Part shown: one piece after another, positions 1 through 64,000 of the stretch | Layout: every line of letters starts with the position of its first letter | Position numbering within the stretch: position 1 is the stretch's first letter | Assembly (NCBI GenBank): GCA_022482495.1 | Contig: JAKVPA010000001.1 | Location: forward strand, 310,001-374,000 | Source: Sphaerochaeta sp. | Lineage (GTDB): Bacteria; Spirochaetota; Spirochaetia; Sphaerochaetales; Sphaerochaetaceae | Reading direction: 5' to 3' | Length of the DNA stretch: 64,000 bases | The notes under the pieces: model-generated | Seen by the model: the letters and a program-made list of their open reading frames with translations, nothing else | Told to the model about the DNA's origin: nothing | Databases searched by the model: none | Position numbers and translations under genes: made by a program

Positions 1-430
1 CACGCGGCGTCGTCCTGCCACGGGTTCCTTTGGACGCATTCCGCTTGTCCCTGCGGTCCAGCCAACCGGCGATGTATTCCGGACTCCAGTACACCCGGTC
101 TTTGGGAATGAGTCCCTTCTCCGGCCGGTAGCGCTCCACTCCCAGATAATCGGCAAGCGGTTTCACCCGTGCATCCATTTCGTGATACTGCTGGATGCCG
201 AACGCCCAGTCCCGCCCCTGGGCCATGTCAATGACGGCCAACAGGTGCGACTTCCGCGCCGGTTTGCACTTGTAGTTGAAAAACGATCCATCCTGTTCCT
301 GCACATTGCCCACCACCTCCACCGGAATGGTCAGTTCCATGTGGAATCCGTGTCCCTCCAGAAACGCGACGGCGTCCTGAAGGGAAACAAACAAGGTGTC
401 ATTGCAGGTGGTCAAAGCATGCGTGCCCAT
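1..430 (-). CDS. Hypothetical protein, C-terminus cut by window edge
   Basis: About 143 residues are visible before the frame leaves the left edge without a stop. The ATG at 430 is preceded at about 8 nt by an AGGGGAAGG purine stretch, which supports this start. The protein begins MGTHALTTC and has a basic tail rich in Arg, Lys and Thr. I see no signal peptide, membrane segment or family motif, and I do not recognise it. It follows proB by 52 bp on the same strand with no terminator between, so it may be the third gene of the proA-proB transcript. Function unknown. Confidence 0.55.
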   Translation of the reverse strand, partial: MGTHALTTCNDTLFVSLQDAVAFLEGHGFHMELTIPVEVVGNVQEQDGSFFNYKCKPARKSHLLAVIDMAQGRDWAFGIQQYHEMDARVKPLADYLGVERYRPEKGLIPKDRVYWSPEYIAGWLDRRDKRNASKGTRGRTTPR

Positions 431-482
431 ACCAAAACCTTCCCCTGTATTGTAGGGAAACGACGTCGGAGGCTCAACCCAT

Positions 483-1604
483 TTATTCGACGGAAGAAAG
501 GATTACCATGTCTTCCGGCCGGAAGATCACATCCTTGTGCCCTTTACCCAGGAATGAGTCGATCTCCGTGTTGGTATGCCCGGCCATGAACGCCACTTCG
601 GTGCTGTTGTAGTAGGGAACAGCCTTGGCGAACGCCACGCCGGATCTATCCACCACCTGCACCACATCCCCTTCCCCGAAATCCCCTTGGACGGAGACGA
701 CCCCTTTGGGAAGCAGGCTCTTGTGGGACAGCAAGGCCGCCTTCGCGCCCTCATCCACCACGATGGCCCCTTGATGGGAGTTGTTCAGGATCCACCGCTC
801 CTTTTGGGAGAGCCGTTTCTTCGGATGGATGAAGGAGCCTACATCCTCCCCATCCAGAATCCGGATCAACGCGTCCTTCCCATAGCCGGAAGCGATCACC
901 GTCCCGCAACCGGCGATGGTGGCGATCTTCGCGGCAAGCAACTTGGTCTTCATCCCGCCGACGGCGAACGCGCTGCCCGCCCCTCCGGCGTAGGAGAAGG
1001 TCTGTTCATCCAGCGAGGGAATGTCGGTGAGCAACGTGGCCTCGGGATGTTTCTTGGGATCGGCGGTGTACAGACCTTCGATGTCGGAGAGGATCACCAA
1101 AAGGTCGGCGTCAATCTTCGATGCGACCATGGCGCTCATCCGGTCGTTATCCCCGAACGCAGAACCAATCTCCGCCGTACTGACCACGTCGTTCTCGTTG
1201 AACACCGGCACGACATCCAGATCCAACAACGTGAAGATGGAGTTGCGCAGGTTGACGTACGTCTTGCGGTTGTTCAAGTCACTGCGGGTCAACAGGATCT
1301 GGGAGCAGATCAAGCCATTCTCGGCGAACGCCTTGCGGTAACTGTCCATCAACATCGGTTGCCCGATGGACGCGCACGCCTGGCGCATCGTCACCTGTTT
1401 CACCGCTTCCTTCAGCTTCAGTTCCTTGGCACCCATCCCGACGGCGCCGGAGGAGACCAGGAGCATCTGCAACCCACACTTCTTCAGTGTGGATATCTGC
1501 CGGGCGATATCCTGGATACGGGAGATGTCAATGCCGTTGGGCGCGGAGAGCAGATTGGTGCCCACCTTCACCACGATGCGACGGATATGAGAAAAATCCC
1601 TCAT
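483..1604 (-). CDS. proB: Glutamate 5-kinase
   Basis: Phosphorylates L-glutamate to gamma-glutamyl phosphate, the first step of proline synthesis in the cytoplasm. The 373-residue protein has the amino-acid kinase fold first: VVKVGTNLL near residue 10, VSSGAVGMG near 51 and the FNENDVVS stretch near 155. A PUA-like domain follows at about 275-355. This is the usual full-length two-domain form, near the typical 365-375 residues. Its ATG overlaps the proA stop by four bases (ATGA), so the pair is translationally coupled. No terminator is visible after the stop. Confidence 0.96.
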   Translation of the reverse strand: MRDFSHIRRIVVKVGTNLLSAPNGIDISRIQDIARQISTLKKCGLQMLLVSSGAVGMGAKELKLKEAVKQVTMRQACASIGQPMLMDSYRKAFAENGLICSQILLTRSDLNNRKTYVNLRNSIFTLLDLDVVPVFNENDVVSTAEIGSAFGDNDRMSAMVASKIDADLLVILSDIEGLYTADPKKHPEATLLTDIPSLDEQTFSYAGGAGSAFAVGGMKTKLLAAKIATIAGCGTVIASGYGKDALIRILDGEDVGSFIHPKKRLSQKERWILNNSHQGAIVVDEGAKAALLSHKSLLPKGVVSVQGDFGEGDVVQVVDRSGVAFAKAVPYYNSTEVAFMAGHTNTEIDSFLGKGHKDVIFRPEDMVILSSVE

Positions 1605-2881
1605 ACCAGTTCCTTGTGGGTGAACGGTTTGGCATGAGGCCCCATGTAGGTGGCAACCACCTGCCCCTGTCCGTCAAGCAACCATTTGGTCGTCATCAGG
1701 CCGGAGAGCCCCACCGGTCCCCGGGCATGGATCTTGCTGGTGGAAATACCCACTTCAGCTCCCAGTCCGTAGCGGTACCCGTCGGCAAAGCGGGTACTGC
1801 AGTTGACGAACACATCGGCGGAATCCACCCGATGCTGGAAATCCACGGCAGGGGATGCATCCTGCGTGATGATGGCGTCGGTGTGGTGGGAACCGTGGGT
1901 ATTGATGAACGAAACCGCTTCCCCTTCATCGGCCACCACGTGGATGTTGATCTCCAAGGCAAGGTATTCCTTGTCCCAATCCCCTTCCTTGAACGGGACG
2001 CACCCTTGGGCAAGCGAACACACCTGGGGATCTCCATGGACAGTCACCCCAGCCGTCTGGAACGCCGCGACGATCCGCGGCACGAACGTCGGCGCGATGG
2101 CCTGGTGCACCAAGAGCGTCTCAATCGCGTTGCAGGCCGCCGGATAGTTGGTCTTGGCATCCAGGGCGCACGCTTCAGCCATCGTGAAATCGGCCGATTG
2201 GTCGATGAACATATGGCAGATCCCGCTGGCATGCCCCAGCACCGGAATGGTGGTGTGCTCCATGACGAACCGGACGAACTGGTTGGAGCCGCGGGGGATG
2301 ATCAGATCAAGGTCATCTCGGCACGTCAGCATCAGGGAAACGTCCTCACGGGAGTGGAGCAACAGAAGCCAGCCATCCCCGATTTCCGTCTTCTTGGCGC
2401 TGTCAGAGATGGACTGGGCCAACGCGCGGTTGGTGTGGTCCGCTTCGCTTCCACCCTTGAGAATAATGCCGTTGCCGCTTTTGACGGCCAGAGAGACGAT
2501 CTGGACCAACGCATCCGGCCGTGCCTCGAAGATCATGCCGACCACCCCCAGTGGGACGTTCACCTTCCGGAGGATCAAGTCATGGTCAAGTTCACGTTTC
2601 TCCAGCACCTTGCCGATGGGATCCGGCAATGCGGCCACTTCCTGTACGCCTTTGGTCACCGCGTCCAGCTTCTCCTTGCTCAGTGTCAGCCGTGAGATGA
2701 CCGATGGAGCAAGGTCTTTGCCCAAAAGAAGATCCTCCTGGTTGGCCGCCTGGATGGCAGGCCAGTCCCGTTGGAGCCCTTCGGCGATGGCGGAAAGAAG
2801 CTCGACGCGACGGGCGTTGTCCGACGCTGCGAGCCTTGCGCTGTTCAGTTTCACCTGATGGATCTGTTCACGTGTCGTCAT
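1601..2881 (-). CDS. proA: Gamma-glutamyl phosphate reductase
   Basis: NADPH-dependent reduction of gamma-glutamyl phosphate to glutamate-5-semialdehyde in proline synthesis; partner of ProB. The 426-residue product has aldehyde-dehydrogenase-fold motifs: GMIFEARPDA near 118, ILKGGSEA near 139 and YPAACNAIETLL near 250, which holds the catalytic Cys. An upstream TTG at 2917 would extend the frame by 12 residues, but that TTG lies in a good -35 hexamer. The ATG at 2881 lies 7 nt after a -10 (TATCGT) and has only GGGG immediately before it, so I take the ATG as a leaderless start. Length fits the family (about 415-430). First gene of proAB. Confidence 0.94.
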   Translation of the reverse strand: MTTREQIHQVKLNSARLAASDNARRVELLSAIAEGLQRDWPAIQAANQEDLLLGKDLAPSVISRLTLSKEKLDAVTKGVQEVAALPDPIGKVLEKRELDHDLILRKVNVPLGVVGMIFEARPDALVQIVSLAVKSGNGIILKGGSEADHTNRALAQSISDSAKKTEIGDGWLLLLHSREDVSLMLTCRDDLDLIIPRGSNQFVRFVMEHTTIPVLGHASGICHMFIDQSADFTMAEACALDAKTNYPAACNAIETLLVHQAIAPTFVPRIVAAFQTAGVTVHGDPQVCSLAQGCVPFKEGDWDKEYLALEINIHVVADEGEAVSFINTHGSHHTDAIITQDASPAVDFQHRVDSADVFVNCSTRFADGYRYGLGAEVGISTSKIHARGPVGLSGLMTTKWLLDGQGQVVATYMGPHAKPFTHKELV

Positions 2882-2888
2882 GCCCCAT

Positions 2889-2917
2889 ACGATATCCAGA
2901 ATGGGGGCGACGGGCAA
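2889..2917 (-). promoter_or_regulatory. Promoter of proAB, predicted leaderless
   Basis: Reading on the minus strand: TTGCCC, 17 bp, TATCGT, then 7 nt to the ATG of proA at 2881. Transcription would start at or next to the start codon. This is a sequence match only. Confidence 0.6.
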
Positions 2918-2942
2918 GCGGAACAGGGTGGTTTTCCGCTGG

Positions 2943-4682
2943 TTACTTCTCCAACGGGACCAATTGGAACGTCGTCACGTCAAACAGCCCCAGATCGGTG
3001 ACCTTGTAGGCGGGAATGACGGGAAGCGCCATGAAGCAAAGCGTCATGAACGGCTCCACCGCGCGGCTCACGCCGAGTTCGGTGTAGGCGAGCTCATGCA
3101 ACCTGCCCAACTGGTCATTCACTTCTGAGGCGGAAAGCGTGGTCATCAAGCCGGCGATGGGAAGCGCCAGGTGTCCGACGACCTTCCCGTCCCGGATGAT
3201 CGTCATGCCGCCACCCATGGAAACCAGATCCTTCACCGCTTCTTCCATATCGGCGTCATTGTCTCCGGTGACGATGATGTTGTGGGAGTCATGGGCGATG
3301 GAAGTCGCGATGGCGCCGTGCTTCAGTCCATAGCCACGGATCAAGCCAAGACCGACATTTCCTGTCCCATGATGGCGTTCCACCACGGCGATCTTCAGGA
3401 TGTCTTGGGCGGGATCGTGTTTCCACAGGCCCTGCTCCACCGTCACGTCCGCCTCCCCTTTGCCGGTAACCACGCTGCCCGGAATGATGTCGATCACCCG
3501 GACATGGGGGGAAGCGAGGTGCAGTTCCAGTTTCTTCTGGGAAAAATCCTTCACCTGCATCCGGCCACTGACGTTTTTGGCTTCCACCGGAGCGGAAGGA
3601 GCAAGAATTCTTCCGTCCTTGGCCACCAGCTTGCCCAGAACGTACACCTCTGAGGGGTTTGCCTGGCTGACATCGGGGACCAACAGGAAATCGGCACGAC
3701 GGCCCGGGGCGATGGCGCCGCGGTCATCCAGACGGTAGCAGTCCGCCGCGTTGATCGTCGCGATGGCATAGGCGTCTTCCGCCGCCATGCCATGGGCGAT
3801 GGCCATCCGTACGTTGTTGTTGATGTGTCCTTCTTCCAGAATGCTCTTCGGTTGCCGGTCATCCGTGCAGAACAAGCACCGGGTGATGTTGTGTTGGTTC
3901 ACCCAGGGAAGCAGGTTGAGCAGATCCCTGCACGCCGAACCTTGGCGGAGCATCACGTACATGCCCCGGCGTATCCGGTCATGGAGCTCTTCCGGCGTTG
4001 CGCATTCATGATCCGTCTTGATTCCCGCCCCGGCATAGGCGTCCAGTCCGCTGCCTTTCACCGCCGGGCTGTGGCCGTCGATGGGAAGTCCCGCCAGTTT
4101 CGCCTCCCATATCTTGTCCAATACAAACGGAGTTCCGGAAACCACACCGGGGTAGTTCATCATCTCACCCAGCCCGAGAATCCGATCCTTTCCGAACATC
4201 TTCTTGATGTCCTTGGCCAGCAGGGTTGCGCCGGCGTGCTCGAAATCGGTGGCAGGCACGCAGGAGGGGACCATGAACTGGACGGACAGCGGCGTCTTCG
4301 CCGAGGAAGCCAGCATGTATCTCAGGCCATCCAGCCCGCAGACGTTGCAGATCTCATGGGGATCGGCGACGACGGTGGTCGTTCCGCAAGGTACGACCAG
4401 ATTGGAAAACTCGCTGGGGGCCAGGTAGGAAGACTCGATGTGCTCATGGCCGTCGATCAGACCGGGGACCAGGTACAGGCCATGGGCGTCCACCATCTCC
4501 TTGCCCTTCCCTTTTCCCGGTTCGGCAAAGCCGGCGATATACCCTCCGCTGACCAACAGGTCACCGTCAAACCACTGTTTGTTGAATACATCCAGGATAT
4601 GGGCTCCACTGACGCACAGGTCGGCGAGCTTTCTTCCATCCGCAACGGCGATGCCGTTTTCCCACGAACGACGCGATCTCAT
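2943..4682 (-). CDS. adeC: Adenine deaminase
   Basis: Hydrolyses adenine to hypoxanthine and ammonia (purine salvage, cytoplasm). The 579-residue product has the amidohydrolase metal motif LIDGHEHIESS near 80, GHSP near 190 and the Ade-type C-terminal domain with VTGDNDADM and SMGGGMTI. Length matches bacterial Ade (about 570-600). The frame can be extended upstream, but ATG 4682 has GAGGTGAT 4-5 nt upstream and I prefer it. It lies about 60 bp upstream of proA with no clear terminator. The hypoxanthine-type permease at 6123 is a logical partner, now separated from it by an insertion sequence. Confidence 0.95.
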   Translation of the reverse strand: MRSRRSWENGIAVADGRKLADLCVSGAHILDVFNKQWFDGDLLVSGGYIAGFAEPGKGKGKEMVDAHGLYLVPGLIDGHEHIESSYLAPSEFSNLVVPCGTTTVVADPHEICNVCGLDGLRYMLASSAKTPLSVQFMVPSCVPATDFEHAGATLLAKDIKKMFGKDRILGLGEMMNYPGVVSGTPFVLDKIWEAKLAGLPIDGHSPAVKGSGLDAYAGAGIKTDHECATPEELHDRIRRGMYVMLRQGSACRDLLNLLPWVNQHNITRCLFCTDDRQPKSILEEGHINNNVRMAIAHGMAAEDAYAIATINAADCYRLDDRGAIAPGRRADFLLVPDVSQANPSEVYVLGKLVAKDGRILAPSAPVEAKNVSGRMQVKDFSQKKLELHLASPHVRVIDIIPGSVVTGKGEADVTVEQGLWKHDPAQDILKIAVVERHHGTGNVGLGLIRGYGLKHGAIATSIAHDSHNIIVTGDNDADMEEAVKDLVSMGGGMTIIRDGKVVGHLALPIAGLMTTLSASEVNDQLGRLHELAYTELGVSRAVEPFMTLCFMALPVIPAYKVTDLGLFDVTTFQLVPLEK

Positions 4683-4823
4683 CGTTATCACCTCATTGCC
4701 AAGTGTACCATGATGCAAAATGTTTGCAACACTCCCTTCGTCATTTTGTCCGTCCGGAACACAGAATATCGCAAACGAGCAAAAAAAATTCTGAGGATTT
4801 CATCAAGCTTGCGTAATTCTTAT

Positions 4824-6013
4824 AAATGGGTGATTGCAAACGAGTGGTGACAATCGGTGAGAAACCCGTATAATGTGATGCGAGAGTTTCCAAGGCAAGA
4901 TGTAGCGAGCGTGGTGGCCCAATACGTTTTGCCAAGGAAACGCTCAATAGAGGCCACCACCTTGAAGAAGCATAATCACATGAAGTCCAGGAAGGCGACT
5001 CCCTGGGACGGGATGACGGACCTGACTCCCACAGAGGAATACATCAGGGACCATCATCAGGAACACTACCGGATTCATCACCAGACGTTGGGTGAGGACA
5101 TGGAATCGTCGCTGTTGAACAGCCGGAAGCCGGAACGCTGCAGTTACTGCGGGTCCAAGGATTTCATCCGTTTCGGTCACAACGCAAGCGGTGTCCAAGT
5201 CTATCGTTGCCGTTCCTGCGGCCGCAGGTTCACGGTGCTGACGGGGACGATCTTCGACTCGCACAAGATTCCCATCAGCGAATGGATTGAGTTCCTCTAC
5301 AACCTGTTCTCGTTCGTCAGCCTTACCGCCGACTCCTGGAACAACAAGAATGCTTTCACCACATCGAAATACTGGCTCGAGAAGGTGTTCCTCCTCGTCG
5401 GGGAGTACCAGAAGGGCATCAAGCTGAAGGGTGATGTGGTTCTGGACGAGACCTTCTATCCCGTAAGGTCAGAGGAAACCGTCTGGAAAGACGGGAAGAA
5501 GCTCAGGGGCCTTTCCGTCAACCAGATATGCATCGGCGTCGCCTGCGACAACGAGCATGTGTTCTGCGTCCTGGAGGGCAAAGGGAAGCCGTCACAGGGA
5601 AAGACGTGGTCGGCTTTCAAGGACCATATCGAGAATGGTTCCGTGCTCATCCACGACAAGGAAAACGCCCACAAGACGCTTGTTTCCGGCCTTGGTCTCA
5701 CCAGCATGTCCTACGATGCGAGGGAGATCAAGAAACTTGACGACAGGGACAATCCTCTGGAACGGGTGAACAGGATACACTTTCTCCTGAAAAGGTTCTT
5801 CATGGCGCACTCGAGTTTCAAGAGGGAATACATCGGCGGGTTCATCGACCTGTTCCCTTTCGTGATGAATCCACCGTCGGAAAAGCTGGAAAAGGTCAAG
5901 GTTCTGCTCGATTTGGGATTGACCCACGCCCAAATACTCCGATTTCGTGATGATTTTCTTGAAATCAAGCATTCAGATTGAGTTTTTCACCACTCGTTTG
6001 CAAGTACCCATTG
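4824..6013 (+). mobile_element. IS1595-family insertion sequence, apparently complete
   Basis: A 1190-bp element with one transposase gene. The ends are 27-bp inverted repeats (4824-4850 and 5987-6013) that differ at only three positions; the inner 17 bases, TTGCAAACGAGTGGTGA, match perfectly. The 9-bp sequence AATTCTTAT occurs directly outside both ends (4815-4823 and 6014-6022) and is the likely target duplication. IS1595 elements usually give 8 bp. Intact ends and open reading frame suggest a recent insertion. It sits between divergent adeC and the purine permease gene and may have displaced their control region. Confidence 0.9.
4857..5981 (+). CDS. IS1595-family (ISXO2-like) transposase
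   Basis: Catalyses cut-and-paste or copy movement of the surrounding element. In this 374-residue frame a zinc ribbon comes first (Cys95, Cys98, Cys118, Cys121; CSYC and CRSC), followed by the FTVLTGTIFDSHK linker region. The DDE-like catalytic part carries LDETF and IHDKENAH, and a C-terminal ERVNRIHFLLKRFF stretch is characteristic of the ISXO2 group. The longest frame begins at a GTG just inside the left inverted repeat. In-frame ATGs at 4878 and 4980 are alternatives, since none has a clear Shine-Dalgarno. The zinc ribbon is complete from any of them. Confidence 0.9.
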   Translation: MRNPYNVMREFPRQDVASVVAQYVLPRKRSIEATTLKKHNHMKSRKATPWDGMTDLTPTEEYIRDHHQEHYRIHHQTLGEDMESSLLNSRKPERCSYCGSKDFIRFGHNASGVQVYRCRSCGRRFTVLTGTIFDSHKIPISEWIEFLYNLFSFVSLTADSWNNKNAFTTSKYWLEKVFLLVGEYQKGIKLKGDVVLDETFYPVRSEETVWKDGKKLRGLSVNQICIGVACDNEHVFCVLEGKGKPSQGKTWSAFKDHIENGSVLIHDKENAHKTLVSGLGLTSMSYDAREIKKLDDRDNPLERVNRIHFLLKRFFMAHSSFKREYIGGFIDLFPFVMNPPSEKLEKVKVLLDLGLTHAQILRFRDDFLEIKHSD

Positions 6014-6122
6014 AATTCTTATCACAAACAGGCAAAAGAGTACCATCGATTTTTCTTGGATGTTCCCTTAATGAGTGATAGGATGTGGATAGTATTGTTC
6101 CCTAAGAGAAGGAGAGTCACGT

Positions 6123-7421
6123 ATGGAAAAATTCTTTAAGGTCAAGGAGAAGGGAAGTTCCGTCAACACCGAGATTATGGCGGGCGTCACCACCTTCCTC
6201 ACCATGGCGTACATTCTCGCCGTCACCCCGGGAATCCTTTCCGCAGCAGGAATGGATTTCTCCAAGGTGTTCGCGGCAACGGCCATTGCATCCGCCATCG
6301 CCACGCTGGTCATGGCGTTCTGTGCCAACCTGCCGTTCGCGTTGGCTCCAGGCATGGGATTGAACGCGTTCCTTACCTACACCGTTTGCATTGGCATGCA
6401 GAAGAGCTGGCAGTTCGCCCTCACCGCGGTGTTTGTGGAAGGTCTGATCTTCATCGCCCTGACGGCCTTCAACATCCGGGAAGCGATCGTCAACGCCATT
6501 CCTGCCAACCTGAAGAAGGCCATTGGAGCGGGTATCGGCCTGTTCATCGCCTTCATCGGCATGCAGAACGCCGGGATCATCTCCGGCTCTCAGGCGACAC
6601 TGGTCGAGCTCTCGCCGACCTGGTACAAAGGCGCTCCGCTGCTGGCAATGATCGGCGTGCTGATCATCGCCATTCTGATGGCCCGCAAAGTCAGAGGCGC
6701 CATTCTGATCGGCATCATCGTCTGCACCATCATCGGCATCCCGATGGGACTGACCAAGTATGCCGGTGGCAGCTATGTCCCCCCCGCTCCGTACTTCTGG
6801 CCGTTTGACTTCCATGCCGTCGCCCAGGCTCCTGGTGAATTCATCTTCGTGATGTTCACCTTCCTGTTCGTCGATATGTTTGATACGGTCGGCACGTTGA
6901 TCGGATGCGCCAACAAGACCAACATGATGGATAAGGATGGAAACATCGTCAATTGCAAGCAGGCGTTGTTTGCTGATGCCATCGGCACGACGGTCGGCGC
7001 GCTTCTGGGAACCTCCACCGTCACGACATTCGTCGAATCCTCTTCCGGCATCGCCGAAGGCGGACGCACCGGCATGACCAGCTTCGTGGTGGCCATCCTG
7101 TTCCTGCTCTCCCTGTTCCTCGAGCCGTTGTTCGGTTCCATCCCCAGCGCCGCCACGGCGCCTGCGTTGATCATCGTCGGCGTCTTGATGATGTCCCCGG
7201 TGAAAGACATGGATTGGGACGACATCACCGAAGCGGTCCCGGGTTTCCTCACCATGCTGTTCATGATCGTCGCCTACTCCATCGCGGACGGCATCATGAT
7301 GGGTATCCTGTCCTTCGTGTTGATCAAGCTGATCAGCGGCAGACAGAAGGAAATCACCGCGATGACATGGGTATTGTTTGGATTGTTCATTTTCAAGATC
7401 GTGATGAAAGCGTTGGTGTGA
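6123..7421 (+). CDS. NCS2/AzgA-type purine (guanine/hypoxanthine) permease
   Basis: Proton-coupled uptake of purine bases across the inner membrane. The 432-residue, very hydrophobic protein has family landmarks: MAYILAVTPGILSAAG near 30, the APGMGLNAF loop near 77, FVDMFDTVGTL near 250 and GALLGTSTVTTFVESSSGI near 300. Length is typical for the AzgA branch. GAAGGAG lies about 8 nt before the ATG. The IS1595 element ends 110 bp upstream. The link with adenine deaminase across the IS suggests purine salvage, with hypoxanthine or guanine as the likely substrate; specificity cannot be read from sequence alone. Confidence 0.9.
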   Translation: MEKFFKVKEKGSSVNTEIMAGVTTFLTMAYILAVTPGILSAAGMDFSKVFAATAIASAIATLVMAFCANLPFALAPGMGLNAFLTYTVCIGMQKSWQFALTAVFVEGLIFIALTAFNIREAIVNAIPANLKKAIGAGIGLFIAFIGMQNAGIISGSQATLVELSPTWYKGAPLLAMIGVLIIAILMARKVRGAILIGIIVCTIIGIPMGLTKYAGGSYVPPAPYFWPFDFHAVAQAPGEFIFVMFTFLFVDMFDTVGTLIGCANKTNMMDKDGNIVNCKQALFADAIGTTVGALLGTSTVTTFVESSSGIAEGGRTGMTSFVVAILFLLSLFLEPLFGSIPSAATAPALIIVGVLMMSPVKDMDWDDITEAVPGFLTMLFMIVAYSIADGIMMGILSFVLIKLISGRQKEITAMTWVLFGLFIFKIVMKALV

Positions 7422-7441
7422 TCACCATACACGTCACACGG

Positions 7442-7468
7442 CAGGGTCGGGAAACCGGCCCTGTTTTT
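7442..7468 (+). terminator. Rho-independent terminator of the permease gene
   Basis: Stem CAGGGTCGG / CCGGCCCTG with a GAAA loop, followed directly by TTTTTG, 20 bp after the permease stop. Confidence 0.92.
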
Positions 7469-7475
7469 GTTTCCA

Positions 7476-7504
7476 TTGCCGGCAAGCGTTTTTTGGACTA
7501 TATT
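7476..7504 (+). promoter_or_regulatory. Promoter of the small membrane protein gene
   Basis: TTGCCG, 17-bp spacer, TATATT, placed just after the upstream terminator and 24 bp before the start codon at 7529. Unlike many promoters here, this one leaves room for a leader with a Shine-Dalgarno. Confidence 0.6.
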
Positions 7505-7528
7505 CGATGACGTACGGAGGTACAGCAT

Positions 7529-7837
7529 ATGGATGAAATCAACATCACCCAGAATCCCCAGCGGAGGGACAACAGCTCGCTCGTCGCGCTGGTGATGGGT
7601 ATCCTTTCCATCGTCTGCAGTCTGACTGGGTTGATGCCGGTAGGCTTGGTGCTTGGCATCATTGGCATCGTCCAAGGAAACAAAAACCGGAAGATTGATT
7701 CGGAAGCCCATGCGGGATTCGTCTGCTCCATCATCGGAACAGCCCTTTCCGGAGTGTTCGTCCTGCTGGTCATCGTCTTCCTTATCGCCTTCGGCGCATT
7801 TTTCCATGCAGCGTGGATGCCGATGATGTTCTGGTAA
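7529..7837 (+). CDS. Small DUF4190-like membrane protein
   Basis: A 102-residue protein with a short polar N-terminus followed by two hydrophobic segments (about 18-48 and 66-95), rich in Gly, Val and Ile. The ALVMGILSIV...LVLGIIGIVQGNK pattern, followed by a second segment beginning AGFVCSIIGTALSG, is the usual form of DUF4190 proteins, whose role is not established. A GGAGG site lies about 9 nt before the ATG. It appears monocistronic, flanked by a terminator upstream and by the small-RNA promoter downstream. Confidence 0.75.
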   Translation: MDEINITQNPQRRDNSSLVALVMGILSIVCSLTGLMPVGLVLGIIGIVQGNKNRKIDSEAHAGFVCSIIGTALSGVFVLLVIVFLIAFGAFFHAAWMPMMFW

Positions 7838-7873
7838 CGCTCCAGGATTGGGCAGAAAAAATGGGTCCAACTC

Positions 7874-7901
7874 TTGACGTAAATTGAAACTGTGATATCC
7901 T
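7874..7901 (+). promoter_or_regulatory. Promoter of candidate small RNA
   Basis: TTGACG, 16-bp spacer, TATCCT. It points into a gene-free stretch that ends in a strong terminator about 130 bp downstream. Confidence 0.55.
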
Positions 7902-7907
7902 GATGAA

Positions 7908-8034
7908 TACACCAGAAGGTAAAGACACACGGCATGAGTGCCTTTACGTTTCACGAACGATTCTCGGTACGTAATCTCCAATGGAACGAGGAATTGACTG
8001 GGGGAGGGCAGACAGTTTGTCTGCCCCCATTTTG
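7908..8034 (+). ncRNA. Candidate small structured RNA of about 127 nt
   Basis: This stretch runs from a plausible promoter to a strong intrinsic terminator and contains no convincing gene. Near the 5' end, GTAAAG (7919-7924) can pair with CTTTAC (7942-7947), enclosing a second small hairpin GGCA-TGAG-TGCC (7931-7942). A CGTT-TCACG-AACG hairpin follows, and ATTCTCG can pair with CGAGGAAT. An ATG at 7934 opens a frame, but it sits in the first hairpin, has poor ribosome-site spacing and reads through the terminator, so I favour RNA over protein. It is not recognisably 6S, 4.5S, tmRNA or RNase P. Confidence 0.45.
8006..8034 (+). terminator. Terminator of candidate small RNA
   Basis: Perfect 9-bp stem GGGCAGACA / TGTCTGCCC with a GTT loop, followed by CCATTTTGT. 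The minus side lacks a T-run, so it serves the plus strand. Confidence 0.8.
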
Positions 8035-8041
8035 TATCCCC

Positions 8042-8542
8042 TCACCCCTTCCGGATTCCCTCCAGGTAACGGGAGAGAACATCTGCGTAGATGGCGCGCT
8101 TCTCTTCCCGTGGCATCGTATTGGCGCTGCTGGGGGAAGGAAGGGCGTGGAACGCGATACCCTCGGGATAGTATCCGACCAACCGGTGGTAGAACGCCTC
8201 TGCCGTTTTCCCGGTGAAACAGACCGCCTTGAGCAACGGATGGCGGGAAATGAACGGAACCAAGTCATTGGGCTCGACCTTCCGATACCCGCTATCCAAC
8301 GATCCTACCCGGTCGAACCGGGAAAGGACGTCCCACAGGGCGATATGATGGACAAGCAGCAACCGTTGCTTGTCCGCATAGGTCGAAGGCTGTTCGTTCC
8401 ACAACGAAGCCATGATGGGCCAGAACCCGTTCATCCGGTTTCCGTAGTATTCCTTCCTCCGAAGCGACTCCAACGAAGGCCCCGTCCCAAGGATCAGGAC
8501 ACGGGCATCGACATCAGCGATCGGAGGAAACCCATCGGTCAT
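8042..8542 (-). CDS. Hypoxanthine/uracil DNA glycosylase (UDG superfamily)
   Basis: Probably removes deaminated bases (hypoxanthine or uracil) from DNA in base-excision repair. The 166-residue protein has the superfamily opening FPPIADVDARVLILG near residue 5, the YYGNRMNGFWPIM block near 32-44 and a closing HALPSPSSAN motif. The short length and the NGFW block fit the hypoxanthine-DNA glycosylase branch (family 6) better than Mug or family 4. Its ATG overlaps the stop of the upstream flavoprotein gene (ATGA), so the two are translationally coupled. Confidence 0.82.
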   Translation of the reverse strand: MTDGFPPIADVDARVLILGTGPSLESLRRKEYYGNRMNGFWPIMASLWNEQPSTYADKQRLLLVHHIALWDVLSRFDRVGSLDSGYRKVEPNDLVPFISRHPLLKAVCFTGKTAEAFYHRLVGYYPEGIAFHALPSPSSANTMPREEKRAIYADVLSRYLEGIRKG

Positions 8543-10096
8543 CGCCCCAAGTATCTCCCCACGGCGTCCGCCACCGCCATGCCGTCAAGCGCGGAACTGA
8601 CGATGCCGCCGGCGTATCCGGCACCTTCTCCACAGGGGAACAGGCCGTCATGGGAGACGTGCATCAGGCTTTGGGGATCACGCGGGATGCGCACCGGGGA
8701 ACTGGTACGGGTCTCCGGAGCGATCAGCACCGCTTCACTGGAGAGGAACCCTTTCGCTTTGGCGCCGAACTGAGCCAGGGCCATCTGCAGGCGCTTGGAA
8801 ATGAACGCGGGAAACACGGTGGAAAGATCCACACTTGCCAGCCCCGGTGCGTAACTCGTCTGGGGCAGGCTCTTGGAAAGCGTGCCGGAGAGAAAATCAG
8901 TCATCCGCTGGGCGGGGGCGACCAGGCGTCCGCCGCCAGCCTGCCAGCATCGGGATTCCAACGCCTCAAGCAGGTGCAGCATGCCCAGCTCCCCACCGAA
9001 GCGATCCTGGGGCAGATCTTCCGGATGGAGCTCCACCACCATGCCGCTGTTCGCCCACCGGCTGCTTCGCGTGGACGCGCTCATTCCGTTGACCACCAGG
9101 TGTCCGTCCTCCGTGCCTGCCGGGACGATCACTCCACCGGGACACATGCAGAACGAGTAGACGCCACGGCCCACCTGTTGGCTGACGAACGTATAGTCGG
9201 CGGGAGGAAGATACGGACCCCGCTTTCCTTTGGTATGGTACTGGATCCGGTCGATCAACTCCTGGGGATGCTCAAGGCGTACCCCGACGGCAAGCGCCTT
9301 GGCCTCCACCTCGAATCCGTTGTCAAACAGATACTGGTACATCTCCCGCGCCGAATGGCCCGTGGCAAGCACCACGGGTCCGTCATACGTATCACCCTTC
9401 TCCGTCTTCACGCCGACCACTTTGCCGGCATGGATCAGGAAGGAAGTGACCTTTTGGCCGAACTGCACGTCCCCGCCGCAGGCGATGATCGTCTTGCGCA
9501 TTTCCGCCACCACCTGGGGCAACTTGTCCGAGCCGATGTGCGGCCGGGCTTCCCAAAGGATTGATTCGTCCGCTCCCATCTGACAGAACTGGGAGAGCAC
9601 CTTGGAGACATCCCCCCGTTTGTCGCTGCGGGTGAACAGCTTTCCCGTCGGAGAACGCGCCGGCTCCCCCTTCCCCGAAACCATAGTTGGATTCCGGGTT
9701 GGTCCGGCCGGAACGTACCATCCGGGCGATGTCCAGCTTGCGTTGCTCGACATCATTGCCCCGTTCCAACACGATGGGACGGATGCCGATCTCCAGGAGC
9801 CGGAGGGCGCAGAACAGTCCGGCGGGACCGCTGCCGACGATGATCACCGGCTTCTTGTTCCCCACTGACTGGTAGACGGTCTTCTCCCACGCAGGAGAAG
9901 GTTCTTCGCCGGAAAACACCTGTATCTCCCGGTCAATGATGACATCCCGTCGACGCGCGTCGATGGATGAGCGGATGATCCGCATCCCTGATATATCCTG
10001 TTCGTTCACGCCCGCCGCTTTGGCGACAAGCTTTCTGAGCCGCTCATCATCCCCTGCATCCCGCGGGGAAAGACGAAGCCGTACGGTAGTATTCAT
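8539..10096 (-). pseudogene. FAD-dependent dehydrogenase (COG2509-like), frameshifted
   Basis: A flavoprotein of about 518 residues broken by one extra base in the GGGAAA stretch at about 9641-9646. The first part (10096 to about 9646) has the Rossmann motif VIIVGSGPAGLFCALR, then NYGFGEGGAGAFSDGK. The second part resumes at KLFTRSDKRGD and includes VLATGHSAREMY and the closing GEGAGYAGGIVSSALDG. Removing one base restores a full-length protein of the uncharacterised NAD(FAD)-utilising dehydrogenase family. All motifs survive, so this is either an assembly indel or a very recent mutation. The ATG at 10096 lies 6 nt behind a -10 and has no Shine-Dalgarno. Coupled to the DNA glycosylase gene downstream. 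Confidence 0.82.
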
Positions 10097-10102
10097 GGCG
10101 AC

Positions 10103-10132
10103 AGTGTACGCTGTGGCGTTCCTGTTGGTCAA
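10103..10132 (-). promoter_or_regulatory. Promoter of the flavoprotein gene, predicted leaderless
   Basis: On the minus strand: TTGACC, 18 bp, TACACT, then 6 nt to the ATG at 10096. The TTG of the -35 could be mistaken for a start codon. Confidence 0.62.
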
Positions 10133-10241
10133 TGAAACCCCAACTACACATACTCTTCACCTAGATTCACACAACTTACAACATCAACACAGGGGAGTCT
10201 CCGTTTTGAATGTGGTATATTGGATGGCATCAGGAGCAACT

Positions 10242-11513
10242 ATGACAAAAAGACATACAGTCATGTTATTATGTCTTGCATTGGTCCTCCCTCCCTTGTT
10301 CGGGTCAGAGCTCACCCTTGCGGATGCCATCTCAGCTGCGAAGGAAAACAACGGTACGGTCAAAGTGGCCACGTTGCAATTGCAGCAAAGCATCAGGAGT
10401 ACGGAAACCAACGCGTATCTTCCTTCGTTGGAACTGGAAGCTGGCCTTTCCGCTTCCGGAAGCATCATCAACCAGAGCTTCTCATCCACCTATGCCATCG
10501 GAGGGGTCAGCTGGTCGCTGAGCACCTCTTCCCTTGCAACCTCCAAGCAAAGCAAGGAGATTACCAAACAGAAGGCCAACGTCACCTATCAGTCGACGCT
10601 GAACACCGTCACCAGCAACGTGACGACCGCCTATTGGAACGTCGTCGCGGCGAGTCTCTCCTTGGAGAGCGCGCAGAATACCCTGCAGTCAGCCCAACAG
10701 GCGCTTGAGACGGCCAAAACGAAATATGAGGCAGGAAAAGCGTCCACGCTTGCCGTCAGTCAGGCGGAAGTGACGGAAAGCGACGCGGAATACGCCGTTC
10801 TTGTCGCACAACAGACACTGGACAGCGCCCGTACGACGCTTTCCAACCTGATCGGCACCACCGGAGATTGGACGTATGAGGACATGCCGGATGCCATCAC
10901 GTTGGCGACACTGGACAGTCTGCTTGCCAAACTTCCCCAGACCAACGCCATGAAAAGCTACCAGCTGGCCATTGACACTGCAAACCTGAGCAAGAAGACG
11001 ACCACGGCAACCTACGTCAGCCCGAGCGTCAACGTCAGCGCCAGCACCAAGTTGGGTGGGACACTGTACAGCACCGCTTCCTCCAATCCTACCTTCGCAG
11101 ACACCACCTCGGTCTCCGTCACCGTTTCCCTGCCGCTGGACCATTACCTCTCATCGTCCAGCGCCGCGGTTGCGTTGGACAATGCCGAGTATGAGGTGAA
11201 GATCGCCACACAGAACTACGCCAACGCCCTTTCGTCACTGCGCTCCTCAGTGACCAGCGCCTATGCGTCGCTCACCCAGGCGACGGCCAACCTGGACAAA
11301 CTGGGAAAGCATCTGACCCTGGCCCAACAGCAGCTCGAACTGGTCAAAGCCAGTTATGAGGCGGGAAAATCAAGTTATTCGGATTATCAGAGCGCCATGC
11401 TCTCCGTGGAGAACGCCAAGCTCTCCATCCTGCAGCAGAAACTCAACTATACCATCGCTTTGTATGATCTCTCCTCGTTGCTGGAGAGTGACATCGCCGC
11501 GTTACAGGCGTAA
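10242..11513 (+). CDS. TolC-family outer-membrane efflux protein
   Basis: Outer-membrane channel of a tripartite efflux pump. Of 423 residues, an N-terminal signal peptide is evident (MTKRHTVMLLCLALVLPP). Two related halves of long amphipathic helices follow, with the recurring TolC pattern A-x-x-x-Y-E-A-G-K (ETAKTKYEAGKAS and ELVKASYEAGKSS), and coiled-coil segments rich in Ala, Ser, Thr and Gln. AGGAG lies 6 nt before ATG 10242; the frame could be read farther upstream, but the signal peptide fixes this start. It heads an operon with the adaptor (12 bp gap) and RND pump genes. The exported substrate is unknown. Confidence 0.9.
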   Translation: MTKRHTVMLLCLALVLPPLFGSELTLADAISAAKENNGTVKVATLQLQQSIRSTETNAYLPSLELEAGLSASGSIINQSFSSTYAIGGVSWSLSTSSLATSKQSKEITKQKANVTYQSTLNTVTSNVTTAYWNVVAASLSLESAQNTLQSAQQALETAKTKYEAGKASTLAVSQAEVTESDAEYAVLVAQQTLDSARTTLSNLIGTTGDWTYEDMPDAITLATLDSLLAKLPQTNAMKSYQLAIDTANLSKKTTTATYVSPSVNVSASTKLGGTLYSTASSNPTFADTTSVSVTVSLPLDHYLSSSSAAVALDNAEYEVKIATQNYANALSSLRSSVTSAYASLTQATANLDKLGKHLTLAQQQLELVKASYEAGKSSYSDYQSAMLSVENAKLSILQQKLNYTIALYDLSSLLESDIAALQA

Positions 11514-11525
11514 AGGAATACGGAA

Positions 11526-12476
11526 ATGGAAACCAAGAAATCATCTGTCGGAAGCAAAATCGTAACGATTATTCTGTTGGGCATCTGTGTCTACCTGGCA
11601 GCCATCATCGGCATGAAGTACACCAGCACCAAGAAAGATTCCCAACAAGGACAGGACATGAATGCCCAGAGTCAGGAGACCAAGACGGTCAATGTCAGTG
11701 TGGAGACGCTGCAACCAACCACATTCACCCGCACCTCCACCGTCGGAGCGGAGCTTTCCAGCAGCATGGATACGATTGACCTGTACTCCAGTGAAGTCGC
11801 CGGAAAGCTCACCGCACTGAACATCGCCGTCGGCGATGTGATCAAGGCGGGAGATGTGATCGCCACCGTCGATCCTTCCAGCCCGGGAGAACAGTACAAG
11901 CCCAGCAACGTCACCGCGCCCATCGGCGGGACGATTTACTCGGTGGACAGCTACGTCGGACAGACCATCACCACCTCCACCGTGCTGGGAACCATAGGAT
12001 CGGCGGGAGACCTTCAGGTGGTCGTCAATCTCAGCGAGCGGTTCCTGTCCACCGTCAGCGTTGGAATGAAGGCGACATTCACCACCATGGCGTGGCCTGA
12101 TGAGCCGTTTGACGCGACGATCACCTCGATCAGCCCGAAGATCAACGCCAGCAACCGCACATTCCAGGTGACGCTTTCCATCGACAAGCCGGATCAGCGG
12201 TTGAAGGAAGGCATGTACGTCAAACTCAAGTTGATCATCGAACAGGTGGACAACGCCATCGTCGTACCGACCAAGGCGATCAGCACGTACCTGGGCAACT
12301 CCGTCGTCTTCATCGCCGATGGCACCACAGCCAAGCGGGTCCAGGTGACACTCGGCTCGGCCAATGACTCGGAGACGGTCATCACCAGTGGCCTTGCCTC
12401 AGGCGACAGCCTGATCACCGCCGGTTCGGTGACGGACGGCAGCACCATTGCCGTCGTAGAGGGAGAGAACGAATGA
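11526..12476 (+). CDS. RND efflux periplasmic adaptor (HlyD/MFP family)
   Basis: Links the inner-membrane RND pump to TolC. The 316-residue protein has an uncleaved or signal-type N-terminal membrane segment (IVTIILLGICVYLAAIIG, about 12-30) and a Ser/Gln/Lys linker. The lipoyl half-motifs come next (GKLTALNIAVGDVIKAGDVIATVD and a second copy around PIGGTIYSVDSYVGQ), then the beta-barrel and membrane-proximal domains. The alpha-hairpin is almost absent, as in short MexH-like adaptors. AAGGA precedes the ATG. The stop overlaps the RND start codon (ATGA). Confidence 0.9.
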   Translation: METKKSSVGSKIVTIILLGICVYLAAIIGMKYTSTKKDSQQGQDMNAQSQETKTVNVSVETLQPTTFTRTSTVGAELSSSMDTIDLYSSEVAGKLTALNIAVGDVIKAGDVIATVDPSSPGEQYKPSNVTAPIGGTIYSVDSYVGQTITTSTVLGTIGSAGDLQVVVNLSERFLSTVSVGMKATFTTMAWPDEPFDATITSISPKINASNRTFQVTLSIDKPDQRLKEGMYVKLKLIIEQVDNAIVVPTKAISTYLGNSVVFIADGTTAKRVQVTLGSANDSETVITSGLASGDSLITAGSVTDGSTIAVVEGENE

Positions 12477-15400
12477 AACTCAGTGAATTATCAGTACGGC
12501 GTCCCGTACTGATCACGATGGTGTACGTCATCATCATGGTCATCTGCGCCATGTTCATCTCCAACCTGCAGATATCACTCTATCCGTCGGTATCCATGCC
12601 GATCATCTCCGTGATGGTCGACTGCAACGAGGCGGGTCCGGAAGAGATCGAGCAACAGGTGGCCAAGGTGTTGGAAAACAACCTCGGTTCGTTGGAAAAC
12701 CTCAATACCATATCTTCCACATCCTCGGAAGGCCAGGCGTTCGTCACGCTGGAATTCAACTACGGCACCGACCTGGATGACGCAGAGGACGATGTACAGT
12801 CGGAGATCAACACGCTGGTCGGCAGGGATTCGTTCCCCGATTGGGCGGATACGCCTACCATCTTCCGTTTTGACCGGATGAACAACTCGTCGTTCATGCG
12901 GCTGGTGATGAGCGGCTCCTCCGACCTTGACCAGTTGAAGGAAATCGCCGAAGACGACGTCTCACCGATGTTGCTTCGTGTCAGTGGGGTCTCCCAGGTG
13001 GAAGTCATGGGAACCGGAACGAAGAAGTACGAAGTGAAAGTCGATCCCATCAAGCTTGCCGCCTACGACTTGACGCTGACCAACGTCAAGACGGCGCTTG
13101 CCAACGCCAACATCAACGACACCCAAGGGACGATCACCCAGGATTCGATGAACTACACCATCAGCATGGATGAGCGGTTCATGAATCTGGATGACATCCG
13201 CCAGACGGTGGTCTCCACCATCGACGGGGCGGACATCACGGTGGATGACATCGCCACGGTGGAATCAGCCCACAGCACCGGCCAGGAACGGTACCTGGAT
13301 GGGAACCAGGTGATCAACCTGTCCGTCTCCAACGACAGTGACGCCAACAGCACCACCGTCGCCAAGGCGGTCAGGGCAGCGCTCCCTGAGATCAACGCTT
13401 CCCTGCCTGACGGCGTGAAGGTGACGATCCAGCGGGATGAGACCACGTTGATCTCCTCCACGTTGAACGAGGTGTACGCCAACGCCATTCGAAGGTATTC
13501 TGCTTGCCGCCTTGTTCATCTTCCTGTTCCTTCGCAACATCAAGGCGACGCTGATCATCTCCCTTTCCATGCCGATCTCCATTCTGATCACCCTGATGGT
13601 CATGTCCATGGCGGACATCACCGTCAACAGCATGTCGATGAGCGGTTTGATCCTCGGCATCGGCATGATCGTCGACGCGTCCATCATCATTCTGGAGAAC
13701 ACGTACAACTACCGGGAACGGGGCAACAGCCCTGCCGCGTCGGCAATTCTCGGCTCGGAGAACATGACCACCGCCATCATGGCGTCCACGTTGACGACGA
13801 TCTGTGTCTTCGTGCCGCTGATCATCTTCAAGAACAAACTGGAAATGATCGGCATCATGTTCCAGGATCTGATCTGGACGGTCATCATATCGCTGCTCGC
13901 CTCAATGTTCGTCGCCTTCACGCTGGTTCCGGCGTTAAGCGGCTCCATCCTGAAGCTGAACACCCGTGTGCAGAAACCATTGAAATTCCGCCTGCTCCGC
14001 TGGATGGATAATGTGGGCATCAAGATTGAGCAGAAGCTGGAAAACGGCTATGCCAACGTGCTGGACTACTTCCTCTCCCACCGGTTCCTGCTGATCATGC
14101 TGCTGGTGCTCCTGGTGTTGTTCAGCTTCACCTACGTCACCGGCATCGGCATGAACCTCACCCCGGCGATGAACACCGATGACTCGGTCAACATGTCGCT
14201 GACGCTACCTGCCGGCACCAACAACTCCGTCACCAAAACGGAACTGTTCGCCATGCAGACCAAGTTGACGGAAACGCTTCCGGAAGGCTCGTACACCCAG
14301 ATCATGGTCAACGTTGGAACGAGCAACACGGGAAGTATCAGCATCTCGATGCCGGACATCGAGGAGCAGAAGTATACGGCCAATGATCTGAAGAAGCTGA
14401 TCAGACCGCTGATGAGCGGTAACCCTGACGCTTCCTGGACGTTCAGCGGCGGTCGTGGACCGGGCAATTCCAGCCCGATCGACGTGACGGTAACCGGCAA
14501 CGACCTGACCAAGATTGAGAGCGCCACCAAGGAAATCGCCGCGATCATCAACTCCTACGTGCCGGAAGCCACCGATGTGACCACCGACCTGGAGAACGGA
14601 TCGCCGCGCATCACCATGACGATCGACAAGAAGGTGGCGAACGACCTGGGCGTTTCGATGAGCGCCATCAACACCACCGTCTCCTACGCGCTTACCGGTA
14701 CGACGGCGACGACGATCTCCACGTTCAACAGCGACACCACCTACAGTCTGGTCGTCATGATGGATGATACCTCCATCACATCGATCAACGAACTGGGAGG
14801 CTTGCTTGTCGCCGGAACCAACGGTAACGTGCGGTTGGATACCTTGGCAAGCTTCTCCATCAGCAGCGGACCGTCCACCATCAGCCGTGAGAACAAGAAA
14901 CGGGTGAACAACGTGACGGCGAAACTGGCTGACGGATATACTGCCAGTGAAGTCCAGGCCAAGGTGGAGAGCGCGCTTGCAGAGCACTTTACCGCCCCTG
15001 ACGGCGTGGTGGTCGGAAACAATGGTGATATCCGGCAACTTTCCAACTACGGGCCGACGCTGGTGATGATCGTCCTTCTGGCCCTCCTTCTGGTCTTCGC
15101 CGTCATGGCAGGGTCAGTTCGAGAGCTTGGTCGATCCGTTCATCATCTTCGCCACTATTCCGCTTCTGTCCATCGGCGTCATCTTCATCCACGTGCTCAT
15201 GAACCAGAGCTTCAGCCTGTTCTCCGTGGTGGGCATCGTCGCCTTGATCGGTGTGGTCGTCAACAACGGCATCGTGTTGGTCGATTCGATCAACCAGCGG
15301 GTGCGCAAGCACGAACCGGTCAGACAAGCCTGTCTGGAATCGGCACGGACTCGTCTCCGCCCGATTCTGATGACCACGCTGACCACCGTCGTCGGCATGA

Positions 15401-15651
15401 TCCCGCTGGCGTTCTTCCCGGGCAGCGGCTCGGAGATGATGCAGCCGATCGCGCTGACGTTCGTCGGAGGATTGCTCACCGGCGCGTTCCTGACGCTGTT
15501 CCTCTCCCCGGTGCTGTATTCGATCATCAACACCCGGCGTGAGAAGAAGTACGACGATCCCAGGACACTGGCCAACCAGCTCGCCCTGTTCGACCAGCAT
15601 CGCAACGATCCCCAGCCGGTCAAACCCGCTGACGAATCGCAGGATACGTGA
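12473..15651 (+). pseudogene. RND multidrug-type transporter (AcrB/MexF family), two frameshifts
   Basis: Inner-membrane proton-driven pump of the operon; the corrected protein would be 1058 residues, normal for the family. It starts MKLSELSVRRPVLITMV, with the porter domains and the GLILGIGMIVDASIIILEN transmembrane-4 motif. An extra C near 13490 breaks NEVYANAIEGILLAALF; an extra G at 15111-15113 breaks AVMAGQFESLVDPF. After the second break the frame continues through VVGIVALIGVVVNNGIVLVD to the end at 15651. Removing both bases gives an exact multiple of three. As all motifs persist, sequence error is more likely than decay. Confidence 0.88.
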
Positions 15652-15659
15652 TCTCTTCC

Positions 15660-15694
15660 AAGCCCCCGCAGTTCGCGGGGGCTTGTTTTGTTTT
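15660..15694 (+). terminator. Terminator of the efflux operon
   Basis: Perfect 10-bp stem AAGCCCCCGC / GCGGGGGCTT with an AGTTC loop, then GTTTTGTTTT. It begins 9 bp after the RND stop. The T-run overlaps the proposed -35 of the next gene. Confidence 0.93.
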
Positions 15695-15711
15695 CCGTTT
15701 CGCGCAAGAAT
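15683..15711 (+). promoter_or_regulatory. Promoter of the EamA gene, predicted leaderless
   Basis: TTGTTT, 17 bp, AAGAAT, then 6 nt to the ATG at 15718. The -10 is weak, but the geometry is identical to the other leaderless promoters here. Confidence 0.42.
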
Positions 15712-15717
15712 CGCCGT

Positions 15718-16604
15718 ATGTCTTCCCTTGTCATCGGCCATCTGTTCGCCCTGACCACCGCGTTCTGTTGGGCGGAGAACGCCCTGATCTGGGGATACTT
15801 GGGCAAACGGGTCGGTTCCACCGAGACGGCGCACATCCGGATGTGGATCGCCACTCCAGTGCTGTTCCTCCTCGCCAGGATGATCGACGGACCGGTCCAT
15901 GCGGACATCCGCACCTGGCTGATCCTCCTTGCCAGCGGATGCTTGGGTTATTTCGTCACCGATGTGGCCGTCTTCCGGGCTTACGTACTGCTGGGAACAC
16001 GGAAAACCGTCGCCATCCAGACACTCAGTCCGGTCTGCAGCGCCCTGCTCTCATTGGCGCTGTTTGGAGAGCGGCTCTCGTCCCAACAAATCATGGGACT
16101 CGCCATAGCCATCACCGGCGTCGCTCTGGTGATCATCCAACAGAAGAAAGAAACCGGGCCAGCGCAGAAATCTGGGATCCTGTTCGCCGTATTCGGTGCC
16201 GTCGTCCAAGCGCTTTCCCTGGTGCTCACCAAATACGCGCTCACCTCCTCCGGCGCTCTGACCACCAACATGATCCGTTGTCTTGGTGGGTTGATCAGCC
16301 TGTTTCTGTTTTCTCTCTTCCGGAAGAACCTGGTACACGACTTCTCCTCGTACCATTCAAGCGGTCTGTCTCTGTTCCTGCTTTTGGCGCTTGGCTCCCT
16401 GTTGGGCCCGATCATCGGCATGAGCAGTGAGATGCAGGCGTTCCGTTTCGCCCCCCTGGGACCGTCACGGCAATCTCCCAGTCAAGCCCGGTGATCCTCC
16501 TGATCCAGGAAGGTGTGCTGGGCAGAAAACGAGTGTCGTTCAAAGAAGCAATGTTCACTCTCTGGGCGGTAGGAGGAATCGCCTTGCTGTTCATCGCCGA
16601 TTAG
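15718..16604 (+). pseudogene. EamA/DMT-family transporter, frameshifted near the end
   Basis: Ten-helix drug/metabolite-type inner-membrane exporter, 295 residues once corrected. The two EamA repeats are visible (about 5-140 and 150-285). The frame is broken at about 16457-16460, where GGG should probably be GGGG: after FRFAPLG the protein resumes as TVTAISQSSPVILLIQEG and ends LFIAD. No Shine-Dalgarno precedes ATG 15718; it lies 6 nt after a -10-like hexamer. The transported compound cannot be inferred. A missing homopolymer base suggests sequence error rather than a true null. Confidence 0.8.
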
Positions 16605-16612
16605 GATACAGT
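16584..16612 (+). promoter_or_regulatory. Promoter of the ABC-F gene, predicted leaderless
   Basis: TTGCTG, 17 bp, TACAGT, then 7 nt to the ATG at 16620. The promoter lies inside the 3' end of the EamA gene. Confidence 0.58.
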
Positions 16613-16619
16613 TGCCCGT

Positions 16620-18476
16620 ATGAATATTCTTTCCGTCGAACGTCTTGCCAAAACCGTCAATGATGTCCCGCTGTTTCATGATGCCAGTTTCGGCTTGGAC
16701 GAAGGGGAACATGTCGGTCTGGTCGGGCATAACGGAGCGGGGAAATCCACGCTGCTCTCCACGCTCGCCGGCGCCATTTCCCCGGACGAAGGGACCGTCT
16801 CCCTGAAGAAGGGAACCGATGTGGTGCTCCTCCCCCAACGGATCACATTCACGGAAGACGAAACGGTCGCTTCCTTCCTGTTCTCCGGAATGGGAAGACG
16901 GATCGAACTCCGCAAGGAATATCTCCACGCAGACACAAAAACGATGGCAACATTGGACGAAGAGATGCATGCGCTGGATGGCTGGAATCTGGAGCAGGAC
17001 TACCAGGCGCTCCTCAGCCAGCTGGGGATGGAGGGCATGGATGACCGTCTTCTTTCCACGCTTTCCGGGGGACAGTTGAAAAAGGTCGCCATCGCACGGG
17101 TGCTGGCGGCAAAACCGAACCTGCTGATGCTGGATGAGCCGACCAACCATCTGGACATCGAGACGATCATCTGGTTGCAGGAGTACGTCCGTGCCTCACA
17201 GATGACCATCATCATCGTCACCCATGACCGATATTTCCTGGATGAAGTCGCAACCTCCATTTTGGAACTGGATGGGGGACGAGTATTTCTCCATCCCGGC
17301 TCATTCGCCGACTATCTGCAACGCCGTGAAGAACGGCTCTCCATGGAAGAGAAGGAGCAGGCGCGGATCAAAACGATCCTCCGCAGGGAATTGGAATGGC
17401 TGAAACATGGGCCAAAGGCCAGGACCGGCAAGGACAGCGGCAGGAAGGATCGCATCAAGGAGATGCAGGCGGAGCAACACTCCGTACGGCAGACCGGGCA
17501 GAAGGCGTTTGAAAGCATCGATCGACGGTTGGGTAAGAAAGTACTCCGTCTGGAGCACATCACCAAAGCGTACGGCGACCATCTGCTGTTCCGTGATTTC
17601 TCCTACGATTTCCTTGCCGGCGAGCGCATTGGGTTGATCGGTCCCAACGGCTGCGGGAAAAGCACGTTGCTTGACATCATCACCGGCGTGGTGAAGCCGG
17701 ACAGCGGGACGGTGGACGTCGGCGTGAACACCGTGTTCGGTTACTATGACCAGCGGGGACGCAACCTCCCGGAAGCAAAAACCATTACGGAATACATCAC
17801 CGACATCGCCGAGCGGATCCGGCTCTCCCAGGATGAAGTGGTCTCCCCTGCCCGCTTTCTGGAACTGTTCGGCTTCCCGGAGAAGATGCAGCGTCTTCCC
17901 ATCGCGCGGCTTTCCGGAGGGGAACGCAGACGACTGTATTTGGTCTCCACGTTGATCACCAACCCCAATTTTCTGCTGTTGGACGAACCGACCAACGACC
18001 TGGACCTGGAAACGATGGAAAACCTGGAATCCTATATCCAGGATTTCTCCGGTTGTGCCCTGGTCGTCAGCCATGACCGGGCGTTCCTCGACCAGGCGTG
18101 TGACCACCAGTTCATTCTGGGAGACAAAGAGGGCAACGTAATCAACTGGCCGGGAAGCTACACTGACTGGCACGACCAGCAAACCCAATCACAACCAGAA
18201 CAACCATCAACCACCCAATCGAAACAGCAGAAACGGGAACACCAGGAAAAGAAAGGCCTTTCCTACAAAGAGGCGGAGGAATACCAATCCCTCACCAAGA
18301 AGATTGACCAGTTGACCAAGGAACAGCAAACCTTGGAAGCCAGTTTCTCCACCCTCCAGCCCACCGAACTGGGCACCCTGCAGGAACGCACCAAGCGGTA
18401 CGACCAGAACAAACAGCTTCTTTCCACCATGGAAGACCGTTGGTTGGAACTGGCGGAGAAAGCGGAAGAAACCTAA
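16620..18476 (+). CDS. ABC-F family ATPase (Uup-like)
   Basis: Soluble ribosome-associated or antibiotic-protection-type ATPase with no membrane segment. The 618-residue protein has two ABC domains: Walker A GHNGAGKST near 38 with signature LSGGQ, and GPNGCGKST near 342 with signature LSGGE. DEPTNHLD and DEPTNDLD follow as Walker B motifs. The linker between them (about 240-300) is charged and helical, and the C-terminus is a coiled coil (about 535-615) like that of Uup. There is no Shine-Dalgarno; the start is read from the leaderless promoter. Monocistronic, ending at the bidirectional terminator shared with ilvE. Exact ABC-F subtype uncertain. Confidence 0.9.
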   Translation: MNILSVERLAKTVNDVPLFHDASFGLDEGEHVGLVGHNGAGKSTLLSTLAGAISPDEGTVSLKKGTDVVLLPQRITFTEDETVASFLFSGMGRRIELRKEYLHADTKTMATLDEEMHALDGWNLEQDYQALLSQLGMEGMDDRLLSTLSGGQLKKVAIARVLAAKPNLLMLDEPTNHLDIETIIWLQEYVRASQMTIIIVTHDRYFLDEVATSILELDGGRVFLHPGSFADYLQRREERLSMEEKEQARIKTILRRELEWLKHGPKARTGKDSGRKDRIKEMQAEQHSVRQTGQKAFESIDRRLGKKVLRLEHITKAYGDHLLFRDFSYDFLAGERIGLIGPNGCGKSTLLDIITGVVKPDSGTVDVGVNTVFGYYDQRGRNLPEAKTITEYITDIAERIRLSQDEVVSPARFLELFGFPEKMQRLPIARLSGGERRRLYLVSTLITNPNFLLLDEPTNDLDLETMENLESYIQDFSGCALVVSHDRAFLDQACDHQFILGDKEGNVINWPGSYTDWHDQQTQSQPEQPSTTQSKQQKREHQEKKGLSYKEAEEYQSLTKKIDQLTKEQQTLEASFSTLQPTELGTLQERTKRYDQNKQLLSTMEDRWLELAEKAEET

Positions 18477-18531
18477 TCTTCCCCAGAACATTTTCCCACG
18501 ACATTTTCGGTACCAAATACGCGGTTACGAA

Positions 18532-18565
18532 AAAACCGTACCTTCCTTGCGGTTGGTACGGTTTT
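18532..18565. terminator. Bidirectional terminator between ABC-F and ilvE
   Basis: Perfect 11-bp stem AAAACCGTACC / GGTACGGTTTT with a 12-nt loop. A- and T-rich flanks on both sides let it stop the two convergent transcripts. Confidence 0.85.
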
Positions 18566-18582
18566 CGTGCAGTGAGAGATGG

Positions 18583-19608
18583 TTATTTGATCTCGTGGAT
18601 CCACCCTTGTGGCGGTTCGATCCTTCCCATCTGAATTCCGGTGAGCGTGTCGTACAGTTTGGTGATGTACGGACCGGCATGATCCATTCCACTGGGAAGC
18701 AGAATGTCTCCGTCCTTGGTATGGACGCTGCCGATCGGGCAGATCACCGCGGCGGTACCGCAGACACCGGCTTCGGCGAAATCCTTCAGCTCGGTGAATT
18801 TGACCGGCCGTTCTTCCACCGGCATGTGCAGGTAGTGCTCTGCGACGTACTCGATGCTCCTTCGCGTTACGGACGGCAGGATCGACGGGCTCTTCGGAGT
18901 GACCAGTTTTCCATCCTTGGTGATGAACACGAAGTTTGCTCCACCGGTTTCCTCGATATAGGTCCGGGTTGCGGCATCAAGGAACATGTTTTCATTGAAC
19001 CCAAGTTTGTGGGCCAACGTACCGGCGTACAGGCTCATCGCATAGTTCAATCCTGCTTTGATGTGTCCGGTGCCATGCGGCGCGGCACGATCGTAATCGG
19101 AGACCATCAGGCGGATCGGTTTCACACCGCCCTTGAAATACGGCCCGACCGGCGTGCAGAACATCCGGAATTGATACTCAGGAGCCGGAGCGACACCAAT
19201 GACCGGACCGGAACCGAACATCACCGGGCGTACGTAGAGCGTCGCGCCGCTGCCATACGGAGGTACCCATGAGAGATTCGCTTTGACCACTTGGTCAAGC
19301 GCTTCCATGAAACGATCTTCCGGGAAGGTGGGGATCAACAGTCGGTTGCAGCTGTCCTGCAGCCGCTTGGCGTTGAGATCCGGACGGAACGTCACCGTTC
19401 TTCCATCCTCCGTGGTGTACGCCTTCAGCCCTTCAAAGCAGGACTGTGAGTACTGCAACACACCCGCGCATTCGTTGATCATGAAATCGGCATCCTTTGT
19501 CAGGCCGCCTTTGTCCCATGCCCCATCCTTCCAGTCAGAGACATAGCGATAGTCGGTCTTGATGTAGCTGAATCCTAAATTCGCCCAATCAATCGCTTTC
19601 TTTTCCAT
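18583..19608 (-). CDS. ilvE: Branched-chain amino-acid aminotransferase
   Basis: PLP-dependent transamination of Leu, Ile and Val in the cytoplasm. The 341-residue protein is of the longer (class IV, eukaryote-like) type. Signatures: SQSCFEGLKAY near 68 with Lys-containing active-site segments, RPDLNAKRL, VRPVMFGSGP, the pocket stretch GLNYAMSLYAG, EETGGANFVFI, and PKSPSILPSVTRRSI. ATG 19608 was chosen over an upstream start because AAGGAAGG lies 9 nt before it. A -10-like TACAAT lies farther upstream but no confident -35. Ends at a shared terminator. Confidence 0.94.
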   Translation of the reverse strand: MEKKAIDWANLGFSYIKTDYRYVSDWKDGAWDKGGLTKDADFMINECAGVLQYSQSCFEGLKAYTTEDGRTVTFRPDLNAKRLQDSCNRLLIPTFPEDRFMEALDQVVKANLSWVPPYGSGATLYVRPVMFGSGPVIGVAPAPEYQFRMFCTPVGPYFKGGVKPIRLMVSDYDRAAPHGTGHIKAGLNYAMSLYAGTLAHKLGFNENMFLDAATRTYIEETGGANFVFITKDGKLVTPKSPSILPSVTRRSIEYVAEHYLHMPVEERPVKFTELKDFAEAGVCGTAAVICPIGSVHTKDGDILLPSGMDHAGPYITKLYDTLTGIQMGRIEPPQGWIHEIK

Positions 19609-19703
19609 AGAAAAAACCTTCCTTGCAATGAACAATTCGATTGTAGCAACATGGGCATATTATTGCTAGTACATATGCAATCTTTTGTGTTTTTATGCAA
19701 TTC

Positions 19704-20336
19704 TTATGAGGCGGAATCGACCAGGCGACGATAGTAGCCGGCCAACGCGGTTTCGTAGTACGGGAACACATAGATTCCGGCGATACCACAGGTGACCGCC
19801 ACCAGCAACCACCAGGGCAGGAAGGAAAGCTGGAAGACGAAATACTCCCACTTGTGCCCCTGCATCAGGCGCCGGCTCTCCGTGATGGCGGCGCTTCCCC
19901 GCAGTTCCGGACGCTCGGCCATCAAGAAATAGGATTGGCTGTATGAGATGGCTTTGATGATCCCCGGCACCACACACAGGAGCGACCAGAGGATCAAATA
20001 GACGGACAGAAGCAGATTGAACCACACCACCCTTCCAAAATCCGAGAACCCATCGAACAAGGTACGCACTTTGATGGGTTGCCCCTGGTGGGTGTCCAGG
20101 TACACATAGGTAAGACCCAGCAATAAGGGTGGATTGAGCAACAGCATACCCACCAGATCAAGCGGGATGGCGGGAAACCACAGGAATGTGTCTTCCCATG
20201 GCGGAGTGTTCTGGCTGGTCAGAACCAGCCGGATGGCACCATACACCAGCGAAACAACAAACAATTTTCCGATATGCCCCTTGATTCGCATTCTGGCTTC
20301 CTGCTTAACAGCGCTGCGCCATCCTGTGTTTCCCAT
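19704..20336 (-). CDS. DUF975-family integral membrane protein
   Basis: A 210-residue protein of unknown function with at least four hydrophobic segments (about 25-45, 65-90, 118-145 and 170-200). The family's conserved signature is visible: LRLLFDGF-like TLFDGFSDFGRVVWFNLLLSVYLILWSLL, then PGIIKAISYSQSYFLMAE and the SRRLMQGHKWEYFVFQLSFLPW block. AAGGAG lies 6 nt before ATG 20336, so the frame extension upstream was discarded. It follows the terminator of the giant protein gene, so it is probably transcribed separately, although read-through is possible. Confidence 0.85.
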   Translation of the reverse strand: MGNTGWRSAVKQEARMRIKGHIGKLFVVSLVYGAIRLVLTSQNTPPWEDTFLWFPAIPLDLVGMLLLNPPLLLGLTYVYLDTHQGQPIKVRTLFDGFSDFGRVVWFNLLLSVYLILWSLLCVVPGIIKAISYSQSYFLMAERPELRGSAAITESRRLMQGHKWEYFVFQLSFLPWWLLVAVTCGIAGIYVFPYYETALAGYYRRLVDSAS

Positions 20337-20354
20337 GGTTTCTCCTTTGAACAA

Positions 20355-20379
20355 GAAATCCCCCCGGAAACCCGGGGGG
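20355..20379 (-). terminator. Terminator of the giant protein gene
   Basis: Minus strand: CCCCCCGG / CCGGGGGG stem with a GTTT loop, followed by ATTTCTTG, 17 bp after the stop at 20396. Confidence 0.8.
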
Positions 20380-20395
20380 AACAACACTGCGAAGA

Positions 20396-23300
20396 TTAGA
20401 ACTGGTACGTAAGTCCGACAGAGACCGTACCACGTGTCTGCGCGAGACTGCTGCCAGCGAAGCCAAGCTTCACGCCCGCTTCGGCAAACACCCCAAGGTT
20501 GTCGGTGAAGTCATACTTCACACCGGCATATCCACCGAGGCTGAACAGGACGGAATTGGTTCCTTCCGGAACGAACTCAGCTCCGACGAGCAATCCGCCA
20601 TACAGATACTTCCCAGCGTAACCGACCGTTGCTGCCAACGGGATGCTATTGGCGTTCCCGTTAAGTCCGAAGCCGTATCCGGTATCAAGCCCGAAATACA
20701 GACCACTGGAGAGTTTGTATCCCAGTCTCAGTCCCACACCGATCTGCGGGAATCCTTCGCTGCCATACACACCGTACCCGCCCAAGCCAATGACGAAATT
20801 CGATGTCGTGGCAGGAGTTTCCGCCTTCGGGGCTTCCGCGACCACCACAGGAGCGGCAACAGGAGCTTCCGCCTTCGGGGCTTCCGCGACCGGTTTGGGT
20901 TCTTCAGCCTTCGGAGCTGCGGCAACCGCAACCGGTTTGGTCACGTTGACGCCTTCCGGTCCGGCAGTGACAAGCGTGCCATCGCTGAAGGAGATCTTCC
21001 GCACACCATTCTCTTCGCTGTAGCCCGTAGCCGCGGCGGTGATCACCTGTCCATCGGCAACGAAGCCCTGCGGTCCGTATTCCAGACCATCAGCCAGCGT
21101 GAGGCGGGCAACCGATCCATCCTTCGCGATGACGGCTTTCATGCCATCGGCGTAGGCGATCGTCTTGCTTCCATCAGCAGCCAGCGAGAAACCGGTGATC
21201 GCAGAGGAACTCACATCCAATCCCTGATATCTGGTATGGACGCCGTTCTCATCCGCCGCAATCTCAGCGCCGGAAGCGAACATCACATCCACGATGGAGT
21301 CACCCTTGGTGTAGACCATCATGCCATCATCGAAGGAGAGCAACCGCTCATCACCCTGCGTCTGGAAACCGTTGACGGCAGCCTTGGTGACCACGATTCC
21401 ACGATAGCTGGTTTCCCAACCATCCGGGGATGTCGCGATGGTGATGCCGTTGGGAGAAGCGATGTTCACCCAACCGGATTTCTGTACCGTCAGGACAACG
21501 CCATCCGCATACGTGACCTTCTGGGAACCATCAGACGCTTTGGCATATCCGACGATCGCGGATTCGCTGATCGCCGTATTGCCATAGAACGTTCCAACCC
21601 ATGAGCCATCGGTGGCAAACACCAGACCGTTGGGAAGCGCATAGGCGAGATTCCCTTCCGGCATGACGATCAACACGGACTGATCACCGTACAGCAACGC
21701 CAGACTGCCATCCGCTTCACCCGCGAACTGCTGTACCGGCGTGTCGTTGACCACCACACCCGCGATGGAAGTCTGCATGTCATCCAGCGCGTTGATCTGC
21801 ACCTTCAACGAATTGGGCAGGGAGACCGTCGTCACACCCGTAGCGGCGACATCAACCTTCATACCGTTTTCGTAGGCAAGATGTTTGGCGCCCGATGCAT
21901 CGGCAGCGTATCCGGTGATCGCGACCGTCGAGACCACCTGTCCCGCGAACGAAGTTGCCATACCATCTTTGGTGAAGGCAACCGCCATTCCGTTGGGAAG
22001 CTCCACGTTGCCAAATCCAGCCTGGTCAACCGAAGCGACCATGCCATCAGCATAGGTGACGCTCTTCGTTCCGTTGCTCGCCGAGAACTTGGTGATCGGC
22101 TGGTCGGAAACAACCACCGATCCGTAGGTCGTCAGTGTTCCGGTCTTGGTGAACGCAACCTTCACCCCGTTGGGAAGCGCGATCGTCGCGTATCCCGCTT
22201 TGTCGACGGAAACAACAGTGCCATCCTTGTAGGTCAGCACACGCGTTCCATCCGCACCACTCTTGAATCCGAGAATCGGCTGGTCCGTCACTACAAAGCC
22301 GGCGAACGAGGTCTTCATGCTGCCGTTTTTGGCGACTGCCACCGTGATGCCGTTTGCCGCGGTATAGGTGGTCGTACCATCAGAAGCCGTCGTAACCTTG
22401 ACATCATCCCCATAAGAGACCGCAGGTGCCTGGGCCTTGACAGGTGCTGGTGCCGGAGCCGGTTTCGGTGCCGGAGCGGTTACCGTCGCTGTGCCGGACG
22501 CATCCACAGAGAGCACCGTTCCATCGGCGAAGCCAACCTTCCGCACTCCGTTGGAACTGGCCGCGTACGCGCTGATCGGAGCGGTCGTTACCGTCTTGCC
22601 ACCTTCGGTAGTGACCGTACCAGACTTGGTGAACGCGACGCTCACGCCGTTTTTCAGATTTACCGTAGCGAAGCCCTTGGCATCCACCACAACCGACGTT
22701 CCATCGGCATAGGAGACGGTCCGGGAACCATCAGATCCAAGCTGGTAGCCGGCGATGGCCGCAGTGGTCAGCGGTTGGCCAAGGAACGAGGTGACCTCGC
22801 CCTGTTTGGTGAACGCGACCGTCATGCCATTGCCCAGATCCACCGTACCAAAGCCATTGGCGTCAATGGCAACAGAGGTGCCATCCGCATACCCAATGGT
22901 ACGGGAACCATCTTTCTTCACCGCATACAGCGTGATGCCCGCGTTGGTGATCGGAAGTCCTTCATACGAAGTGGTCATTCCGCTTGCCGTGAAGGCGACG
23001 CTGACGCCATTGCCCAAGCTCACCGTAGCGAACCCTTTGGGATCGACGACCACGGACGAACCATCAGCATAGGCGACTTTGCGGGAACCATCAGAAAGCG
23101 TCTCGTAGGACACGATTGCTGCTTTGCTCACCGGCTGGCCGAGATAGGACGTCACCATGCCATCTTGGGTGAACGCAACCGTCATACCGTTACCGACATC
23201 CACCGTGGCGAACCCTTTGGCGTCAACCGCAACGGAAGAACCATCGGCATATCCGATGCGCTTGGCACCGTCTTTACTGGAAGAGAAAGAAATGATATCA

Positions 23301-25069
23301 GCCGTGGAGACCACCTGGCCGCCATACAGCGTGTTCGTTCCCTTGGCGGTAAACGCCACACTCAGGCCATTGCCCAAGGCAATCGTGGCATATCCCGCTT
23401 TGTCCACGGAAACAACCGTACCATCCTGGTAGGTCAGCACTCGGGAGCCATCAGCGGCTTTGGAGAACGAAACAATCGTCTCATCCGTCAACGGGACTCC
23501 GGCGAACGAGGTCTTCATGCTGCCGTCTTTCGCCACCACAACCGTCAGCCCATTCTGGGCGGTATACGTCGTGGACCCATCCGATGCCGTGGCAACCGCC
23601 ACATCCTCACCGTAGGGTTTCGGGGCTTCCACCGGAGCAGGAGCCGGGGTCTCTGCTTTTGCGGGTGCCGGAGCCGGAGCCTCAGCCTTTGCTGGCGCTG
23701 GCGCTGGTGCCGGTGTCTCTACCTTTGCCGGGGCAGGAGCTGGTTTCGCTTCTTCCGTCTTCGCAGGAGAGGTCACCACAACGGGTTGTTCCGCTACGGT
23801 CGGCACTTGCTTCTTCGAGCAGGAAGCCAAAATGATGATAATCAACACCACAACCGCGACAATGACCCAAATCAGCCATTTGGGGAATTTGCCCGATTTC
23901 TTACCGTCTCCCGTTCCTCCGCCTCCTGTAGCAGACGCTGCAGGAGCCTCCTGTTTCGCAACCGCCGGTTTCTGTGTTACTTCCGCCGGTTTCTTCTGCT
24001 CATCGTCCATTGGTACCTTCTTTCCTTCTGCCATTGTTTCCTTCTTTGCGGTCGGCGCCTTCAGCGTCTTGGCCGCACCCTTTTTATCAGACACCCTGGC
24101 CTGCCCTGCAGGTTCAGGAGTCTTATCCATGTGTACAGAGGAACCAGTCACCTTCGGTTCCGGTGCTGATTCAGGACGAGCCATACCGTCAATGGCGGTA
24201 CGTTCCGTCGTGTAATACCCAGCTTTGGCGTTGACCAACGCTTTCAGTTCCGAGATGTTGTCATCAAGGTTCGGGTCAATATCGTTGAGACGGGGTTGCT
24301 TGCGGAATGCCGTGGGTTTGTCCAGCTTCCACGTAGCGACCGCCTCAAGCTCATCACAGACCCGTTCCAACGGAACAGCGGTCTGTGTGGTGATGGTCAG
24401 TTGCTTCTGGATGGCGTCACGCTCAGCTCGGAGCGCTTTTCGCTTCTCATTGTACTGGGCTTTCAGGGCATCATCGGCCCCAGATGGGGTTTTCGCCGCT
24501 TTGATCTCCCCAAGTTTCGCATCCAACGCCTGTTGCTGTGACTGGAGTTCAAGATAGCTCTTATCATACGCCTTGGCGCTTTGTCGGGCCTGATACAACA
24601 ACTGCTGGACAGTGATGTGTTGGATCCGGTGATAGATTTCCCGGACGGATTCCGTCCCCATCGAAGCCTCATCCAGATCGGGCACGACTTCGGGTTCCGG
24701 AGCGATTTCCGGCCGTTCCATTTCCTCGGCAGCCTTTGCCTCGTCCTGTACAACCGGTTTCTCCACCGTATCCTCCACTTCAGGCCGTGCAAATGGCTGC
24801 TTCGGTTCCTGGGAAGGAGCTGGCTCGGTTGGCTTGATGCTGACGACGGACTTGCTCCGGGGAGAAGATGCAGCAGCCGCCTGTTTGTTCTTTTTTTCCG
24901 CAATCTCCGCCTTCAGCCGTGCCTCAAGCAAAGCCTTTGCTTTGGCGTCACTCATCACCTTCACAGGTGATTCTTTGGGCGCAAGGTTTGTCCGCCCTTG
25001 TACACCAGCATTCTTCTTCACTGGAGCCGTTCTCCGGACTGAACGACATTTGTACCGTTTGCTCGACAT
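20396..25069 (-). CDS. Giant trans-envelope repeat protein with OM barrel
   Basis: 1557 residues; not a family I recognise. Order: a basic, low-complexity N-terminus without signal peptide (1-140); a charged coiled coil (about 145-235); a Pro/Lys/Ala region; one membrane segment, WLIWVIVAVVVLIIIILASC (398-417). Pro/Ala linkers come next (about 430-485), followed by about fifteen ~60-residue repeats (486-1379) in two blocks split by another Pro/Ala linker, a final linker, and a C-terminal domain (1424-1557) of alternating amphipathic strands ending TYQF, as expected of a BAM-assembled 8-strand barrel. Start: AGGAGG lies about 7 nt before ATG 25069. The frame stays open farther upstream, but only as antisense to trkA. 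Inferred role: a tether or conduit between the two membranes. LASC at 414-417 looks like an internal lipobox. Confidence 0.82.
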   Translation of the reverse strand: MSSKRYKCRSVRRTAPVKKNAGVQGRTNLAPKESPVKVMSDAKAKALLEARLKAEIAEKKNKQAAAASSPRSKSVVSIKPTEPAPSQEPKQPFARPEVEDTVEKPVVQDEAKAAEEMERPEIAPEPEVVPDLDEASMGTESVREIYHRIQHITVQQLLYQARQSAKAYDKSYLELQSQQQALDAKLGEIKAAKTPSGADDALKAQYNEKRKALRAERDAIQKQLTITTQTAVPLERVCDELEAVATWKLDKPTAFRKQPRLNDIDPNLDDNISELKALVNAKAGYYTTERTAIDGMARPESAPEPKVTGSSVHMDKTPEPAGQARVSDKKGAAKTLKAPTAKKETMAEGKKVPMDDEQKKPAEVTQKPAVAKQEAPAASATGGGGTGDGKKSGKFPKWLIWVIVAVVVLIIIILASCSKKQVPTVAEQPVVVTSPAKTEEAKPAPAPAKVETPAPAPAPAKAEAPAPAPAKAETPAPAPVEAPKPYGEDVAVATASDGSTTYTAQNGLTVVVAKDGSMKTSFAGVPLTDETIVSFSKAADGSRVLTYQDGTVVSVDKAGYATIALGNGLSVAFTAKGTNTLYGGQVVSTADIISFSSSKDGAKRIGYADGSSVAVDAKGFATVDVGNGMTVAFTQDGMVTSYLGQPVSKAAIVSYETLSDGSRKVAYADGSSVVVDPKGFATVSLGNGVSVAFTASGMTTSYEGLPITNAGITLYAVKKDGSRTIGYADGTSVAIDANGFGTVDLGNGMTVAFTKQGEVTSFLGQPLTTAAIAGYQLGSDGSRTVSYADGTSVVVDAKGFATVNLKNGVSVAFTKSGTVTTEGGKTVTTAPISAYAASSNGVRKVGFADGTVLSVDASGTATVTAPAPKPAPAPAPVKAQAPAVSYGDDVKVTTASDGTTTYTAANGITVAVAKNGSMKTSFAGFVVTDQPILGFKSGADGTRVLTYKDGTVVSVDKAGYATIALPNGVKVAFTKTGTLTTYGSVVVSDQPITKFSASNGTKSVTYADGMVASVDQAGFGNVELPNGMAVAFTKDGMATSFAGQVVSTVAITGYAADASGAKHLAYENGMKVDVAATGVTTVSLPNSLKVQINALDDMQTSIAGVVVNDTPVQQFAGEADGSLALLYGDQSVLIVMPEGNLAYALPNGLVFATDGSWVGTFYGNTAISESAIVGYAKASDGSQKVTYADGVVLTVQKSGWVNIASPNGITIATSPDGWETSYRGIVVTKAAVNGFQTQGDERLLSFDDGMMVYTKGDSIVDVMFASGAEIAADENGVHTRYQGLDVSSSAITGFSLAADGSKTIAYADGMKAVIAKDGSVARLTLADGLEYGPQGFVADGQVITAAATGYSEENGVRKISFSDGTLVTAGPEGVNVTKPVAVAAAPKAEEPKPVAEAPKAEAPVAAPVVVAEAPKAETPATTSNFVIGLGGYGVYGSEGFPQIGVGLRLGYKLSSGLYFGLDTGYGFGLNGNANSIPLAATVGYAGKYLYGGLLVGAEFVPEGTNSVLFSLGGYAGVKYDFTDNLGVFAEAGVKLGFAGSSLAQTRGTVSVGLTYQF
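20933..23614 (-). repeat. Tandem ~180-bp coding repeats in the giant protein gene
   Basis: About fifteen diverged copies of a ~60-codon unit. The consensus reads roughly Y-A-D-G-x-S-V-x-V-D-A-x-G-F-A-T-V, then L-x-N-G-x-x-V-A-F-T and a S-F-x-G-x-x-V element. The two blocks (residues about 486-863 and 886-1379) open with nearly the same sequence (YGEDVAVATASDG and YGDDVKVTTASDG), so a multi-repeat segment was itself duplicated. Copies drift towards the C-terminus. Confidence 0.88.
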
Positions 25070-25204
25070 GCATCTCCTCCTGACTCTGGATACAGAACCC
25101 TTAGTTTGATGATGGAACTGCTTTCCCTCGTTGTCAAGGAAAAGAGCCCAAAAGCCACAAAATGGATGACGTATTGGCAGATTTTTCATCACTTCCTTTG
25201 TTTC

Positions 25205-25233
25205 TTGTGGTTCTTTTTCCCCTATGCTATAGT
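25205..25233 (+). promoter_or_regulatory. Promoter of trkAH, predicted leaderless
   Basis: TTGTGG, 17 bp, TATAGT, then 7 nt to the ATG at 25241. There is no Shine-Dalgarno. Confidence 0.65.
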
Positions 25234-25240
25234 ACTTTCT

Positions 25241-26587
25241 ATGCAAGTCGTGATTTTGGGCGCAGGACGGCGTGGCATGCGTCTTGCCAGGCATCTCATC
25301 GAAGAAAAAAAAGATGTCACGTTTATTGACACCAATCCGGACCGATGCAACCAGGCTTCCGCCAAGTTGGATTGCCTTGCCGTCAACGGAAGCGGAACCA
25401 ATCCCGATGTCCTTCGGGAAGCAGGCTGTGAAGTCGCTGACATCTTCATCGCGCTTACCGACAGCGATGAAGTAAACCTGGTCTCCTGCGCATTGGTTTC
25501 CAGCCAATTCAAGATTCCCCGCACCGTGGCGGCGATCCGCAGCATGAGTTATTCCGGCACGGAACTCACCGCTCCGCTTCTGGGGATCAACTACATCGTC
25601 AACCCGTTTGAGGAAGTTTCCAAACTGATCTCCGACATCGTCCAGAGCGGAGTGTTTCTGAACAGCTCCACCTTTCCCCATACCCCGTTTGTCCTCTGTT
25701 CCCTTCCGGTGACCAAGGGATCCCCTGCGGTAGGATTGATGCTCAGCCAGATTCGCACCAAGTTCCAAACGGAGTTCGTGCTTTCGGGAATCCAGCGGGG
25801 AAAGGAAACGTTTCTTCCTTCCGGCGGAACCACCATCCAGGAAGGGGATTCCCTTGCCGTGGTGACGTTCAAGGACAAAATGGCCGACTTGTTGGATGAA
25901 TTTGACGCCACCATGCAACGACCCAAACACATCTGCATCGTGGGCGCAGGCCGGATATCCCGGTTCATGATGGACCGCTTCACGCCCTCCAGCCGCAAGC
26001 ACATCACCGTCATCGACTACGACGAGGAGAAATGCGAACACTTTGCCCAGATGTTCCCCGAGGTGCTGGTGATCAAAGCGGACATCACTGAGGAATCCAT
26101 CTGGGAAGACGAGCGCCTTTCTTCGTATGATCTGTTGATCGCCCTGACGGACAAGGATGAGCTGAACATCATCACCTCGACCTACGCCAAACGCATGGGG
26201 ACCAGCCATTCCGTCGCGCTGGTCAAAACCAACCCCAACTACGCCATCCTGGCCCGTCACATGGACATCGACACCGTCGTCTCCACCTCAGAGGTCACCG
26301 TCGATACGTTGATGCGCTACATCCGGGGCGAGAACATCGCCAGCATCCACTCTTTGTTCGACGGGGCCATTGAAGTCTCCGAATACAAGCTTCTGGAAGG
26401 CAACGAGTTGCTGGGCAAGCAACTGAAGGACGTCTCCTTGAGCGGCAAGGTCATCGTCACCGGCGTGACGGACAAAGACGGGAAAAGCTTTTTGGCCAAT
26501 GGTTCCTACACCTTTGCCGAAGGGGATTCCGTCCTGGTCGCCACGGAACACGGGCATGTGGATTTCGCCCAAAGGTTGTTCACGTGA
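25241..26587 (+). CDS. trkA: Trk potassium uptake, NAD-binding subunit TrkA
   Basis: Peripheral cytoplasmic regulatory subunit that gates TrkH in response to bound nucleotide. The 448-residue protein has two tandem RCK-N/RCK-C units. The first Rossmann motif is VVILGAGRRGMRLARHL at residue 3; the second is HICIVGAGRISRFMMDRF near 229. RCK-C domains lie at about 140-225 and 365-448. Normal length. The longer upstream frame lacks any start signal; ATG 25241 lies 7 nt behind a -10 hexamer. Its stop overlaps the trkH start (GTGA), so the two are coupled. Confidence 0.94.
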   Translation: MQVVILGAGRRGMRLARHLIEEKKDVTFIDTNPDRCNQASAKLDCLAVNGSGTNPDVLREAGCEVADIFIALTDSDEVNLVSCALVSSQFKIPRTVAAIRSMSYSGTELTAPLLGINYIVNPFEEVSKLISDIVQSGVFLNSSTFPHTPFVLCSLPVTKGSPAVGLMLSQIRTKFQTEFVLSGIQRGKETFLPSGGTTIQEGDSLAVVTFKDKMADLLDEFDATMQRPKHICIVGAGRISRFMMDRFTPSSRKHITVIDYDEEKCEHFAQMFPEVLVIKADITEESIWEDERLSSYDLLIALTDKDELNIITSTYAKRMGTSHSVALVKTNPNYAILARHMDIDTVVSTSEVTVDTLMRYIRGENIASIHSLFDGAIEVSEYKLLEGNELLGKQLKDVSLSGKVIVTGVTDKDGKSFLANGSYTFAEGDSVLVATEHGHVDFAQRLFT

Positions 26588-28119
26588 ATCTCAAGCAGGA
26601 CTGCAAATTGTTGGCTGTCATCCAGCTGTTTTTGGGAATCCTGATGGGAATCCCCACCTATCTTGCATGGCGGTATGGAGAGACGGAAGCGCTTCAGGCG
26701 TTTCTCACCACGCTTGCCATCCAGGGGGCCGTCTCCATTGTGGTGCTTCTCCTTACCTGGAGAACCAAATCCACCTATATGGGCACCAATGACGGCCTGT
26801 TTTTCGTCACCTTCACCTGGGTCATCGGCACGGCATTCTCAGCTCTTCCGTTGTTCCTTTCCCACTGCTACCCTACCTATACCGATGCCTACTTCGAGAC
26901 GATGAGCGGATTCACCACCACCGGAGCGACGGTGTTGACCTCCATTGAGGACAAACCGCTTTCCATCCTGTTCTGGCGCTCGATGACCAACTGGCTGGGA
27001 GGCATGGGCATCGTCGTTTTGTTCGTCGCGTTCCTTCCGATGCTGGGCGTCACCGGCACGATCCTGGTCAATTCGGAATCCGTCGGTCCGACCAAGGACA
27101 AACTGACACCGAAGATCGGACAGACCGCGTTGATCCTCTGGAGCCTGTACATCGGCCTGTCCGCCCTCGAAGTGGGCATTTTGCTCCTTACCGGCATCAG
27201 TCTGTACGACGCGGTGACCATCACGTTCTCGTCCATTTCCGCCGCGGGATTCAGCGTGAAGAACGCCAGCATCGGTGGATACGGCAAGACATCGGTGGAG
27301 ATCATCGTGACGGTGTTCATGTTGATCGCCGGCACCAACTTCTCCCTGTACTACAAGGTGATCCGTGGCAAGTTCCGCCAAGTGCTTCATGATGGCGAAC
27401 TGCAATGGTATCTGGGCATTTTCGCATTGGCCTCCTTGATTTCCGCGGGATTCCTCGTTGGAAACCATGTGTACGCAAATTTCTTCACCGCGCTCAAGTA
27501 TTCCACGTTCCAGTCGGCATCCATCATGACGACGACGGGATTTTCCACCGCCAACTATCAGAACTGGCCTCAGGTCAGCCAGATGCTGCTGTTCCTGCTG
27601 TTCTTTGTCGGTGGCTGCGCGGGTTCGACCGGTGGCGGCATCAAAGTCATTCGGGTGCGGGCGCTTCTCACCCTGGGGAGAAACACCATCACCCGTCGGC
27701 TGCATCCCAATGCCGTCATCACCAACAAGGTGGGCGATGATGTCTTCACCGACCGCATCATGATGGAAATCGCTGGATTCGTCGGCATGTACATGGCCAG
27801 CGGTTTGATCGGAGCCGTCGTCCTTTCCATCTCTGGAGCCGATTTCGCAACCGCCATCTCCGGCAGTTTCCTCTGCTTGGGAAACATTGGCATCGGCTTT
27901 GGAACGGTGGGACCGACCGGCAACTTCTCCGCCTTCCCCGCAGTGACCAAATGGATTCTCGCGTTTCTGATGCTCGCAGGTCGTCTTGAGCTGTACACCG
28001 TATACGCATTGTTCTCCTCCGAATTCTGGCGCAACCGTTCCAGTTGGATCACCGGTTTGGAACGCAACGAAAAGCAAAAAGCACGAACACGAAAGAAGAG
28101 CGAAAGCAGACTTGCCTGA
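26584..28119 (+). CDS. trkH: Trk potassium channel/transporter TrkH
   Basis: Inner-membrane potassium translocation subunit gated by TrkA. In 511 residues the four P-loops of the SKT superfamily can be read: SGFTTTGATVL near 108, SAAGFSVKN near 222, TTTGFSTAN near 316 and GNIGIGFGTVGPTG near 438. These follow a GGMGIVVLFVAFLPMLG block. It starts with GTG overlapping the trkA stop, so it is translationally coupled. The lysine-rich C-terminus is cytoplasmic. A second, unrelated potassium system (ktrBA) lies at 42894-44855. Confidence 0.94.
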   Translation: MNLKQDCKLLAVIQLFLGILMGIPTYLAWRYGETEALQAFLTTLAIQGAVSIVVLLLTWRTKSTYMGTNDGLFFVTFTWVIGTAFSALPLFLSHCYPTYTDAYFETMSGFTTTGATVLTSIEDKPLSILFWRSMTNWLGGMGIVVLFVAFLPMLGVTGTILVNSESVGPTKDKLTPKIGQTALILWSLYIGLSALEVGILLLTGISLYDAVTITFSSISAAGFSVKNASIGGYGKTSVEIIVTVFMLIAGTNFSLYYKVIRGKFRQVLHDGELQWYLGIFALASLISAGFLVGNHVYANFFTALKYSTFQSASIMTTTGFSTANYQNWPQVSQMLLFLLFFVGGCAGSTGGGIKVIRVRALLTLGRNTITRRLHPNAVITNKVGDDVFTDRIMMEIAGFVGMYMASGLIGAVVLSISGADFATAISGSFLCLGNIGIGFGTVGPTGNFSAFPAVTKWILAFLMLAGRLELYTVYALFSSEFWRNRSSWITGLERNEKQKARTRKKSESRLA

Positions 28120-28120
28120 A

Positions 28121-28150
28121 GAAAACGGTTGCAACCCGGCTCCCGTTTTC
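28121..28150 (+). terminator. Possible weak terminator after trkH
   Basis: GAAAACGG pairs with CCGTTTTC over a 14-nt loop, starting just after the trkH stop. The only T-run is within the stem. It overlaps the next promoter. Confidence 0.4.
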
Positions 28151-28157
28151 GCATACT
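28129..28157 (+). promoter_or_regulatory. Promoter of the discoidin-like gene, predicted leaderless
   Basis: TTGCAA, 17 bp, CATACT, then 6 nt to the ATG at 28164. Confidence 0.5.
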
Positions 28158-28163
28158 TGAGTC

Positions 28164-28949
28164 ATGAACATCACACTCTCCATCACCAACGGCGAGACAA
28201 TCCGCGCCGAACAATCCGGAACCGGAGAAATCTGGCTCGTCTCCCAAGAAGCCTACCAGCCTGGGGACGTCATTCGTTTCACTACCGACCAGGAAGGGTT
28301 CTATCTTCTCCGGCTGGAGGAAACGCTTGGGCCTGTTCTGGTCTATGCCCATGCGGGGGCGTTCACCCTTTCCGTCCCGTTTGACGAAAAGAAAATCTGC
28401 TACAATCCCACCGCATTCACCGGGGATATCCATTATCTGTCGGCCCGGCCAGCAGAACCGTGGGAGACAGAAGGCCTGCGTGATCTCTCGTACAATCCAC
28501 TGGACTGCCATGAGAACCGCTCGCTGTTCCCCCACGCGTCGGCCAATGTGGAAACCCGAGGGGAATCGGTGTTCGCCGCTCGCAACGCCATCGATGGCGT
28601 GGTGGCCAACCACAGCCATGGGGCGTGGCCGTACGCCAGCTGGGGCATCAACCGGGATCCCGACGCTGCGTTGACGCTGGACTTCGGACGAACGGTGGAA
28701 ATCCATCAGATCGTTCTGTACCTCCGCGCTGATTTTCCCCATGATGCCTGGTGGAAGGAAGCCAAGGTAACCTTTGATGAAACAACGACGCTCACCCTCC
28801 CGTTGGTGAAATCCGATCGGGCGCAGGAATTTCCCCTGCAGCCGACCGTGGCGAAAAAGCTCGTCCTGCATGACCTGGTCAAAGCGGACGACCCGTCCCC
28901 ATTCCCTGCCCTTACCCAGATCCGGGTGATCGGAAGGGAAACCCACTGA
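28164..28949 (+). CDS. Discoidin (F5/8 type C)-like domain protein
   Basis: A 261-residue protein with no signal peptide, so probably cytoplasmic. The N-terminal 90 residues form a small beta domain of unknown type (ITLSITNGETIRAEQSG... VLVYAHAGAFTLSVPF). The second half looks like a carbohydrate-binding F5/8C fold: ASANVETRGESVFAARNAIDG, then WPYASWGINRDPDAALTLDFG and HQIVLYLRAD, ending ALTQIRVIGRE. Such domains often bind sugars when secreted, so a cytoplasmic copy is odd. It shares a transcript with the VTT protein, whose gene begins 4 bp after the stop. Substrate or partner unknown. Confidence 0.75.
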   Translation: MNITLSITNGETIRAEQSGTGEIWLVSQEAYQPGDVIRFTTDQEGFYLLRLEETLGPVLVYAHAGAFTLSVPFDEKKICYNPTAFTGDIHYLSARPAEPWETEGLRDLSYNPLDCHENRSLFPHASANVETRGESVFAARNAIDGVVANHSHGAWPYASWGINRDPDAALTLDFGRTVEIHQIVLYLRADFPHDAWWKEAKVTFDETTTLTLPLVKSDRAQEFPLQPTVAKKLVLHDLVKADDPSPFPALTQIRVIGRETH

Positions 28950-28953
28950 GCGG

Positions 28954-29574
28954 ATGAAGTTCTGGAAACGGCTGCGGAACGCGTTCCGCAAAGATACCCT
29001 GTTCACCGATGAGGGAAACCTGGACAAGACCCAGCTTTTGGTCAGCACCATCGTCCTCTCGTTGATCACCTTCGGCCTGATCGCCCTGGGCATCCGGCTG
29101 ATGCGCACCACCAAGGTACAGCAATATCCGTTCATGCCCAAGCTGTACGAGGTGATGGGCTACCGCGGGGTTGCGCTGTTCGTCTATCTGGTGGATACGT
29201 TCATCGTTCCGCTGACGGTGGACGTCGTCTGGCCGTTCGTCGTCTCCTGGCCTGCGTGGAAAGCGATTTTGATCATGGGCATCCCATCGGCATTGGGCGG
29301 GTTTTCCGGCTACGGCATCGGCCGGTTGATCCACCTGATCCCCAACATCCGTTCCTGGACGGAGACACACATCCAAGGAAAGAACGGGAAATTGATCCAA
29401 CAGTACGGGGCGTTCGGTGTCTTCCTTGGCGGGCTCACCCCGATCCCGTTCACCACCGTCTGCTGGCTTGCCGGCATTTTTCGCATTGACGCCAAGCGGG
29501 TGTTGGCCGCCTGTTTCGTCTCCCGGCTCCTGAGGATGGCGCTCTACTACATCTTCGTCATCCTGGCCACCTGA
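28954..29574 (+). CDS. VTT/SNARE-associated (DedA-like) membrane protein
   Basis: A 206-residue inner-membrane protein with a basic N-terminus and segments at about 28-50, 70-95, 108-130, 150-172 and 185-205. The GGFSGYGIGRLI and later YGAFGVFLGGLTPIPFTTVCWLAGIF blocks resemble the VTT domain of the YqaA/DedA group, which is linked to lipid flipping or membrane homeostasis. It starts 4 bp after the discoidin-like gene and probably depends on the same transcript; a weak GAGCGG lies just before the ATG. Exact role not assigned. Confidence 0.78.
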   Translation: MKFWKRLRNAFRKDTLFTDEGNLDKTQLLVSTIVLSLITFGLIALGIRLMRTTKVQQYPFMPKLYEVMGYRGVALFVYLVDTFIVPLTVDVVWPFVVSWPAWKAILIMGIPSALGGFSGYGIGRLIHLIPNIRSWTETHIQGKNGKLIQQYGAFGVFLGGLTPIPFTTVCWLAGIFRIDAKRVLAACFVSRLLRMALYYIFVILAT

Positions 29575-29652
29575 AGAACGGAAAAAATCTCTGGGGAGAC
29601 TAGACACGTCTCTTGTTTTCCTTTATCATACCTCTTGCTGTTTCAAGCAATC

Positions 29653-29724
29653 GGGCGCGTAACTCAGTGGGAGAGTGTCACCTTGACATGGTGGAAGTCG
29701 TTGGTTCAACCCCAATCGCGCCCA
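29653..29724 (+). tRNA. tRNA-Val (anticodon GAC)
   Basis: Full cloverleaf. The acceptor stem is GGGCGCG / CGCGCCC with discriminator A, the D stem ACTC / GAGT, and the anticodon stem TCACC / GGTGG around loop TTGACAT (anticodon GAC). The T arm is GTTGG-TTCAACC-CCAAT. The 3' CCA is not encoded. It reads valine GUC/GUU codons. Confidence 0.96.
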
Positions 29725-29727
29725 ACC

Positions 29728-29770
29728 AAGGCAACTTGTTTGCATCAAAGCAAAGAGGTTGCCTTTTTTG
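29728..29770 (+). terminator. Terminator of tRNA-Val
   Basis: Perfect 8-bp stem AAGGCAAC / GTTGCCTT with a 22-nt loop, followed by TTTTG. Confidence 0.85.
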
Positions 29771-29788
29771 TATCCTCTGATACGGATA

Positions 29789-29844
29789 GGGACAAGGGTG
29801 TAACACGCCGTTCTGGCAAGCAACAGAAGCCACACCTTTGTCCC
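29789..29844. repeat. Long imperfect inverted repeat, unexplained
   Basis: GGGACAAGGGTGT (29789-29801) pairs with ACACCTTTGTCCC (29832-29844) at 12 of 13 positions, enclosing a 30-nt loop, and is followed by CTTTTG. A smaller GTATC-CTCT-GATAC hairpin lies immediately upstream. The stretch from 29771 to 29981 otherwise contains no gene that I can support. It could be a second terminator, an RNA element or the relic of a mobile element. Confidence 0.6.
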
Positions 29845-29981
29845 CTTTTGCCACAGAAAACACGATACCACGGGAACATCTCACGATTTCCCATCACAGG
29901 CCACCACACCTTATCGCTTCTTTGGATCCAATCCTCCTGATCGTTTTCTTTCCTCTTGCAGAAGGGATCCTTGTTCCTTCC

Positions 29982-30010
29982 TTGACTTTCTCACTAATTA
30001 GTGATATATT
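29982..30010 (+). promoter_or_regulatory. Promoter and operator of marR-pirin operon, leaderless
   Basis: TTGACT, 17 bp, TATATT, then 6 nt to the ATG at 30017. The spacer contains a perfect 12-bp palindrome, CACTAATTAGTG (29992-30003), ideally placed for autorepression by the MarR protein it drives. Confidence 0.78.
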
Positions 30011-30016
30011 GCGTGC

Positions 30017-30457
30017 ATGGAAACGGCGAAAGAAGCGATATGGGACAACCGACTTGCACTCTCCACCTTGGTGGCGTTCAGCCGCGCGGAACATGTGATC
30101 CACGAGCAGGAAATGAAAACCATCAAGGAGAGCGGATTGACCCTGATGCAGTTCGCCGTATTGGAGGCACTGTTCAACAAAGGACCATTGAAGATCTGCC
30201 AGGTCATCGACAAGCTGCTCACCACTTCGGGAAACATCACCGTGGTGGTGAAGAACCTGGAGCGGGATGGACTGATCCGCAAGGAGCAGGATCCAAACGA
30301 CAAACGGGCGTGCAGGATTGCCCTGACCGATGCGGGACGAGTTCGGATGGAACGGGTACTCCCCGCCCATTACGAGCACATCGGACAAATCTTCAGCGTA
30401 CTCTCCGACGAAGAGTTGGTGACGTTGAGGAACATCCTGAAGAAATTCAAGGAGTAA
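30017..30457 (+). CDS. MarR-family transcriptional regulator
   Basis: A 146-residue winged-helix dimer-type regulator. The DNA-binding core is visible at about 50-110: LTLMQFAVLEALFNKGPLKICQVIDKLL, then TSGNITVVVKNLERDGLIRKEQDPNDKRACRIALTDAG with the wing Asp-Lys-Arg. No Shine-Dalgarno; leaderless start. The palindrome between its own -35 and -10 predicts autorepression, released by an unknown ligand, perhaps oxidative or phenolic, given the partners. It is followed at 4 bp by pirin, then by an alkyltransferase and MsrAB: a repair and stress group. Confidence 0.92.
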   Translation: METAKEAIWDNRLALSTLVAFSRAEHVIHEQEMKTIKESGLTLMQFAVLEALFNKGPLKICQVIDKLLTTSGNITVVVKNLERDGLIRKEQDPNDKRACRIALTDAGRVRMERVLPAHYEHIGQIFSVLSDEELVTLRNILKKFKE

Positions 30458-30461
30458 GCAT

Positions 30462-31310
30462 ATGGAACGAAAAATCATCAATCAGGTACGGGGGTTCAGA
30501 ACGGAAGACGGAGCGGGCGTCAGCCTGGTCCGTGTATTGGGTGGCTCGACGGTCAAGTCGTATGACCCGATCTTGATGCTGGACTCATTCGACAGCACCA
30601 ATCCGGATGACTATACGGCAGGTTTCCCCATGCATCCCCACCGTGGCATCGAGACGATCAGCTACGTGTATCGCGGCAAGATGGTCCACATCGACAGCCT
30701 GGGAAACAAGGACGCCATCAGTGACGGCGAGGTGCAGTGGATGACTGCGGGATCGGGCATTCTCCACGAAGAGCAGGTACCTGCCGCCGATCGGCTTCTC
30801 GGTGTACAGCTCTGGCTGAACCTTCCCAAGAAGGACAAGATGGTCCCTCCTGCCTACCACAGCATCAAAAAGGACGCCATCAAGGAGTTCCAGATCCCCG
30901 GCGGTTTCCTCCGGCTTCTTGCCGGCTCCTACCAAGGGGAACAAGGACATCAAGGAAAGTATCTCCCGCTGGACTACTATGACATCCACCTTCAGGCGAA
31001 CGCGTCCCTCACGCTGAAGACGGACCACGACCGCTCGGTGATGGTCTTCTCCCTTCTGGGGAACCCCATCGTTGCGGGAGAAAAGGTTCGTGAGAAGACG
31101 GCGGTCAAGCTCTCTGACGGCGATGAACTGACCATCCAGAGCGGTGATGAGCCGGTACAGGTGCTGTTTATGAGTTCCGTACGGCTGAATGAGCCGGTCG
31201 TCTGGGGCGGCCCGATCGTGATGAACACCCGGGAGGAACTCAACGAGGCGTTCGATGACCTGAACCGCGGGACGTTCCTCCGCGACAAGATGGTGTACGA
31301 CCAGGAATGA
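30462..31310 (+). CDS. Pirin-family protein
   Basis: A cupin-fold bicupin of 282 residues. N-terminal metal-site residues are in FPMHPHRGIETISYVYRG (near 52-69) and in ILHEEQ (near 102). The pirin C-terminal domain occupies about 170-275. Some bacterial pirins are quercetin dioxygenases; others act as redox-sensing regulators, and the choice cannot be made here. A GGAG site precedes the ATG 4 bp after marR, so it is in the MarR operon. Its stop overlaps the start of the alkyltransferase gene (ATGA). Confidence 0.92.
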   Translation: MERKIINQVRGFRTEDGAGVSLVRVLGGSTVKSYDPILMLDSFDSTNPDDYTAGFPMHPHRGIETISYVYRGKMVHIDSLGNKDAISDGEVQWMTAGSGILHEEQVPAADRLLGVQLWLNLPKKDKMVPPAYHSIKKDAIKEFQIPGGFLRLLAGSYQGEQGHQGKYLPLDYYDIHLQANASLTLKTDHDRSVMVFSLLGNPIVAGEKVREKTAVKLSDGDELTIQSGDEPVQVLFMSSVRLNEPVVWGGPIVMNTREELNEAFDDLNRGTFLRDKMVYDQE

Positions 31311-31610
31311 CCTTCTCCCAGGTGTACGCCGTCGTACGTGGCATTCCGCGGGGCATGGTCGCCAGCTATGGGGATGTGGCCCTTCTTGGCCGGCACGCCC
31401 CACGGTGCCCACGCCGTCGGTTTCGCCATGCGTTGTTGCCATGACAAGACCGTCCCCTGCCACCGTGTGGTGAAAGGGGACGGTTCCCTTTCGGAGAGTT
31501 TCGACCTGTTTGGCGGCGCAGAAGCCCAGCGGGCATTGCTCAGATCGGAAGGGGTTTCCTTCCTACCCGATGGCAGGGTGGACATGGCTCGGTGCCGCTA
31601 TCGGGGATGA
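31307..31610 (+). pseudogene. Single-domain MGMT-like alkyltransferase, frameshifted
   Basis: Corrected length is 100 residues: only the DNA-binding/active-site domain of O6-alkylguanine transferases, as in YbaZ/ATL-sized proteins. The frame opens MTFSQVYAVVRGIPRGMVASYGDVALL and then needs one base removed at about 31382-31387 to resume LAGTPHGAHAVGFAMR. The active-site PCHRV motif is intact with its Cys. ATLs have Trp there, so this would be a true transferase. ATG 31307 overlaps the pirin stop. The lesion is a single base in a CTTCTT stretch and may be a sequence error. Confidence 0.8.
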
Positions 31611-31657
31611 TTGCCCCTTTTCCTTCAAAGACGTATCTTCAGGATGGGAGGAGCACC

Positions 31658-32614
31658 ATGGAAACCAAACGAACCATCTATCTGGCCGGCGGGTGTTTCT
31701 GGGGCATGGAGAAACTGATGCGGTCCCTGTATGGGGTGATCGATGTGACCAGCGGATACGCCAACGGAACCGGGGAAGCGGACGCTTCCTACCCCATCGT
31801 CTGCACCGGGACGACGGGATTCCGGGAAACGGTCCGCGTTACGTATGATCCCGCAAAAACCAACATCGACAACCTGCTTTCCGCCTTCTTCACCGTCATC
31901 GACCCCACGGCGGTCAACCGCCAAGGCAACGACCAGGGGACGCAGTACCAAAGTGGAATCTACTGGGCGGATGACGCAACCAAAGAAGAAGTGCTGAACA
32001 TCTCCGAAAAATATCGGAAACAGATCCCCGGCTTCGCCGTGGAGATCAAACCGCTGTCCAACTTCTTTTCCGCCGAGGAATATCACCAGCACTATCTGGA
32101 CAAGCATCCAGACGGCTACTGTCATATTCCCCGCAATCTGATCGCACGGCTTTCCGAAGAAAGCAGGAACCAAGCTACCAGCGCCCGAGATCCTGAATCC
32201 CTGAAGGAAACTCTTTCTCCGATGGCCTACCACGTCACCCAGGAGGAAGGCACGGAACCACCGTTCTCCAGTCCCCTGTGGGACGCGACGGAGCCGGGAT
32301 TGTACGTGGATGTCACCACCGGAGTGCCGCTGTTCACCTCCCGTGACAAATACCACTCCTCCTGTGGTTGGCCGAGTTTCACCAAGCCGGTCCAACAGGA
32401 CGCAGTGGTTGAGAAGGAGGACGACCGTTTTGGAATGATCCGCACCGAAGTGCGCAGCGCCAGGGGAAACGCCCATCTGGGGCATGTGTTCCAGGATGAT
32501 CCCGAATCCCCCACCGGCGTACGCTACTGTATCAACGGCGCGGCGCTCCGCTTCATTCCGGTGGACAAGCTGGAAGAAAAAGGATACGGACGTTACCGCT
32601 CGCTGTTCTCCTGA
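31658..32614 (+). CDS. msrAB: Bifunctional methionine sulfoxide reductase MsrA-MsrB
   Basis: Repairs both S and R epimers of oxidised methionine. The 318-residue fusion starts with MsrA: YLAGGCFWGMEK (active-site Cys in GGCFWG near residue 11), SGYANG, and EYHQHYLDKHP. After a linker at about 160-185, MsrB follows: KYHSSCGWPSF near 245 and the catalytic RYCINGAALRF near 300. No Cys-X2-Cys zinc pairs are obvious in the MsrB half. GGGAGGAG precedes ATG 31658. No signal peptide, so probably cytoplasmic. Its 3' end overlaps convergent modC by 22 bp. Confidence 0.95.
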   Translation: METKRTIYLAGGCFWGMEKLMRSLYGVIDVTSGYANGTGEADASYPIVCTGTTGFRETVRVTYDPAKTNIDNLLSAFFTVIDPTAVNRQGNDQGTQYQSGIYWADDATKEEVLNISEKYRKQIPGFAVEIKPLSNFFSAEEYHQHYLDKHPDGYCHIPRNLIARLSEESRNQATSARDPESLKETLSPMAYHVTQEEGTEPPFSSPLWDATEPGLYVDVTTGVPLFTSRDKYHSSCGWPSFTKPVQQDAVVEKEDDRFGMIRTEVRSARGNAHLGHVFQDDPESPTGVRYCINGAALRFIPVDKLEEKGYGRYRSLFS

Positions 32615-33255
32615 TGGACCCTGCCTTCGACGATGGACAACGTCCGGGTGCAGTAGCGGCGCACCTCTTCCGGATCGTGGGAGACGAACAACACGGGACC
32701 GGCGAAGTGTCGTAGCAGTCCGTTGAGGTGCTGGTCGATCTCCTGTTTTGATTCATGGTCCAACGCGGAAAACGGTTCATCCAGCATGAGAAGATCCGGC
32801 TGGCTGGCCAGCATGCGAGCCAGCGCCACCCGCTGTTGCTGGCCACCGGACAGCTCTCGAGGCAGACGACCACGGTAGGCATCAATCCCCATCAGGGACA
32901 ACTTGTCCACCGCCTGTTGTTTCCGTGCGTGTTTGTCACGATCCTTGATGCCACACATCACATTCTCCAGCACTGTCATGGCGGGAAACAATGCGTAGGA
33001 CTGAAAAAGAAGCCCGACGTTCCGCTCCCGTACCGGGAGGTTCACTCCCGCCTGGGAATCGAACAGCACGTGCTCCCCGATCCTGATGCTCCCCTCTTCC
33101 GGTGTGATGATGCCGGCGATGGTTCGGAGCGTCAGGCTTTTGCCGTTTCCGCTCCGACCAAGCAACCCAAGCACTTCTCCTTCACCGACATGGAACGACA
33201 CATCCAGATGAAACGTCCCTACCGTCTCGGCAAAGCGGACCTCCAGATCGTTCAT
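32593..33255 (-). CDS. modC: Molybdate ABC transporter ATPase, short form
   Basis: Energises molybdate import with ModB and ModA. The 220-residue protein contains a single ABC domain: Walker A LGRSGNGKSLT near 33, Q-loop LLFQSYALFP, signature LSGGQQQR near 130 and Walker B LLMLDEPFSALD. It stops right after the H-loop region (LFVSHDPEEVRRY) and lacks the C-terminal TOBE/MOP domain of classical ModC (about 350 residues). Such short forms occur in clostridia and spirochaetes. ATG 33255 overlaps the modB stop (ATGA). Assignment rests on the modAB neighbours. Confidence 0.88.
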   Translation of the reverse strand: MNDLEVRFAETVGTFHLDVSFHVGEGEVLGLLGRSGNGKSLTLRTIAGIITPEEGSIRIGEHVLFDSQAGVNLPVRERNVGLLFQSYALFPAMTVLENVMCGIKDRDKHARKQQAVDKLSLMGIDAYRGRLPRELSGGQQQRVALARMLASQPDLLMLDEPFSALDHESKQEIDQHLNGLLRHFAGPVLFVSHDPEEVRRYCTRTLSIVEGRVHQENSER

Positions 33256-33899
33256 GCGTCCCCCTTGGAAAGACGGGACATCAGGGCAAGCGAGGCGGCG
33301 CTGACCAACGTGATGACCCCCACCCAGATCCACGCGGTACGCATATCCCCACCGACGGTGGAGAAATAGATGGCCATCGGGATGGTCTGCGTACGGCCCG
33401 GGATGTTGCCCGCCACCATCATCGTGGCGCCGAATTCCCCCAACGAGCGGGCGAACGCCAGGGCGGCTCCCGCCGCAATGCCTGGCCACGCTTCCGGCAC
33501 AAGGATTTTCCACAGGATTCTTCGTTCACTGAAGCCCAGCGTCCGAGCCGCCCAGATGTGGTCGGGATCGACCTGCTTCATCGCGCCTTTCGCGGCCCGG
33601 TACATCAACGGGAAGGCAACCACCGTAGCGGAGAGCACCGTCGCCTGCCAGGAGAAAATCACCGTAGTGCCGGTCAGTTTCCCAATGGGACCGTTCCTGC
33701 CGAACAGCACCAAAAGGAAGAAACCGGTGACCGTAGGAGGCAGGACCATGGGAAGCGTCAGGATGGTGTCCAGAAGCCAGGCACGCTTTCCGGTAAGCCC
33801 CATCGCTTTGTGGGCGCAGAGCAACCCGGCGACGAACTCAATGGCCGTCGCCAGGAGCGAAGCACGCAGTGACACCCACAGCGGAGAGACGTCGAACAT
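33252..33899 (-). CDS. modB: Molybdate ABC transporter permease
   Basis: Inner-membrane channel subunit. It has 215 residues and about five membrane segments. The PLVMPPTVTGFFLL-like stretch (LPMVLPPTVTGFFLLVLFGRNG) near 50 is characteristic of ModB/CysT. The ATPase-contact loop AARTLGFSERRILWKILVPEAWPGIAAGAALAFARSLGEFGATMMVAGN lies near 130-180. Its start codon overlaps the modA stop by one base (TGATG), so expression is coupled. Length is normal. Confidence 0.93.
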   Translation of the reverse strand: MFDVSPLWVSLRASLLATAIEFVAGLLCAHKAMGLTGKRAWLLDTILTLPMVLPPTVTGFFLLVLFGRNGPIGKLTGTTVIFSWQATVLSATVVAFPLMYRAAKGAMKQVDPDHIWAARTLGFSERRILWKILVPEAWPGIAAGAALAFARSLGEFGATMMVAGNIPGRTQTIPMAIYFSTVGGDMRTAWIWVGVITLVSAASLALMSRLSKGDA

Positions 33900-34672
33900 C
33901 AGATCACCGTAAAGCCGTACTTGGCGAATACTTCTTTGGACGACTCACTGAACAGGAACGAGAGGAAATCCTTCGCCACGTCAGGATGTTTGGAATCCTT
34001 CAGCACACCGACCGGGTAGATCACCTTCTTGTGGCTCCCCTCAGGCGCAACCGCCGTAATGGTCACGTTGGGGGAAATCTTGGCGTCCGTCTCATACACC
34101 AGACCGGCCTGTACGTTGCCCGTCTCCACCCAGGAAAGCACTTCCCGTACATCCTTGGCGTAGACCAGCTTGTCCTTCACCGCATCCAAAAGACCCAACG
34201 ACCGGAACGCCTCATCGGCATACTGGCCGGCGGGAACCGATTTGGGATCCCCGACGGCGATCCGCTTCACACCGGCATTCGCGAGATCCTGGAGCGATGC
34301 GATCGGCGTTGTCCCTTTGGGGACGATCAACACCAGCTTGTTCTCCAGCAGGTCCTGGATGGTGGCGTCGTCCATCAACCCTTTGTCCTTCAACGCCTGC
34401 ATCTGCTTGGCGCCGGCGGAAAAGAAGATATCCGCGGGAGCTCCCTGCTCGATCTGCTGCTGAAGCGCCCCGGATGAACCGTAGTTGGCCTTCACCGTCA
34501 CCAGCGGATGCGCTGCCGTATACGCGCTTTTCAGCTCGTTCATGCAGTCCGTCAGGCTCGCTGCGGCGGAGATCAGAATCTCCACCGGCTCCCCCGCCGA
34601 CTCCGTCTGCCCCTGGGCGGCAAGCGCCATACACAGGAAAATCGCCACCCCCACCATCACCATTTTTTTCAT
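33899..34672 (-). CDS. modA: Molybdate-binding periplasmic protein
   Basis: Captures molybdate or tungstate in the periplasm. 257 residues. The signal peptide (MKKMVMVGVAIFLCMALAAQG) is followed by EILISAAASLTDCMNEL, with the oxyanion-contacting Ser-Leu-Thr, then ANYGSSGALQQQIEQGAPADIFFSA near 62. The later blocks AVGDPKSVPAGQYADEAF and GLVYETDA are typical of ModA. AGGAG lies 7-8 nt before ATG 34672 inside a small hairpin. First gene of modABC; the IS110 element begins about 70 bp upstream. Confidence 0.95.
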   Translation of the reverse strand: MKKMVMVGVAIFLCMALAAQGQTESAGEPVEILISAAASLTDCMNELKSAYTAAHPLVTVKANYGSSGALQQQIEQGAPADIFFSAGAKQMQALKDKGLMDDATIQDLLENKLVLIVPKGTTPIASLQDLANAGVKRIAVGDPKSVPAGQYADEAFRSLGLLDAVKDKLVYAKDVREVLSWVETGNVQAGLVYETDAKISPNVTITAVAPEGSHKKVIYPVGVLKDSKHPDVAKDFLSFLFSESSKEVFAKYGFTVI

Positions 34673-34696
34673 GTTTGACTCCTATAAAAAGTCAAC
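34673..34696 (-). promoter_or_regulatory. Hairpin enclosing the modA ribosome site
   Basis: GTTTGACT (34673-34680) and AGTCAAC (34690-34696) are inverted copies. On the mRNA side the AGGAG of modA overlaps the loop and stem edge, so the hairpin could limit translation. Just upstream, AAAGTTAG and CTAACCTTT form a second imperfect inverted repeat that may be an operator. Confidence 0.35.
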
Positions 34697-34750
34697 AGTA
34701 AAGTTAGGAAACTGCTAACCTTTGTTTGTTTTACTATAGGAGCTGTCAAG

Positions 34751-35884
34751 TCAAGCCCCTATGACCTCCTCGACGGTGAACAGACACTTGTCCCTCACCA
34801 TCAAGGCTGGATTGAACGGTTCCCTGTTGTGGAGCATGGCAAAGATGATTCTCGCCAATTTCCTGGTCGTTGCAATGATTGACTTGCCGGAACCCTTGCC
34901 CGTCTTCATTGCCCGGTAATCGGTCATCAGCCTCCATTCACCGGTTATCTTGGAGAGCCGTATCATGCCCATTGTGGCCTGCACGAGTGCTGTTCTCAGC
35001 TCCTGCGGGCCGTGCTTGGTTATCCTGCCCATGTGCACCGTCTCGTTGGAGTTGTGCACCGAGGGCACGATGCCCACGTACGAGGCGAACCGCTTGAAAT
35101 CCCCGCAGAACCTCTTGTCCAGGTCCTTGGTGTAGGCGGCGATTGCGCTGGCCGTCAGGAACCCGACACCCGGGATGGTCATCAGCAGCTGCACATCCTC
35201 GTCGTCCCTGGTCATCTCCCGAAGGCGCTTCTCCAGGACCTTGATTTGCTCCTGCACACCTTCTATAATGCCAAGTATCACCTCGAGTGATGCGGCGGCC
35301 TCTGTAAAACCTTGATCCGCGAGATCTTTAACCAGGGCCTGCCGCTTTTTATTGCTCTGCAGCTGGGCTGCCTTGGTCGTGATCCCGTAGCCGAGCAGCA
35401 TCCCGTGGATCTGGTTCTTCATCTTCACCGTGCTGCTCACCAAAAGGCTCCTGCACTTGATCATCCTCCTGAGCTCCTCGCTGCTCTGGTCCGCCAGGTG
35501 GCTTTCCGGCAGCATGTCCTTGCCCAGGTAGTAGGCCAGCGTTGCAGCATCCCCTCTGTCGTTCTTCTTGGTGCTCTGGCTGATCACCTTGAACTTGTTG
35601 GTGTTCACCACAACCACGGAGAACCCCTCGCCTTCCATCCGGTTCTTGAAGTACCGTGCATTGCCGGTGGTCTCCACCGCCATGGCGACCGAGCATCCCC
35701 GCTCGTCCTCCCACTCATGCATCCTCTGCACAAATGCCTGGTAGCCCTCCGTCGTGGTCCGGTACATCCCTTCCTGCAACAGCTCCCCGTCCTCTCCCAT
35801 CACACAGATGGTGAGCTGGCTCTTGTGCAGGTCGACCCCTACGCTCAACTGTTCAATCTTCTCTTCTCGCTGCTTGTTGCCCAT
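34751..35884 (-). CDS. IS110-family DEDD transposase/recombinase
   Basis: RNA-guided-type recombinase of IS110. The 377-residue protein has an N-terminal RuvC-like DEDD domain: VGVDLHKSQLT near 17, AVETTGNARYF near 70 and KKNDRGDAATLAYYL near 105. A central coiled-coil stretch follows (about 185-220), then a C-terminal transposase_20 domain with IPGVGFLTASAIAAYTKDL near 232 and ASYVGIVPSVHNSNE. Length is close to the family norm. AAGGAGG lies 8 nt before ATG 35884. The gene looks intact, so the element may be active. Confidence 0.93.
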   Translation of the reverse strand: MGNKQREEKIEQLSVGVDLHKSQLTICVMGEDGELLQEGMYRTTTEGYQAFVQRMHEWEDERGCSVAMAVETTGNARYFKNRMEGEGFSVVVVNTNKFKVISQSTKKNDRGDAATLAYYLGKDMLPESHLADQSSEELRRMIKCRSLLVSSTVKMKNQIHGMLLGYGITTKAAQLQSNKKRQALVKDLADQGFTEAAASLEVILGIIEGVQEQIKVLEKRLREMTRDDEDVQLLMTIPGVGFLTASAIAAYTKDLDKRFCGDFKRFASYVGIVPSVHNSNETVHMGRITKHGPQELRTALVQATMGMIRLSKITGEWRLMTDYRAMKTGKGSGKSIIATTRKLARIIFAMLHNREPFNPALMVRDKCLFTVEEVIGA

Positions 35885-36108
35885 CTCAAGGCCTCCTTGT
35901 GCTTTGGTCGGCAAGACAGCTTCCGTTCGGTGATTCCGTCCAATCTCCTATCCGGCCTATCCGCCATCGCTGACGGTGACCATTGAATGATTCGGTACAA
36001 ACTCTTCATTCTCCTAATCGGCCTCTTACGACCATCAAACATGTCGAACTTGCACCTACTCTGTCTTCCAACCTTGTATCTATAATGATACACCCTTCAG
36101 ACAGAGCC
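35885..36108 (-). ncRNA. IS110 noncoding end, candidate bridge-RNA region
   Basis: About 220 bp upstream of the transposase with no supported gene. On the minus strand, CTCTGTCT pairs perfectly with AGACAGAG (36099-36106 with 36059-36066) and encloses a GTATC/GATAC hairpin (36087-36091 with 36076-36080). CCGTC and GACGG farther in can form another stem, and CGGATAGG occurs twice close together. In the IS110 group the bridge RNA is encoded in this position; the RNA itself is an inference here, with limits not defined. Confidence 0.45.
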
Positions 36109-37071
36109 TCAGTAACCACCTACTGACTTTTTATCATTCCTCCTTGTCATGGGATTACAATCACCTACCACGCCTTTCATCGTCTGAACGGCATGTTCCA
36201 ACACCGGCAGCACCACGGAGAGGTTCTCCTCCACCGCCTTGGGACTGCCGGGAAGATTCACCACCAGCGTCTTGTTCCGGATCACCGCAACCGCGCGGGA
36301 GAGCATTCCGTGGGGCGTTTTCGCGAGCGAAGCGGCCCGCATCGCCTCAGCGATGCCCGGCACCTGTCGCTCGGCGACGGAAAGCGTCGCTTCCGGCGTC
36401 AGATCCCGTGGGGACAGTCCCGTCCCCCCGGTGGTCAGCACCACATCGGCCTGGCATCCATCACAGATGTCCCGGAGAACATCAGAGAGCGGATGGATGC
36501 CATCGGGAAGCAGTGTTTGGGAGACAACGGCACATCCCGCTTCCTCCACCATCCGGACGATCACCGGCGAGCTCTTGTCTTCCGCCTCCCCTCTGCTGCA
36601 CCGGTCACTCAGGCAGACGACGGCCACACGGATTTGCGGATACACGGAAAGCACATCCCCGGCTTTCAGCGTACCGTCATGCAACACCCGGGCGAACGTA
36701 CCGTACATCGGCATGATGCACGTTCCGGTCCGTTTCTGGATGGCGCACCCACTGTGGCATTCCTTGCCGATCTGGCTGACCATCATCACCACGCTCCTAT
36801 AAGCAATGATCGTCCCGAGGGGAAGCGTGGAAGGATCAACGCCCTGCAGGACGATGTTCTCCCCGAACGCCCCCCATCCTACCTGCATTCCCTGTTCCTG
36901 GTTGAACGCGTCGATCCGCTCCTGGGAGAGCAGGCTCACCTGCCGGATGGGAGAGCCGGCGTGGGCGTCCCCTTCCACCCCCCATTCCGTTTTCAGCTGG
37001 ATCTTTTCCACCGGCTGTTTGACCGTTCCCTTCCGCTCGCTGACACATACGGCGATCACCTTCGCTTTCAT
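36109..37071 (-). CDS. MOSC domain - MogA/MoaB fusion protein
   Basis: Molybdenum-cofactor protein of 320 residues. The first half (1-145) is a MOSC domain: IQLKTEWGVEGDAHAGSPIRQVSLLS and the conserved Cys block GKECHSGCAIQ near 98. The second half (about 150-310) is a MogA/MoaB molybdopterin-adenylyltransferase domain: VAVVCLSDRCSRGEAEDKSS, then LTTGGTGLSPRDLTPEAT and VNLPGSPKAVEENL. ATG 37071 was chosen: GGAGG lies 6 nt before it but directly touches the earlier in-frame ATG at 37077. The last residues (KSVGGY) border the IS110 element and may be foreign. Starts 2 bp after the moaA stop. Confidence 0.9.
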   Translation of the reverse strand: MKAKVIAVCVSERKGTVKQPVEKIQLKTEWGVEGDAHAGSPIRQVSLLSQERIDAFNQEQGMQVGWGAFGENIVLQGVDPSTLPLGTIIAYRSVVMMVSQIGKECHSGCAIQKRTGTCIMPMYGTFARVLHDGTLKAGDVLSVYPQIRVAVVCLSDRCSRGEAEDKSSPVIVRMVEEAGCAVVSQTLLPDGIHPLSDVLRDICDGCQADVVLTTGGTGLSPRDLTPEATLSVAERQVPGIAEAMRAASLAKTPHGMLSRAVAVIRNKTLVVNLPGSPKAVEENLSVVLPVLEHAVQTMKGVVGDCNPMTRRNDKKSVGGY

Positions 37072-37073
37072 CC

Positions 37074-38018
37074 TCATCCTCCAATCCATCCCAACGGGAC
37101 ACGTCCGCCATGCCCCTCTCCAAAATGGTGGCATTCCGGTTTCTGTTCCACCTGGTGGCGAAGCATCTCACGCACACGGTCGTCCGGCAAATCCAACAAC
37201 GCCGAACAGTCCATCACCGGCTTCTGGTCAAGGCAAAGCTGGAGCTTGCCGTCGCCACGCAGGCGCACCCGGTTGCAATCCTGGCAGAACTGGTGGCTTA
37301 GCGCCCCAATGAACCCCACCGTTACCCCTTGATAGTTCCGATACCACGCAGGTCCATACCCCACCGGGGAAAGGGGGGAAGAAGGACCACAGATTTCCTC
37401 CAGATACGAAGCAACCGTGGTGACGGAAACCCCATGCAGCCGGGACGCCGGACCGAACGGCATCAATTCGATGAACCGTACCGGAATGTTGCGGGAGGCG
37501 GCGAACTGATACACCTGGGAGGCCTGTTCCTTCCAGGACTCAGCCAACGGAACGCAGTTCAGTTTGACGGGCAGCCCTTCGGACAGGGCGGCGTCAATTC
37601 CCTGGATCACCACGTCCCCATCCCCACCACCGGAAAGAAAGCGGAACAGCGCGGGATCGGTTGCGTCCAGGCTGACATTCAGCGAAGAGAGGCCGTTTTC
37701 CTTCAGCGAACGGGCCATAGAAGCCAAATGGGAGCCGTTGGTCGTCATCGTCACCGCCCGGATGCCATCCATCGACCGTACACTCCGGACGAACGGGACG
37801 ACGCCTTCACGAAGCAGCGGCTCCCCTCCGGTGATCCGCACATGGCTGATGTCCATCTCAGAAAACAGCCGGACCAACCGGGCAAGGACAGGAAGCGGAA
37901 GCAGGTCGGCCGCAATGCCTCCCCCACAGTAGCGGCATTGGAAATCGCACGCCTCGGTGACCGATACCCTGAGGTAATCGATCTTCCGTCCTCGTCCGTC
38001 AACCAACGTATCGGCCAT
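37074..38018 (-). CDS. moaA: GTP 3',8-cyclase
   Basis: Radical-SAM enzyme for the first step of molybdenum-cofactor synthesis, acting with MoaC. 314 residues. N-terminal cluster motif CDFQCRYC near 24-31, SAM motif RITGGEPLLR near 61, then TTNGSHL. The C-terminal cluster CQDCNRVRLRGDGKLQLC near 243-260 binds the substrate-side 4Fe-4S. The protein ends in Gly-Gly, as active MoaA proteins do. The start overlaps the moaC 3' end by 20 bp, with a GGACGGGGG purine stretch before it. Confidence 0.95.
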   Translation of the reverse strand: MADTLVDGRGRKIDYLRVSVTEACDFQCRYCGGGIAADLLPLPVLARLVRLFSEMDISHVRITGGEPLLREGVVPFVRSVRSMDGIRAVTMTTNGSHLASMARSLKENGLSSLNVSLDATDPALFRFLSGGGDGDVVIQGIDAALSEGLPVKLNCVPLAESWKEQASQVYQFAASRNIPVRFIELMPFGPASRLHGVSVTTVASYLEEICGPSSPLSPVGYGPAWYRNYQGVTVGFIGALSHQFCQDCNRVRLRGDGKLQLCLDQKPVMDCSALLDLPDDRVREMLRHQVEQKPECHHFGEGHGGRVPLGWIGG

Positions 38019-38469
38019 CTTTGCCCCCGTCCTTCAACGCCACGTGGATTTCCCCGATCCGCATGCCACGGTCCATCGCCTTGCACATGTCATAGATGGT
38101 AAGGAGCGCCACGGAACAGCCGGTGAGCGCTTCCATCTCCACCCCGGTTTCCGCGGTGGTTTTCGTCTCGCACCGGCACAGTATGGCTGGTGTCTCTTCC
38201 TGGAACGTAAAGGAAACCGCCACATGGGAAAGGAACAACGGGTGGCACAGGGGGATCAAAGAACTGGTCTGTTTGGACGCAATGATGCCGGCGATCTGGG
38301 CGGTGGCCAGGGCGTCCCCTTTGGCAAGCGTCCGGCTCCGGATGGCTTCAAATGTTTCCCGTTTCATCGTGATGGTTCCTTCCGCCACGGCGATCCGTGC
38401 GGTTTTCGGTTTTTCGGAGACATCCACCATCACCACCGATCCATCATCGGCGACATGGGAAAGCGGCAT
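37999..38469 (-). CDS. moaC: Cyclic pyranopterin monophosphate synthase
   Basis: Converts the MoaA product to cPMP. The 156-residue protein matches the family length. LSHVADDGSVVMVDVSEKPKTARIA opens it; KGDALATAQIAGIIASKQTSSLIPLCHPL near 70 holds the active-site region, and TGVEMEALTGCSVALLTIYDMCKAMD near 115 the conserved core, ending LKDGGK. AAGGAGG lies 8 nt before ATG 38469, which overlaps the upstream stop (TGATG). Moa genes D and E are not in this window. Confidence 0.95.
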   Translation of the reverse strand: MPLSHVADDGSVVMVDVSEKPKTARIAVAEGTITMKRETFEAIRSRTLAKGDALATAQIAGIIASKQTSSLIPLCHPLFLSHVAVSFTFQEETPAILCRCETKTTAETGVEMEALTGCSVALLTIYDMCKAMDRGMRIGEIHVALKDGGKDGRYVG

Positions 38470-39503
38470 CACAGGCCTCCTTTGCCAAAGGCGCAGATCG
38501 GGTAGACACACGGATCGCAGCCAAGGCACAATCCGCCATCCCCCATGGCTGAGATATCCTCCGCCGTAATGGGAATGCCGGCGACCAGGCGGGGAAGCAG
38601 GACGTCAAAGACGGTCCGTTTGGCATACATCACGCACCCGGGCAGTCCGACGATGGGCACTCCACCGTCAAAGTACCCCAGCATGCACATCGCCCCGGGC
38701 AGAACGGGGAAGCCGTAGCGCACCACACGAGCCCCGCTGTCAGCGATGGCCTTGGGCGTCCGGTCGTCCGGGTCGACGCTCATGCCGCCGGTGCAGAGAA
38801 TCATGCCGGCATGTTCTTCCCTGGCCTGGGCGATCAAATCCCCGATCCGTTTGGCGTCATCCCCGCCGTAGGTGACGGAGAGGGTGCGGATACCAAACTC
38901 ATTTTGCAGTTTCTTCGAAACCACCGGTGAGAACGTGTCGGTGATCAACCCTTTCCGAACCTCTTCCCCGGTGACGATGATGGCGCACGTCGTGACAGCA
39001 AACGGATGGATGGAGAGAATCGGGTGCTCTTTGTCCGCGATGGCGGCCACCTTCCGCATCGTCCCCTTGGGGATGACCAGCGGGATGACCCGCATGCCGG
39101 CAAGCTTGTCCCCCGGCTTCACCACGCTGTGGTTGGGACGGGTGGCGATCATCACCTCGGGGATCCGGTTGATGGACAACAGCCGCTGGACATCCACTTC
39201 CAGCACCCCGGTGATGTTGCTTTTCAGCTCAATTTTCCCCTCTTTGGGAAGGGACGCGTCCATGTACTGGTTCATTGCGGCATCCCGGAGGATGGCTGCT
39301 CCGTCATCTTCATGGAGCATGGTGTCATCCATCTCCCAGACATACAGATGCTCTTTCCCCATGGAAAGCAGAACGGGAATATCCTCGTTGGTGACCACGT
39401 GTCCTTTCCGAAACCGGGCATCCTTGGTCACCCCGACAATGATCTGCGTCATGTCGTGGCAGAGCACCTGCCCGACGGCGTCTTCCGTACGGACCAGCTT
39501 CAT
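38469..39503 (-). CDS. MoeA/MogA-like molybdopterin-binding protein with Cys-rich tail
   Basis: A 344-residue protein. The N-terminal half (KLVRTEDAVGQVLCHDMTQI... FRKGHVV) resembles the MoeA entry domain, and the second half is a molybdopterin-binding (MoCF) fold: IIVTGEEV, then MILCTGGMSVDPDDRTPKAI and the GLPGCVMY motif. The C-terminus carries GGLCLGCDPCVYPICAFGKGG, four Cys in a CX2CX2CX4C-like array that could bind a metal or Fe-S cluster. Homologues with this tail accompany purine and xanthine hydroxylases; the exact role is not established. GGAGGAGG lies 8 nt before ATG 39503. First gene of the moa block; an operator-like palindrome lies just upstream. Confidence 0.85.
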   Translation of the reverse strand: MKLVRTEDAVGQVLCHDMTQIIVGVTKDARFRKGHVVTNEDIPVLLSMGKEHLYVWEMDDTMLHEDDGAAILRDAAMNQYMDASLPKEGKIELKSNITGVLEVDVQRLLSINRIPEVMIATRPNHSVVKPGDKLAGMRVIPLVIPKGTMRKVAAIADKEHPILSIHPFAVTTCAIIVTGEEVRKGLITDTFSPVVSKKLQNEFGIRTLSVTYGGDDAKRIGDLIAQAREEHAGMILCTGGMSVDPDDRTPKAIADSGARVVRYGFPVLPGAMCMLGYFDGGVPIVGLPGCVMYAKRTVFDVLLPRLVAGIPITAEDISAMGDGGLCLGCDPCVYPICAFGKGGL

Positions 39504-39519
39504 CAAGCGCCTCCTCCAT

Positions 39520-39545
39520 CCATTATGTTTATATACGCATAATGG
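39520..39545. promoter_or_regulatory. Perfect inverted repeat, likely operator of moa block
   Basis: CCATTATG (39520-39527) and CATAATGG (39538-39545) are exact inverted copies separated by 10 bp of TATATA-rich sequence. It lies 17 bp upstream of the MoeA-like start codon and about 86 bp upstream of the divergent DUF1848 gene. Confidence 0.6.
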
Positions 39546-39596
39546 AAACCTACACGGTATCATACGGTTTGTCAACGAAAAAGAAAAGCTACAGAA

Positions 39597-39625
39597 TTGA
39601 CTTCACGGGTATTTTTCGGTACCAC
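39597..39625 (+). promoter_or_regulatory. Promoter of the DUF1848 gene, predicted leaderless
   Basis: TTGACT, 17 bp, TACCAC, then 6 nt to the ATG at 39632. The -35 is strong and the -10 weak. Confidence 0.48.
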
Positions 39626-39631
39626 CAGGGT

Positions 39632-40493
39632 ATGCTCATCAACACCGGAGGCAGGACGGATCTGGTAGCCTGCTACACGCCATGGCTCATCCAGCGGTTT
39701 CGCGAAGGGGTCGTGATGGTACGCAATCCGTACGATCACCACGCGGTGAGCCGGTATCGGCTGGACCCTTCCGTGGTGGACGGGGTGGTCTTCTGTTCCA
39801 AGGATTACCGCCCGATCATCCCGTTCCTCGGGGAGATATTCCAACGGTTCCCCACCTACTTCCACTTCACCATCACCGCCTACGGAACGGATATCGAACC
39901 CAATGTCCCGGACATCCCGACCAGCATCCATACCTTGCTGGAACTGGAGAAACAGGTGGGGAGCAGACGCATCTCCTGGAGATACGATCCCATTTTGCTC
40001 ACCCCGACCTATCCCGTGCAGCGGCATCTGGAAACCTTCGCACAGCTGGCGGAAACATTGAAAGGTCACGTGGACCGATGCATCTTCAGTTTCGTCCAGA
40101 TCTATCCCAAACTCCGGCAGACGTTTCCTTCGTTGGAAGCGGTCAGCCAGAGCGACAAGGAACGTCCTTGCCCAGGGAATGGGGGAGATCGCCCGTAAGG
40201 CGGGCATCCCCCTGCAAATCTGTGGTTCTGACGAAGATTTCTCCCGATTCGGCATTCTGCCATCCGGCTGTCTGACACTCCCCGTTCTGGGGAGAGCCAA
40301 CGGCATCACGTTCCCACCCCACCCCCATCGGGGCATGCGACCGGGCTGCCACTGTGTGGAAAGCCGGGACATCGGCGCCTACGGCACCTGCACCAACGGA
40401 TGCCGGTACTGCTACGCCACCAGCGATTTCGCCAAAGCGGCACGAATGCGATCACAAAACAATCCCGCCTCTCCTCTGCTCATCGGGAAATAG
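39632..40493 (+). pseudogene. DUF1848 protein, frameshifted
   Basis: Corrected length is 286 residues. Opening SINTGGRTD-type motif (MLINTGGRTDLVACYTPWL), then VRNPYDHHAVSRYRL, FCSKDYRPI and ITAYGTDIEPNVP, all DUF1848 landmarks. One extra base at about 40163-40167 breaks KERLAQGMGEIARKAG; the second part goes on to GCHCVESRDIGAYGTCTNGCRYCYATSD and NPASPLLIGK. The Cys-X3-Cys-X2-Cys-Tyr-Ala array suggests an Fe-S or radical-SAM-like site, but the function is not established. Upstream in-frame codons exist, but ATG 39632 starts the conserved domain and follows a -10 by 6 nt. Confidence 0.8.
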
Positions 40494-40567
40494 GGCCGAA
40501 AGACCACATCACGGATGCCAGGCAGGTATCCTTCGGGCCACAGCGCCAACCAAGCCTGTTCGACTGA

Positions 40568-41953
40568 TCAGTCGGCGACGGCCTGTTCCGTCTGGGATGC
40601 CACCACCTCGTCGCCAAAGACCCGCTGGAGAAGGAACACCCGCCGCTTGGCGACAAACGCGTGGATGGTGACGACCGCCGCCACCGTCTCTGCGGCGTAG
40701 ACACTCAGCCACACCCCATCCAGCCCAATGAGGAACGGCAAAAGGATGATGGCGATCGGCTCGGCGATAAGGGATCGGGTCGATGAGATGATGGCCGACG
40801 TCTTCCCGTCACACAGGGCGGTGAAGAACGACGAACCGAAGACGGGCAGCCCGCAGAGCAGGTAGCTGAACGCGTACATCCGGAAGCCCCGTACCGTCAT
40901 GGCGGACACGGCGTTTCCCTGGCCCAGGAACAAGCGGACGATCGTCGGGGCGAACACCTCAGCAAAGACCGTCATGGACAGAGACATTCCCCCGATCATC
41001 ACCAGGCACTTCTTGAACAAGCTGGAAAGCTCCTTCTTGTTTCCCGCGCCGAAGTGGAACCCCACCACCGGCGCGATGCCCATGGAAAAGCCGACAAAGA
41101 TGGAGACGAAGATCGAATTCATGTAGTCAAGGACGGTCATCGACGCAACCCCGGCTTCCCCTGCCAGCCGCATCATCTGGTTGTTGTACAGAAACGCCAA
41201 CAAGGAAGCGGAGAACGAAGAGAGCATCTCGGAGTACCCGTTGGAACAGCTATGCTTCAGCATGGCGGCGTCCCACTGGGGCCGACGCAAATGGAGCAGG
41301 CTCCGGTTATGGGAAAAGAAATAGACCAAGGGAAGCACGCCTCCCACGGCATAGCCCAGTACCGTCGCCCATGCCGCCCCGGCGATCCCCAACCCGAAGA
41401 CCACGATGAACAGGAAATCGAACAACACGTTGGTCAGGCCTGCGGCGATGGAGAACAGGAATCCCAGACGGGGCTTTCCCGCCGTGACGAAGAACATCTG
41501 GAACGTCGTCTGCAACAAGTACGCAACCGACCCGATGACCAGAATCCGTCCATAGGTGACAGCGTCTTCCATCAGAATGTCGCTGGCACCCATCATACGG
41601 GCGATGGGCCTGATGAACATCACGCCCAAAAAGGTCAACAGAGCTCCGACCAGCACCACGGCGAGGACGACCAGGGAAAAATAGGCTTCCGCCGTTTTCC
41701 TCCTCCCCTCGCCCAGTTTCTTTGAAACTTCCGCCGATCCCCCGGCCCCAAGCATGTAGCCGAACGCGCCGATGAACATCGGCAGCGGCATGATGATGTT
41801 GATGGCCGAGAGCCCATTCCTTCCCACGATGTTTGCGACAAACAACCCGTCGACGATGCTGTAGATGGAAGAGCAAAGCAGCATCAGTACGGACGGCAAC
41901 GTAAAATGGGCGATACGGCCATAGGTAAAATGGTCGGACAATGAAACACGCAT
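40568..41953 (-). CDS. MATE-family multidrug efflux transporter
   Basis: Cation-coupled exporter in the inner membrane, 461 residues with twelve predicted helices. It opens LSDHFTYGRIAHFTLPSVLMLLCSSIYSIVDGLFVANIVG, as MATE proteins do; the second half repeats the pattern (NNQMMRLAGEAGVASMTVLDYMNSIF, then GIAPVVGFHFGAGNKKEL). It sits 75 bp downstream of a MarR regulator on the same strand, which probably controls it. Start ATG 41953; GGGGG lies about 10 nt before it, a loose ribosome site. Substrate unknown. Confidence 0.92.
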   Translation of the reverse strand: MRVSLSDHFTYGRIAHFTLPSVLMLLCSSIYSIVDGLFVANIVGRNGLSAINIIMPLPMFIGAFGYMLGAGGSAEVSKKLGEGRRKTAEAYFSLVVLAVVLVGALLTFLGVMFIRPIARMMGASDILMEDAVTYGRILVIGSVAYLLQTTFQMFFVTAGKPRLGFLFSIAAGLTNVLFDFLFIVVFGLGIAGAAWATVLGYAVGGVLPLVYFFSHNRSLLHLRRPQWDAAMLKHSCSNGYSEMLSSFSASLLAFLYNNQMMRLAGEAGVASMTVLDYMNSIFVSIFVGFSMGIAPVVGFHFGAGNKKELSSLFKKCLVMIGGMSLSMTVFAEVFAPTIVRLFLGQGNAVSAMTVRGFRMYAFSYLLCGLPVFGSSFFTALCDGKTSAIISSTRSLIAEPIAIILLPFLIGLDGVWLSVYAAETVAAVVTIHAFVAKRRVFLLQRVFGDEVVASQTEQAVAD

Positions 41954-42027
41954 CAACAAAACCCCCAATGCACAGGAAACCATGGACCCTCTGCGGGCCT
42001 GGCAACGAAACCTTCATGGATTGGGCG

Positions 42028-42483
42028 TCACGAGCGGGAATGCTTCCCCAGTTCCTCCCGCACGAAAGCAAGTTGCTTTTGTGACAGGCGGACCAACGTC
42101 TCCCTCTCTTCGGGGGACAAGCGCGAAAAGGCGCGCTCCTGCGCCACAAAGACAGGGGACACATTGGTCCGGGCGAACTGCTTGCCGAATTCCGTCAAGC
42201 TCACCCATTTGTTTTTCCTGTTCTCCGAGGACGCCTCAATGAGAAGATACCCGGCTTTCTCGAGCTTCACCAGCGATGAGTGCAGGGTCTGTTTGGAAAA
42301 CGACCACGTGGCGCACATCGTTGCCGGCGTCAGGGGACTCCCCGCTTCAGAGAGGATGTGCAACACCCACATGTCGCTGTCGGCAAGCCCCAAACTGACG
42401 GCCAATCCATGATACAACTCGTCATTCTCCCGGTACAGCCGCCAGAAGGCAGCCAGTCCAGGAAATGAGGGTTCATCCATCAT
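42028..42483 (-). CDS. MarR-family transcriptional regulator of MATE operon
   Basis: A 151-residue winged-helix regulator: LGLADSDMWVLHILSEAGSPLTPATMCATWSFSKQTLHSSLVKLEKAGYLLIEASSENRKNKWVSLTEFG contains recognition helix and wing. It probably represses itself and the MATE exporter downstream until a toxic compound binds. The first ATG (42483) lies 7 nt after TATAAC and has no Shine-Dalgarno, so it looks leaderless; a second ATG follows directly. Two direct GATTTC-type repeats upstream may be its binding sites. Confidence 0.9.
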   Translation of the reverse strand: MMDEPSFPGLAAFWRLYRENDELYHGLAVSLGLADSDMWVLHILSEAGSPLTPATMCATWSFSKQTLHSSLVKLEKAGYLLIEASSENRKNKWVSLTEFGKQFARTNVSPVFVAQERAFSRLSPEERETLVRLSQKQLAFVREELGKHSRS

Positions 42484-42490
42484 GCAGCCC

Positions 42491-42536
42491 GTTATAGTCC
42501 GATTTCATACTTTCAATATATGTCTGATTTCGTACT
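42491..42536 (-). promoter_or_regulatory. -10 element and direct repeats upstream of marR-MATE
   Basis: On the minus strand TATAAC (42491-42496) ends 7 nt before the ATG. No good -35 at 17 bp. On the plus strand GATTTCATACT (42501-42511) and GATTTCGTACT (42526-42536) are direct repeats 25 bp apart, each preceded by a GTC-pyrimidine, suggesting two protein-binding sites over the promoter. Confidence 0.5.
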
Positions 42537-42583
42537 ATGTCAACCCCCGTCCGATGTGCTATGATGCTTTCAAAGAGGTGGAC

Positions 42584-42854
42584 ATGCTCAAACCAACCAA
42601 GGTATATCGTTCCAAATTCTTCACCTGCGTCACTCTCCGACGACCCGTCAGGCATCTGGTATCTGGACGTCTCCTGCAAGACGGAACACAACGGACAAAC
42701 CGGTACCGTCACCGGCCACATTCCCCTGTGCCTGGATCTGAAGGAAAGCCCAGATGGAGGATTGGAAGCCGCTCTTTCCGTGATGGACGACACCCCGGAT
42801 GAACCGGAAGAAGGCCAGGACAACATCCTGACGTTCAAACCCAAAGGGAAATGA
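42584..42854 (+). pseudogene. Small hypothetical protein, frameshifted
   Basis: Corrected length is 89 residues. It starts MLKPTKVYRSKFFTCVTL after a GAGGTGGAC stretch, then changes frame at about 42618-42640 and continues SDDPSGIWYLDVSCKTEHNGQTG to LTFKPKGK. The single-base shift is deduced because each half lacks a proper other half and the join is seamless. Soluble, acidic, no signal peptide and no family I recognise. It lies between the divergent MarR gene and the ktrB promoter, with TATGAT upstream as a possible -10. Confidence 0.5.
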
Positions 42855-42858
42855 CGGT

Positions 42859-42887
42859 TTGCGCCGTTTCCCATTTTCCGTTATGAT
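42859..42887 (+). promoter_or_regulatory. Promoter of ktrBA, predicted leaderless
   Basis: TTGCGC, 17 bp, TATGAT, then 6 nt to the ATG at 42894. No Shine-Dalgarno. Confidence 0.68.
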
Positions 42888-42893
42888 TTTGTC

Positions 42894-44177
42894 ATGCGTA
42901 TTGCGCTTTCGACCACGCAAAAGCTTGTCATAGGCTTTCTGGCGGTCATCCTGGGGGGAGGCGCATTGCTCGCCCTCCCCATCTCGCACGCTCCCGGCGC
43001 GCGGCTTTCGGCCATCGACGCATGGTTCCTTTCCGTCAGCGCCGTCTGCGTCACCGGTCTCTCTCCGGTAGTCATCGCCGACACCCTGAGTGTGTTCGGA
43101 AAGATCGTGCTTGCCATTCTCATCCAGACCGGGGGGCTTGGATACGCGACATTCGCCATCTTCCTGTATGTCCTTTTCGGTGGGGACATTCCGTTCCGCC
43201 AGCGTGATCTCGCACAGGAATCACTGAACCAAGCAAACAGCAAGGGGATCATCACCCTCGTCAAGGTGGTGATGCTCAGTTCGCTCATCGTCGAGGCAAT
43301 CGGAACCATCATACTGGCATGGGCGTTCCGCACCCAAGCGGGATCCCCCCGAGAGGCGCTGGGATTAGGTCTCTTCCACGCGATCTCTGCATTCAACAAC
43401 GCAGGATTCGATCTCTTCGGCGACAGTCTGATGGAATGGCATGACAATCTCTTGGTCAACATGACGGTCAGCTTGCTGATCATCACCGGTGGCATCGGGT
43501 TCGTGGTCATCGCCGACATGCTCCAGGCAAAACGGTGGAAACGGTTTTCGCTCCATTCCAAAATCGTCATCTCCACGACAGGGGTGCTGCTTGTTGGCGG
43601 GATGCTGCTCATCCACGCGACATCATCGCTTTCCTGGCTGGAATCATGGTTTCTTTCCGTGACATCCCGCACCGCTGGTTTCAACAGCGTGGACACCGCC
43701 ACTCTCAACCGGAACGTCCTGTTGGTCGTCCTGTTCCTGATGTGGATTGGAGCATCTCCCGGTTCTACCGGCGGCGGTATCAAGACCACCACCTTCTTCA
43801 CCCTGCTCTGCGGGATCCGCGGGGTAGTCACCCATACCGAACCGGTGGGATTTGAACGAAAGATTTCAGACGACAGCCTCGCCAAAGCGACAGCCGTCGC
43901 GGGTCTTTCCGCACTGGCCTTGGCGCTGGGGATTTTCCTGCTTTCCCTGAGCCAGCACGCCACGAATCTGTTTGGTCTTGTGTTCGAGGCAGTCTCCGCA
44001 TTCGCCACGGTAGGGCTTTCCACCGGGGTTACCGGAACGCTTGCCACAGGGGGCAAAATCATTCTGATGGTCCTGATGTTCATCGGCCGGCTCGGCCCCG
44101 TCACCATCGCCAGCAGTCTGCAGAAACAGGAAGCACGGCACGTGCATTACGTACCGGAGACCATCATCATCGGATAG
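42894..44177 (+). CDS. ktrB: Potassium transporter KtrB/TrkG-type subunit
   Basis: Membrane subunit of a sodium-linked potassium uptake system. 427 residues, shorter than TrkH and of Ktr size. The four pore loops are VCVTGLSPVV near 51, FNNAGFDLFG near 165, TSRTAGFNSVD near 262 and FATVGLSTGVTG near 370. The IQTGGLGYATFAIF and SPGSTGGGIKTTTF stretches are conserved in the family. Start codon read as leaderless. The regulatory partner ktrA follows 9 bp later. Confidence 0.93.
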   Translation: MRIALSTTQKLVIGFLAVILGGGALLALPISHAPGARLSAIDAWFLSVSAVCVTGLSPVVIADTLSVFGKIVLAILIQTGGLGYATFAIFLYVLFGGDIPFRQRDLAQESLNQANSKGIITLVKVVMLSSLIVEAIGTIILAWAFRTQAGSPREALGLGLFHAISAFNNAGFDLFGDSLMEWHDNLLVNMTVSLLIITGGIGFVVIADMLQAKRWKRFSLHSKIVISTTGVLLVGGMLLIHATSSLSWLESWFLSVTSRTAGFNSVDTATLNRNVLLVVLFLMWIGASPGSTGGGIKTTTFFTLLCGIRGVVTHTEPVGFERKISDDSLAKATAVAGLSALALALGIFLLSLSQHATNLFGLVFEAVSAFATVGLSTGVTGTLATGGKIILMVLMFIGRLGPVTIASSLQKQEARHVHYVPETIIIG

Positions 44178-44186
44178 GAGAAAAAG

Positions 44187-44855
44187 ATGGGAAAAGCGTA
44201 TCGGGATCCAAACGCGTTCGGCATCATCGGTTACGGCAGGTTCGGGGCGACGCTCGCCCAGGAACTTCTGAACGCCGGCAAGGAAGTGATCATCCTGGAC
44301 AACGTGCCGGACAAACTGGAGAAGATCAAACAGCAGGCAAGCCACGTGTATGTGATCACCGAGATCAGCAAGGACGCATTCATTGAGGCTGGTCTGGAAG
44401 GGTGTGGCACGGTGATCGTCTGCATAGGACGGGACGTGGAAGGCAACATCCTTGCCACACTGAACGCCAAGGAACTGGGGGTTCCCCGCGTCATCAGCAA
44501 GGCAAGCAGCGCCGACCATGCACGGGTATTGCGGAAGCTGGGAGCCGAGGTGGTCTTCCCGGAAGAGGATATGGGACGGAGACTTGCCAAAACGCTTTGC
44601 ATGAAGGAAGCATTGGACTGGCTCCCCCTCTGTGATGACTTTTCCATCGTCGAAATCCAGGTCGGACAATCCTTTGATGAAAAAACCGTCCTGGAACTGG
44701 ATCTCCGCAAGAAATGGGGCATCAACATCATCGCGCTGGTCCACCAGGGGAAAGCCACCGGTATGATCAGTCCGGACACGGTGCTTCACGTCGGAGACCA
44801 AATGGTCATCGCAGGCACCAACAAGAGCCTTGCCGTGTTTCAGAAGCGAACGTAA
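44187..44855 (+). CDS. ktrA: Potassium uptake regulatory subunit KtrA
   Basis: Cytoplasmic RCK protein that gates KtrB. 222 residues: one RCK-N domain (AFGIIGYGRFGATLAQELLNAGKEVIILDN, with the Rossmann GxGxxG, then VIVCIGRDVEGNIL and VISKASSADHARVL) and one RCK-C domain (about 140-220). A single RCK unit distinguishes it from the doubled TrkA at 25241. AGGAG lies about 7 nt before the ATG. Cotranscribed with ktrB. Confidence 0.94.
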   Translation: MGKAYRDPNAFGIIGYGRFGATLAQELLNAGKEVIILDNVPDKLEKIKQQASHVYVITEISKDAFIEAGLEGCGTVIVCIGRDVEGNILATLNAKELGVPRVISKASSADHARVLRKLGAEVVFPEEDMGRRLAKTLCMKEALDWLPLCDDFSIVEIQVGQSFDEKTVLELDLRKKWGINIIALVHQGKATGMISPDTVLHVGDQMVIAGTNKSLAVFQKRT

Positions 44856-44858
44856 CGC

Positions 44859-45170
44859 TTAGTTTTCCAGCCAGAGGCATTCCAGCGGCTGCAGGACGAA
44901 TCCTGTACCGGGTTCCACTTTTCTACCGGTGAAACAATCCGTATACGTCCCTACGAAATAGGCGAACCGCACCGGTTCCGGATTGTCAGAAAAGTTGGAG
45001 ATGCACAGAAGCACATTATCCCCTTTCCTCCTGCGGAGCGCGAACACCCTGCCGTTGTGTGCGTCCCAGGTGAAGACCTCCGCCTCCTGGTCAAACACTT
45101 CCAATTGAGAACGTTCATCTCTGAGCGTCTGGAACATGCTCCAGATTTTTCCTCTCTGTGTGGGGATCAT
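44859..45170 (-). pseudogene. C-terminal remnant of a GH13 sucrose/alpha-glucan enzyme
   Basis: Only about 100 codons remain. They match the end of a glycoside hydrolase family 13 protein, probably of the sucrose phosphorylase/amylosucrase kind: TLRDERSQLEVFDQEAEVFTWDAHNG, then VLLCISNFSDNP and DCFTGRKVEPGTGFVLQPLECLWLE. The catalytic barrel is missing and no start signal is visible. It abuts the remains of a LacI regulator, so a sucrose-type locus seems to have been deleted here. Confidence 0.65.
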
Positions 45171-45706
45171 GGCTCGTGGAAACAGGGATAAGGAAAACCC
45201 GTTGCTTCAACAATGTGTCAAAAACCGTGTATGCGGTGCCATCTTTGCTCCAGGCAGTTCTCCACTCTGAAGCTTACGGATCTGGCTATTCCTGTCGTTG
45301 CCGTAAAACACATACAGGAACAGGCATCCGCCCTAGATCCATGAGACAATCTTGTAGGAGAAAAAATTGCGCGGGACTGCTCATTGCAATGGGATGCCGC
45401 CATCTCCTGCATCTTTTCACCTCTCCACAGCCGGTTGGCATTTTCTGCCACAATGACCTTGCGGCAGGCCAGACATTGCAAGTCTGCAGAGCTCGGGGAA
45501 TTGCGGTCCCCGAACAACTGAAGGTGATCGGATTCGATGATATCCCTCTTGCGGCAATGACGAGCCCGTCGCTTTCATCCATCCACCAACCAATTCTGGA
45601 AATGGCAACGTTGGCCGTGGACATCGTCTGTGATCTTGGCGCGGAGAAGGTATGTCCCAGCAACGTCGTTATGCCCGTCTCTGTCGTCCAACGGGAAACG
45701 ACATAG
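45158..45706 (+). pseudogene. Decayed LacI-family regulator
   Basis: The frame is open for 182 codons, but only the last 95 or so are recognisable: PVGIFCHNDLAAGQTLQVCRARGIAVPEQLKVIGFDDIPLAAMTSPSLSSIHQP is the effector-domain end of LacI/GalR proteins. The DNA-binding headpiece and the first lobe are absent or scrambled; the sequence before residue 75 has no family features. Probably regulated the vanished GH13 locus. Confidence 0.7.
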
Positions 45707-45769
45707 AAACAACAAAAGAGATGTCAGTCTCTCCCATTGTTTTCTGCTATGATGGCAATGGAGGCTTCT

Positions 45770-46891
45770 ATGAAAAAACATCTTCGCTTCATCGGTGTCG
45801 CGCTCTTCATGGCGATGCTGGTTCTCTCCGGATGCCAAAGCACCAAAGCGGTGGCTCCGGTACAGGAAATCCAAACGGAACCGGTGTCCGGTTCGGTGGT
45901 CTCTCTGGACAAGTATGGCAACGCCACCCTCTCCGTAACCCCTGCTGATTTCACCGACAAGGGATACGCCGTCGGCGATCTCTTCTCCGTCTCCGTCGGA
46001 GACTTTTCGTTTGACGCCCCGCTGGTGACCAACTACAGCGATGTGGACAACGGCTCGTTCCTGATCAGGGAAAAGGCGGGAGACCCCGGAACCGTCAGCC
46101 TTGCCATCAACATGGGCAACTTCAGTAAAACCAGCGGCGCACAGGAAACCTCTCCGGTATCCTTCACGCTGAAGGAAAAGGAAGGATATCTGAAGGAGTA
46201 CCAGATCCGCCAGCTGAAAAAGAGCGAGAACCGTGACGACTACGCCAGTGACGCCGTTTTCTCCAACTTCCGCACGGTAACGGTGGGAAAGATCGCCCCG
46301 GGAACGCTGTACCGTTCCTGCAACCCTGTGCTGGGTGATGCGCGCGCCCCCTACGCGGCGGAGCTAGCCCAACAGGCGGGCGTGAAGACGATCATCAACC
46401 TGGCGGACAGCACGGAAACCCTGAAAGAACATATCGCCGATTCCCCGTACTACCAACAGCTGTACAACCAGGGTGCCGTAATCGTCCTGGACATGGGAGT
46501 TTCGTTCACCGATCCCGATTTCATCGCCAAACTGCATGACGGCCTGGTGTTCATGGCGAACCACGGTGGTCCGTACCTGGTCCACTGCAACGAAGGCAAG
46601 GACCGGGCGGGCTTTGTCTCCGCCTTGCTGGAAGCGGCCAACGGAGCAACGCTGGAAGAGATCACCCAGGACTACATGGTGAGCTTTGAGAACTACTATG
46701 GCGTCCAACCGGGAACCGAGCAGTATGAGCTGATCGGCAAGACAATCACCGACATGTTCACCCAGCTGAACGGTGGCAAACCGGTCACCGACAAGACCAT
46801 CGCCAAGGTGGCCAACACCTATCTGAAAGACACGGTCGGCCTTGACCAGGCGACGATCAACCAGCTGAACGCCCATCTGCAGGGCAAGTAA
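45770..46891 (+). CDS. Lipoprotein with tyrosine/dual-specificity phosphatase domain
   Basis: 373 residues. A lipoprotein signal peptide (MKKHLRFIGVALFMAMLVLSGC, lipobox LSGC) places it outside the inner membrane. The N-terminal part (about 38-135) resembles the C-terminal barrel of SAM hydroxide adenosyltransferases (VVSLDKYGNATLSV, LAINMGNFSKTSG); this is a weak inference. The C-terminal domain has the phosphatase loop HCNEGKDRAG (CX5R, near 273), fed by TLYRSCNPVLGDARAPYAAELAQQAGVKTIINL, as in the Y_phosphatase3 group. GGAGG lies 6 nt before ATG 45770. Monocistronic. Substrate could be phosphoprotein, phospholipid or inositol phosphate. Confidence 0.85.
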   Translation: MKKHLRFIGVALFMAMLVLSGCQSTKAVAPVQEIQTEPVSGSVVSLDKYGNATLSVTPADFTDKGYAVGDLFSVSVGDFSFDAPLVTNYSDVDNGSFLIREKAGDPGTVSLAINMGNFSKTSGAQETSPVSFTLKEKEGYLKEYQIRQLKKSENRDDYASDAVFSNFRTVTVGKIAPGTLYRSCNPVLGDARAPYAAELAQQAGVKTIINLADSTETLKEHIADSPYYQQLYNQGAVIVLDMGVSFTDPDFIAKLHDGLVFMANHGGPYLVHCNEGKDRAGFVSALLEAANGATLEEITQDYMVSFENYYGVQPGTEQYELIGKTITDMFTQLNGGKPVTDKTIAKVANTYLKDTVGLDQATINQLNAHLQGK

Positions 46892-46898
46892 CCAGCTT

Positions 46899-46935
46899 CT
46901 CCGGACTGGGAAAACCTGTCCGGAGTCATTTTCCC
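46899..46935 (+). terminator. Terminator after the phosphatase lipoprotein gene
   Basis: Perfect 8-bp stem CTCCGGAC / GTCCGGAG with an 11-nt loop, then TCATTTTCCC. The T-run is interrupted, so moderate strength. Confidence 0.65.
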
Positions 46936-47076
46936 TTCCCGATCCCGGTATATTTCTTCTTGTTCCGAAACAGTCACTCCGTCTCTGTTTTTGTGGGGAA
47001 AATGGCTTCAGGAAGGTGCGCAATGCTGTTCTTTTTCCTCAATTCTCGCTAGGATAATGCATTCTGCGAGGACATT

Positions 47077-47670
47077 ATGGCGGATATCACACGACAAGAC
47101 AGAAAGTTCTGGTTCAAAAATCTCAAGGCGTATGAGCGCAGCGTAGAAAAGATTTTCCAGTACCAGGAATACGACGACCAAGGAAGGATCGTCATCAGCG
47201 TCAAGCCAGAAACGCTGTTTGAGAAGCTTAATGGCAACCCCCGTGCCGAATTGGACAGGGATCTCTTTTCCTACATCAGTGAGCGGGCGTTCCTCATCCC
47301 GCTCCGTTACAGTCTGGTCGTCCGGTTCATCGGAACCTACAGTCAGGAGGAACAGGCGACGATCCGCACCCTGTTCAAGCATCACTATGACGAACAGCTG
47401 ATGGAAAAGGCGGACGAGCTGAACATCAACGCAGGCAAAGCAGGTATGCTGGCCATCATCGGTGCGGTGCTGCTGTTGATCTCCTATGGTGTTCTGCATC
47501 TTACGACCAACAGTCTGGTGACCCAGGTGCTCTCCATCGCCTCATCCTTCGCCATGTGGGAATGCGTCGACACGTTCTTCCTGGCCAGGCGAAGCATTCG
47601 GGACGACATGATGAACATCATCCAGCTGGCATTCAGCGATGTGCAGTTTCCCGGGGAGAAATCCGTATAA
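47077..47670 (+). CDS. Membrane protein of unknown function
   Basis: 197 residues. The soluble N-terminal part (1-120) is charged and helical (MADITRQDRKFWFKNLKAYERSVEKIF). Two hydrophobic segments follow (about 124-145 and 148-168: MLAIIGAVLLLISYGVLHL and SLVTQVLSIASSFAMWECV), then an amphipathic tail with FFLARRSIRDDMMNI. GAGG lies 6 nt before the ATG. Convergent with the LacI gene, only 13 bp apart. I do not recognise a family. Confidence 0.72.
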   Translation: MADITRQDRKFWFKNLKAYERSVEKIFQYQEYDDQGRIVISVKPETLFEKLNGNPRAELDRDLFSYISERAFLIPLRYSLVVRFIGTYSQEEQATIRTLFKHHYDEQLMEKADELNINAGKAGMLAIIGAVLLLISYGVLHLTTNSLVTQVLSIASSFAMWECVDTFFLARRSIRDDMMNIIQLAFSDVQFPGEKSV

Positions 47671-47683
47671 TTTCCCCTGCTTC

Positions 47684-48718
47684 TCAGCGGAAGGCGGTCC
47701 CTTTGATGCTCCGGGTCGTTGACTCCCGGACGATCAACTCGGTTTCCAGGTACATGTTTTTCAGAGGAAGAGAAGCCGAACAAATACGCTCGCACAGAAG
47801 GTCACAGGAAAGAAGCCCCATCTGATACCGGGGCTGACTTACCGTGGTGATGGACGGCGTGCACATCGAGGATATCTCGATGTTGTCGAACCCAACGACG
47901 GCGACATCCTCCGGAACCCGAAGGCCAGCGCGTTTTGTAGCTTTGATCACTGCAGCGGCAAATACATCGCTGGAGGTAAAAAATCCATCCGGGCGATCCC
48001 CACTGTTCAACATCTGATATGCCGCAGATAGCGCCATGTCGTAGTTGATCTCCCCCAATTGAATGATCCATTCCACATCCACCGGGAGCGAGGCGGCAAG
48101 CAACGCCGATCGATACCCATTCAAGCGGTCCCTAGCGTATTTATAGGTAAGCGGTCCATTGATAAAAGCGATTTTCCGCTTTCCCAACGAAATGAGATGA
48201 TCTACCGCAGAGCGTGCTGCAGTCATGTCATCAATGGTCACGAACGGAACATTACAATCTTCCCGGCATTCACAGCACTGCACCACCGGTACGACATGGT
48301 CGATCTTCAGTAACGTCTCCAGAGGAAGCGTATTGGTGAAGATTACCCCAGCCGCTTTGGTCTTGTCCACCAAAGAGAGAAAATCGGCCACATGTTCCGG
48401 ATTATCCAGCGCATTTTCGCTGACCAACAGCGAATATCCGTTCCGCGTCGCCGAATCCTGCGCTCCGTCAATGATCCGGGCGTAAAACGGATTGTTGAAA
48501 CTGGGGATATTCAGAAGCAACAACGCGCTCTTGTGTTCTTTCGCCTTGGACATTCGCGAGACATCGAATCCCATGGAGGCCACCGCGCCGAACACTTTTT
48601 CTCGTGTCGCGTCGGAAACATTGGCCGTATGGTTCAACACTCTGCTGATCGTCGCAGGAGACAGCCCTGTACGTTGGGATATCTCTTCGTAGGTCGGTTT
48701 TTTTCGTGTATCGTTCAT
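47684..48718 (-). CDS. LacI-family transcriptional regulator
   Basis: 344 residues: an N-terminal helix-turn-helix (PTYEEISQRTGLSPATISRVLNHTANVSDATREKV) and a periplasmic-binding-protein-like effector domain with GRKRKIAF-like GKRKIAFINGP near 160, then DGFFTSSDVFAAAVIKATKRAGLRVPEDVAVVGFDNIEISSMCTPSITTV. It diverges from the ribose-type ABC operon starting at 48897 and is its probable repressor. The ATG lies 6 nt behind a perfect TATAAT with no Shine-Dalgarno, so it is read as leaderless. Confidence 0.93.
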   Translation of the reverse strand: MNDTRKKPTYEEISQRTGLSPATISRVLNHTANVSDATREKVFGAVASMGFDVSRMSKAKEHKSALLLLNIPSFNNPFYARIIDGAQDSATRNGYSLLVSENALDNPEHVADFLSLVDKTKAAGVIFTNTLPLETLLKIDHVVPVVQCCECREDCNVPFVTIDDMTAARSAVDHLISLGKRKIAFINGPLTYKYARDRLNGYRSALLAASLPVDVEWIIQLGEINYDMALSAAYQMLNSGDRPDGFFTSSDVFAAAVIKATKRAGLRVPEDVAVVGFDNIEISSMCTPSITTVSQPRYQMGLLSCDLLCERICSASLPLKNMYLETELIVRESTTRSIKGTAFR

Positions 48719-48724
48719 ATTCGT

Positions 48725-48730
48725 ATTATA
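48725..48730 (-). promoter_or_regulatory. -10 element of lacI-type gene, predicted leaderless
   Basis: Perfect TATAAT on the minus strand, ending 6 nt before the ATG at 48718. The -35 region is A/T-rich and unclear. Confidence 0.6.
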
Positions 48731-48822
48731 TGTAAGATTTCATATTATTACAGAAATATTTTCATCTTTATCCGGTATTTTCTGAAATATTCCATTATTT
48801 CTTTCATAAACCCTGATTAAAT

Positions 48823-48860
48823 GAAAATTTTCTTGACAAACAAATACCCCATTGTACGCT
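48823..48860 (+). promoter_or_regulatory. Promoter and operator of the sugar ABC operon
   Basis: Perfect TTGACA (48833-48838), 16 bp, TACGCT (48855-48860). The palindrome GAAAATTTTC (48823-48832) touches the -35, and similar GAAATATTTTC and GAAATATTCC sequences occur upstream, consistent with LacI-type operators. Confidence 0.6.
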
Positions 48861-48896
48861 GAAAACAGCACTGGAGACAGTGAAGGAGGAACAGAT

Positions 48897-49856
48897 ATGA
48901 AAAAGGTACTGGCCATGTTGTTGGTGCTGGCGCTTCTCGGAAGCGGGCTCTTCGCACAAGGGAGCAAAGAATCATCCACCACGTCCTCGGGGACGGGCAA
49001 ATACAAGATCGGCATTCTCGCCCCGGCGGTCACTCACGGTTGGGTGGCGGCAGTCGCGTACAATGCGGAACAACGCAGCAAGGAACTTTCCGACAAAGTA
49101 GTCTACAAACTGTACACCAGTTCCAATGGTGAAGAGATGACCACACAGTTGGATGACCTTCTGCTTTGGGGCGCCCAGGCGATCGTCGCATTCCCCCAGT
49201 GGACTGGTATGGAGGTTCCCATCCAGAAAGCGATTGACAAAGGGGTTGTGGTCGTCAACTTTGACATCGAGATCAATGCCAAGGGCGTGTATCGTGTCAG
49301 CGGTGACAACGAGGATATGGGCATCCAGGGTGCGAAATACATCGTGGACAAAATCGGCAAGACAGGAAACGTTGTGATTCTCGACGTCCCCACCTCCGGT
49401 TCCGTCGCTGCGCTTCGTAAGAAAGGATTCACCGAAACCATTGCGAAACTGGCACCTGAGATGAAACTGCAGACTTATGCGACGCAGTTCACCCGTGAAG
49501 CTGGTCTGAAAGACATGGCGGATATCCTGACGAAGAATCCCAAGATCGACGCAGTCTACTCCATGGATGATGAGACATCCATCGGAGCCATCCAGGCGAT
49601 TCGAGAGGCAGGACGGACGGACATCAAGGTCATCACCGGTGGTGGCGGTTCCCAAGAGTACTTCAAGATGATGCCGGAGAACCCTGACATCTGGATTGAG
49701 AGTGCGCTCTATAGCCCTGCGATGGTCCGTGATGCCGTGGATATCGCCGTGGAGATTCTTGACGGTGGCAAACCGGAAGCGGTGAAGATCATCCCGACGA
49801 CCATCGTCGATCGGTCGAACTACACCGAATTCCTGGATGCGAACAGCCCGTATTAA
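48897..49856 (+). CDS. Ribose-type sugar ABC transporter binding protein
   Basis: Periplasmic binding protein (319 residues) for a sugar or polyol. The signal peptide is MKKVLAMLLVLALLGSGLFAQG with the SKESS tail common in spirochaetes. The family-1 periplasmic-binding fold starts YKIGILAPAVTHGWVAAVAYNAEQ, continues INFD-like VVVNFDIEINAKGVYRVSGDNEDMG and has AVYSMDDETSIGAIQAIREAG. An AGGAGG site lies about 8 nt before ATG 48897. First gene of an apparent seven-gene operon; a hairpin after it may protect its mRNA. Ligand not determinable. Confidence 0.92.
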   Translation: MKKVLAMLLVLALLGSGLFAQGSKESSTTSSGTGKYKIGILAPAVTHGWVAAVAYNAEQRSKELSDKVVYKLYTSSNGEEMTTQLDDLLLWGAQAIVAFPQWTGMEVPIQKAIDKGVVVVNFDIEINAKGVYRVSGDNEDMGIQGAKYIVDKIGKTGNVVILDVPTSGSVAALRKKGFTETIAKLAPEMKLQTYATQFTREAGLKDMADILTKNPKIDAVYSMDDETSIGAIQAIREAGRTDIKVITGGGGSQEYFKMMPENPDIWIESALYSPAMVRDAVDIAVEILDGGKPEAVKIIPTTIVDRSNYTEFLDANSPY

Positions 49857-49871
49857 GCGGGAATAATCATA

Positions 49872-49896
49872 ATGGGGGCTGGACTTCAGCCCCCAT
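49872..49896 (+). other. Intercistronic hairpin between binding protein and ATPase genes
   Basis: Perfect 10-bp stem ATGGGGGCTG / CAGCCCCCAT with a GACTT loop and no T-run after it. Such stems commonly protect the 3' end of the highly expressed binding-protein message. Confidence 0.75.
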
Positions 49897-49909
49897 ATTC
49901 GAGGTACTC

Positions 49910-51409
49910 ATGCGTGTTGACATGCATTCCATTTCCAAATCATTCGGCAGTAACTTGGTATTGCGCCAGGTCGATTTCTCGGTGCAAGGAGGGGAAATCC
50001 ATGCCTTGCTCGGAGAAAACGGTGCCGGAAAATCCACCTTGATGAACATTCTGGGAGGCGTCATTCCTAGGGACAACGGCGAAATTCTTCTGGATGACAA
50101 ACCGGTGGTGTTCACTACCCCAGCGGAGTCATTGCACAGTGGCATCGCATTCATCCACCAGGAACTCAACCTGGTCAATGACCTGACCATTTACGAAAAC
50201 CTGTTTTTGGGAAGGGAGCTGAAGAAACGGGGTTCTCTGCTTGATACCGAAGCGATGATCAAGCAAACGCAGGATGTCTTTGACCAGATGGGACTGCATC
50301 TTGATCCCTGCATGCTGGTCGGTGACCTTGACGCCTCGTACAAACAGATCGTGGAGATCAGCAGGGCAATGATCGAGCACGCCTCGATCATCATCATGGA
50401 CGAACCGACTACCAGTCTGACGGAAACGGAAATCCAACGGGTGTTCGCCTTGATGCGCTCGTTGCAGCAACAGGGTGTGGGAATCGTATTCATCTCCCAC
50501 AAGCTCAGGGAGGTGCTGGAGATATGTTCCCGCTACTCCGTCCTGCGGGACGGTGTCCTGGTGGCCAATGGTCCGGTAACACCGGAACTGACCACCGCAC
50601 AACTCGCCTACCACATGGTCGGGCATACCGTACGTGCCATCAATCTCCAACGGAATGAGCGGCATGAGGAAGTGGCGCTTCGCCTTGACCATCTGACCGA
50701 TGGATTACAATTCAGGGACATCTCCCTTGCTGTGCACCGCGGAGAAATCCTCGGTGTCACCGGATTATTGGGGGACGGACGGAGCGAACTCTTCCAATCG
50801 GTATTCGGGTTCGGAGCCCCCTATCAAGGTCAGGTGACGCTGAAAGGCAAGCCAATCCATTGCCACTCGACATGGGATGCGATCGCACATGGCATCGCCT
50901 ACGTCCCCCGCAACCGTAAGGAAAACGGAATCATCAAGGATCTGGATATTCTGGAAAACGGGTCCATCGTGATTCTGAAACATCTCACTCGTCATGGCTT
51001 GATCAACCAGAAGAAGGAGTTGGACACCTTCTCCGAACTGGTCAAAGAACTGTCCATCAAACTGGGGAGAGTTACCGACTCCATCACCAGTCTGTCGGGG
51101 GGAAACCAGCAGAAGGTGGTGCTGGCGAAATGGCTGGCCAGCAACCCCAGCGTCCTGATTTTGGACAACCCAACCCAGGGTGTGGATGTCGGAGCCAAGG
51201 AAGAAATTTATGACATCATCCTGAAACTTGCCGAGCATGGAGTGGCCGTCATCGTGCTCTCCAGCGAAGCGCAGGAAATCATCAGGGTTTGCAGCCGTGC
51301 GGTGGTGATGTTCCATGGAGCCATCATGGGAGAGGTCACCGGAGAAGCGATGACTGAACACGCCATCATGCGTCTGGCAACCGGAGAGGAACAAGGAGCA
51401 TCATCATGA
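49910..51409 (+). CDS. Ribose-type sugar ABC transporter ATPase (two domains)
   Basis: Energises import of the sugar bound by the upstream binding protein. The 499-residue RbsA/MglA-type protein has two ABC domains. The first has Walker A GENGAGKST near 35 and Walker B IIIMDEPTTSLTE. The second has a degenerate Walker A region (GVTGLLGDGRSELFQ near 285), signature LSGGNQQKV near 395 and LILDNPTQGVDVGAK. This asymmetric motif pattern is normal for the family. GAGG precedes the ATG. The stop overlaps the permease start (ATGA). Confidence 0.94.
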   Translation: MRVDMHSISKSFGSNLVLRQVDFSVQGGEIHALLGENGAGKSTLMNILGGVIPRDNGEILLDDKPVVFTTPAESLHSGIAFIHQELNLVNDLTIYENLFLGRELKKRGSLLDTEAMIKQTQDVFDQMGLHLDPCMLVGDLDASYKQIVEISRAMIEHASIIIMDEPTTSLTETEIQRVFALMRSLQQQGVGIVFISHKLREVLEICSRYSVLRDGVLVANGPVTPELTTAQLAYHMVGHTVRAINLQRNERHEEVALRLDHLTDGLQFRDISLAVHRGEILGVTGLLGDGRSELFQSVFGFGAPYQGQVTLKGKPIHCHSTWDAIAHGIAYVPRNRKENGIIKDLDILENGSIVILKHLTRHGLINQKKELDTFSELVKELSIKLGRVTDSITSLSGGNQQKVVLAKWLASNPSVLILDNPTQGVDVGAKEEIYDIILKLAEHGVAVIVLSSEAQEIIRVCSRAVVMFHGAIMGEVTGEAMTEHAIMRLATGEEQGASS

Positions 51410-52443
51410 GCACACGTGCGGAGAAACAAGGCATCATCACATGGTTTCGGAGAAACTGGGCGGAACATCCGCTGTTCTCCACGGCATTCGCGCTGGTAGT
51501 GATGATCCTTTTCCAGACACTTGCGTTGGGTTTCGACTTCCCCACATTCGGTCGATGGCTGTCCACTTGGTGCCAGAACTGGATCAACATCCTAAGAAAC
51601 AACGCCAACATCGGCGTCATCGCGCTGGGCATGACGTTCGTCATCATCTCCGGCGGCATTGAACTAGCCGTTGGCTCCACGCTGGTCGCCATTGGGGCGG
51701 TCGTCATGGTTGCCATTGACACCAGCGGCAAAGGATGGTTTCTTTCCTGGGGACTTACCGGGGTGCCAGCCTATTTTCTGGCCATAATCCTGGGTCTTGC
51801 CGTCGGTTTCGTACTAGGAGAATTGACCGGACTGTTGATCACCAAAGGAAAAATTCCACCGTTCATCGCCACGTTGGGTACGATGAAGATCTGCCGCTCC
51901 GTCACGCAACAGTTCATGCAGGGATACAATCCGGTTGTGCCCAAAGGATTTCTGAAAATCGCAAGTACGGAAATTGGAGGCCAGATGGTCATGCCGATCA
52001 TCTACTGGCTGATCCTCGCCTGGATCCTAAATCTCGTCGCCAAACATACGGCGTTCGGCAGGCATGTGTATGCCGTCGGATCCAATGAGCGGGCGGCCAA
52101 ACTGTCCGGTATCAACGTCCAACGCGTCAAACGGCTGGTGTACATGTTGATCGGCGTCCTCGTCGCCGTCTCTTCCATCCTGCAGGTCTCACGTATCGGC
52201 GCGATGGACTACGCCAACGCGGGAAGCGGATATGAAATGGATGCCATCGCCGCCGTCATCGTCGGAGGCACCAGCATGTCCGGAGGCCGGGGCACCATCG
52301 GAGGCACGGTCCTTGGCGTGTTGATCATTGCCGTTATGAACAATCTCCTCAACTTGTTGGGAGTCCCCCCATTCCTTCGGGAGGCATTCAAGGGAATCAT
52401 CGTCATCTGCGCCGTGTTGCTGCAGAAAAAAGAGAAAAACTAG
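51406..52443 (+). CDS. Ribose-type sugar ABC transporter permease
   Basis: Inner-membrane channel, 345 residues, BPD_transp_2 family with eight to ten helices. Typical stretches: NIGVIALGMTFVIISGGIELAVGSTLVAIGA near 65, FIATLGTMKICRSVTQQF near 150, YAVGSNERAAKLSGINVQRVKRLVYMLIG near 220, then YEMDAIAAVIVGGTSMSGGRGTIGGTVLGVLII. Coupled to the ATPase gene by a 4-bp overlap. Completes the importer. Confidence 0.94.
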   Translation: MSTRAEKQGIITWFRRNWAEHPLFSTAFALVVMILFQTLALGFDFPTFGRWLSTWCQNWINILRNNANIGVIALGMTFVIISGGIELAVGSTLVAIGAVVMVAIDTSGKGWFLSWGLTGVPAYFLAIILGLAVGFVLGELTGLLITKGKIPPFIATLGTMKICRSVTQQFMQGYNPVVPKGFLKIASTEIGGQMVMPIIYWLILAWILNLVAKHTAFGRHVYAVGSNERAAKLSGINVQRVKRLVYMLIGVLVAVSSILQVSRIGAMDYANAGSGYEMDAIAAVIVGGTSMSGGRGTIGGTVLGVLIIAVMNNLLNLLGVPPFLREAFKGIIVICAVLLQKKEKN

Positions 52444-52452
52444 GAGTCACCT

Positions 52453-53493
52453 ATGGTAGGCATTGGAATCATTGGCTGTGGAAAGATCACACAGGTCAGG
52501 CATGTACCGGAATATCAGGAGAATCCCGACGCGAAGATCATCGGCATCACAGACACCAACAAGGAACGGGCGGTAGAACTGGCCAAACGTATTGGTTGCA
52601 GGTCGTATGACTCTGCGGACGAACTCCTCTCCGATCGTTCCATCGATGCCGTCAGCGTCTGCACGGCGAATTTCACCCATGCCGAGTTGACCATCAAAGC
52701 ACTACGTTCCGGCAAACACGTCCTGTGCGAGAAACCGATGGCCACCACTCTGGAGGAATGCGAACTGATGGTCAAGGAAGCGGACAAGGCTGACAAGTTC
52801 CTGATGATCGGACAGAATCAGCGTCTGGCAAAAGCCCATATCCGGGCGAAAGAACTGCTGGGACAGGGGGCTATCGGTAAAGTCATCACGTTCCGGACCA
52901 CCTTCGGTCATGGGGGACCGGAAACTTGGAGCATTGATCCCGGGAAAAACGTCTGGTTCTTTGACAAGCAGAAGTCGGTGATGGGTGCCATGGCGGACCT
53001 GGGCATCCACAAGACAGATCTCATCCAGTACCTCCTCGGGACGCACGTGGTGAAAACGCAGGCGGTGCTTGCCACGCTGGACAAGAAAGACGCACAGGGG
53101 AATCCCATCGGCGTGGATGACAACGCCATCTGTATCTATACGATGCAGAACGGAATCATCGGCACGATGACGGCAAGCTGGACGTTTTACGGCAAGGAAG
53201 ACAACAGTACCATTCTGTATGGGACCGAAGGCATCATGCGCATCTACGATGACCCCACCTACTCCATCGTCATCATCCGCAAGAACGGAGAGAAAACGCT
53301 GTACAACATCGATGCCATCCAAACCAACGATCATCAGACAAAAAGCGGCATCATTGACGCATTCGTCGAACATGTACAGCAAGGGACACAACCGGAGATC
53401 AGCGGGAAATCGGTGCTCTCCGCCATGCGGGCGGTGTTCGCCAGCATCCAGTCCTCACAGACAGGGAAGGCGATCACCATCAAGGAGGATTGA
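52453..53493 (+). CDS. Gfo/Idh/MocA-family oxidoreductase (first)
   Basis: Probable NAD(P)-dependent sugar or polyol dehydrogenase, 346 residues, cytoplasmic. N-terminal Rossmann fold IGIIGCGKITQVRHVPEYQ near 5, family motif HVLCEKPMATTLEECE near 92 with the catalytic Lys, and GALADLGIHK-like MGAMADLGIHKTDLIQYLLG near 178 with the catalytic His. TAGGAGT lies 8 nt before the ATG. Directly follows the permease. A second, diverged member ends the operon, so two oxidation or reduction steps are likely, as in 3-keto or inosose-type routes (inference). Confidence 0.9.
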   Translation: MVGIGIIGCGKITQVRHVPEYQENPDAKIIGITDTNKERAVELAKRIGCRSYDSADELLSDRSIDAVSVCTANFTHAELTIKALRSGKHVLCEKPMATTLEECELMVKEADKADKFLMIGQNQRLAKAHIRAKELLGQGAIGKVITFRTTFGHGGPETWSIDPGKNVWFFDKQKSVMGAMADLGIHKTDLIQYLLGTHVVKTQAVLATLDKKDAQGNPIGVDDNAICIYTMQNGIIGTMTASWTFYGKEDNSTILYGTEGIMRIYDDPTYSIVIIRKNGEKTLYNIDAIQTNDHQTKSGIIDAFVEHVQQGTQPEISGKSVLSAMRAVFASIQSSQTGKAITIKED

Positions 53494-53494
53494 G

Positions 53495-54415
53495 ATGAAG
53501 CTCGGATTTGTATCAGCAATTCTGGACCAAGAAGATTTCCATGGCGTCATCACCACAGCACACGATTTGGGGTTTTCCTGCGTCGAGGTGGCCTGCTGGC
53601 CTCATGAGGCGGCGGAGCGAAGATATGCGGGGGTCTGCCACATCGATACGGAAGCGCTCGATAAGAAACAGGCAAACGAAATCCTTTCGCTTTGCGAAGC
53701 CCAGCAGGTTTTCATCTCCGCGCTCGCCTACTACCCCAACCCGCTGGATCCAGATGAAGCCAAACGAAAACGGGTCATCGCCCATTTATACTCCGTCATT
53801 GAAGCAGCGCAGATGCTCAACGTGAATCTGGTCACCTCATTCATCGGCAGAAACCAGTATCTCTCCGTGGAAAAGAATCTGGAACTGATACGCGCCATCT
53901 GGCCACCAATCGCCCGGTTCGCCGAGGATCATGGGGTGAAGATCGCCATCGAAAACTGTCCGATGTTGTTCGATCATAACCAGTGGCCAGGCGGACAGAA
54001 CCTGTTCACCAGTCCGGAACTCTGGAAAGCCTGCATGGAGATCATCAATTCTCCGAACCTTGGCATCAATTATGACCCCAGTCACTTTGTTTGGCAACAG
54101 ATGGATTACCTGACACCGATCCATACGTTCAAGGATAAACTGTTCCACATCCATTTCAAAGACATCAAACTGGAATGGGAGAAGCTGGCGCGGACGGGTG
54201 TACTGGCCTATCCCCTCTCCTACATGACGCCGAAGATACCCGGATTGGGGGATGTAGACTGGGGAAAATTCGTCAGCGCCCTGACTGATATCGGATACCA
54301 CGGACCGGCATGCATCGAAGTGGAGGACCGTTCGTTTGAGGGGTCGAAAGAACGTGTTTGGGAGAGTCTTAGGCTTTCCAAACGGTATCTTTCCCAATTC
54401 GTTCCGGAGGTGTGA
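53495..54415 (+). CDS. Sugar phosphate isomerase/epimerase (first)
   Basis: Xylose-isomerase-like TIM barrel, 306 residues. Typical order: LGFVSAILDQEDFHGVITTAHDLGFSCVEVACWP, LVTSFIGRN near 112, VKIAIENCPM near 155 with the metal-binding Glu, GINYDPSHFVWQQMDY near 190 with Asp and His, LFHIHFKDIKLEWEKL near 218, and ACIEVEDRSFEGSKE at the end. AAGGAGG precedes ATG 53495, overlapping the end of the oxidoreductase gene. Probably an epimerase, isomerase or dehydratase acting on the product of one of the two oxidoreductases. Confidence 0.9.
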   Translation: MKLGFVSAILDQEDFHGVITTAHDLGFSCVEVACWPHEAAERRYAGVCHIDTEALDKKQANEILSLCEAQQVFISALAYYPNPLDPDEAKRKRVIAHLYSVIEAAQMLNVNLVTSFIGRNQYLSVEKNLELIRAIWPPIARFAEDHGVKIAIENCPMLFDHNQWPGGQNLFTSPELWKACMEIINSPNLGINYDPSHFVWQQMDYLTPIHTFKDKLFHIHFKDIKLEWEKLARTGVLAYPLSYMTPKIPGLGDVDWGKFVSALTDIGYHGPACIEVEDRSFEGSKERVWESLRLSKRYLSQFVPEV

Positions 54416-54416
54416 C

Positions 54417-55229
54417 ATGAAGGAACGGATCATCGCCGTCAACTCCAACACCTACCATGGATTCAGCATTCAGGATGCGGTGAAAGGAATCGTCGCTGCA
54501 GGCTTCCATGCCATTGAGCTTACTGCCACCAAAGGATGGACGGAGCACGTGTTCCCCACGATGAGCTTCCACCAGCTTTGCGCCATCAGGGAGCTGCTGG
54601 CGAATCATGGACTTGCCGTCATCGCGCTCTCTGGCCATTGCAATCTGATGGATCCTCAACGCATCCCGGATTTTATCGACAACATTCGTCTGGCCGATTT
54701 CTTCGGCGCACGGACCATCGTCTCCTCGGTTGGGGAAGCACATCTGAAGAACCGGACAACCAGTTCAGAATCGGTGCTTCTGGAGAATCTGCGGGGATTG
54801 TTGCCGATTCTTAAGCAGTATGGCATTCAATTGGTGCTGGAAACCCATGGGACGGAAGGGACAGGAACCGCCATTGACAAGATCGTAACCGCTCTTGACT
54901 CTTCTTCTGTTGGCATCGCATACGATACGGCCAATGTGATCTTCTACGGCGGCGTGAAGGATTTGGCCGATCTCTCTTCCTGTGTGGAAGCGGTCCGCTA
55001 CGTACATTTGAAGGATAAAGCCGGAGCTTCCAGCGAATGGAATTTCCCTGCGTTGGGAGACGGGTATGTGGATATTCCCGGCATCCTGGGATTGCTGGAT
55101 CAACGAAACAACTCCTCCCCGCTGAGCATTGAAATAGAATTCACCCCGGAAACGCGCTCATTGGAAACCGTCAACCAAGCGGTCCAGCGTTCCGCGACGT
55201 ATCTGGGCTGTATGGGATACCGCCTATGA
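54417..55229 (+). CDS. Sugar phosphate isomerase/epimerase (second)
   Basis: A second xylose-isomerase-like TIM barrel, 270 residues, well diverged from its neighbour. Landmarks: AVKGIVAAGFHAIELTATKGWTEHVFP, IVSSVGEAH near 102, IQLVLETHGTEG near 138, VGIAYDTANVIFYGGVKDL near 166 and YVHLKDKAGASSEWNFPALGDGYVDIPGIL near 198. CGGAGG lies about 8 nt before ATG 54417, 1 bp after the previous stop. Stop overlaps the next start (ATGA). Confidence 0.9.
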   Translation: MKERIIAVNSNTYHGFSIQDAVKGIVAAGFHAIELTATKGWTEHVFPTMSFHQLCAIRELLANHGLAVIALSGHCNLMDPQRIPDFIDNIRLADFFGARTIVSSVGEAHLKNRTTSSESVLLENLRGLLPILKQYGIQLVLETHGTEGTGTAIDKIVTALDSSSVGIAYDTANVIFYGGVKDLADLSSCVEAVRYVHLKDKAGASSEWNFPALGDGYVDIPGILGLLDQRNNSSPLSIEIEFTPETRSLETVNQAVQRSATYLGCMGYRL

Positions 55230-56245
55230 CCACCATCGCATTAGTCGGAACAGGAGGTATGGGGGCGGTACATTACGCCAATTGGCAACACATCGAAGGC
55301 GCAAAAATTGTTGCGGTTGTCGGTCACGGACAGACAGATCAGGACAAGGCGTTGGCATGGGGCGTGCCATTCTTTGAACGGCTTTCCGATGCCAACGCGT
55401 GGACCATGTTTTCCGTGGTGGACATCTGTACACCTACATTCCTCCATGCTCAGATCATTCGGGAAGCGTTAATGTTGGGAAAGCATGTAATTTGCGAAAA
55501 ACCGCTGACTCTTTCCTCCTCTGAAGCGGAAGATTTGTACCGGCAAGCGGCCTTGATCGGAAAACAACTCTATACCGCGCAGGTCCTTCAGTTCACCAAA
55601 GCGGTTTCCACCCTACACAGGTTGGTCGAGGAACACCGATGGGGGGATGTATGTTCAGCCCACTTTGTCCGCCTATCGGAAGCTCCAGCATGGAGTTCCG
55701 GCGGATGGTTGTTCGACAAAACCCAAAGTGGGTTGATCCCCTTTGATCTGCACATCCATGACCTGGATGTGATCATCAGCTTGTTCGGAGCGCCACAGGA
55801 AGCGACGATGTACCCCACGGGGGATCCTGAAAGCCATATTAGTTTCCGCTACCGGTATCCCTCCCGTCTGGTCACCGCCGAAGCTGCCTGGTACCACGCT
55901 AAATTCCCATTCACCGCTACGTGGCGCGTAGAGTTCGATCACGCCGTAGCCGTCAATACGGGAAACGAGGTGATCGTGTACCCGGAGGATGAATTCCCCA
56001 TCCATTACGACACCAGTGACCCGGTGGTGGTCTCCACCGGCATCAATGTCCCTCCGACCGGCTGGTACTACAATGAACTTTCCCATTTTCTTTCCTGCAT
56101 CCAACAGGATATCCCCTCTCCGCTGGTACCCAAAGACCGGATCATTACCGTACTTCGTACCATCGAGGAAATGGAACAGGAGCTGCTCACTTCCCCGGCG
56201 TTGAGGCGACCAGCGTCCCACCTTCCATCTCCACCGACGGGGTGA
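55226..56245 (+). CDS. Gfo/Idh/MocA-family oxidoreductase (second)
   Basis: 339 residues. Rossmann motif TIALVGTGGMGAVHYANW at the N-terminus, then HVICEKPLTLSSSEAEDLY near 91 with the catalytic Lys and GLIPFDLHIHDLDVIISLFG near 170 with catalytic Asp/His. It clearly differs from the first copy, so it should act on another substrate or step. Translationally coupled to the upstream isomerase gene (ATGA). Its 3' end overlaps the convergent UPF0316 gene by 59 bp. Last gene of the operon; no terminator visible. Confidence 0.9.
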   Translation: MTTIALVGTGGMGAVHYANWQHIEGAKIVAVVGHGQTDQDKALAWGVPFFERLSDANAWTMFSVVDICTPTFLHAQIIREALMLGKHVICEKPLTLSSSEAEDLYRQAALIGKQLYTAQVLQFTKAVSTLHRLVEEHRWGDVCSAHFVRLSEAPAWSSGGWLFDKTQSGLIPFDLHIHDLDVIISLFGAPQEATMYPTGDPESHISFRYRYPSRLVTAEAAWYHAKFPFTATWRVEFDHAVAVNTGNEVIVYPEDEFPIHYDTSDPVVVSTGINVPPTGWYYNELSHFLSCIQQDIPSPLVPKDRIITVLRTIEEMEQELLTSPALRRPASHLPSPPTG

Positions 56246-56753
56246 CAGCGACCACCGCCTTGGGGTCTGCCTGATGGATCAAATCCTTGGCAAAGGGAAC
56301 CAACTTGCGTTTGACGGTCATCAGCAGTACGGTTCTGCCACACTGATCCCTGCCACTCGCGTGGAAGCGGGTCATGGCGAAACCTTTGGACCGAAGGAGC
56401 GCCTCGGCGGTCTTTGCCTGTTCCTCTTCCATGAAGATCACGGAGAGCATGCTGGTGCCGAAGGCAAGTTTCGCCTCAATCCAGGAACCGACAATCTGTC
56501 CCAGGGAGAACGCGGCGATCAACAGGAACACCCGAAGAGGATCGCTGGCGAAATCACTCAGCACGTTGGCTGTGATGACCACCCAGAACGTGAACTCCAA
56601 CGCGGCGCAGAGCGCCCCGGTGATCCGTTGCCCTTTGATGATCAACTGGGAACGCAACGTGGCAAGGGAAACTTCGATCAGCTTCCCGAAAAACACCACG
56701 GCATACACCCAAACCGAATGCCCCTGCAAAAATTGTTCCATTGCGCCCAGCAT
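56187..56753 (-). CDS. UPF0316/DUF2179 membrane protein
   Basis: 188 residues. Three membrane segments at the N-terminus (VWVYAVVFFGKLIEVSLATLR, ALCAALEFTFWVVITANVL, PLRVFLLIAAFSLGQIVGSWIEAKLAFG) match the DUF5698 part. The C-terminal cytoplasmic domain (about 100-165, MTRFHASGRDQCGRTVLLMTVKRKLVPFAKDLI) matches DUF2179, a possible ligand-binding domain. Function not established. ATG 56753 follows GGAGGAGGGTGGGTG; a GTG one codon earlier is possible. The gene follows the lyase gene on the same strand after a GC-rich hairpin (TCCGGCC/GGCCGGA near 56771-56788). Confidence 0.85.
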   Translation of the reverse strand: MLGAMEQFLQGHSVWVYAVVFFGKLIEVSLATLRSQLIIKGQRITGALCAALEFTFWVVITANVLSDFASDPLRVFLLIAAFSLGQIVGSWIEAKLAFGTSMLSVIFMEEEQAKTAEALLRSKGFAMTRFHASGRDQCGRTVLLMTVKRKLVPFAKDLIHQADPKAVVAVTPSVEMEGGTLVASTPGK

Positions 56754-56822
56754 CACCCACCCTCCTCCATCCGGCCGTCCGGCCGGAGATGCCTTCAGAT
56801 TCTTTCTTGATTGATTGTCCGC

Positions 56823-58565
56823 TCACCATAGCAGGTTTTCACCCAGGGCGCAAGCATCACACCACCTTCCAGCGGATCGTCCGGAGAAGCGGACCAGCGT
56901 CCTCCAGATCGACCCATGCCACGCCCGCTGGAGCCGGGGATCGGTCACCGGAATCTCCTCAACCGTAGCCGAATCATTCCCTCGGTCTCCTACCGCGCCC
57001 AAGGTACCGAACCGAATGGCATTTCCTTGGATCGATGGCTTTTCCTGGCTGACCAAGGTGAGAATTCCTTCCGCTCCGTCCATTTCATCCATGACCTGAA
57101 GGCTCTCGCTCATATCCACCGTCCGGTGGTAGGAAAACCCTTCCTTGGCAGGATACAATCCGGACAGATCCATGGTGATCACCTTGCCGTGTTGGACAAG
57201 CGGTGGTTCCTTGCCATCGGAGCTCTGTTCCCCGCCTTCCGGGTTGGCCACGTTGTGCCATGGGGAACGCATCGTCCAGATGGTGTACCGTTGGGGTGAG
57301 AACGTCAGTTTGGTGTACGTCTCCACGCCGATGTCGATGAGCAGCGGCTCGCCCTCCTTGAAGACGATCACCGAACCACCATCGTTGTGCTGGTGGCTGC
57401 CGCCATTGGCGCTGGCCTTCAGAGAAACAGCCAGGTTCCCCTGCTTGGAGACAAACAGCCGGCAGGACGGATACTCCACCCAGTCCGGTTCTGGAGCATC
57501 GGTTTGGTCCTTCAGCGCCTCATCACTTTTCACCAATGCCAGATACCGGATGAACAGGTCGCTTTCCGAGGTAAGAAGCCGTTCCTCCGGGGTGGACAGC
57601 TCCAGTTGCCTGCGGGAGAAGGCCATCAACGGAGCGCTTTTCATCGCCTTGCCGAACAGGTATTCCCGTACCCCGGACAGCCCCGTGCACGCCGAGCAGT
57701 CCCCCCAGTTGAAGAAATACCGGCCGTTGACGTGCATCGAGACGATGAAATCTGCCATCCTCTGAAGCTTGTCGTTCTCCCAGACATCAGAGAGTGCGCC
57801 TCCTTCCACCTGGTCAAGGATCTCAAGGGCGAAGAACAGGCAGAGCGCCGACCTCCGGTAATATTCCGCCCCTTCGCTGCAACAGCCGTCATCCGGGAAC
57901 AGGTCAAAGTAGACGGACAGCGTCTTGGTGGCGATGGCCACGGCCTTTTTGCGTTCCGCGTTGGTCGTATCCGTCTGGAAGACGGAGAGGAGCACGTTCT
58001 GCGTGCACCACGGCGACCAGTTCACCGGACGGGGGTTCTCCCCCCGTGCCATCCACCAGAAATCCTTGGAGAGGTACGGAACGACGATCCGCTGGTGGAT
58101 CTCCTCGTTGATCCGTTTCCGGATCTCCTTTGGAAGTGCATCACCCAACAGGACGGCGGCGGTGGACAGCGTTGCGCCGCTCTCCGCGGCGAACAGGTCG
58201 ATCACTGGATCCTGGGGGTCGGGAAACGGCATCACATCAGTATCCCTGATATGGAGATTATGGGCGGGCAGGCACCAGGTGGTCTCTTCCAGCACTGCCC
58301 AGAGGCCGTCCATGATTTGGTCGAGGAACCGCCCTTTCTTTTCCACCCATTCGCCCAGCACCAGGGATGAGAGCATCCGCCTTCGGGTGAAATACCGCTT
58401 CTCGAAACTCGGCGCGCTCTCCGTTACGGGTATACGCCAGATACAAGAAAGCGGGATCATCGGGAATTCCTTCCCCAGACAGGCCTCCGCCTGTGTGATG
58501 ATCAACGCCCGGTCTTCCGGCAGGATGTCCCCTGCGGGCAGCGTCCACTCATGCGTCACCGCCAT
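56823..58565 (-). CDS. Heparinase II/III-like polysaccharide lyase
   Basis: 580 residues, no signal peptide, so probably cytoplasmic and acting on imported oligosaccharides. The first part (about 50-340) is an (alpha/alpha) toroid with WSPWCTQNVLLSVFQTD and DDGCCSEGAEYYRRSALCLFFALEILDQV, as in alginate and heparin lyases. The beta-sandwich domain has ASANGGSHQHNDGGSVIVFKEGEPLLIDIGVETYTKLTFSPQRYTIWTMRSPWHN, where the His-Asn motif and Tyr are catalytic candidates. GGGAGG precedes ATG 58565, which overlaps the response-regulator stop by 17 bp. Expected substrates are uronic-acid-containing oligomers; specificity not readable. Confidence 0.88.
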   Translation of the reverse strand: MAVTHEWTLPAGDILPEDRALIITQAEACLGKEFPMIPLSCIWRIPVTESAPSFEKRYFTRRRMLSSLVLGEWVEKKGRFLDQIMDGLWAVLEETTWCLPAHNLHIRDTDVMPFPDPQDPVIDLFAAESGATLSTAAVLLGDALPKEIRKRINEEIHQRIVVPYLSKDFWWMARGENPRPVNWSPWCTQNVLLSVFQTDTTNAERKKAVAIATKTLSVYFDLFPDDGCCSEGAEYYRRSALCLFFALEILDQVEGGALSDVWENDKLQRMADFIVSMHVNGRYFFNWGDCSACTGLSGVREYLFGKAMKSAPLMAFSRRQLELSTPEERLLTSESDLFIRYLALVKSDEALKDQTDAPEPDWVEYPSCRLFVSKQGNLAVSLKASANGGSHQHNDGGSVIVFKEGEPLLIDIGVETYTKLTFSPQRYTIWTMRSPWHNVANPEGGEQSSDGKEPPLVQHGKVITMDLSGLYPAKEGFSYHRTVDMSESLQVMDEMDGAEGILTLVSQEKPSIQGNAIRFGTLGAVGDRGNDSATVEEIPVTDPRLQRAWHGSIWRTLVRFSGRSAGRWCDACALGENLLW

Positions 58566-60133
58566 CGATTTTCCTCCCATACAATTTTTGCACGTAATCC
58601 CGAGGGGAAAGCCCCTCGTGTTTCTTGAATACCTTGGAAAAGTAGAACGCGTTCTCAAATCCCAACGCCCCGGCGATCTCGTACACCTTATACGTACCCA
58701 GCCGGAGCATCTCCTTGGCTTTGTCCATCTTCACTTCGGTGGTGTATTCCACGAATCCCATGTCCCCGTACTTGGCGAACAGGGAACTGAGATAGTTCTC
58801 GCTGAAACCGAACACCGAAGCCACATCAGAGAGGGAAAGCCGTTTGTCCAGATTGGCCTTGATGTACTCCTGGACCTTGCGCACCACCACGCTGCGCCAA
58901 TCCTGCCGACGCAATGTCATCACATGGGCCATTCCTTCGGAAAGGATATCCAGATACCGGATGCAGTCGGCGACGGAACGGGCCTGGTAGATCACCCGAT
59001 AATCCATCTGGCGCTGGGCAAACAATTTCTGCACTTCAGCCTCTCCATCGGGAAACATGGTGTAGACCAGAAACAACACCCCGCTGACGGCCGGAAACGG
59101 CGGAAAGCAACGAGACGTTGTCATCCAGAAACGCCTTGCCCATCTGTCGGCACAGGGCGCTGAACGCATCCCCATCCATTTCGGTCAATGCCTGGGAAAG
59201 GCGCTCCCGGTACGGACTGAGGTCGAACCGCTCCGTACGCGCCTCATCCAGGGCAAAAACCAACGGATGATCTTCCGTCGCCTTCTCCGCGTTCGCCCGG
59301 GCTGACGCGAAGGAAAGATCACAGCGGACCAGTCCTTCCACCTCTTTGCCCACGGCGCCTTGCATGTCCAACGAGAAGTAGTTGCGGATCACCGTGCGCG
59401 CCTTGTCCAACGCACCACGCAGGATCGTCTCCGCCGGCCGCGGCTTGGAGGAAAGGAAGAACAGCACCACCACGTGGCGCATGTCCAGCGGAATGACATG
59501 GCAGGAGGCAAGGTTGGACAGCGTCTGGGCCAGCATCCGGGATGCCGCATAGTACTGGGTGCTCTCTTTGCCGTCCCCGCCTCGAAACGTCAACGCCGCC
59601 ACGGCGACATACGGAGTCTCTTCCTTGATGCCCACCTCGGCAAGCTGGGGGGCATCCACGGCAAGGCCGTTGAGCAACCGGAGGTACGTCCTATCCTTCA
59701 ACACCTGAAGCATCACCTCATCGTTCTGCGGCGTTCCTTCAGAGAGGTGTTCCGCCTGGATGCGGGCGATTGCCTTGTCCAGGGCGGTGGAAAGCGAAGC
59801 GGGAGTCAGTTCCAGTTTGACCAGGTACTCCACCGCGTTGAGATTGATGGCCTTCTTGACCAGTTGGAATTCCTCGTAGCCGGTAAGCAAAATGAACAGG
59901 GGGAGCTTCCGCCCTTCCTTGACGCACCTTTCCATCACCTCCAGACCGGAGAGAAGCGGCATCTTGATGTCGGTGATCACGATGTCCGGCTTGCTTTCCT
60001 GGATACGATCCCACAGTTCCCTGCCGTTTCGTGCCGTGGCGACAATCTGGGCATCGTGTTCCTCCCATGGGATGATCGACTGCATGCCGATGAGCGTAAG
60101 CGGTTCGTCATCGGCGATTACCACATGGTACAT
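58549..60133 (-). pseudogene. AraC-type response regulator (YesN-like), frameshifted
   Basis: Corrected length is 527 residues. Receiver domain first (VVIADDEPLTLIGM, phospho-Asp in VITDIKMPLLSG near 55, then LFILLTGYEEF), a long middle region, and a C-terminal AraC domain: VQEYIKANLDKRLSLSDVASVFGFSENYLSSLF, then AKEMLRLGTYKVYEIAGALGFENAFYFSKVFKKHEGLSPRDY. One extra base between about 59075 and 59115 separates the two frames. Its start overlaps the kinase stop by one base. Likely activates the lyase and possibly the divergent ABC transporter genes. Confidence 0.87.
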
Positions 60134-61875
60134 CAGGTTCCCTCCTTGGACGACAGGGGAAGAAGAATCATCACCCGGGTGCCTACCCCCGGCGTGCTCT
60201 CCACCGTCATGCCGTACGGCGAACCGTACATGGAGACGATCCGCTGGTTGACATTATACATCCCGATGGACTTGAACATCCCGTCCGCCCCGACATCCCG
60301 TTTTTCCAAAAGCGCCTGGATCTGGGCCTTTTCCATCCCCACCCCGTCATCAGCGATGGAGAACAGCACGTCCCCGCTCTCGGTCTGTTCGGCGCTGATG
60401 GTGATCGTCCCGCCCCCCTTGGGCTCCAGCCCATGGAAGACAGCGTTCTCCACGATGGGCTGGAACGTAAAGCGGGGAATCCGTATATCCAAAAACCGCT
60501 CCGGCACCTGTTTCTTCAGCTCAATCGTCCCGCCGTACCGGTAATTCTGGATGACGAAATAATCGTCCAGCAGGGAGAGCTCCTCAGTGATGGTGCACCA
60601 CTCCTGGGGGCTTTTGGAAACGTGCCGGAGGAGATTTGCCAGGGCGGTGGTCATCTCGGCGATGCCGTCGGCCTTCTGGATCGTCGCCATCCACCGGATG
60701 GAGTTCAGCGTATTGTTCAGGAAGTGCGGGTTGATCTGCGCCTGGAGGATCCGGTACTCCAGTTGCTGCCGCTCCTTGGCGTCTGCCAGCCTGCCTTTGA
60801 TCAACCCATCCACCTGGGCGGAGAGCTCGTTGATGCCCCGTCCGATGTCTCCCAGTTCGGACTCGTACTCGATGGAAGGATCCCAGGAGAAATCCCCACC
60901 AGCGATGGCGTGCATCTTCCGCTGGATGGCGCTCACCGGCTCCCGCACCTCCCGGTTGAGAAGCAGTGTCAGCAGGGCGCCAAAGGCCAGAAGCATCCCG
61001 GCGACCATCAGGATCAACAGCAGGAGCGGGAGGGTCTCTTCCCTGCTGGAGTACGGCACTCCCTGGGAAAGGAACACGTCAGCGCCATCAATCTTGGTGG
61101 AGACGACCATGTGGCTGCCTCCACGGGTACGGGTCACGTCCCCGGCGACGGACGGGAGATTCCATCCCCCCACCTTCACCTTGGCGAACCGTCCATCCTC
61201 AAACCGGTAGGAAACATCCCCCAAGGTGAGATACAACGGGCTTTCCGCGTCGGAATGGTAGCCTTTCAGCCGGTCGGTGAGAAAGGAGGCGGAAATTTCC
61301 AACAGCAGATACCCAAGCGGGTGTCCGGACTGCGGTCCGTACCCGTACAGCGGCTGGATGACGGGCAGCACCTGTCCCGCATCCGCATGCAGAAGAGGAT
61401 CATCCACGATGTCACAGAACGCCTGGTAACGGCCGTCCACGGGAAACAATGAGGTGAAGTTCTCCACGGTAAGCGGCCTGCTCTCCACCGTTTGGGAACC
61501 GACTTGGATCAGGTTGGTGTGGTTCCTGTCGACGACCACCATCCGGTACAGGCTCTCCTGGGAACGGTTCTCCGAAAGGATCCGGGAAAGCTCATCGTAG
61601 GATGCGAGCATCTTCAGCGCGTCACCAGGTTTTTCCAACCAGGTGGTGATGACAGAGTTCTGCCGTACCCTGCGGCGCGCCTCGGTGATGTCACGCAGGT
61701 CGCTCCCCGTCAAGGCGCTGACCAGCTGGAGATTGTACTGTGCCGAGTTGGCCCGGCTTTCCAAGGCGTTCCGTTTGTACGTGATGGCGACGAACAGCCC
61801 GACGGACAGGGCGACCAGCGCCATGACGAGCGTGGTGATCATCACAAGTTGCCGTTTCAGCGTATGCCGGACCAT
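60133..61875 (-). CDS. Sensor histidine kinase (YesM-like)
   Basis: 580 residues. Two membrane segments (about 12-33 and 292-315) enclose an extracytoplasmic sensor domain. A HAMP domain follows (about 315-370), and then His_kinase (LQAQINPHFLNNTLNSIRWMA, phospho-His near 406) and an ATPase domain (PRFTFQPIVENAVFHG, IADDGVGM, GIGMYNVNQR). This is the LytS/YesM class, usually paired with AraC-type regulators that sense carbohydrates. The frame extends 62 codons upstream, but MVRHTLKRQ at 61875 sits 6 nt after a TACACT hexamer and gives a normal N-terminus. Diverges from the ABC transporter genes. Confidence 0.9.
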   Translation of the reverse strand: MVRHTLKRQLVMITTLVMALVALSVGLFVAITYKRNALESRANSAQYNLQLVSALTGSDLRDITEARRRVRQNSVITTWLEKPGDALKMLASYDELSRILSENRSQESLYRMVVVDRNHTNLIQVGSQTVESRPLTVENFTSLFPVDGRYQAFCDIVDDPLLHADAGQVLPVIQPLYGYGPQSGHPLGYLLLEISASFLTDRLKGYHSDAESPLYLTLGDVSYRFEDGRFAKVKVGGWNLPSVAGDVTRTRGGSHMVVSTKIDGADVFLSQGVPYSSREETLPLLLLILMVAGMLLAFGALLTLLLNREVREPVSAIQRKMHAIAGGDFSWDPSIEYESELGDIGRGINELSAQVDGLIKGRLADAKERQQLEYRILQAQINPHFLNNTLNSIRWMATIQKADGIAEMTTALANLLRHVSKSPQEWCTITEELSLLDDYFVIQNYRYGGTIELKKQVPERFLDIRIPRFTFQPIVENAVFHGLEPKGGGTITISAEQTESGDVLFSIADDGVGMEKAQIQALLEKRDVGADGMFKSIGMYNVNQRIVSMYGSPYGMTVESTPGVGTRVMILLPLSSKEGT

Positions 61876-62081
61876 AGGGACAGTGTACTCCAAAACAATC
61901 GGTTTTGCGCGCGTGAAAAAATACATCTTTTTACGAAATATGGCATGTGTTTGCCAAAACTCTGTGAAAAATCGATGAAATATTCCATGCATTGGAGAGT
62001 ATTTTCCATATACGTCAATGAAAAACGGGTGGACACTTTTGGTATCAATGCAAGGATTCACGCATGAGGAGGTTTTACGTT

Positions 62082-63380
62082 ATGCGTATTCTCAAAAAGA
62101 CCGTAGTACTGGCGCTCGTCGCACTGATGGCGGTCACCAGCGTATTTGCCAACGGCACGAGTGAAGCGCCGGCGGCAAGCAATGCCAAGACGGAACTGGT
62201 CTGGGCGGTGTGGGATATCAATTCCACCGCGTACTACCAACCGTTGATCGATGCCTATGAGGCGAAGAACCCCAACGTCACCATCCGTATGGTTGACCTT
62301 GGTTCTGCGGATTTCATGACTGCGTTGCAGACCCAGCTCGCCTCGGGCAGCAGCGAATTTGATGTCGTGACCATCAAGGACATCCCGGGCTACAACAACC
62401 TGGTGAAAAAGAACATGCTGGTCAACCTGAACGACTACATCGCCAAGGACGGCGTGGACACCAAGCTGTACGGCGGCACCACCGAGCAGATTTCCGTCAA
62501 CGGCAATCTGTACGCCCTTCCGTTCCGCTCTGACTTCTGGGTGATCTTCTACAACAAAGGGCTGTTCGACAAAGCCGGTGTGGCCTATCCGACCAACGAC
62601 ATGACCTTCGAGCAGTACGACGAGCTTGCCCGCAAGATGACCAGTGGCAGCGGAGCAAACAAGGTGTATGGCGCCCACTATCACACATGGAGAAGCTGCG
62701 TGCAGTTGTTCGGCATTTTGGATGGCAAACACGTCATCACCCAGCCGCCGTATGACTACCTGAAGCCGTACTACGAGATGGTGCTCAATCAGCAGAAAGA
62801 TGGCATCTGCCAGAACTATGCCACGCTGAAAGCGTCCTCCATCCACTACTCCGGCCAGTTCCAGAACGGATCCGTCGCCATGATGAACATGGGTTCGTGG
62901 TACATCGCAACCCAGATCCAGAAAGTGGCCGCCGGTCAGGCTGACGCTTCCAAGGATTGGGGCATCGTGAAGTATCCGCACGCCGAGGGCGTCGAGCCGG
63001 GTTCCACGCTGGGGACGATCACCAGCCTGTCCATCAGCCAGGGGTCCAAGAAGAAGGATGCGGCTTGGGACTTCGTCAAGTTCGTCACCGGTACGGAAGG
63101 TGCTGAAGTGACCGCCAAGACGGGAACCATCCCCGCCATCATGTCCGATTCCGTCGTGGACGAGATCGCTTCGATGCAGGGCTTCCCCACCGATGCCAAC
63201 AGCAAGGAAGCGCTCCACGTCGCCAAGGCGTATCTTGAGATGCCGCTGAACGACAAAGCCGGACAGATCGAGACGGTGCTCAACCAGGTGCATGACGAGA
63301 TCATGACCTACAACATCTCCATCGATGATGGCTTGAAGAAGATGAGCGAACAGGTCCAGAAAGTCCTGGACGCCAAATAA
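62082..63380 (+). CDS. Extracellular solute-binding protein, family 1 (sugar ABC)
   Basis: 432-residue periplasmic binding protein of a MalEFG-type importer. The signal peptide is MRILKKTVVLALVALMAVTSVFA. The mature part contains LVWAVWDINSTAYYQPLIDAYEAKNPNVTIRMVD, the YALPFRSDFWVIFYNKGLFDKAGV block near 145-168 and GSWYIATQIQKV. GAGGAGG lies about 8 nt before ATG 62082; an ATG at 62064 overlaps this site and is rejected. The gap to the divergent kinase gene (61876-62081) holds no gene. A strong terminator separates it from the permease. Likely ligand: the oligosaccharide that the lyase degrades (inference). Confidence 0.92.
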   Translation: MRILKKTVVLALVALMAVTSVFANGTSEAPAASNAKTELVWAVWDINSTAYYQPLIDAYEAKNPNVTIRMVDLGSADFMTALQTQLASGSSEFDVVTIKDIPGYNNLVKKNMLVNLNDYIAKDGVDTKLYGGTTEQISVNGNLYALPFRSDFWVIFYNKGLFDKAGVAYPTNDMTFEQYDELARKMTSGSGANKVYGAHYHTWRSCVQLFGILDGKHVITQPPYDYLKPYYEMVLNQQKDGICQNYATLKASSIHYSGQFQNGSVAMMNMGSWYIATQIQKVAAGQADASKDWGIVKYPHAEGVEPGSTLGTITSLSISQGSKKKDAAWDFVKFVTGTEGAEVTAKTGTIPAIMSDSVVDEIASMQGFPTDANSKEALHVAKAYLEMPLNDKAGQIETVLNQVHDEIMTYNISIDDGLKKMSEQVQKVLDAK

Positions 63381-63394
63381 CCCGTCCGTAAGAA

Positions 63395-63430
63395 AAGATG
63401 CCGGAGCTTTTCCTCCGGCATCTTTTTCGT
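63395..63430 (+). terminator. Intercistronic terminator/attenuator between binding protein and permease
   Basis: Perfect 12-bp stem AAGATGCCGGAG / CTCCGGCATCTT with a CTTTTC loop and following TTTCG. Its place inside an ABC operon suggests partial termination that keeps permease levels below those of the binding protein. Confidence 0.88.
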
Positions 63431-63451
63431 TCCGACGTATCGGAGAGGATC

Positions 63452-64000
63452 ATGTCAACCAGAAAAGCAGAGATCAAGAAAACGCTTGTCGCCTATTCGT
63501 TCATCGCGCCGAACTTCATCGGATTCGCCGTTTTCACCTTGGTGCCGATGATCTTCGCCTTCGTCCTGGCGTTCCTCGATTGGGATGGATCGCCGTACAA
63601 TCCCATGCATTTCGTGGGATTCAAGAACTTCGCAAATCTCGCCGGCGACGAACAATTCCTCGCGGCGTTCAAAAATACCATCATCTACACGGTGGGTACC
63701 GTACCCCTTACGTTGATCATGTCCCTGCTGCTTGCCGTGCTGCTCAACCAGAAACTCAAGGGACGGGATTTCTTCCGCACCGTCTGTTTCTTCCCCTATG
63801 TCGCCTCCATGGTGGCGGTGACGGCCGTCTGGAACATGCTGTTCAACCCCGGCATGGGACCGGTCAACGAAATCCTTCGTCGCCTGGGGGTCGCCAATCC
63901 TCCGGGGTGGTCGGCGGACAAGGACTGGGCGATGACCACCATCATCATGTTCTCTGTCTGGAAGTACATGGGCTACTACATGATTTTGTACCTGGCAGGA
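63452..64000 (+). CDS. Sugar ABC transporter permease, MalF type (cut by window edge)
   Basis: The first 183 residues are present. Basic N-terminus, then YSFIAPNFIGFAVFTLVPMIFAFVLAFLDW, the FVGFKNF motif near 51, KNTIIYTVGTVPLTLIMSLLLAVLLNQKLKGRDFFRTVCFFPYVASMVAVTAVW and the start of a further helix. This is the MalF/UgpA N-terminal half; the EAA loop lies beyond the window. GGAGAGG lies about 7 nt before the ATG. A second permease would be expected next. Confidence 0.92.
   Translation, partial: MSTRKAEIKKTLVAYSFIAPNFIGFAVFTLVPMIFAFVLAFLDWDGSPYNPMHFVGFKNFANLAGDEQFLAAFKNTIIYTVGTVPLTLIMSLLLAVLLNQKLKGRDFFRTVCFFPYVASMVAVTAVWNMLFNPGMGPVNEILRRLGVANPPGWSADKDWAMTTIIMFSVWKYMGYYMILYLAG

Follow-up and report, generated by a model that had tools for sequence, protein, structure and literature searches.

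A predicted inner-to-outer-membrane tether with a G-box-like beta-ribbon stalk in Sphaerochaeta

A single gene in the window (the whole 64,000-nucleotide stretch of Sphaerochaeta DNA analysed here, from an assembly of 2.25 Mb) encodes a protein that, with a probability of roughly 55%, acts as a trans-envelope tether between the inner and the outer membrane. Its predicted topology, which runs from the cytoplasm through an inner-membrane helix and a periplasmic repeat stalk to an outer-membrane barrel, is well supported by predictions and by comparison with relatives. An earlier note on this DNA had proposed the same single-chain topology; the predicted barrel and the same-gene origin of the N-terminus uphold it, but a lipobox-like cysteine at residue 417, overlooked at that time, is a real threat to it. 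Searches of the whole protein against Pfam, NCBIfam and the PDB yielded no function name beyond Tcp10_C and low-complexity matches, and a plasmid search gave no match.

Results

Gene and domain layout

The reading frame is intact and lies on the minus strand, a detail that the earlier note did not give; its parts are listed in Table 1. Its ATG is preceded by a ribosome-binding motif and a promoter-like site, and thus the N-terminal 400 residues are part of this gene and not the separate protein whose existence would have undone the earlier proposal; the fusion is also kept in two congeners. No N-terminal signal is present, as had been claimed, with hydropathy in the first 60 residues peaking at 0.18. 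The Pro/Ala linkers were located as four stretches rich in Pro, Ala, Glu and Lys (residues 357-381, 418-485, 860-885 and 1376-1423).

Table 1. Positions in the window of the gene, its flanking signals and the segments of its product
Feature	Position	Strand	Basis or remark
Whole reading frame, 1557 aa and stop	20396..25069	minus	orthologues in G001 and G002
Sigma-70-like promoter match, TTGACA-17-CATCAT	25109..25137	minus	consensus scan only
Shine-Dalgarno AGGAGG, perfect, before ATG 25069	25076..25081	minus	sequence
Residues 1-143, basic low-complexity N-terminal extension, predicted cytoplasmic	24641..25069	minus	no hydrophobic segment
Residues 144-282, helical-hairpin domain, predicted cytoplasmic, restricted to family	24224..24640	minus	AF2 pLDDT mostly >90; profile matches
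Residues 283-394, charged disordered linker	23888..24223	minus	composition; relaxed selection in congeners
Residues 398-417, predicted inner-membrane helix, N-in from K/R flank	23819..23878	minus	hydropathy, flanks
ILASC lipobox-like motif with Cys417	23819..23833	minus	neither congener has a lipobox here
Residues 418-485, Pro/Ala linker	23615..23818	minus	composition
Residues 486-859, G-box-like beta repeats of 60 aa, block 1	22493..23614	minus	period 60; PF07202
Residues 860-885, Pro/Ala linker inside stalk	22415..22492	minus	composition
Residues 886-1375, G-box-like repeats, block 2	20945..22414	minus	AF2 all-beta; CPAP TCP10 match
Residues 1376-1423, Pro/Ala linker	20801..20944	minus	composition
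Residues 1424-1557, predicted 8-strand outer-membrane barrel, last residue Phe	20399..20800	minus	AF2, structure alignment, hydropathy
Hairpin CCCCCCGG-GTTT-CCGGGGGG with T-rich tail, probable terminator, 3' of reading frame	20350..20379	minus	sequence reading

Repeat stalk

The tandem repeats seen in the earlier reading number about 14 and are exactly 60 residues each, with autocorrelation peaks at 60 and 120 residues over about 860 residues. The whole protein matches Pfam PF07202 (Tcp10_C) with 87.2 bits against a cut-off of 36 (E 5.1e-25). An AF2 model of residues 1060-1557 shows an all-beta stalk, with pLDDT of 65-78 over most of the modelled part, and the TCP10 domain of CPAP is the first-ranked Foldseek match to the stalk (E 5.6e-7). 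VIA-align gave a Z score of 7.6 (rmsd 5.0) against CPAP and of about 5-6 against the single-layer sheets of OspA. These models identify the repeats as a predicted single-layer beta-ribbon of the CPAP G-box type.

The TCP domain of CPAP is a freestanding single-layer beta-meander of about 20 strands with DG turns (PMC3776556). The likeness to this CPAP/SAS-4 G-box lies in the Tcp10_C match above the cut-off, in the best structural match and in the repeated hairpins of a freestanding single-layer sheet with DG turns; the difference is that CPAP belongs to eukaryotic centrioles and its domain has about 20 strands (PMC3776556), whereas the protein described here has about 14 repeats of 60 residues and is assigned to a bacterial envelope. 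The edge of the CPAP sheet binds a proline-rich motif (PMC3776556), and the window protein carries Pro/Ala-rich linkers in the same chain as its sheet. The protein would represent a bacterial use of this rare CPAP-type single-layer beta-sheet.

If straight, the ribbon would measure about 40 nm, a figure obtained by arithmetic and not by measurement (6-7 strands per 60 residues at 0.48 nm per strand), and when fully extended it would probably exceed the usual periplasm, a point against the tether. The repeat region of the congeners G001 and G002 is about 610 residues, and thus stalk length is not conserved. The earlier idea of a spacer that sets periplasm width accords poorly with a middle region that varies among members in both fold and length.

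C-terminal barrel

The C-terminal domain (residues 1424-1557, 134 residues) closes with GLTYQF and has the amphipathic-strand character and terminal Phe ascribed to it: 33.6% of its windows show alternating hydropathy, compared with 7.6% (sd 4.8) in shuffles, more than 5 sd away. AF2, given an alignment of 4 rows, placed eight strands in these last 134 residues, though with a low pLDDT of about 45. Residues 1420-1557 align by VIA-align to NspA with a Z score of 15.6 (137 residues, 2.6 A) and to OmpA with 13.8 (136 residues, 2.6 A), both far above the scores of unrelated rows; together with the eight strands this favors the barrel that had been proposed here. The C-terminal domains of seven proteins all suggest outer-membrane-barrel families, none above the Pfam cut-off. 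PF13505 is among the Pfam matches for six of the seven, the remaining one matching Autotransporter and PagL, and NCBIfam outer-membrane-barrel families, including the spirochaetal TP0733 family, were matched by five. An Omp85/BamA homologue is encoded in the genome of the window protein.

A second type of barrel protein is found in the same genome (L162:813-1943, C8) and at L160 and L161, and consists of a signal peptide, a small beta domain, a long Pro/Ala/Glu linker and a C-terminal barrel; the bridge proteins of the congeners have related barrels.

Cytoplasmic helical-hairpin domain

AF2 modelled the N-domain (residues 144-282) from a 29-sequence alignment as a long helical hairpin with short helices, with pLDDT >90 for most residues. 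No Pfam match above the cut-off was found for it, sequence comparison with the PDB returned only designed or generic coiled coils, and comparison with PDB structures returned none with E <0.001, although a missing match is no proof of a new fold. Profile matches are present in 29 of 139 Sphaerochaetaceae genomes, representing 11 of 22 genera; outside the family, a class-wide sample gave marginal matches only, which are coiled coils. A search of contigs detected 11 loci, all in Spirochaetales or Sphaerochaetaceae bins and mostly from rumen, faecal and other MAGs.

In several genera the domain occurs by itself, in soluble proteins of about 200-440 residues that have no transmembrane segment, suggesting an independent role in the cytoplasm. 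Many domain-bearing genera have only such copies, and thus the job of the domain need not be linked to the envelope. Among the loci read, the stand-alone copies have no neighbour genes in common. The N-termini of L007, L005, L020 and L075, which include stand-alone proteins and one linked to a transmembrane segment, have a common basic motif, ..YNGV.MTRAEREA.., that may perhaps be a binding peptide.

Relatives and selection

The earlier note had proposed looking for the same architecture in other spirochaete genomes, and it was found there. Two congeners (G001 and G002) have the same order of N-domain, transmembrane helix, Pro/Ala linker, G-box-like repeats, linker and barrel ending in Phe. 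In three other genera (G076, G106, G013 and G162), all complete proteins have the N-domain, one transmembrane helix and a barrel-like C-terminus; one G106 protein is incomplete, being cut by a contig end. The middles of these proteins differ, consisting of alpha/beta repeats, charged repeats or linkers alone, with a linker only in one G013 protein. Two genera (G020 and G009) show the inverse order, in which a lipobox signal, a periplasmic part and a transmembrane helix precede the domain at the C-terminus. For both orders, positively charged flanks predict a cytoplasmic location of the domain in most members, and the signal is weak in a few. The topology stays constant though order and spacers change, and no other observation argues as strongly for the importance of the two ends.

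Codon changes between G001 and G002 number 13 nonsynonymous and 42 synonymous in the N-domain and 14 nonsynonymous and 32 synonymous in the barrel, while in the linkers nonsynonymous changes exceed synonymous ones. By this measure purifying selection is strongest on the N-domain and the barrel and weak on the linkers, with the N-domain among the most conserved parts. Such a pattern would fit a tether, as both ends are held in one reading frame while the connections between them vary.

Inverse architectures with a Pro/Ala or Glu/Pro linker ahead of the transmembrane helix were read at L077:1550-3046, L078:2302-3702 and L079:2009-2962, and are possible lipid-to-cytoplasm bridges. A periplasmic alpha/beta repeat of the form ..SYP....DI..AL....YP.. 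was noted, by eye only, at L072, L073, L077, L029 and L163, and seems to be common to envelope proteins of several Sphaerochaetaceae genera.

Discussion

Membrane helix and alternative readings

The one strong helix at residues 398-417 stands as described: its best 19-residue window (399-417) has a hydropathy of 3.36, reached by none of 2000 shuffles, and the second-best window in the protein is 1.16. Its end coincides with Cys417 in the sequence ILASC/SKKQ (ILASC being residues 413-417), which fits the lipobox motif, and this raises an unlikely but serious alternative: Lgt would lipidate the cysteine and LspA would cut at the internal LASC, freeing a lipid-anchored beta-ribbon and barrel protein of the outer membrane and leaving the N-domain and helix in the inner membrane, with no single chain spanning the envelope. 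The five related G-box and barrel proteins of the g18 genus (G034, G122, G019 and two in G123) add to its appeal, as all five are plain lipoproteins lacking the N-domain. A bacterial lipoprotein, however, has its cysteine close behind a short N-terminal signal, and residue 417 is distant from any N-terminus. The segment also exceeds 20 lipoprotein signals from the family in length and in hydropathy (3.65, compared with a mean of 2.57 and a maximum of 2.95), and its 3.65 falls within the range of the family's transmembrane helices. At the same site the congeners have VRAC and ARGC, which with Arg at -2 are not lipoboxes, and other members have VKC, RRC or no Cys, so that cleavage is not a conserved feature. 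The g18 loci (L156, L157, L158, L159 and L011) encode lipoproteins that combine G-box-like repeats with a barrel at the C-terminus and lack a cytoplasmic domain, and the window protein probably descends from such proteins or is a sister to them; since they are plain lipoproteins without the N-domain, their structure suggests that this domain was joined in front of an older lipoprotein signal.

Other functions are conceivable for a chain that does span the envelope. It could be a sensor, with the barrel or stalk monitoring either the surface or how far apart the membranes are, and with the hairpin in the cytoplasm signalling to a soluble partner; the soluble occurrence of the N-domain and its high conservation would suit this, but the protein has no enzymatic or DNA-binding domain and the stand-alone copies have no conserved neighbour genes, making the idea rather improbable. 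A lipid or solute conduit in the manner of MlaD or TamB, included in the earlier note as transport, has in its favor the combination of inner-membrane helix and outer-membrane barrel in one chain, as in the long MlaD of Veillonella (PMC10665443), and the open beta-sheets of TamB-like proteins. We regard it as very improbable: neither a transporter domain nor a partner can be recognised, the MCE domain is absent from every member tested (no match at E up to 1 in the window protein or at E up to 0.01 in ten relatives), the middle modules vary by genus down to the G013 linker, and an 8-strand barrel is narrow. Hardly any credence can be given to an autotransporter-like surface protein with exported repeats. 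A long beta passenger followed by a C-terminal barrel recalls one, as does a weak PF03797 match for the barrel of one relative, but known autotransport needs a larger barrel than one of 134 residues and eight strands, and the cytoplasmic domain and transmembrane helix would keep the N-terminus inside. Type Va autotransporters also have a barrel of roughly 12 strands and a cleavable signal, whereas here the predicted strands number eight and the N-terminus carries no signal.

For the tether, the following assembly is envisaged. Sec would insert the uncleaved helix at residues 398-417, with the N-domain remaining on the cytoplasmic side; everything after the helix would enter the periplasm, where BAM would fold the final 134 residues into the outer membrane, and a single covalent chain would then connect the two membranes. 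The helical hairpin would hold the inner end, by itself or via a cytoplasmic partner, the Pro/Ala linkers and single-layer ribbon would form a spacer that can flex, with the narrow barrel as an anchor and not a channel. Computation shows a single intact gene, the transmembrane helix, the repeat fold, a predicted barrel, a conserved order of parts and the lack of OmpA_C. We infer that both ends are inserted at the same time, that the chain bears load and that the N-domain has a binding target. More tentatively, and at somewhat less than even odds, these proteins may form a modular class of covalent, peptidoglycan-independent tethers between the inner and outer membranes, specific to Sphaerochaetaceae and built on a new cytoplasmic hairpin domain, with a barrel or lipid end and interchangeable spacers (single-layer beta-ribbon, alpha/beta repeats or bare linkers).

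Comparison with known systems

The earlier statement that no described family has this order was too strong. The long MlaD of Veillonella parvula combines in one chain a helix in the inner membrane, a stalk in the periplasm and an outer-membrane barrel at the C-terminus, and fractionation supports its presence in both membranes (PMC10665443). The window protein is predicted to share the helix and barrel in one chain, but long MlaD has an MCE domain, a helical stalk, a 10-strand barrel, a hexameric state and lipid-transport partners (PMC10665443), whereas the window protein lacks an MCE domain, has a beta-ribbon as its stalk and eight strands in its barrel, and carries a large domain in the cytoplasm. 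SlpA of Deinococcus (PMC9388160) and OmpM of Veillonella (PMC10628300) consist of an N-terminal anchor, a long stalk and a C-terminal outer-membrane barrel, and tether the outer membrane in bacteria without standard anchors. A barrel following a stalk is likewise predicted here; in contrast to these secreted, peptidoglycan-binding proteins with N-terminal SLH domains, the window protein has neither a signal peptide nor an SLH domain and is predicted to hold on to the inner membrane. OmpA also uses an 8-strand barrel as outer-membrane anchor and part of a tether, but its barrel comes first and is followed by a peptidoglycan-binding C-domain that is absent from the window protein and nearly the whole family. 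TamB and YhdP resemble the window protein in having an inner-membrane helix and beta structure that crosses the periplasm; to our knowledge they have no barrel of their own and no cytoplasmic domain of this kind. The family represents a bridge of its own kind, one that includes a domain in the cytoplasm. We know of no outer-membrane tether so far (Lpp, Pal, OmpA, OmpM or SlpA) that does not hold peptidoglycan.

Envelope context

The Sphaerochaetaceae are a mostly gut-dwelling spirochaete lineage. OmpA_C (PF00691) was detected in one of 139 genomes of the family, in none of the 75 high-quality genomes and not in the genome of the window protein; SLH domains were detected in 9 of the 139, again not in this genome, and the window protein itself has no SLH match. 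The family seems to be without the usual anchors between outer membrane and peptidoglycan, and their apparent absence makes a direct membrane-to-membrane tether plausible, one that would substitute for the missing OmpA/Pal-type anchors. As OmpA_C is lacking family-wide and the architecture was found in few genera, it cannot be a general replacement for OmpA_C. Family-wide searches with the barrel alone or with Tcp10_C had low sensitivity, and a missing match in them is not read as absence. PBP transpeptidases were detected in 59 of the 139 genomes, with one in the genome of the window protein, and went undetected in 9 of 22 genera. The N-domain is commoner where PBPs are missing (Fisher p 0.011 by genome), a trend that is insecure by genus (p 0.08). 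Energising of the TonB/Tol type was considered as a shared mechanism and rejected, since among the genomes searched ExbB/TolQ-like genes are confined to the genus of the window protein and do not occur with other members. A literature search that mostly excluded subscription journals found no paper on envelope tethers in Sphaerochaetaceae.

If the tether is real, it would be another route to holding the envelope together in diderm cells that have hardly any cross-linked wall, or none, and it would allow the cytoplasm to directly read or pull the outer membrane. It would also pose a puzzle of biogenesis, namely how Sec and BAM could each insert one end of the same chain.

Elsewhere in the window, an RND-type efflux gene is apparently split (13512-15651): the frame at 13512-15542 is nonsense from about 15100 and the transporter continues in 15127-15651, which appears to reflect a frameshift or an assembly error. 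An EamA/DMT-like transporter reading frame at 15688-16494 has lost its C-terminal part, apparently by another frameshift.

What the first reader, a model, noticed from the sequence alone, without database searches (positions are those of the whole stretch)
20933..23614. Two-block array of ~60-residue Y-A-D-G repeats resembling G-box-type beta sheets
The units share Y/F-A-D-G-x-x-V and N-G-x-x-V-A-F-T elements, and the two blocks begin with near-identical sequence, so a whole block was duplicated. The D-G / N-G spacing recalls the glycine-repeat (TCP10/CPAP G-box) domains, which form a long free-standing single-layer beta sheet. A similar ribbon here could reach across the periplasm. The G-box likeness is only pattern recognition.
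Basis: partly seen in the sequence, partly recalled or inferred. Interest (0 to 1): 0.6.

Follow-up and report, generated by a model that had tools for sequence, protein, structure and literature searches.

The report
Spirochaete membrane-bridging protein with G-box sheet
A gut spirochaete appears to make one long protein that runs from inside the cell, through the inner membrane and across the gap as a thin beta-sheet ribbon, to a barrel in the outer membrane; the ribbon resembles one known from animal centriole proteins.

Summary
The repeats are real: 43 + 5x60 + 28 residues (block 1) and 43 + 7x~60 + 29 (block 2) of one minus-strand gene, 25069-20396, 1557 aa. The G-box guess holds. Pfam Tcp10_C scores 97.7 bits on the array (cut-off 36); shuffled, reversed and permuted copies do not match it. 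A profile of the units, run against the PDB, ranks CPAP/Sas-4 first (E 0.00085). AlphaFold2 gives ~100 short strands, no helix; among solved folds, structural comparison ranks the known free-standing sheets (CPAP/Sas-4, MORN1, OspA) at or near the top. Confidence is moderate and the coordinates were not seen. "Whole block duplicated" is wrong: only the first ~100 residues match (65-71%).

The array sits between a conserved helical hairpin plus membrane helix (N-side) and a probable 8-stranded outer-membrane barrel (C-end). Relatives in the same family keep hairpin-helix-spacer-barrel but change the spacer; others have the hairpin alone, the reverse order, or lipoprotein-sheet-barrel without hairpin. 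Best reading: a modular strut bridging inner and outer membranes, using a G-box-like sheet as spacer. The bridge is inferred from sequence; no experiment is known to me. A rival is lipoprotein processing at the LASC motif.

The parts
25109..25137 (-). promoter-like site TTGACA-17-CATCAT
   Evidence: 10 of 12 matches; the region has 4 such sites against 1.9 expected, so weak on its own
25076..25081 (-). Shine-Dalgarno AGGAGG, 6 bases before ATG 25069
20396..25069 (-). coding sequence of the bridge protein, 1557 aa plus stop
   Evidence: orthologues in two same-genus genomes
24212..24652 (-). cytoplasmic helical-hairpin domain (residues 140-286), conserved in the family, no known Pfam or PDB relative
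   Evidence: 30 of 139 genomes; two long helices, pLDDT mostly 80-91; best PDB E 0.35
23819..23878 (-). membrane helix, residues 398-417, ending in lipobox-like LASC with a juxtamembrane Cys
23615..23800 (-). Pro-Ala-rich linker 1; holds a 36-bp tandem repeat at 23673-23744
22472..23614 (-). G-box-like block 1: 43 + 5 x 60 + 28 residues
22421..22471 (-). Pro-Ala linker between the blocks
20927..22420 (-). G-box-like block 2: 43 + 7 x ~60 + 29 residues
20807..20926 (-). Pro-Ala-Glu linker 3
20399..20800 (-). probable 8-stranded outer-membrane beta-barrel, residues 1424-1557, ending in ...VGLTYQF
20359..20380 (-). terminator-like hairpin after the stop codon
   Evidence: 9 pairs, 8 of them GC; 6 found in the region against 4.7 expected

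Best explanation
One polypeptide bridges the cell envelope of a non-flagellate rumen spirochaete. The N-terminal helical hairpin stays in the cytoplasm and a single helix crosses the inner membrane. A Pro-Ala linker leads to a long free-standing single-layer beta-sheet of the CPAP/Sas-4 G-box type, made as two ribbons with a flexible joint. A last linker leads to a small barrel that BAM inserts in the outer membrane. It acts as a spacer or tether that fixes the distance between the membranes and ties an unknown cytoplasmic partner to the outer membrane. Shown by computation: the repeats, the G-box profile and fold resemblance, the membrane helix, the conserved domain order, purifying selection. 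Inferred: topology, outer-membrane insertion, sheet dimensions (at most about 20 + 27 nm if each of 43 + 58 strands adds 4.7-4.8 A, a spacing I recall), and tethering as the function.
For: G-box: Pfam Tcp10_C 87.2 bits on the whole protein, cut-off 36, 97.7 on the array, with no Tcp10_C match in shuffled, reversed or unit-permuted copies. A unit profile finds CPAP/Sas-4 first in the PDB, E 0.00085. AlphaFold2 gives 58 strands in block 2 and 43 in block 1, mean 5 residues each. VIA for block 2: CPAP Z 8.4 (120 residues, rmsd 5.6), 4bxr 8.3 (158 residues, rmsd 8.6), Sas-4 8.0. For block 1: Sas-4/CPAP rank first at Z 5.5, then MORN1 and OspA. Bridge: of 30 hairpin proteins kept, 8 run hairpin then membrane helix; 6 of the 7 that are complete end in F with at least 4 of 5 alternate hydrophobic residues, the seventh (G042) has a sub-cut-off barrel match, and none of the 20 proteins without a membrane helix has such an end. 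Two of 149 stop-bounded window ORFs meet the end rule, one being this gene. In 8 of 10 C-terminal domains the best Pfam match is an outer-membrane barrel family. Selection is strongest on the hairpin (dN/dS 0.07) and barrel (0.10), weaker on the array (0.20) and the linkers (0.28-0.62). 14 of 15 genomes hold Omp85.
Against: No barrel match reaches a Pfam cut-off (the window's own is E 0.016), and barrel pLDDT is only ~42-53. The array models have block pLDDT 54-84, pTM 0.38-0.39 and shallow alignments of 4 and 6 rows; I never saw the coordinates. VIA Z up to 8.4 lies near the range that the tool calls common. Teneurin YD-shell pieces (58 residues) score 8.3, tied with CPAP, and so does a 57-residue piece of 7n6g. 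No single unit reaches the Tcp10_C cut-off in whole-genome search; the score is a sum over repeats. The membrane helix ends in LASC, a possible lipoprotein cleavage site. Charges around the window's helix do not decide topology (4 K/R on the N-side, 3 on the C-side; in G001 and G002 the C-side has more).
Confidence: 0.55

Rival explanations
1. Lipoprotein version: LASC is a working lipobox. The hairpin is cut off, and the mature product is a lipid-anchored outer-membrane protein with sheet and barrel, not tied to the inner membrane.
For: LASC in the window's helix. In the sister genus g18 four proteins (L081, L082, L083, L042) start with lipoprotein-like signals, then repeat units, then a C-terminal domain, without the hairpin.
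Against: Four of the other hairpin-first proteins have K or R just before the Cys (VKC, RRC), which breaks the lipobox rule as I recall it. A cut would release the hairpin, yet the hairpin is the most constrained part.
Confidence: 0.2
2. Autotransporter-like: the C-terminal barrel exports the repeat array to the cell surface.
For: Repeat passenger followed by a C-terminal barrel. The C-terminal domain of the relative L101 has Autotransporter as best Pfam match, E 2.4e-5, under its cut-off.
Against: The predicted barrel has 8 strands in about 135 residues; classical passenger barrels have 12 strands (recalled). An N-terminal cytoplasmic domain and membrane helix would hold the passenger back.
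Confidence: 0.07
3. Same order of domains, but the array is a ligand-binding surface (as the CPAP G-box binds a proline-rich peptide along one edge) and bridging is incidental. The protein's own Pro-Ala linkers or a periplasmic partner could be the ligand.
For: CPAP binds a STIL peptide in polyproline-II form along the sheet edge (PMC3776556, passages read). This protein carries Pro-Ala linkers next to each block.
Against: In relatives the same place is filled by other modules or linker alone, as expected for a spacer rather than a specific binder.
Confidence: 0.1
4. A closed fold: WD40-like propellers or a YD/teneurin-type shell.
For: Foldseek ranks propellers first by E-value. bpX1 scores 37 bits against a cut-off of 27. 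VIA matches teneurin shell pieces at Z 8.3 over 58 residues.
Against: Propeller hits have TM ~0.1 and rmsd 25-35 A. A reversed copy of the array yields an unrelated family at 35 bits over its cut-off, so scores of that size are noise here. No YD, RHS or MORN family appears in the Pfam scan at E <= 1.
Confidence: 0.08

Closest known systems
CPAP/Sas-4/Tcp10 G-box (TCP domain, PF07202)
   Same: x-D-G/N-G turns, about 9 residues per strand, profile match over the curated cut-off, first-ranked sheet in VIA. The CPAP domain is a single layer of ~20 antiparallel strands exposed on both sides (PMC3776556 passages).
   Different: Bacterial and extracytoplasmic; a regular 60-residue super-unit of about 7 strands; 43 + 58 strands in two blocks; fused to a membrane helix and a probable barrel; no centriole context.
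MORN repeats and OspA single-layer sheet
   Same: Free-standing extended sheets; matched in VIA (MORN1 Z 5.0 and engineered OspA 4.7 for block 1; OspA mutant 6.9 for block 2). The MORN1 crystal structure paper itself names the CPAP G-box as closest fold (PMC7725318 passage).
   Different: No MORN match in Pfam; OspA is a surface lipoprotein with globular caps (recalled).
Envelope-spanning tethers: VirB10, TamB, TonB/TolA, Lpp (recalled)
   Same: Anchored on one membrane with a long periplasmic reach.
   Different: VirB10 inserts a helical antenna; TamB and TonB/TolA contact separate outer-membrane partners; Lpp is bound to peptidoglycan. Here one chain would hold an inner-membrane helix, a sheet spacer and its own barrel.
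OmpA-type barrel tethers (PF00691)
   Same: Small barrel used to anchor the outer membrane.
   Different: The partner would be the inner membrane, not peptidoglycan; 0 of 15 genomes checked hold an OmpA C-terminal domain.

Membership tests
Tcp10_C / G-box (PF07202) | Profile score over the curated cut-off | tested here: met
   87.2 bits whole protein, 97.7 array, cut-off 36; all 3 orthologues in A1 match the family at E <= 0.1; no match in three scrambled controls. No single unit passes in genome search.
Tcp10_C / G-box (PF07202) | Reverse profile search finds CPAP/Sas-4 | tested here: met
   First five of 26 distinct PDB sequences, best E 0.00085.
Tcp10_C / G-box (PF07202) | Open single-layer antiparallel sheet | tested here: inconclusive
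   AlphaFold2 and VIA point this way, but confidence is moderate and Z is at most 8.4.
Tcp10_C / G-box (PF07202) | Binds a proline-rich peptide on one edge | not testable with these tools
   Needs a binding assay.
MORN repeats | MORN profile match | tested here: not met
   Not in the Pfam list at E <= 1.
YD / RHS repeats | RHS_repeat or YD profile match | tested here: not met
   Not in the Pfam list at E <= 1.
Beta-propellers | Closed propeller model | tested here: inconclusive
   Top Foldseek rows by E-value, but TM ~0.1 and rmsd 25-35 A; bpX1 37 bits, at noise level here.
Outer-membrane beta-barrel (OMP_b-brl PF13505) | Profile score over the curated cut-off | tested here: not met
   Window domain 15.8 bits, cut-off 28.7; 8 of 10 domains have a barrel family as best match, none over its cut-off.
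Outer-membrane beta-barrel (general) | Terminal aromatic with alternating hydrophobic residues; 8 strands of 11-15 residues | tested here: met
   pLDDT of the barrel only about 50.
Lipoprotein (SPII) | N-terminal signal with lipobox | tested here: not met
   LASC is at residues 414-417, behind a long N-terminal region that starts at a good Shine-Dalgarno site. The g18 relatives do have N-terminal lipobox-like signals.
Type Va autotransporter | 12-stranded C-terminal barrel | tested here: not met
   8 strands predicted, at low confidence.

The most novel reading that the evidence does not exclude
A lineage-specific class of modular membrane bridges. A cytoplasmic hairpin is joined through one inner-membrane helix to an outer-membrane anchor (a C-terminal barrel, or a lipobox when the order is reversed), while the periplasmic spacer is freely exchanged, one version being a bacterial G-box sheet. 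The spirochaetes checked lack flagellin and OmpA-type peptidoglycan tethers, so the bridges may take over the job of holding the two membranes at a set distance.
Probability: 0.35. Interest if true: 0.85.

Novelty: new variant of a known kind. Interest (0 to 1): 0.7.

Why it matters
A free-standing G-box sheet known from centriole proteins would be at work in a bacterial envelope as a structural spacer, showing that such sheets can be made in lengths of dozens of strands. A single chain with an inner-membrane helix and its own outer-membrane barrel would be an unusually direct physical link between the membranes, and the spacer exchange between genera offers a natural experiment on what sets membrane spacing. 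It also gives a function to test for a hairpin domain without a known family.

Tried and rejected
Whole-block duplication: rejected from the unit identity matrix. DNA-level tandem array: not found. Pfam bpX1, C5orf34, HCBP_related, CopK and DUF5696 as true memberships: set aside. A reversed copy of the array gives an unrelated family (KMPT-N) at 35 bits over its cut-off, so 25-37 bits on this repeat protein mean little. Tcp10_C in g18 relatives: L081 and L083 show none, so their link to the array rests on the unit profile (5 proteins at E 4.9e-15 to 1.6e-5 of 10 searched, with E-values for ten proteins and so lenient; in the 139-genome search only G045 and G052 pass beside the genus). Conserved neighbourhood: the window's flanking genes (names by eye: trkA/trkH, a small membrane protein, branched-chain aminotransferase) differ in L034 and L035; an ABC-F ATPase lies near the gene in the window (16620-18476), L083 and L042 (by eye), not pursued. 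Hairpin domain against the PDB: nothing better than E 0.35. Hairpin against Pfam and NCBIfam: nothing convincing. First genome-contig scan with the single protein: no relative. Origins of the bridge order: the hairpin tree (26 rows) needs 5 changes of the bridge label, at least 3 forced by well-supported branches, but long branches make this unsure. Peptidoglycan idea: a PBP transpeptidase is present in 8 of 15 genomes, the window's own included, so 'no cell wall' is not the explanation for this genome. Papers: bacterial G-box not seen in the listings; envelope bridges searched (listings only); Sphaerochaeta (listings; passages of PMC3726837, no use made of them). These open-licence searches do not show that nothing is in print.

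Full report
THE OBSERVATION. The region 20933-23614 is part of one minus-strand gene. ATG 25069 has AGGAGG six bases upstream, a promoter-like TTGACA-17-CATCAT lies at 25137-25109 and a GC-rich terminator-like hairpin at 20380-20359. The product is 1557 residues (P0001). Autocorrelation shows period 60 and an offset of 400 between the blocks, far above 200 shuffles. Block 1 is 43 + 5x60 + 28 residues, block 2 is 43 + 7x~60 + 29. Only the first ~100 residues are well shared between the blocks, at 65-71% identity, so 'whole block duplicated' does not hold. Between the orthologues in G001 and G002 (84% identical) dN/dS is 0.20 over the array, 0.07 over the hairpin, 0.10 over the barrel and 0.28-0.62 over the linkers.

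IS IT A G-BOX? Pfam gives Tcp10_C at 87.2 bits (cut-off 36) on the whole protein and 97.7 bits, E 2.7e-28, on the array. Of three scrambled controls, the shuffle matches no family, the unit-permuted copy has one insignificant match, and the reversed copy has four families, one of them (KMPT-N, 35.3 bits) over its cut-off; none is Tcp10_C. So hits of about 35 bits on this array are noise, and 97.7 is not. The score is a sum: single units do not pass in whole-genome search (own genome 0 matches; of 101 genomes only the two orthologues, at 21 bits, under the cut-off). A profile of 11 units against the PDB lists CPAP and Sas-4 as the first five of 26 distinct sequences, E 0.00085 to 0.043.

FOLD. 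Two AlphaFold2 jobs: residues 884-1557 (block 2 and barrel; 4-row alignment, mean pLDDT 62.6, pTM 0.39) and 121-866 (hairpin, membrane helix, block 1; 6 rows, 64.6, 0.38). The blocks are 58 and 43 strands of mean length 5 and no helix. VIA ranks CPAP 4lzf first for block 2 (Z 8.4, 120 residues, rmsd 5.6), with 4bxr 8.3 and Sas-4 4mpz 8.0; a teneurin piece of 58 residues and a 57-residue piece of 7n6g tie at 8.3. For block 1 Sas-4 and CPAP lead (Z 5.5, 5.5, 5.2), then MORN1 (5.0); engineered OspA follows at 4.7. These Z are in or near the tool's 'common' range; the point is which folds gather at the top. Foldseek by E-value puts tandem propellers first, with TM ~0.1 and rmsd 25-35 A; CPAP 4bxq stands at rank 40 with TM 0.36 by target length. 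I read this as favouring an open sheet; I have not seen the coordinates.

THE REST OF THE PROTEIN. Residues 140-286 form a helical hairpin (pLDDT mostly 80-91) with no Pfam, NCBIfam or PDB relative that convinces. Residues 398-417 are a strong membrane helix. The last 134 residues are eight strands of 11-15 residues and end in VGLTYQF. Their Pfam match to OMP_b-brl is sub-threshold (E 0.016), but in 8 of 10 such domains, the window's included, a barrel family is the best match.

RELATIVES. The unit profile finds 5 of 139 genomes of the family: the three of the genus, and G045 and G052 of genus g18; in 392 genomes spread over the phylum only the own genome. The hairpin profile finds 30 of 139 family genomes in 11 of 22 genera, 31 matches, and 4 of 392 phylum genomes, one of them weak and outside the family. 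I dropped G148 (a 29-residue match within a signal-peptide protein) and sorted the other 30: 8 run hairpin then membrane helix (G000, G001, G002, G013, G042, G111 and two in G139, one cut by its contig end); 2 are reversed (G009, G020: lipobox-like start, periplasmic part, membrane helix followed by K/R, hairpin at the C-end); 20 have no membrane helix. Some of the 20 are cut by contig ends or may be frameshifted. Of the 7 complete hairpin-first proteins, 6 end in F with at least 4 of 5 alternating hydrophobic residues and the seventh (G042) has a sub-cut-off barrel match. Between helix and barrel they carry a G-box array (genus g1), other modules with no unit match (G111, G139, G042), or a Pro/Glu-rich linker (G013). 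In g18 the units sit between a lipoprotein-like signal and a C-terminal domain, without the hairpin. In G015 a hairpin gene and a separate helix-plus-units gene occur on different contigs, a split version of what is fused here. The hairpin tree of 26 rows needs 5 changes of the bridge label. Named records of the two orthologue contigs are Spirochaetales/Spirochaetaceae metagenome assemblies; the rumen origin is stated in the titles of two hairpin-only relatives and recalled for the isolate code RUG.

MECHANISM. Best reading: a tether or spacer between the membranes, with the hairpin inside, one helix through the inner membrane, an extended sheet in the periplasm, and a barrel in the outer membrane. 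The charge rule supports hairpin-inside in G013, G111, G139a and G042 and in the reversed pair, and is undecided in the window and its orthologues. Of 15 genomes, 14 hold Omp85, none holds flagellin or an OmpA peptidoglycan-binding domain, and 8 hold a PBP transpeptidase, the own genome included. A replacement for OmpA-type tethers is therefore possible, but no more than an idea. The main rival is lipoprotein processing at LASC. In four other hairpin-first proteins a basic residue precedes the Cys, which I recall as unfit for that enzyme, yet the Cys itself is kept in 7 of 8 and is unexplained.

NOVELTY. The sheet type is known from CPAP/Sas-4 (PMC3776556, passages read), and the MORN1 paper names CPAP as its closest fold (PMC7725318, passages read). 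I found no paper on a bacterial G-box or on this architecture in the open-licence library (searches; listings only), which is a narrow check. Hence: new variant of a known kind, with a bolder modular-bridge reading left open.

Noticed in passing
L103:1547-3046 (+) and L104:2302-3717 (-): Reversed proteins: lipobox-like start, periplasmic domain, low-complexity linker, membrane helix with K/R after it, hairpin domain at the C-end. The hairpin would be cytoplasmic here too.
   Followed up: partly
window 23819-23821 and relatives: A Cys directly after the membrane helix in 7 of 8 hairpin-first proteins, in four of them preceded by K or R; role unknown.
   Followed up: partly
L098:1014-4577 (-): A 1188-aa relative in which the spacer is made of ~100-residue repeated modules (YGYTADFRIGTEDATV...), with no match to the G-box units.
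   Followed up: no
L041:558-1379 and L040:6756-7862 (genome G015): Hairpin gene and a helix-plus-units gene on separate contigs, a possible split version of the window's fused gene.
   Followed up: partly
window 16620-18476; L083:7202-9079; L042:155-2071: An ABC-F type ATPase gene lies within several kb of the sheet gene in three genomes of two genera.
   Followed up: no
genomes G111, G013, G042, G139, G009, G020, G025: No PBP transpeptidase found in these 7 of 15 genomes, several of them incomplete; may mean an unusual cell wall.
   Followed up: no
L048, L049, L050, L036, L101: Hairpin proteins share an N-terminal motif like YNGVEMTRAEREALIRA, absent from the window's protein.
   Followed up: no
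window 21881-24169 (+): A 762-aa open frame on the opposite strand of the array; most likely a by-product of codon usage.
   Followed up: no
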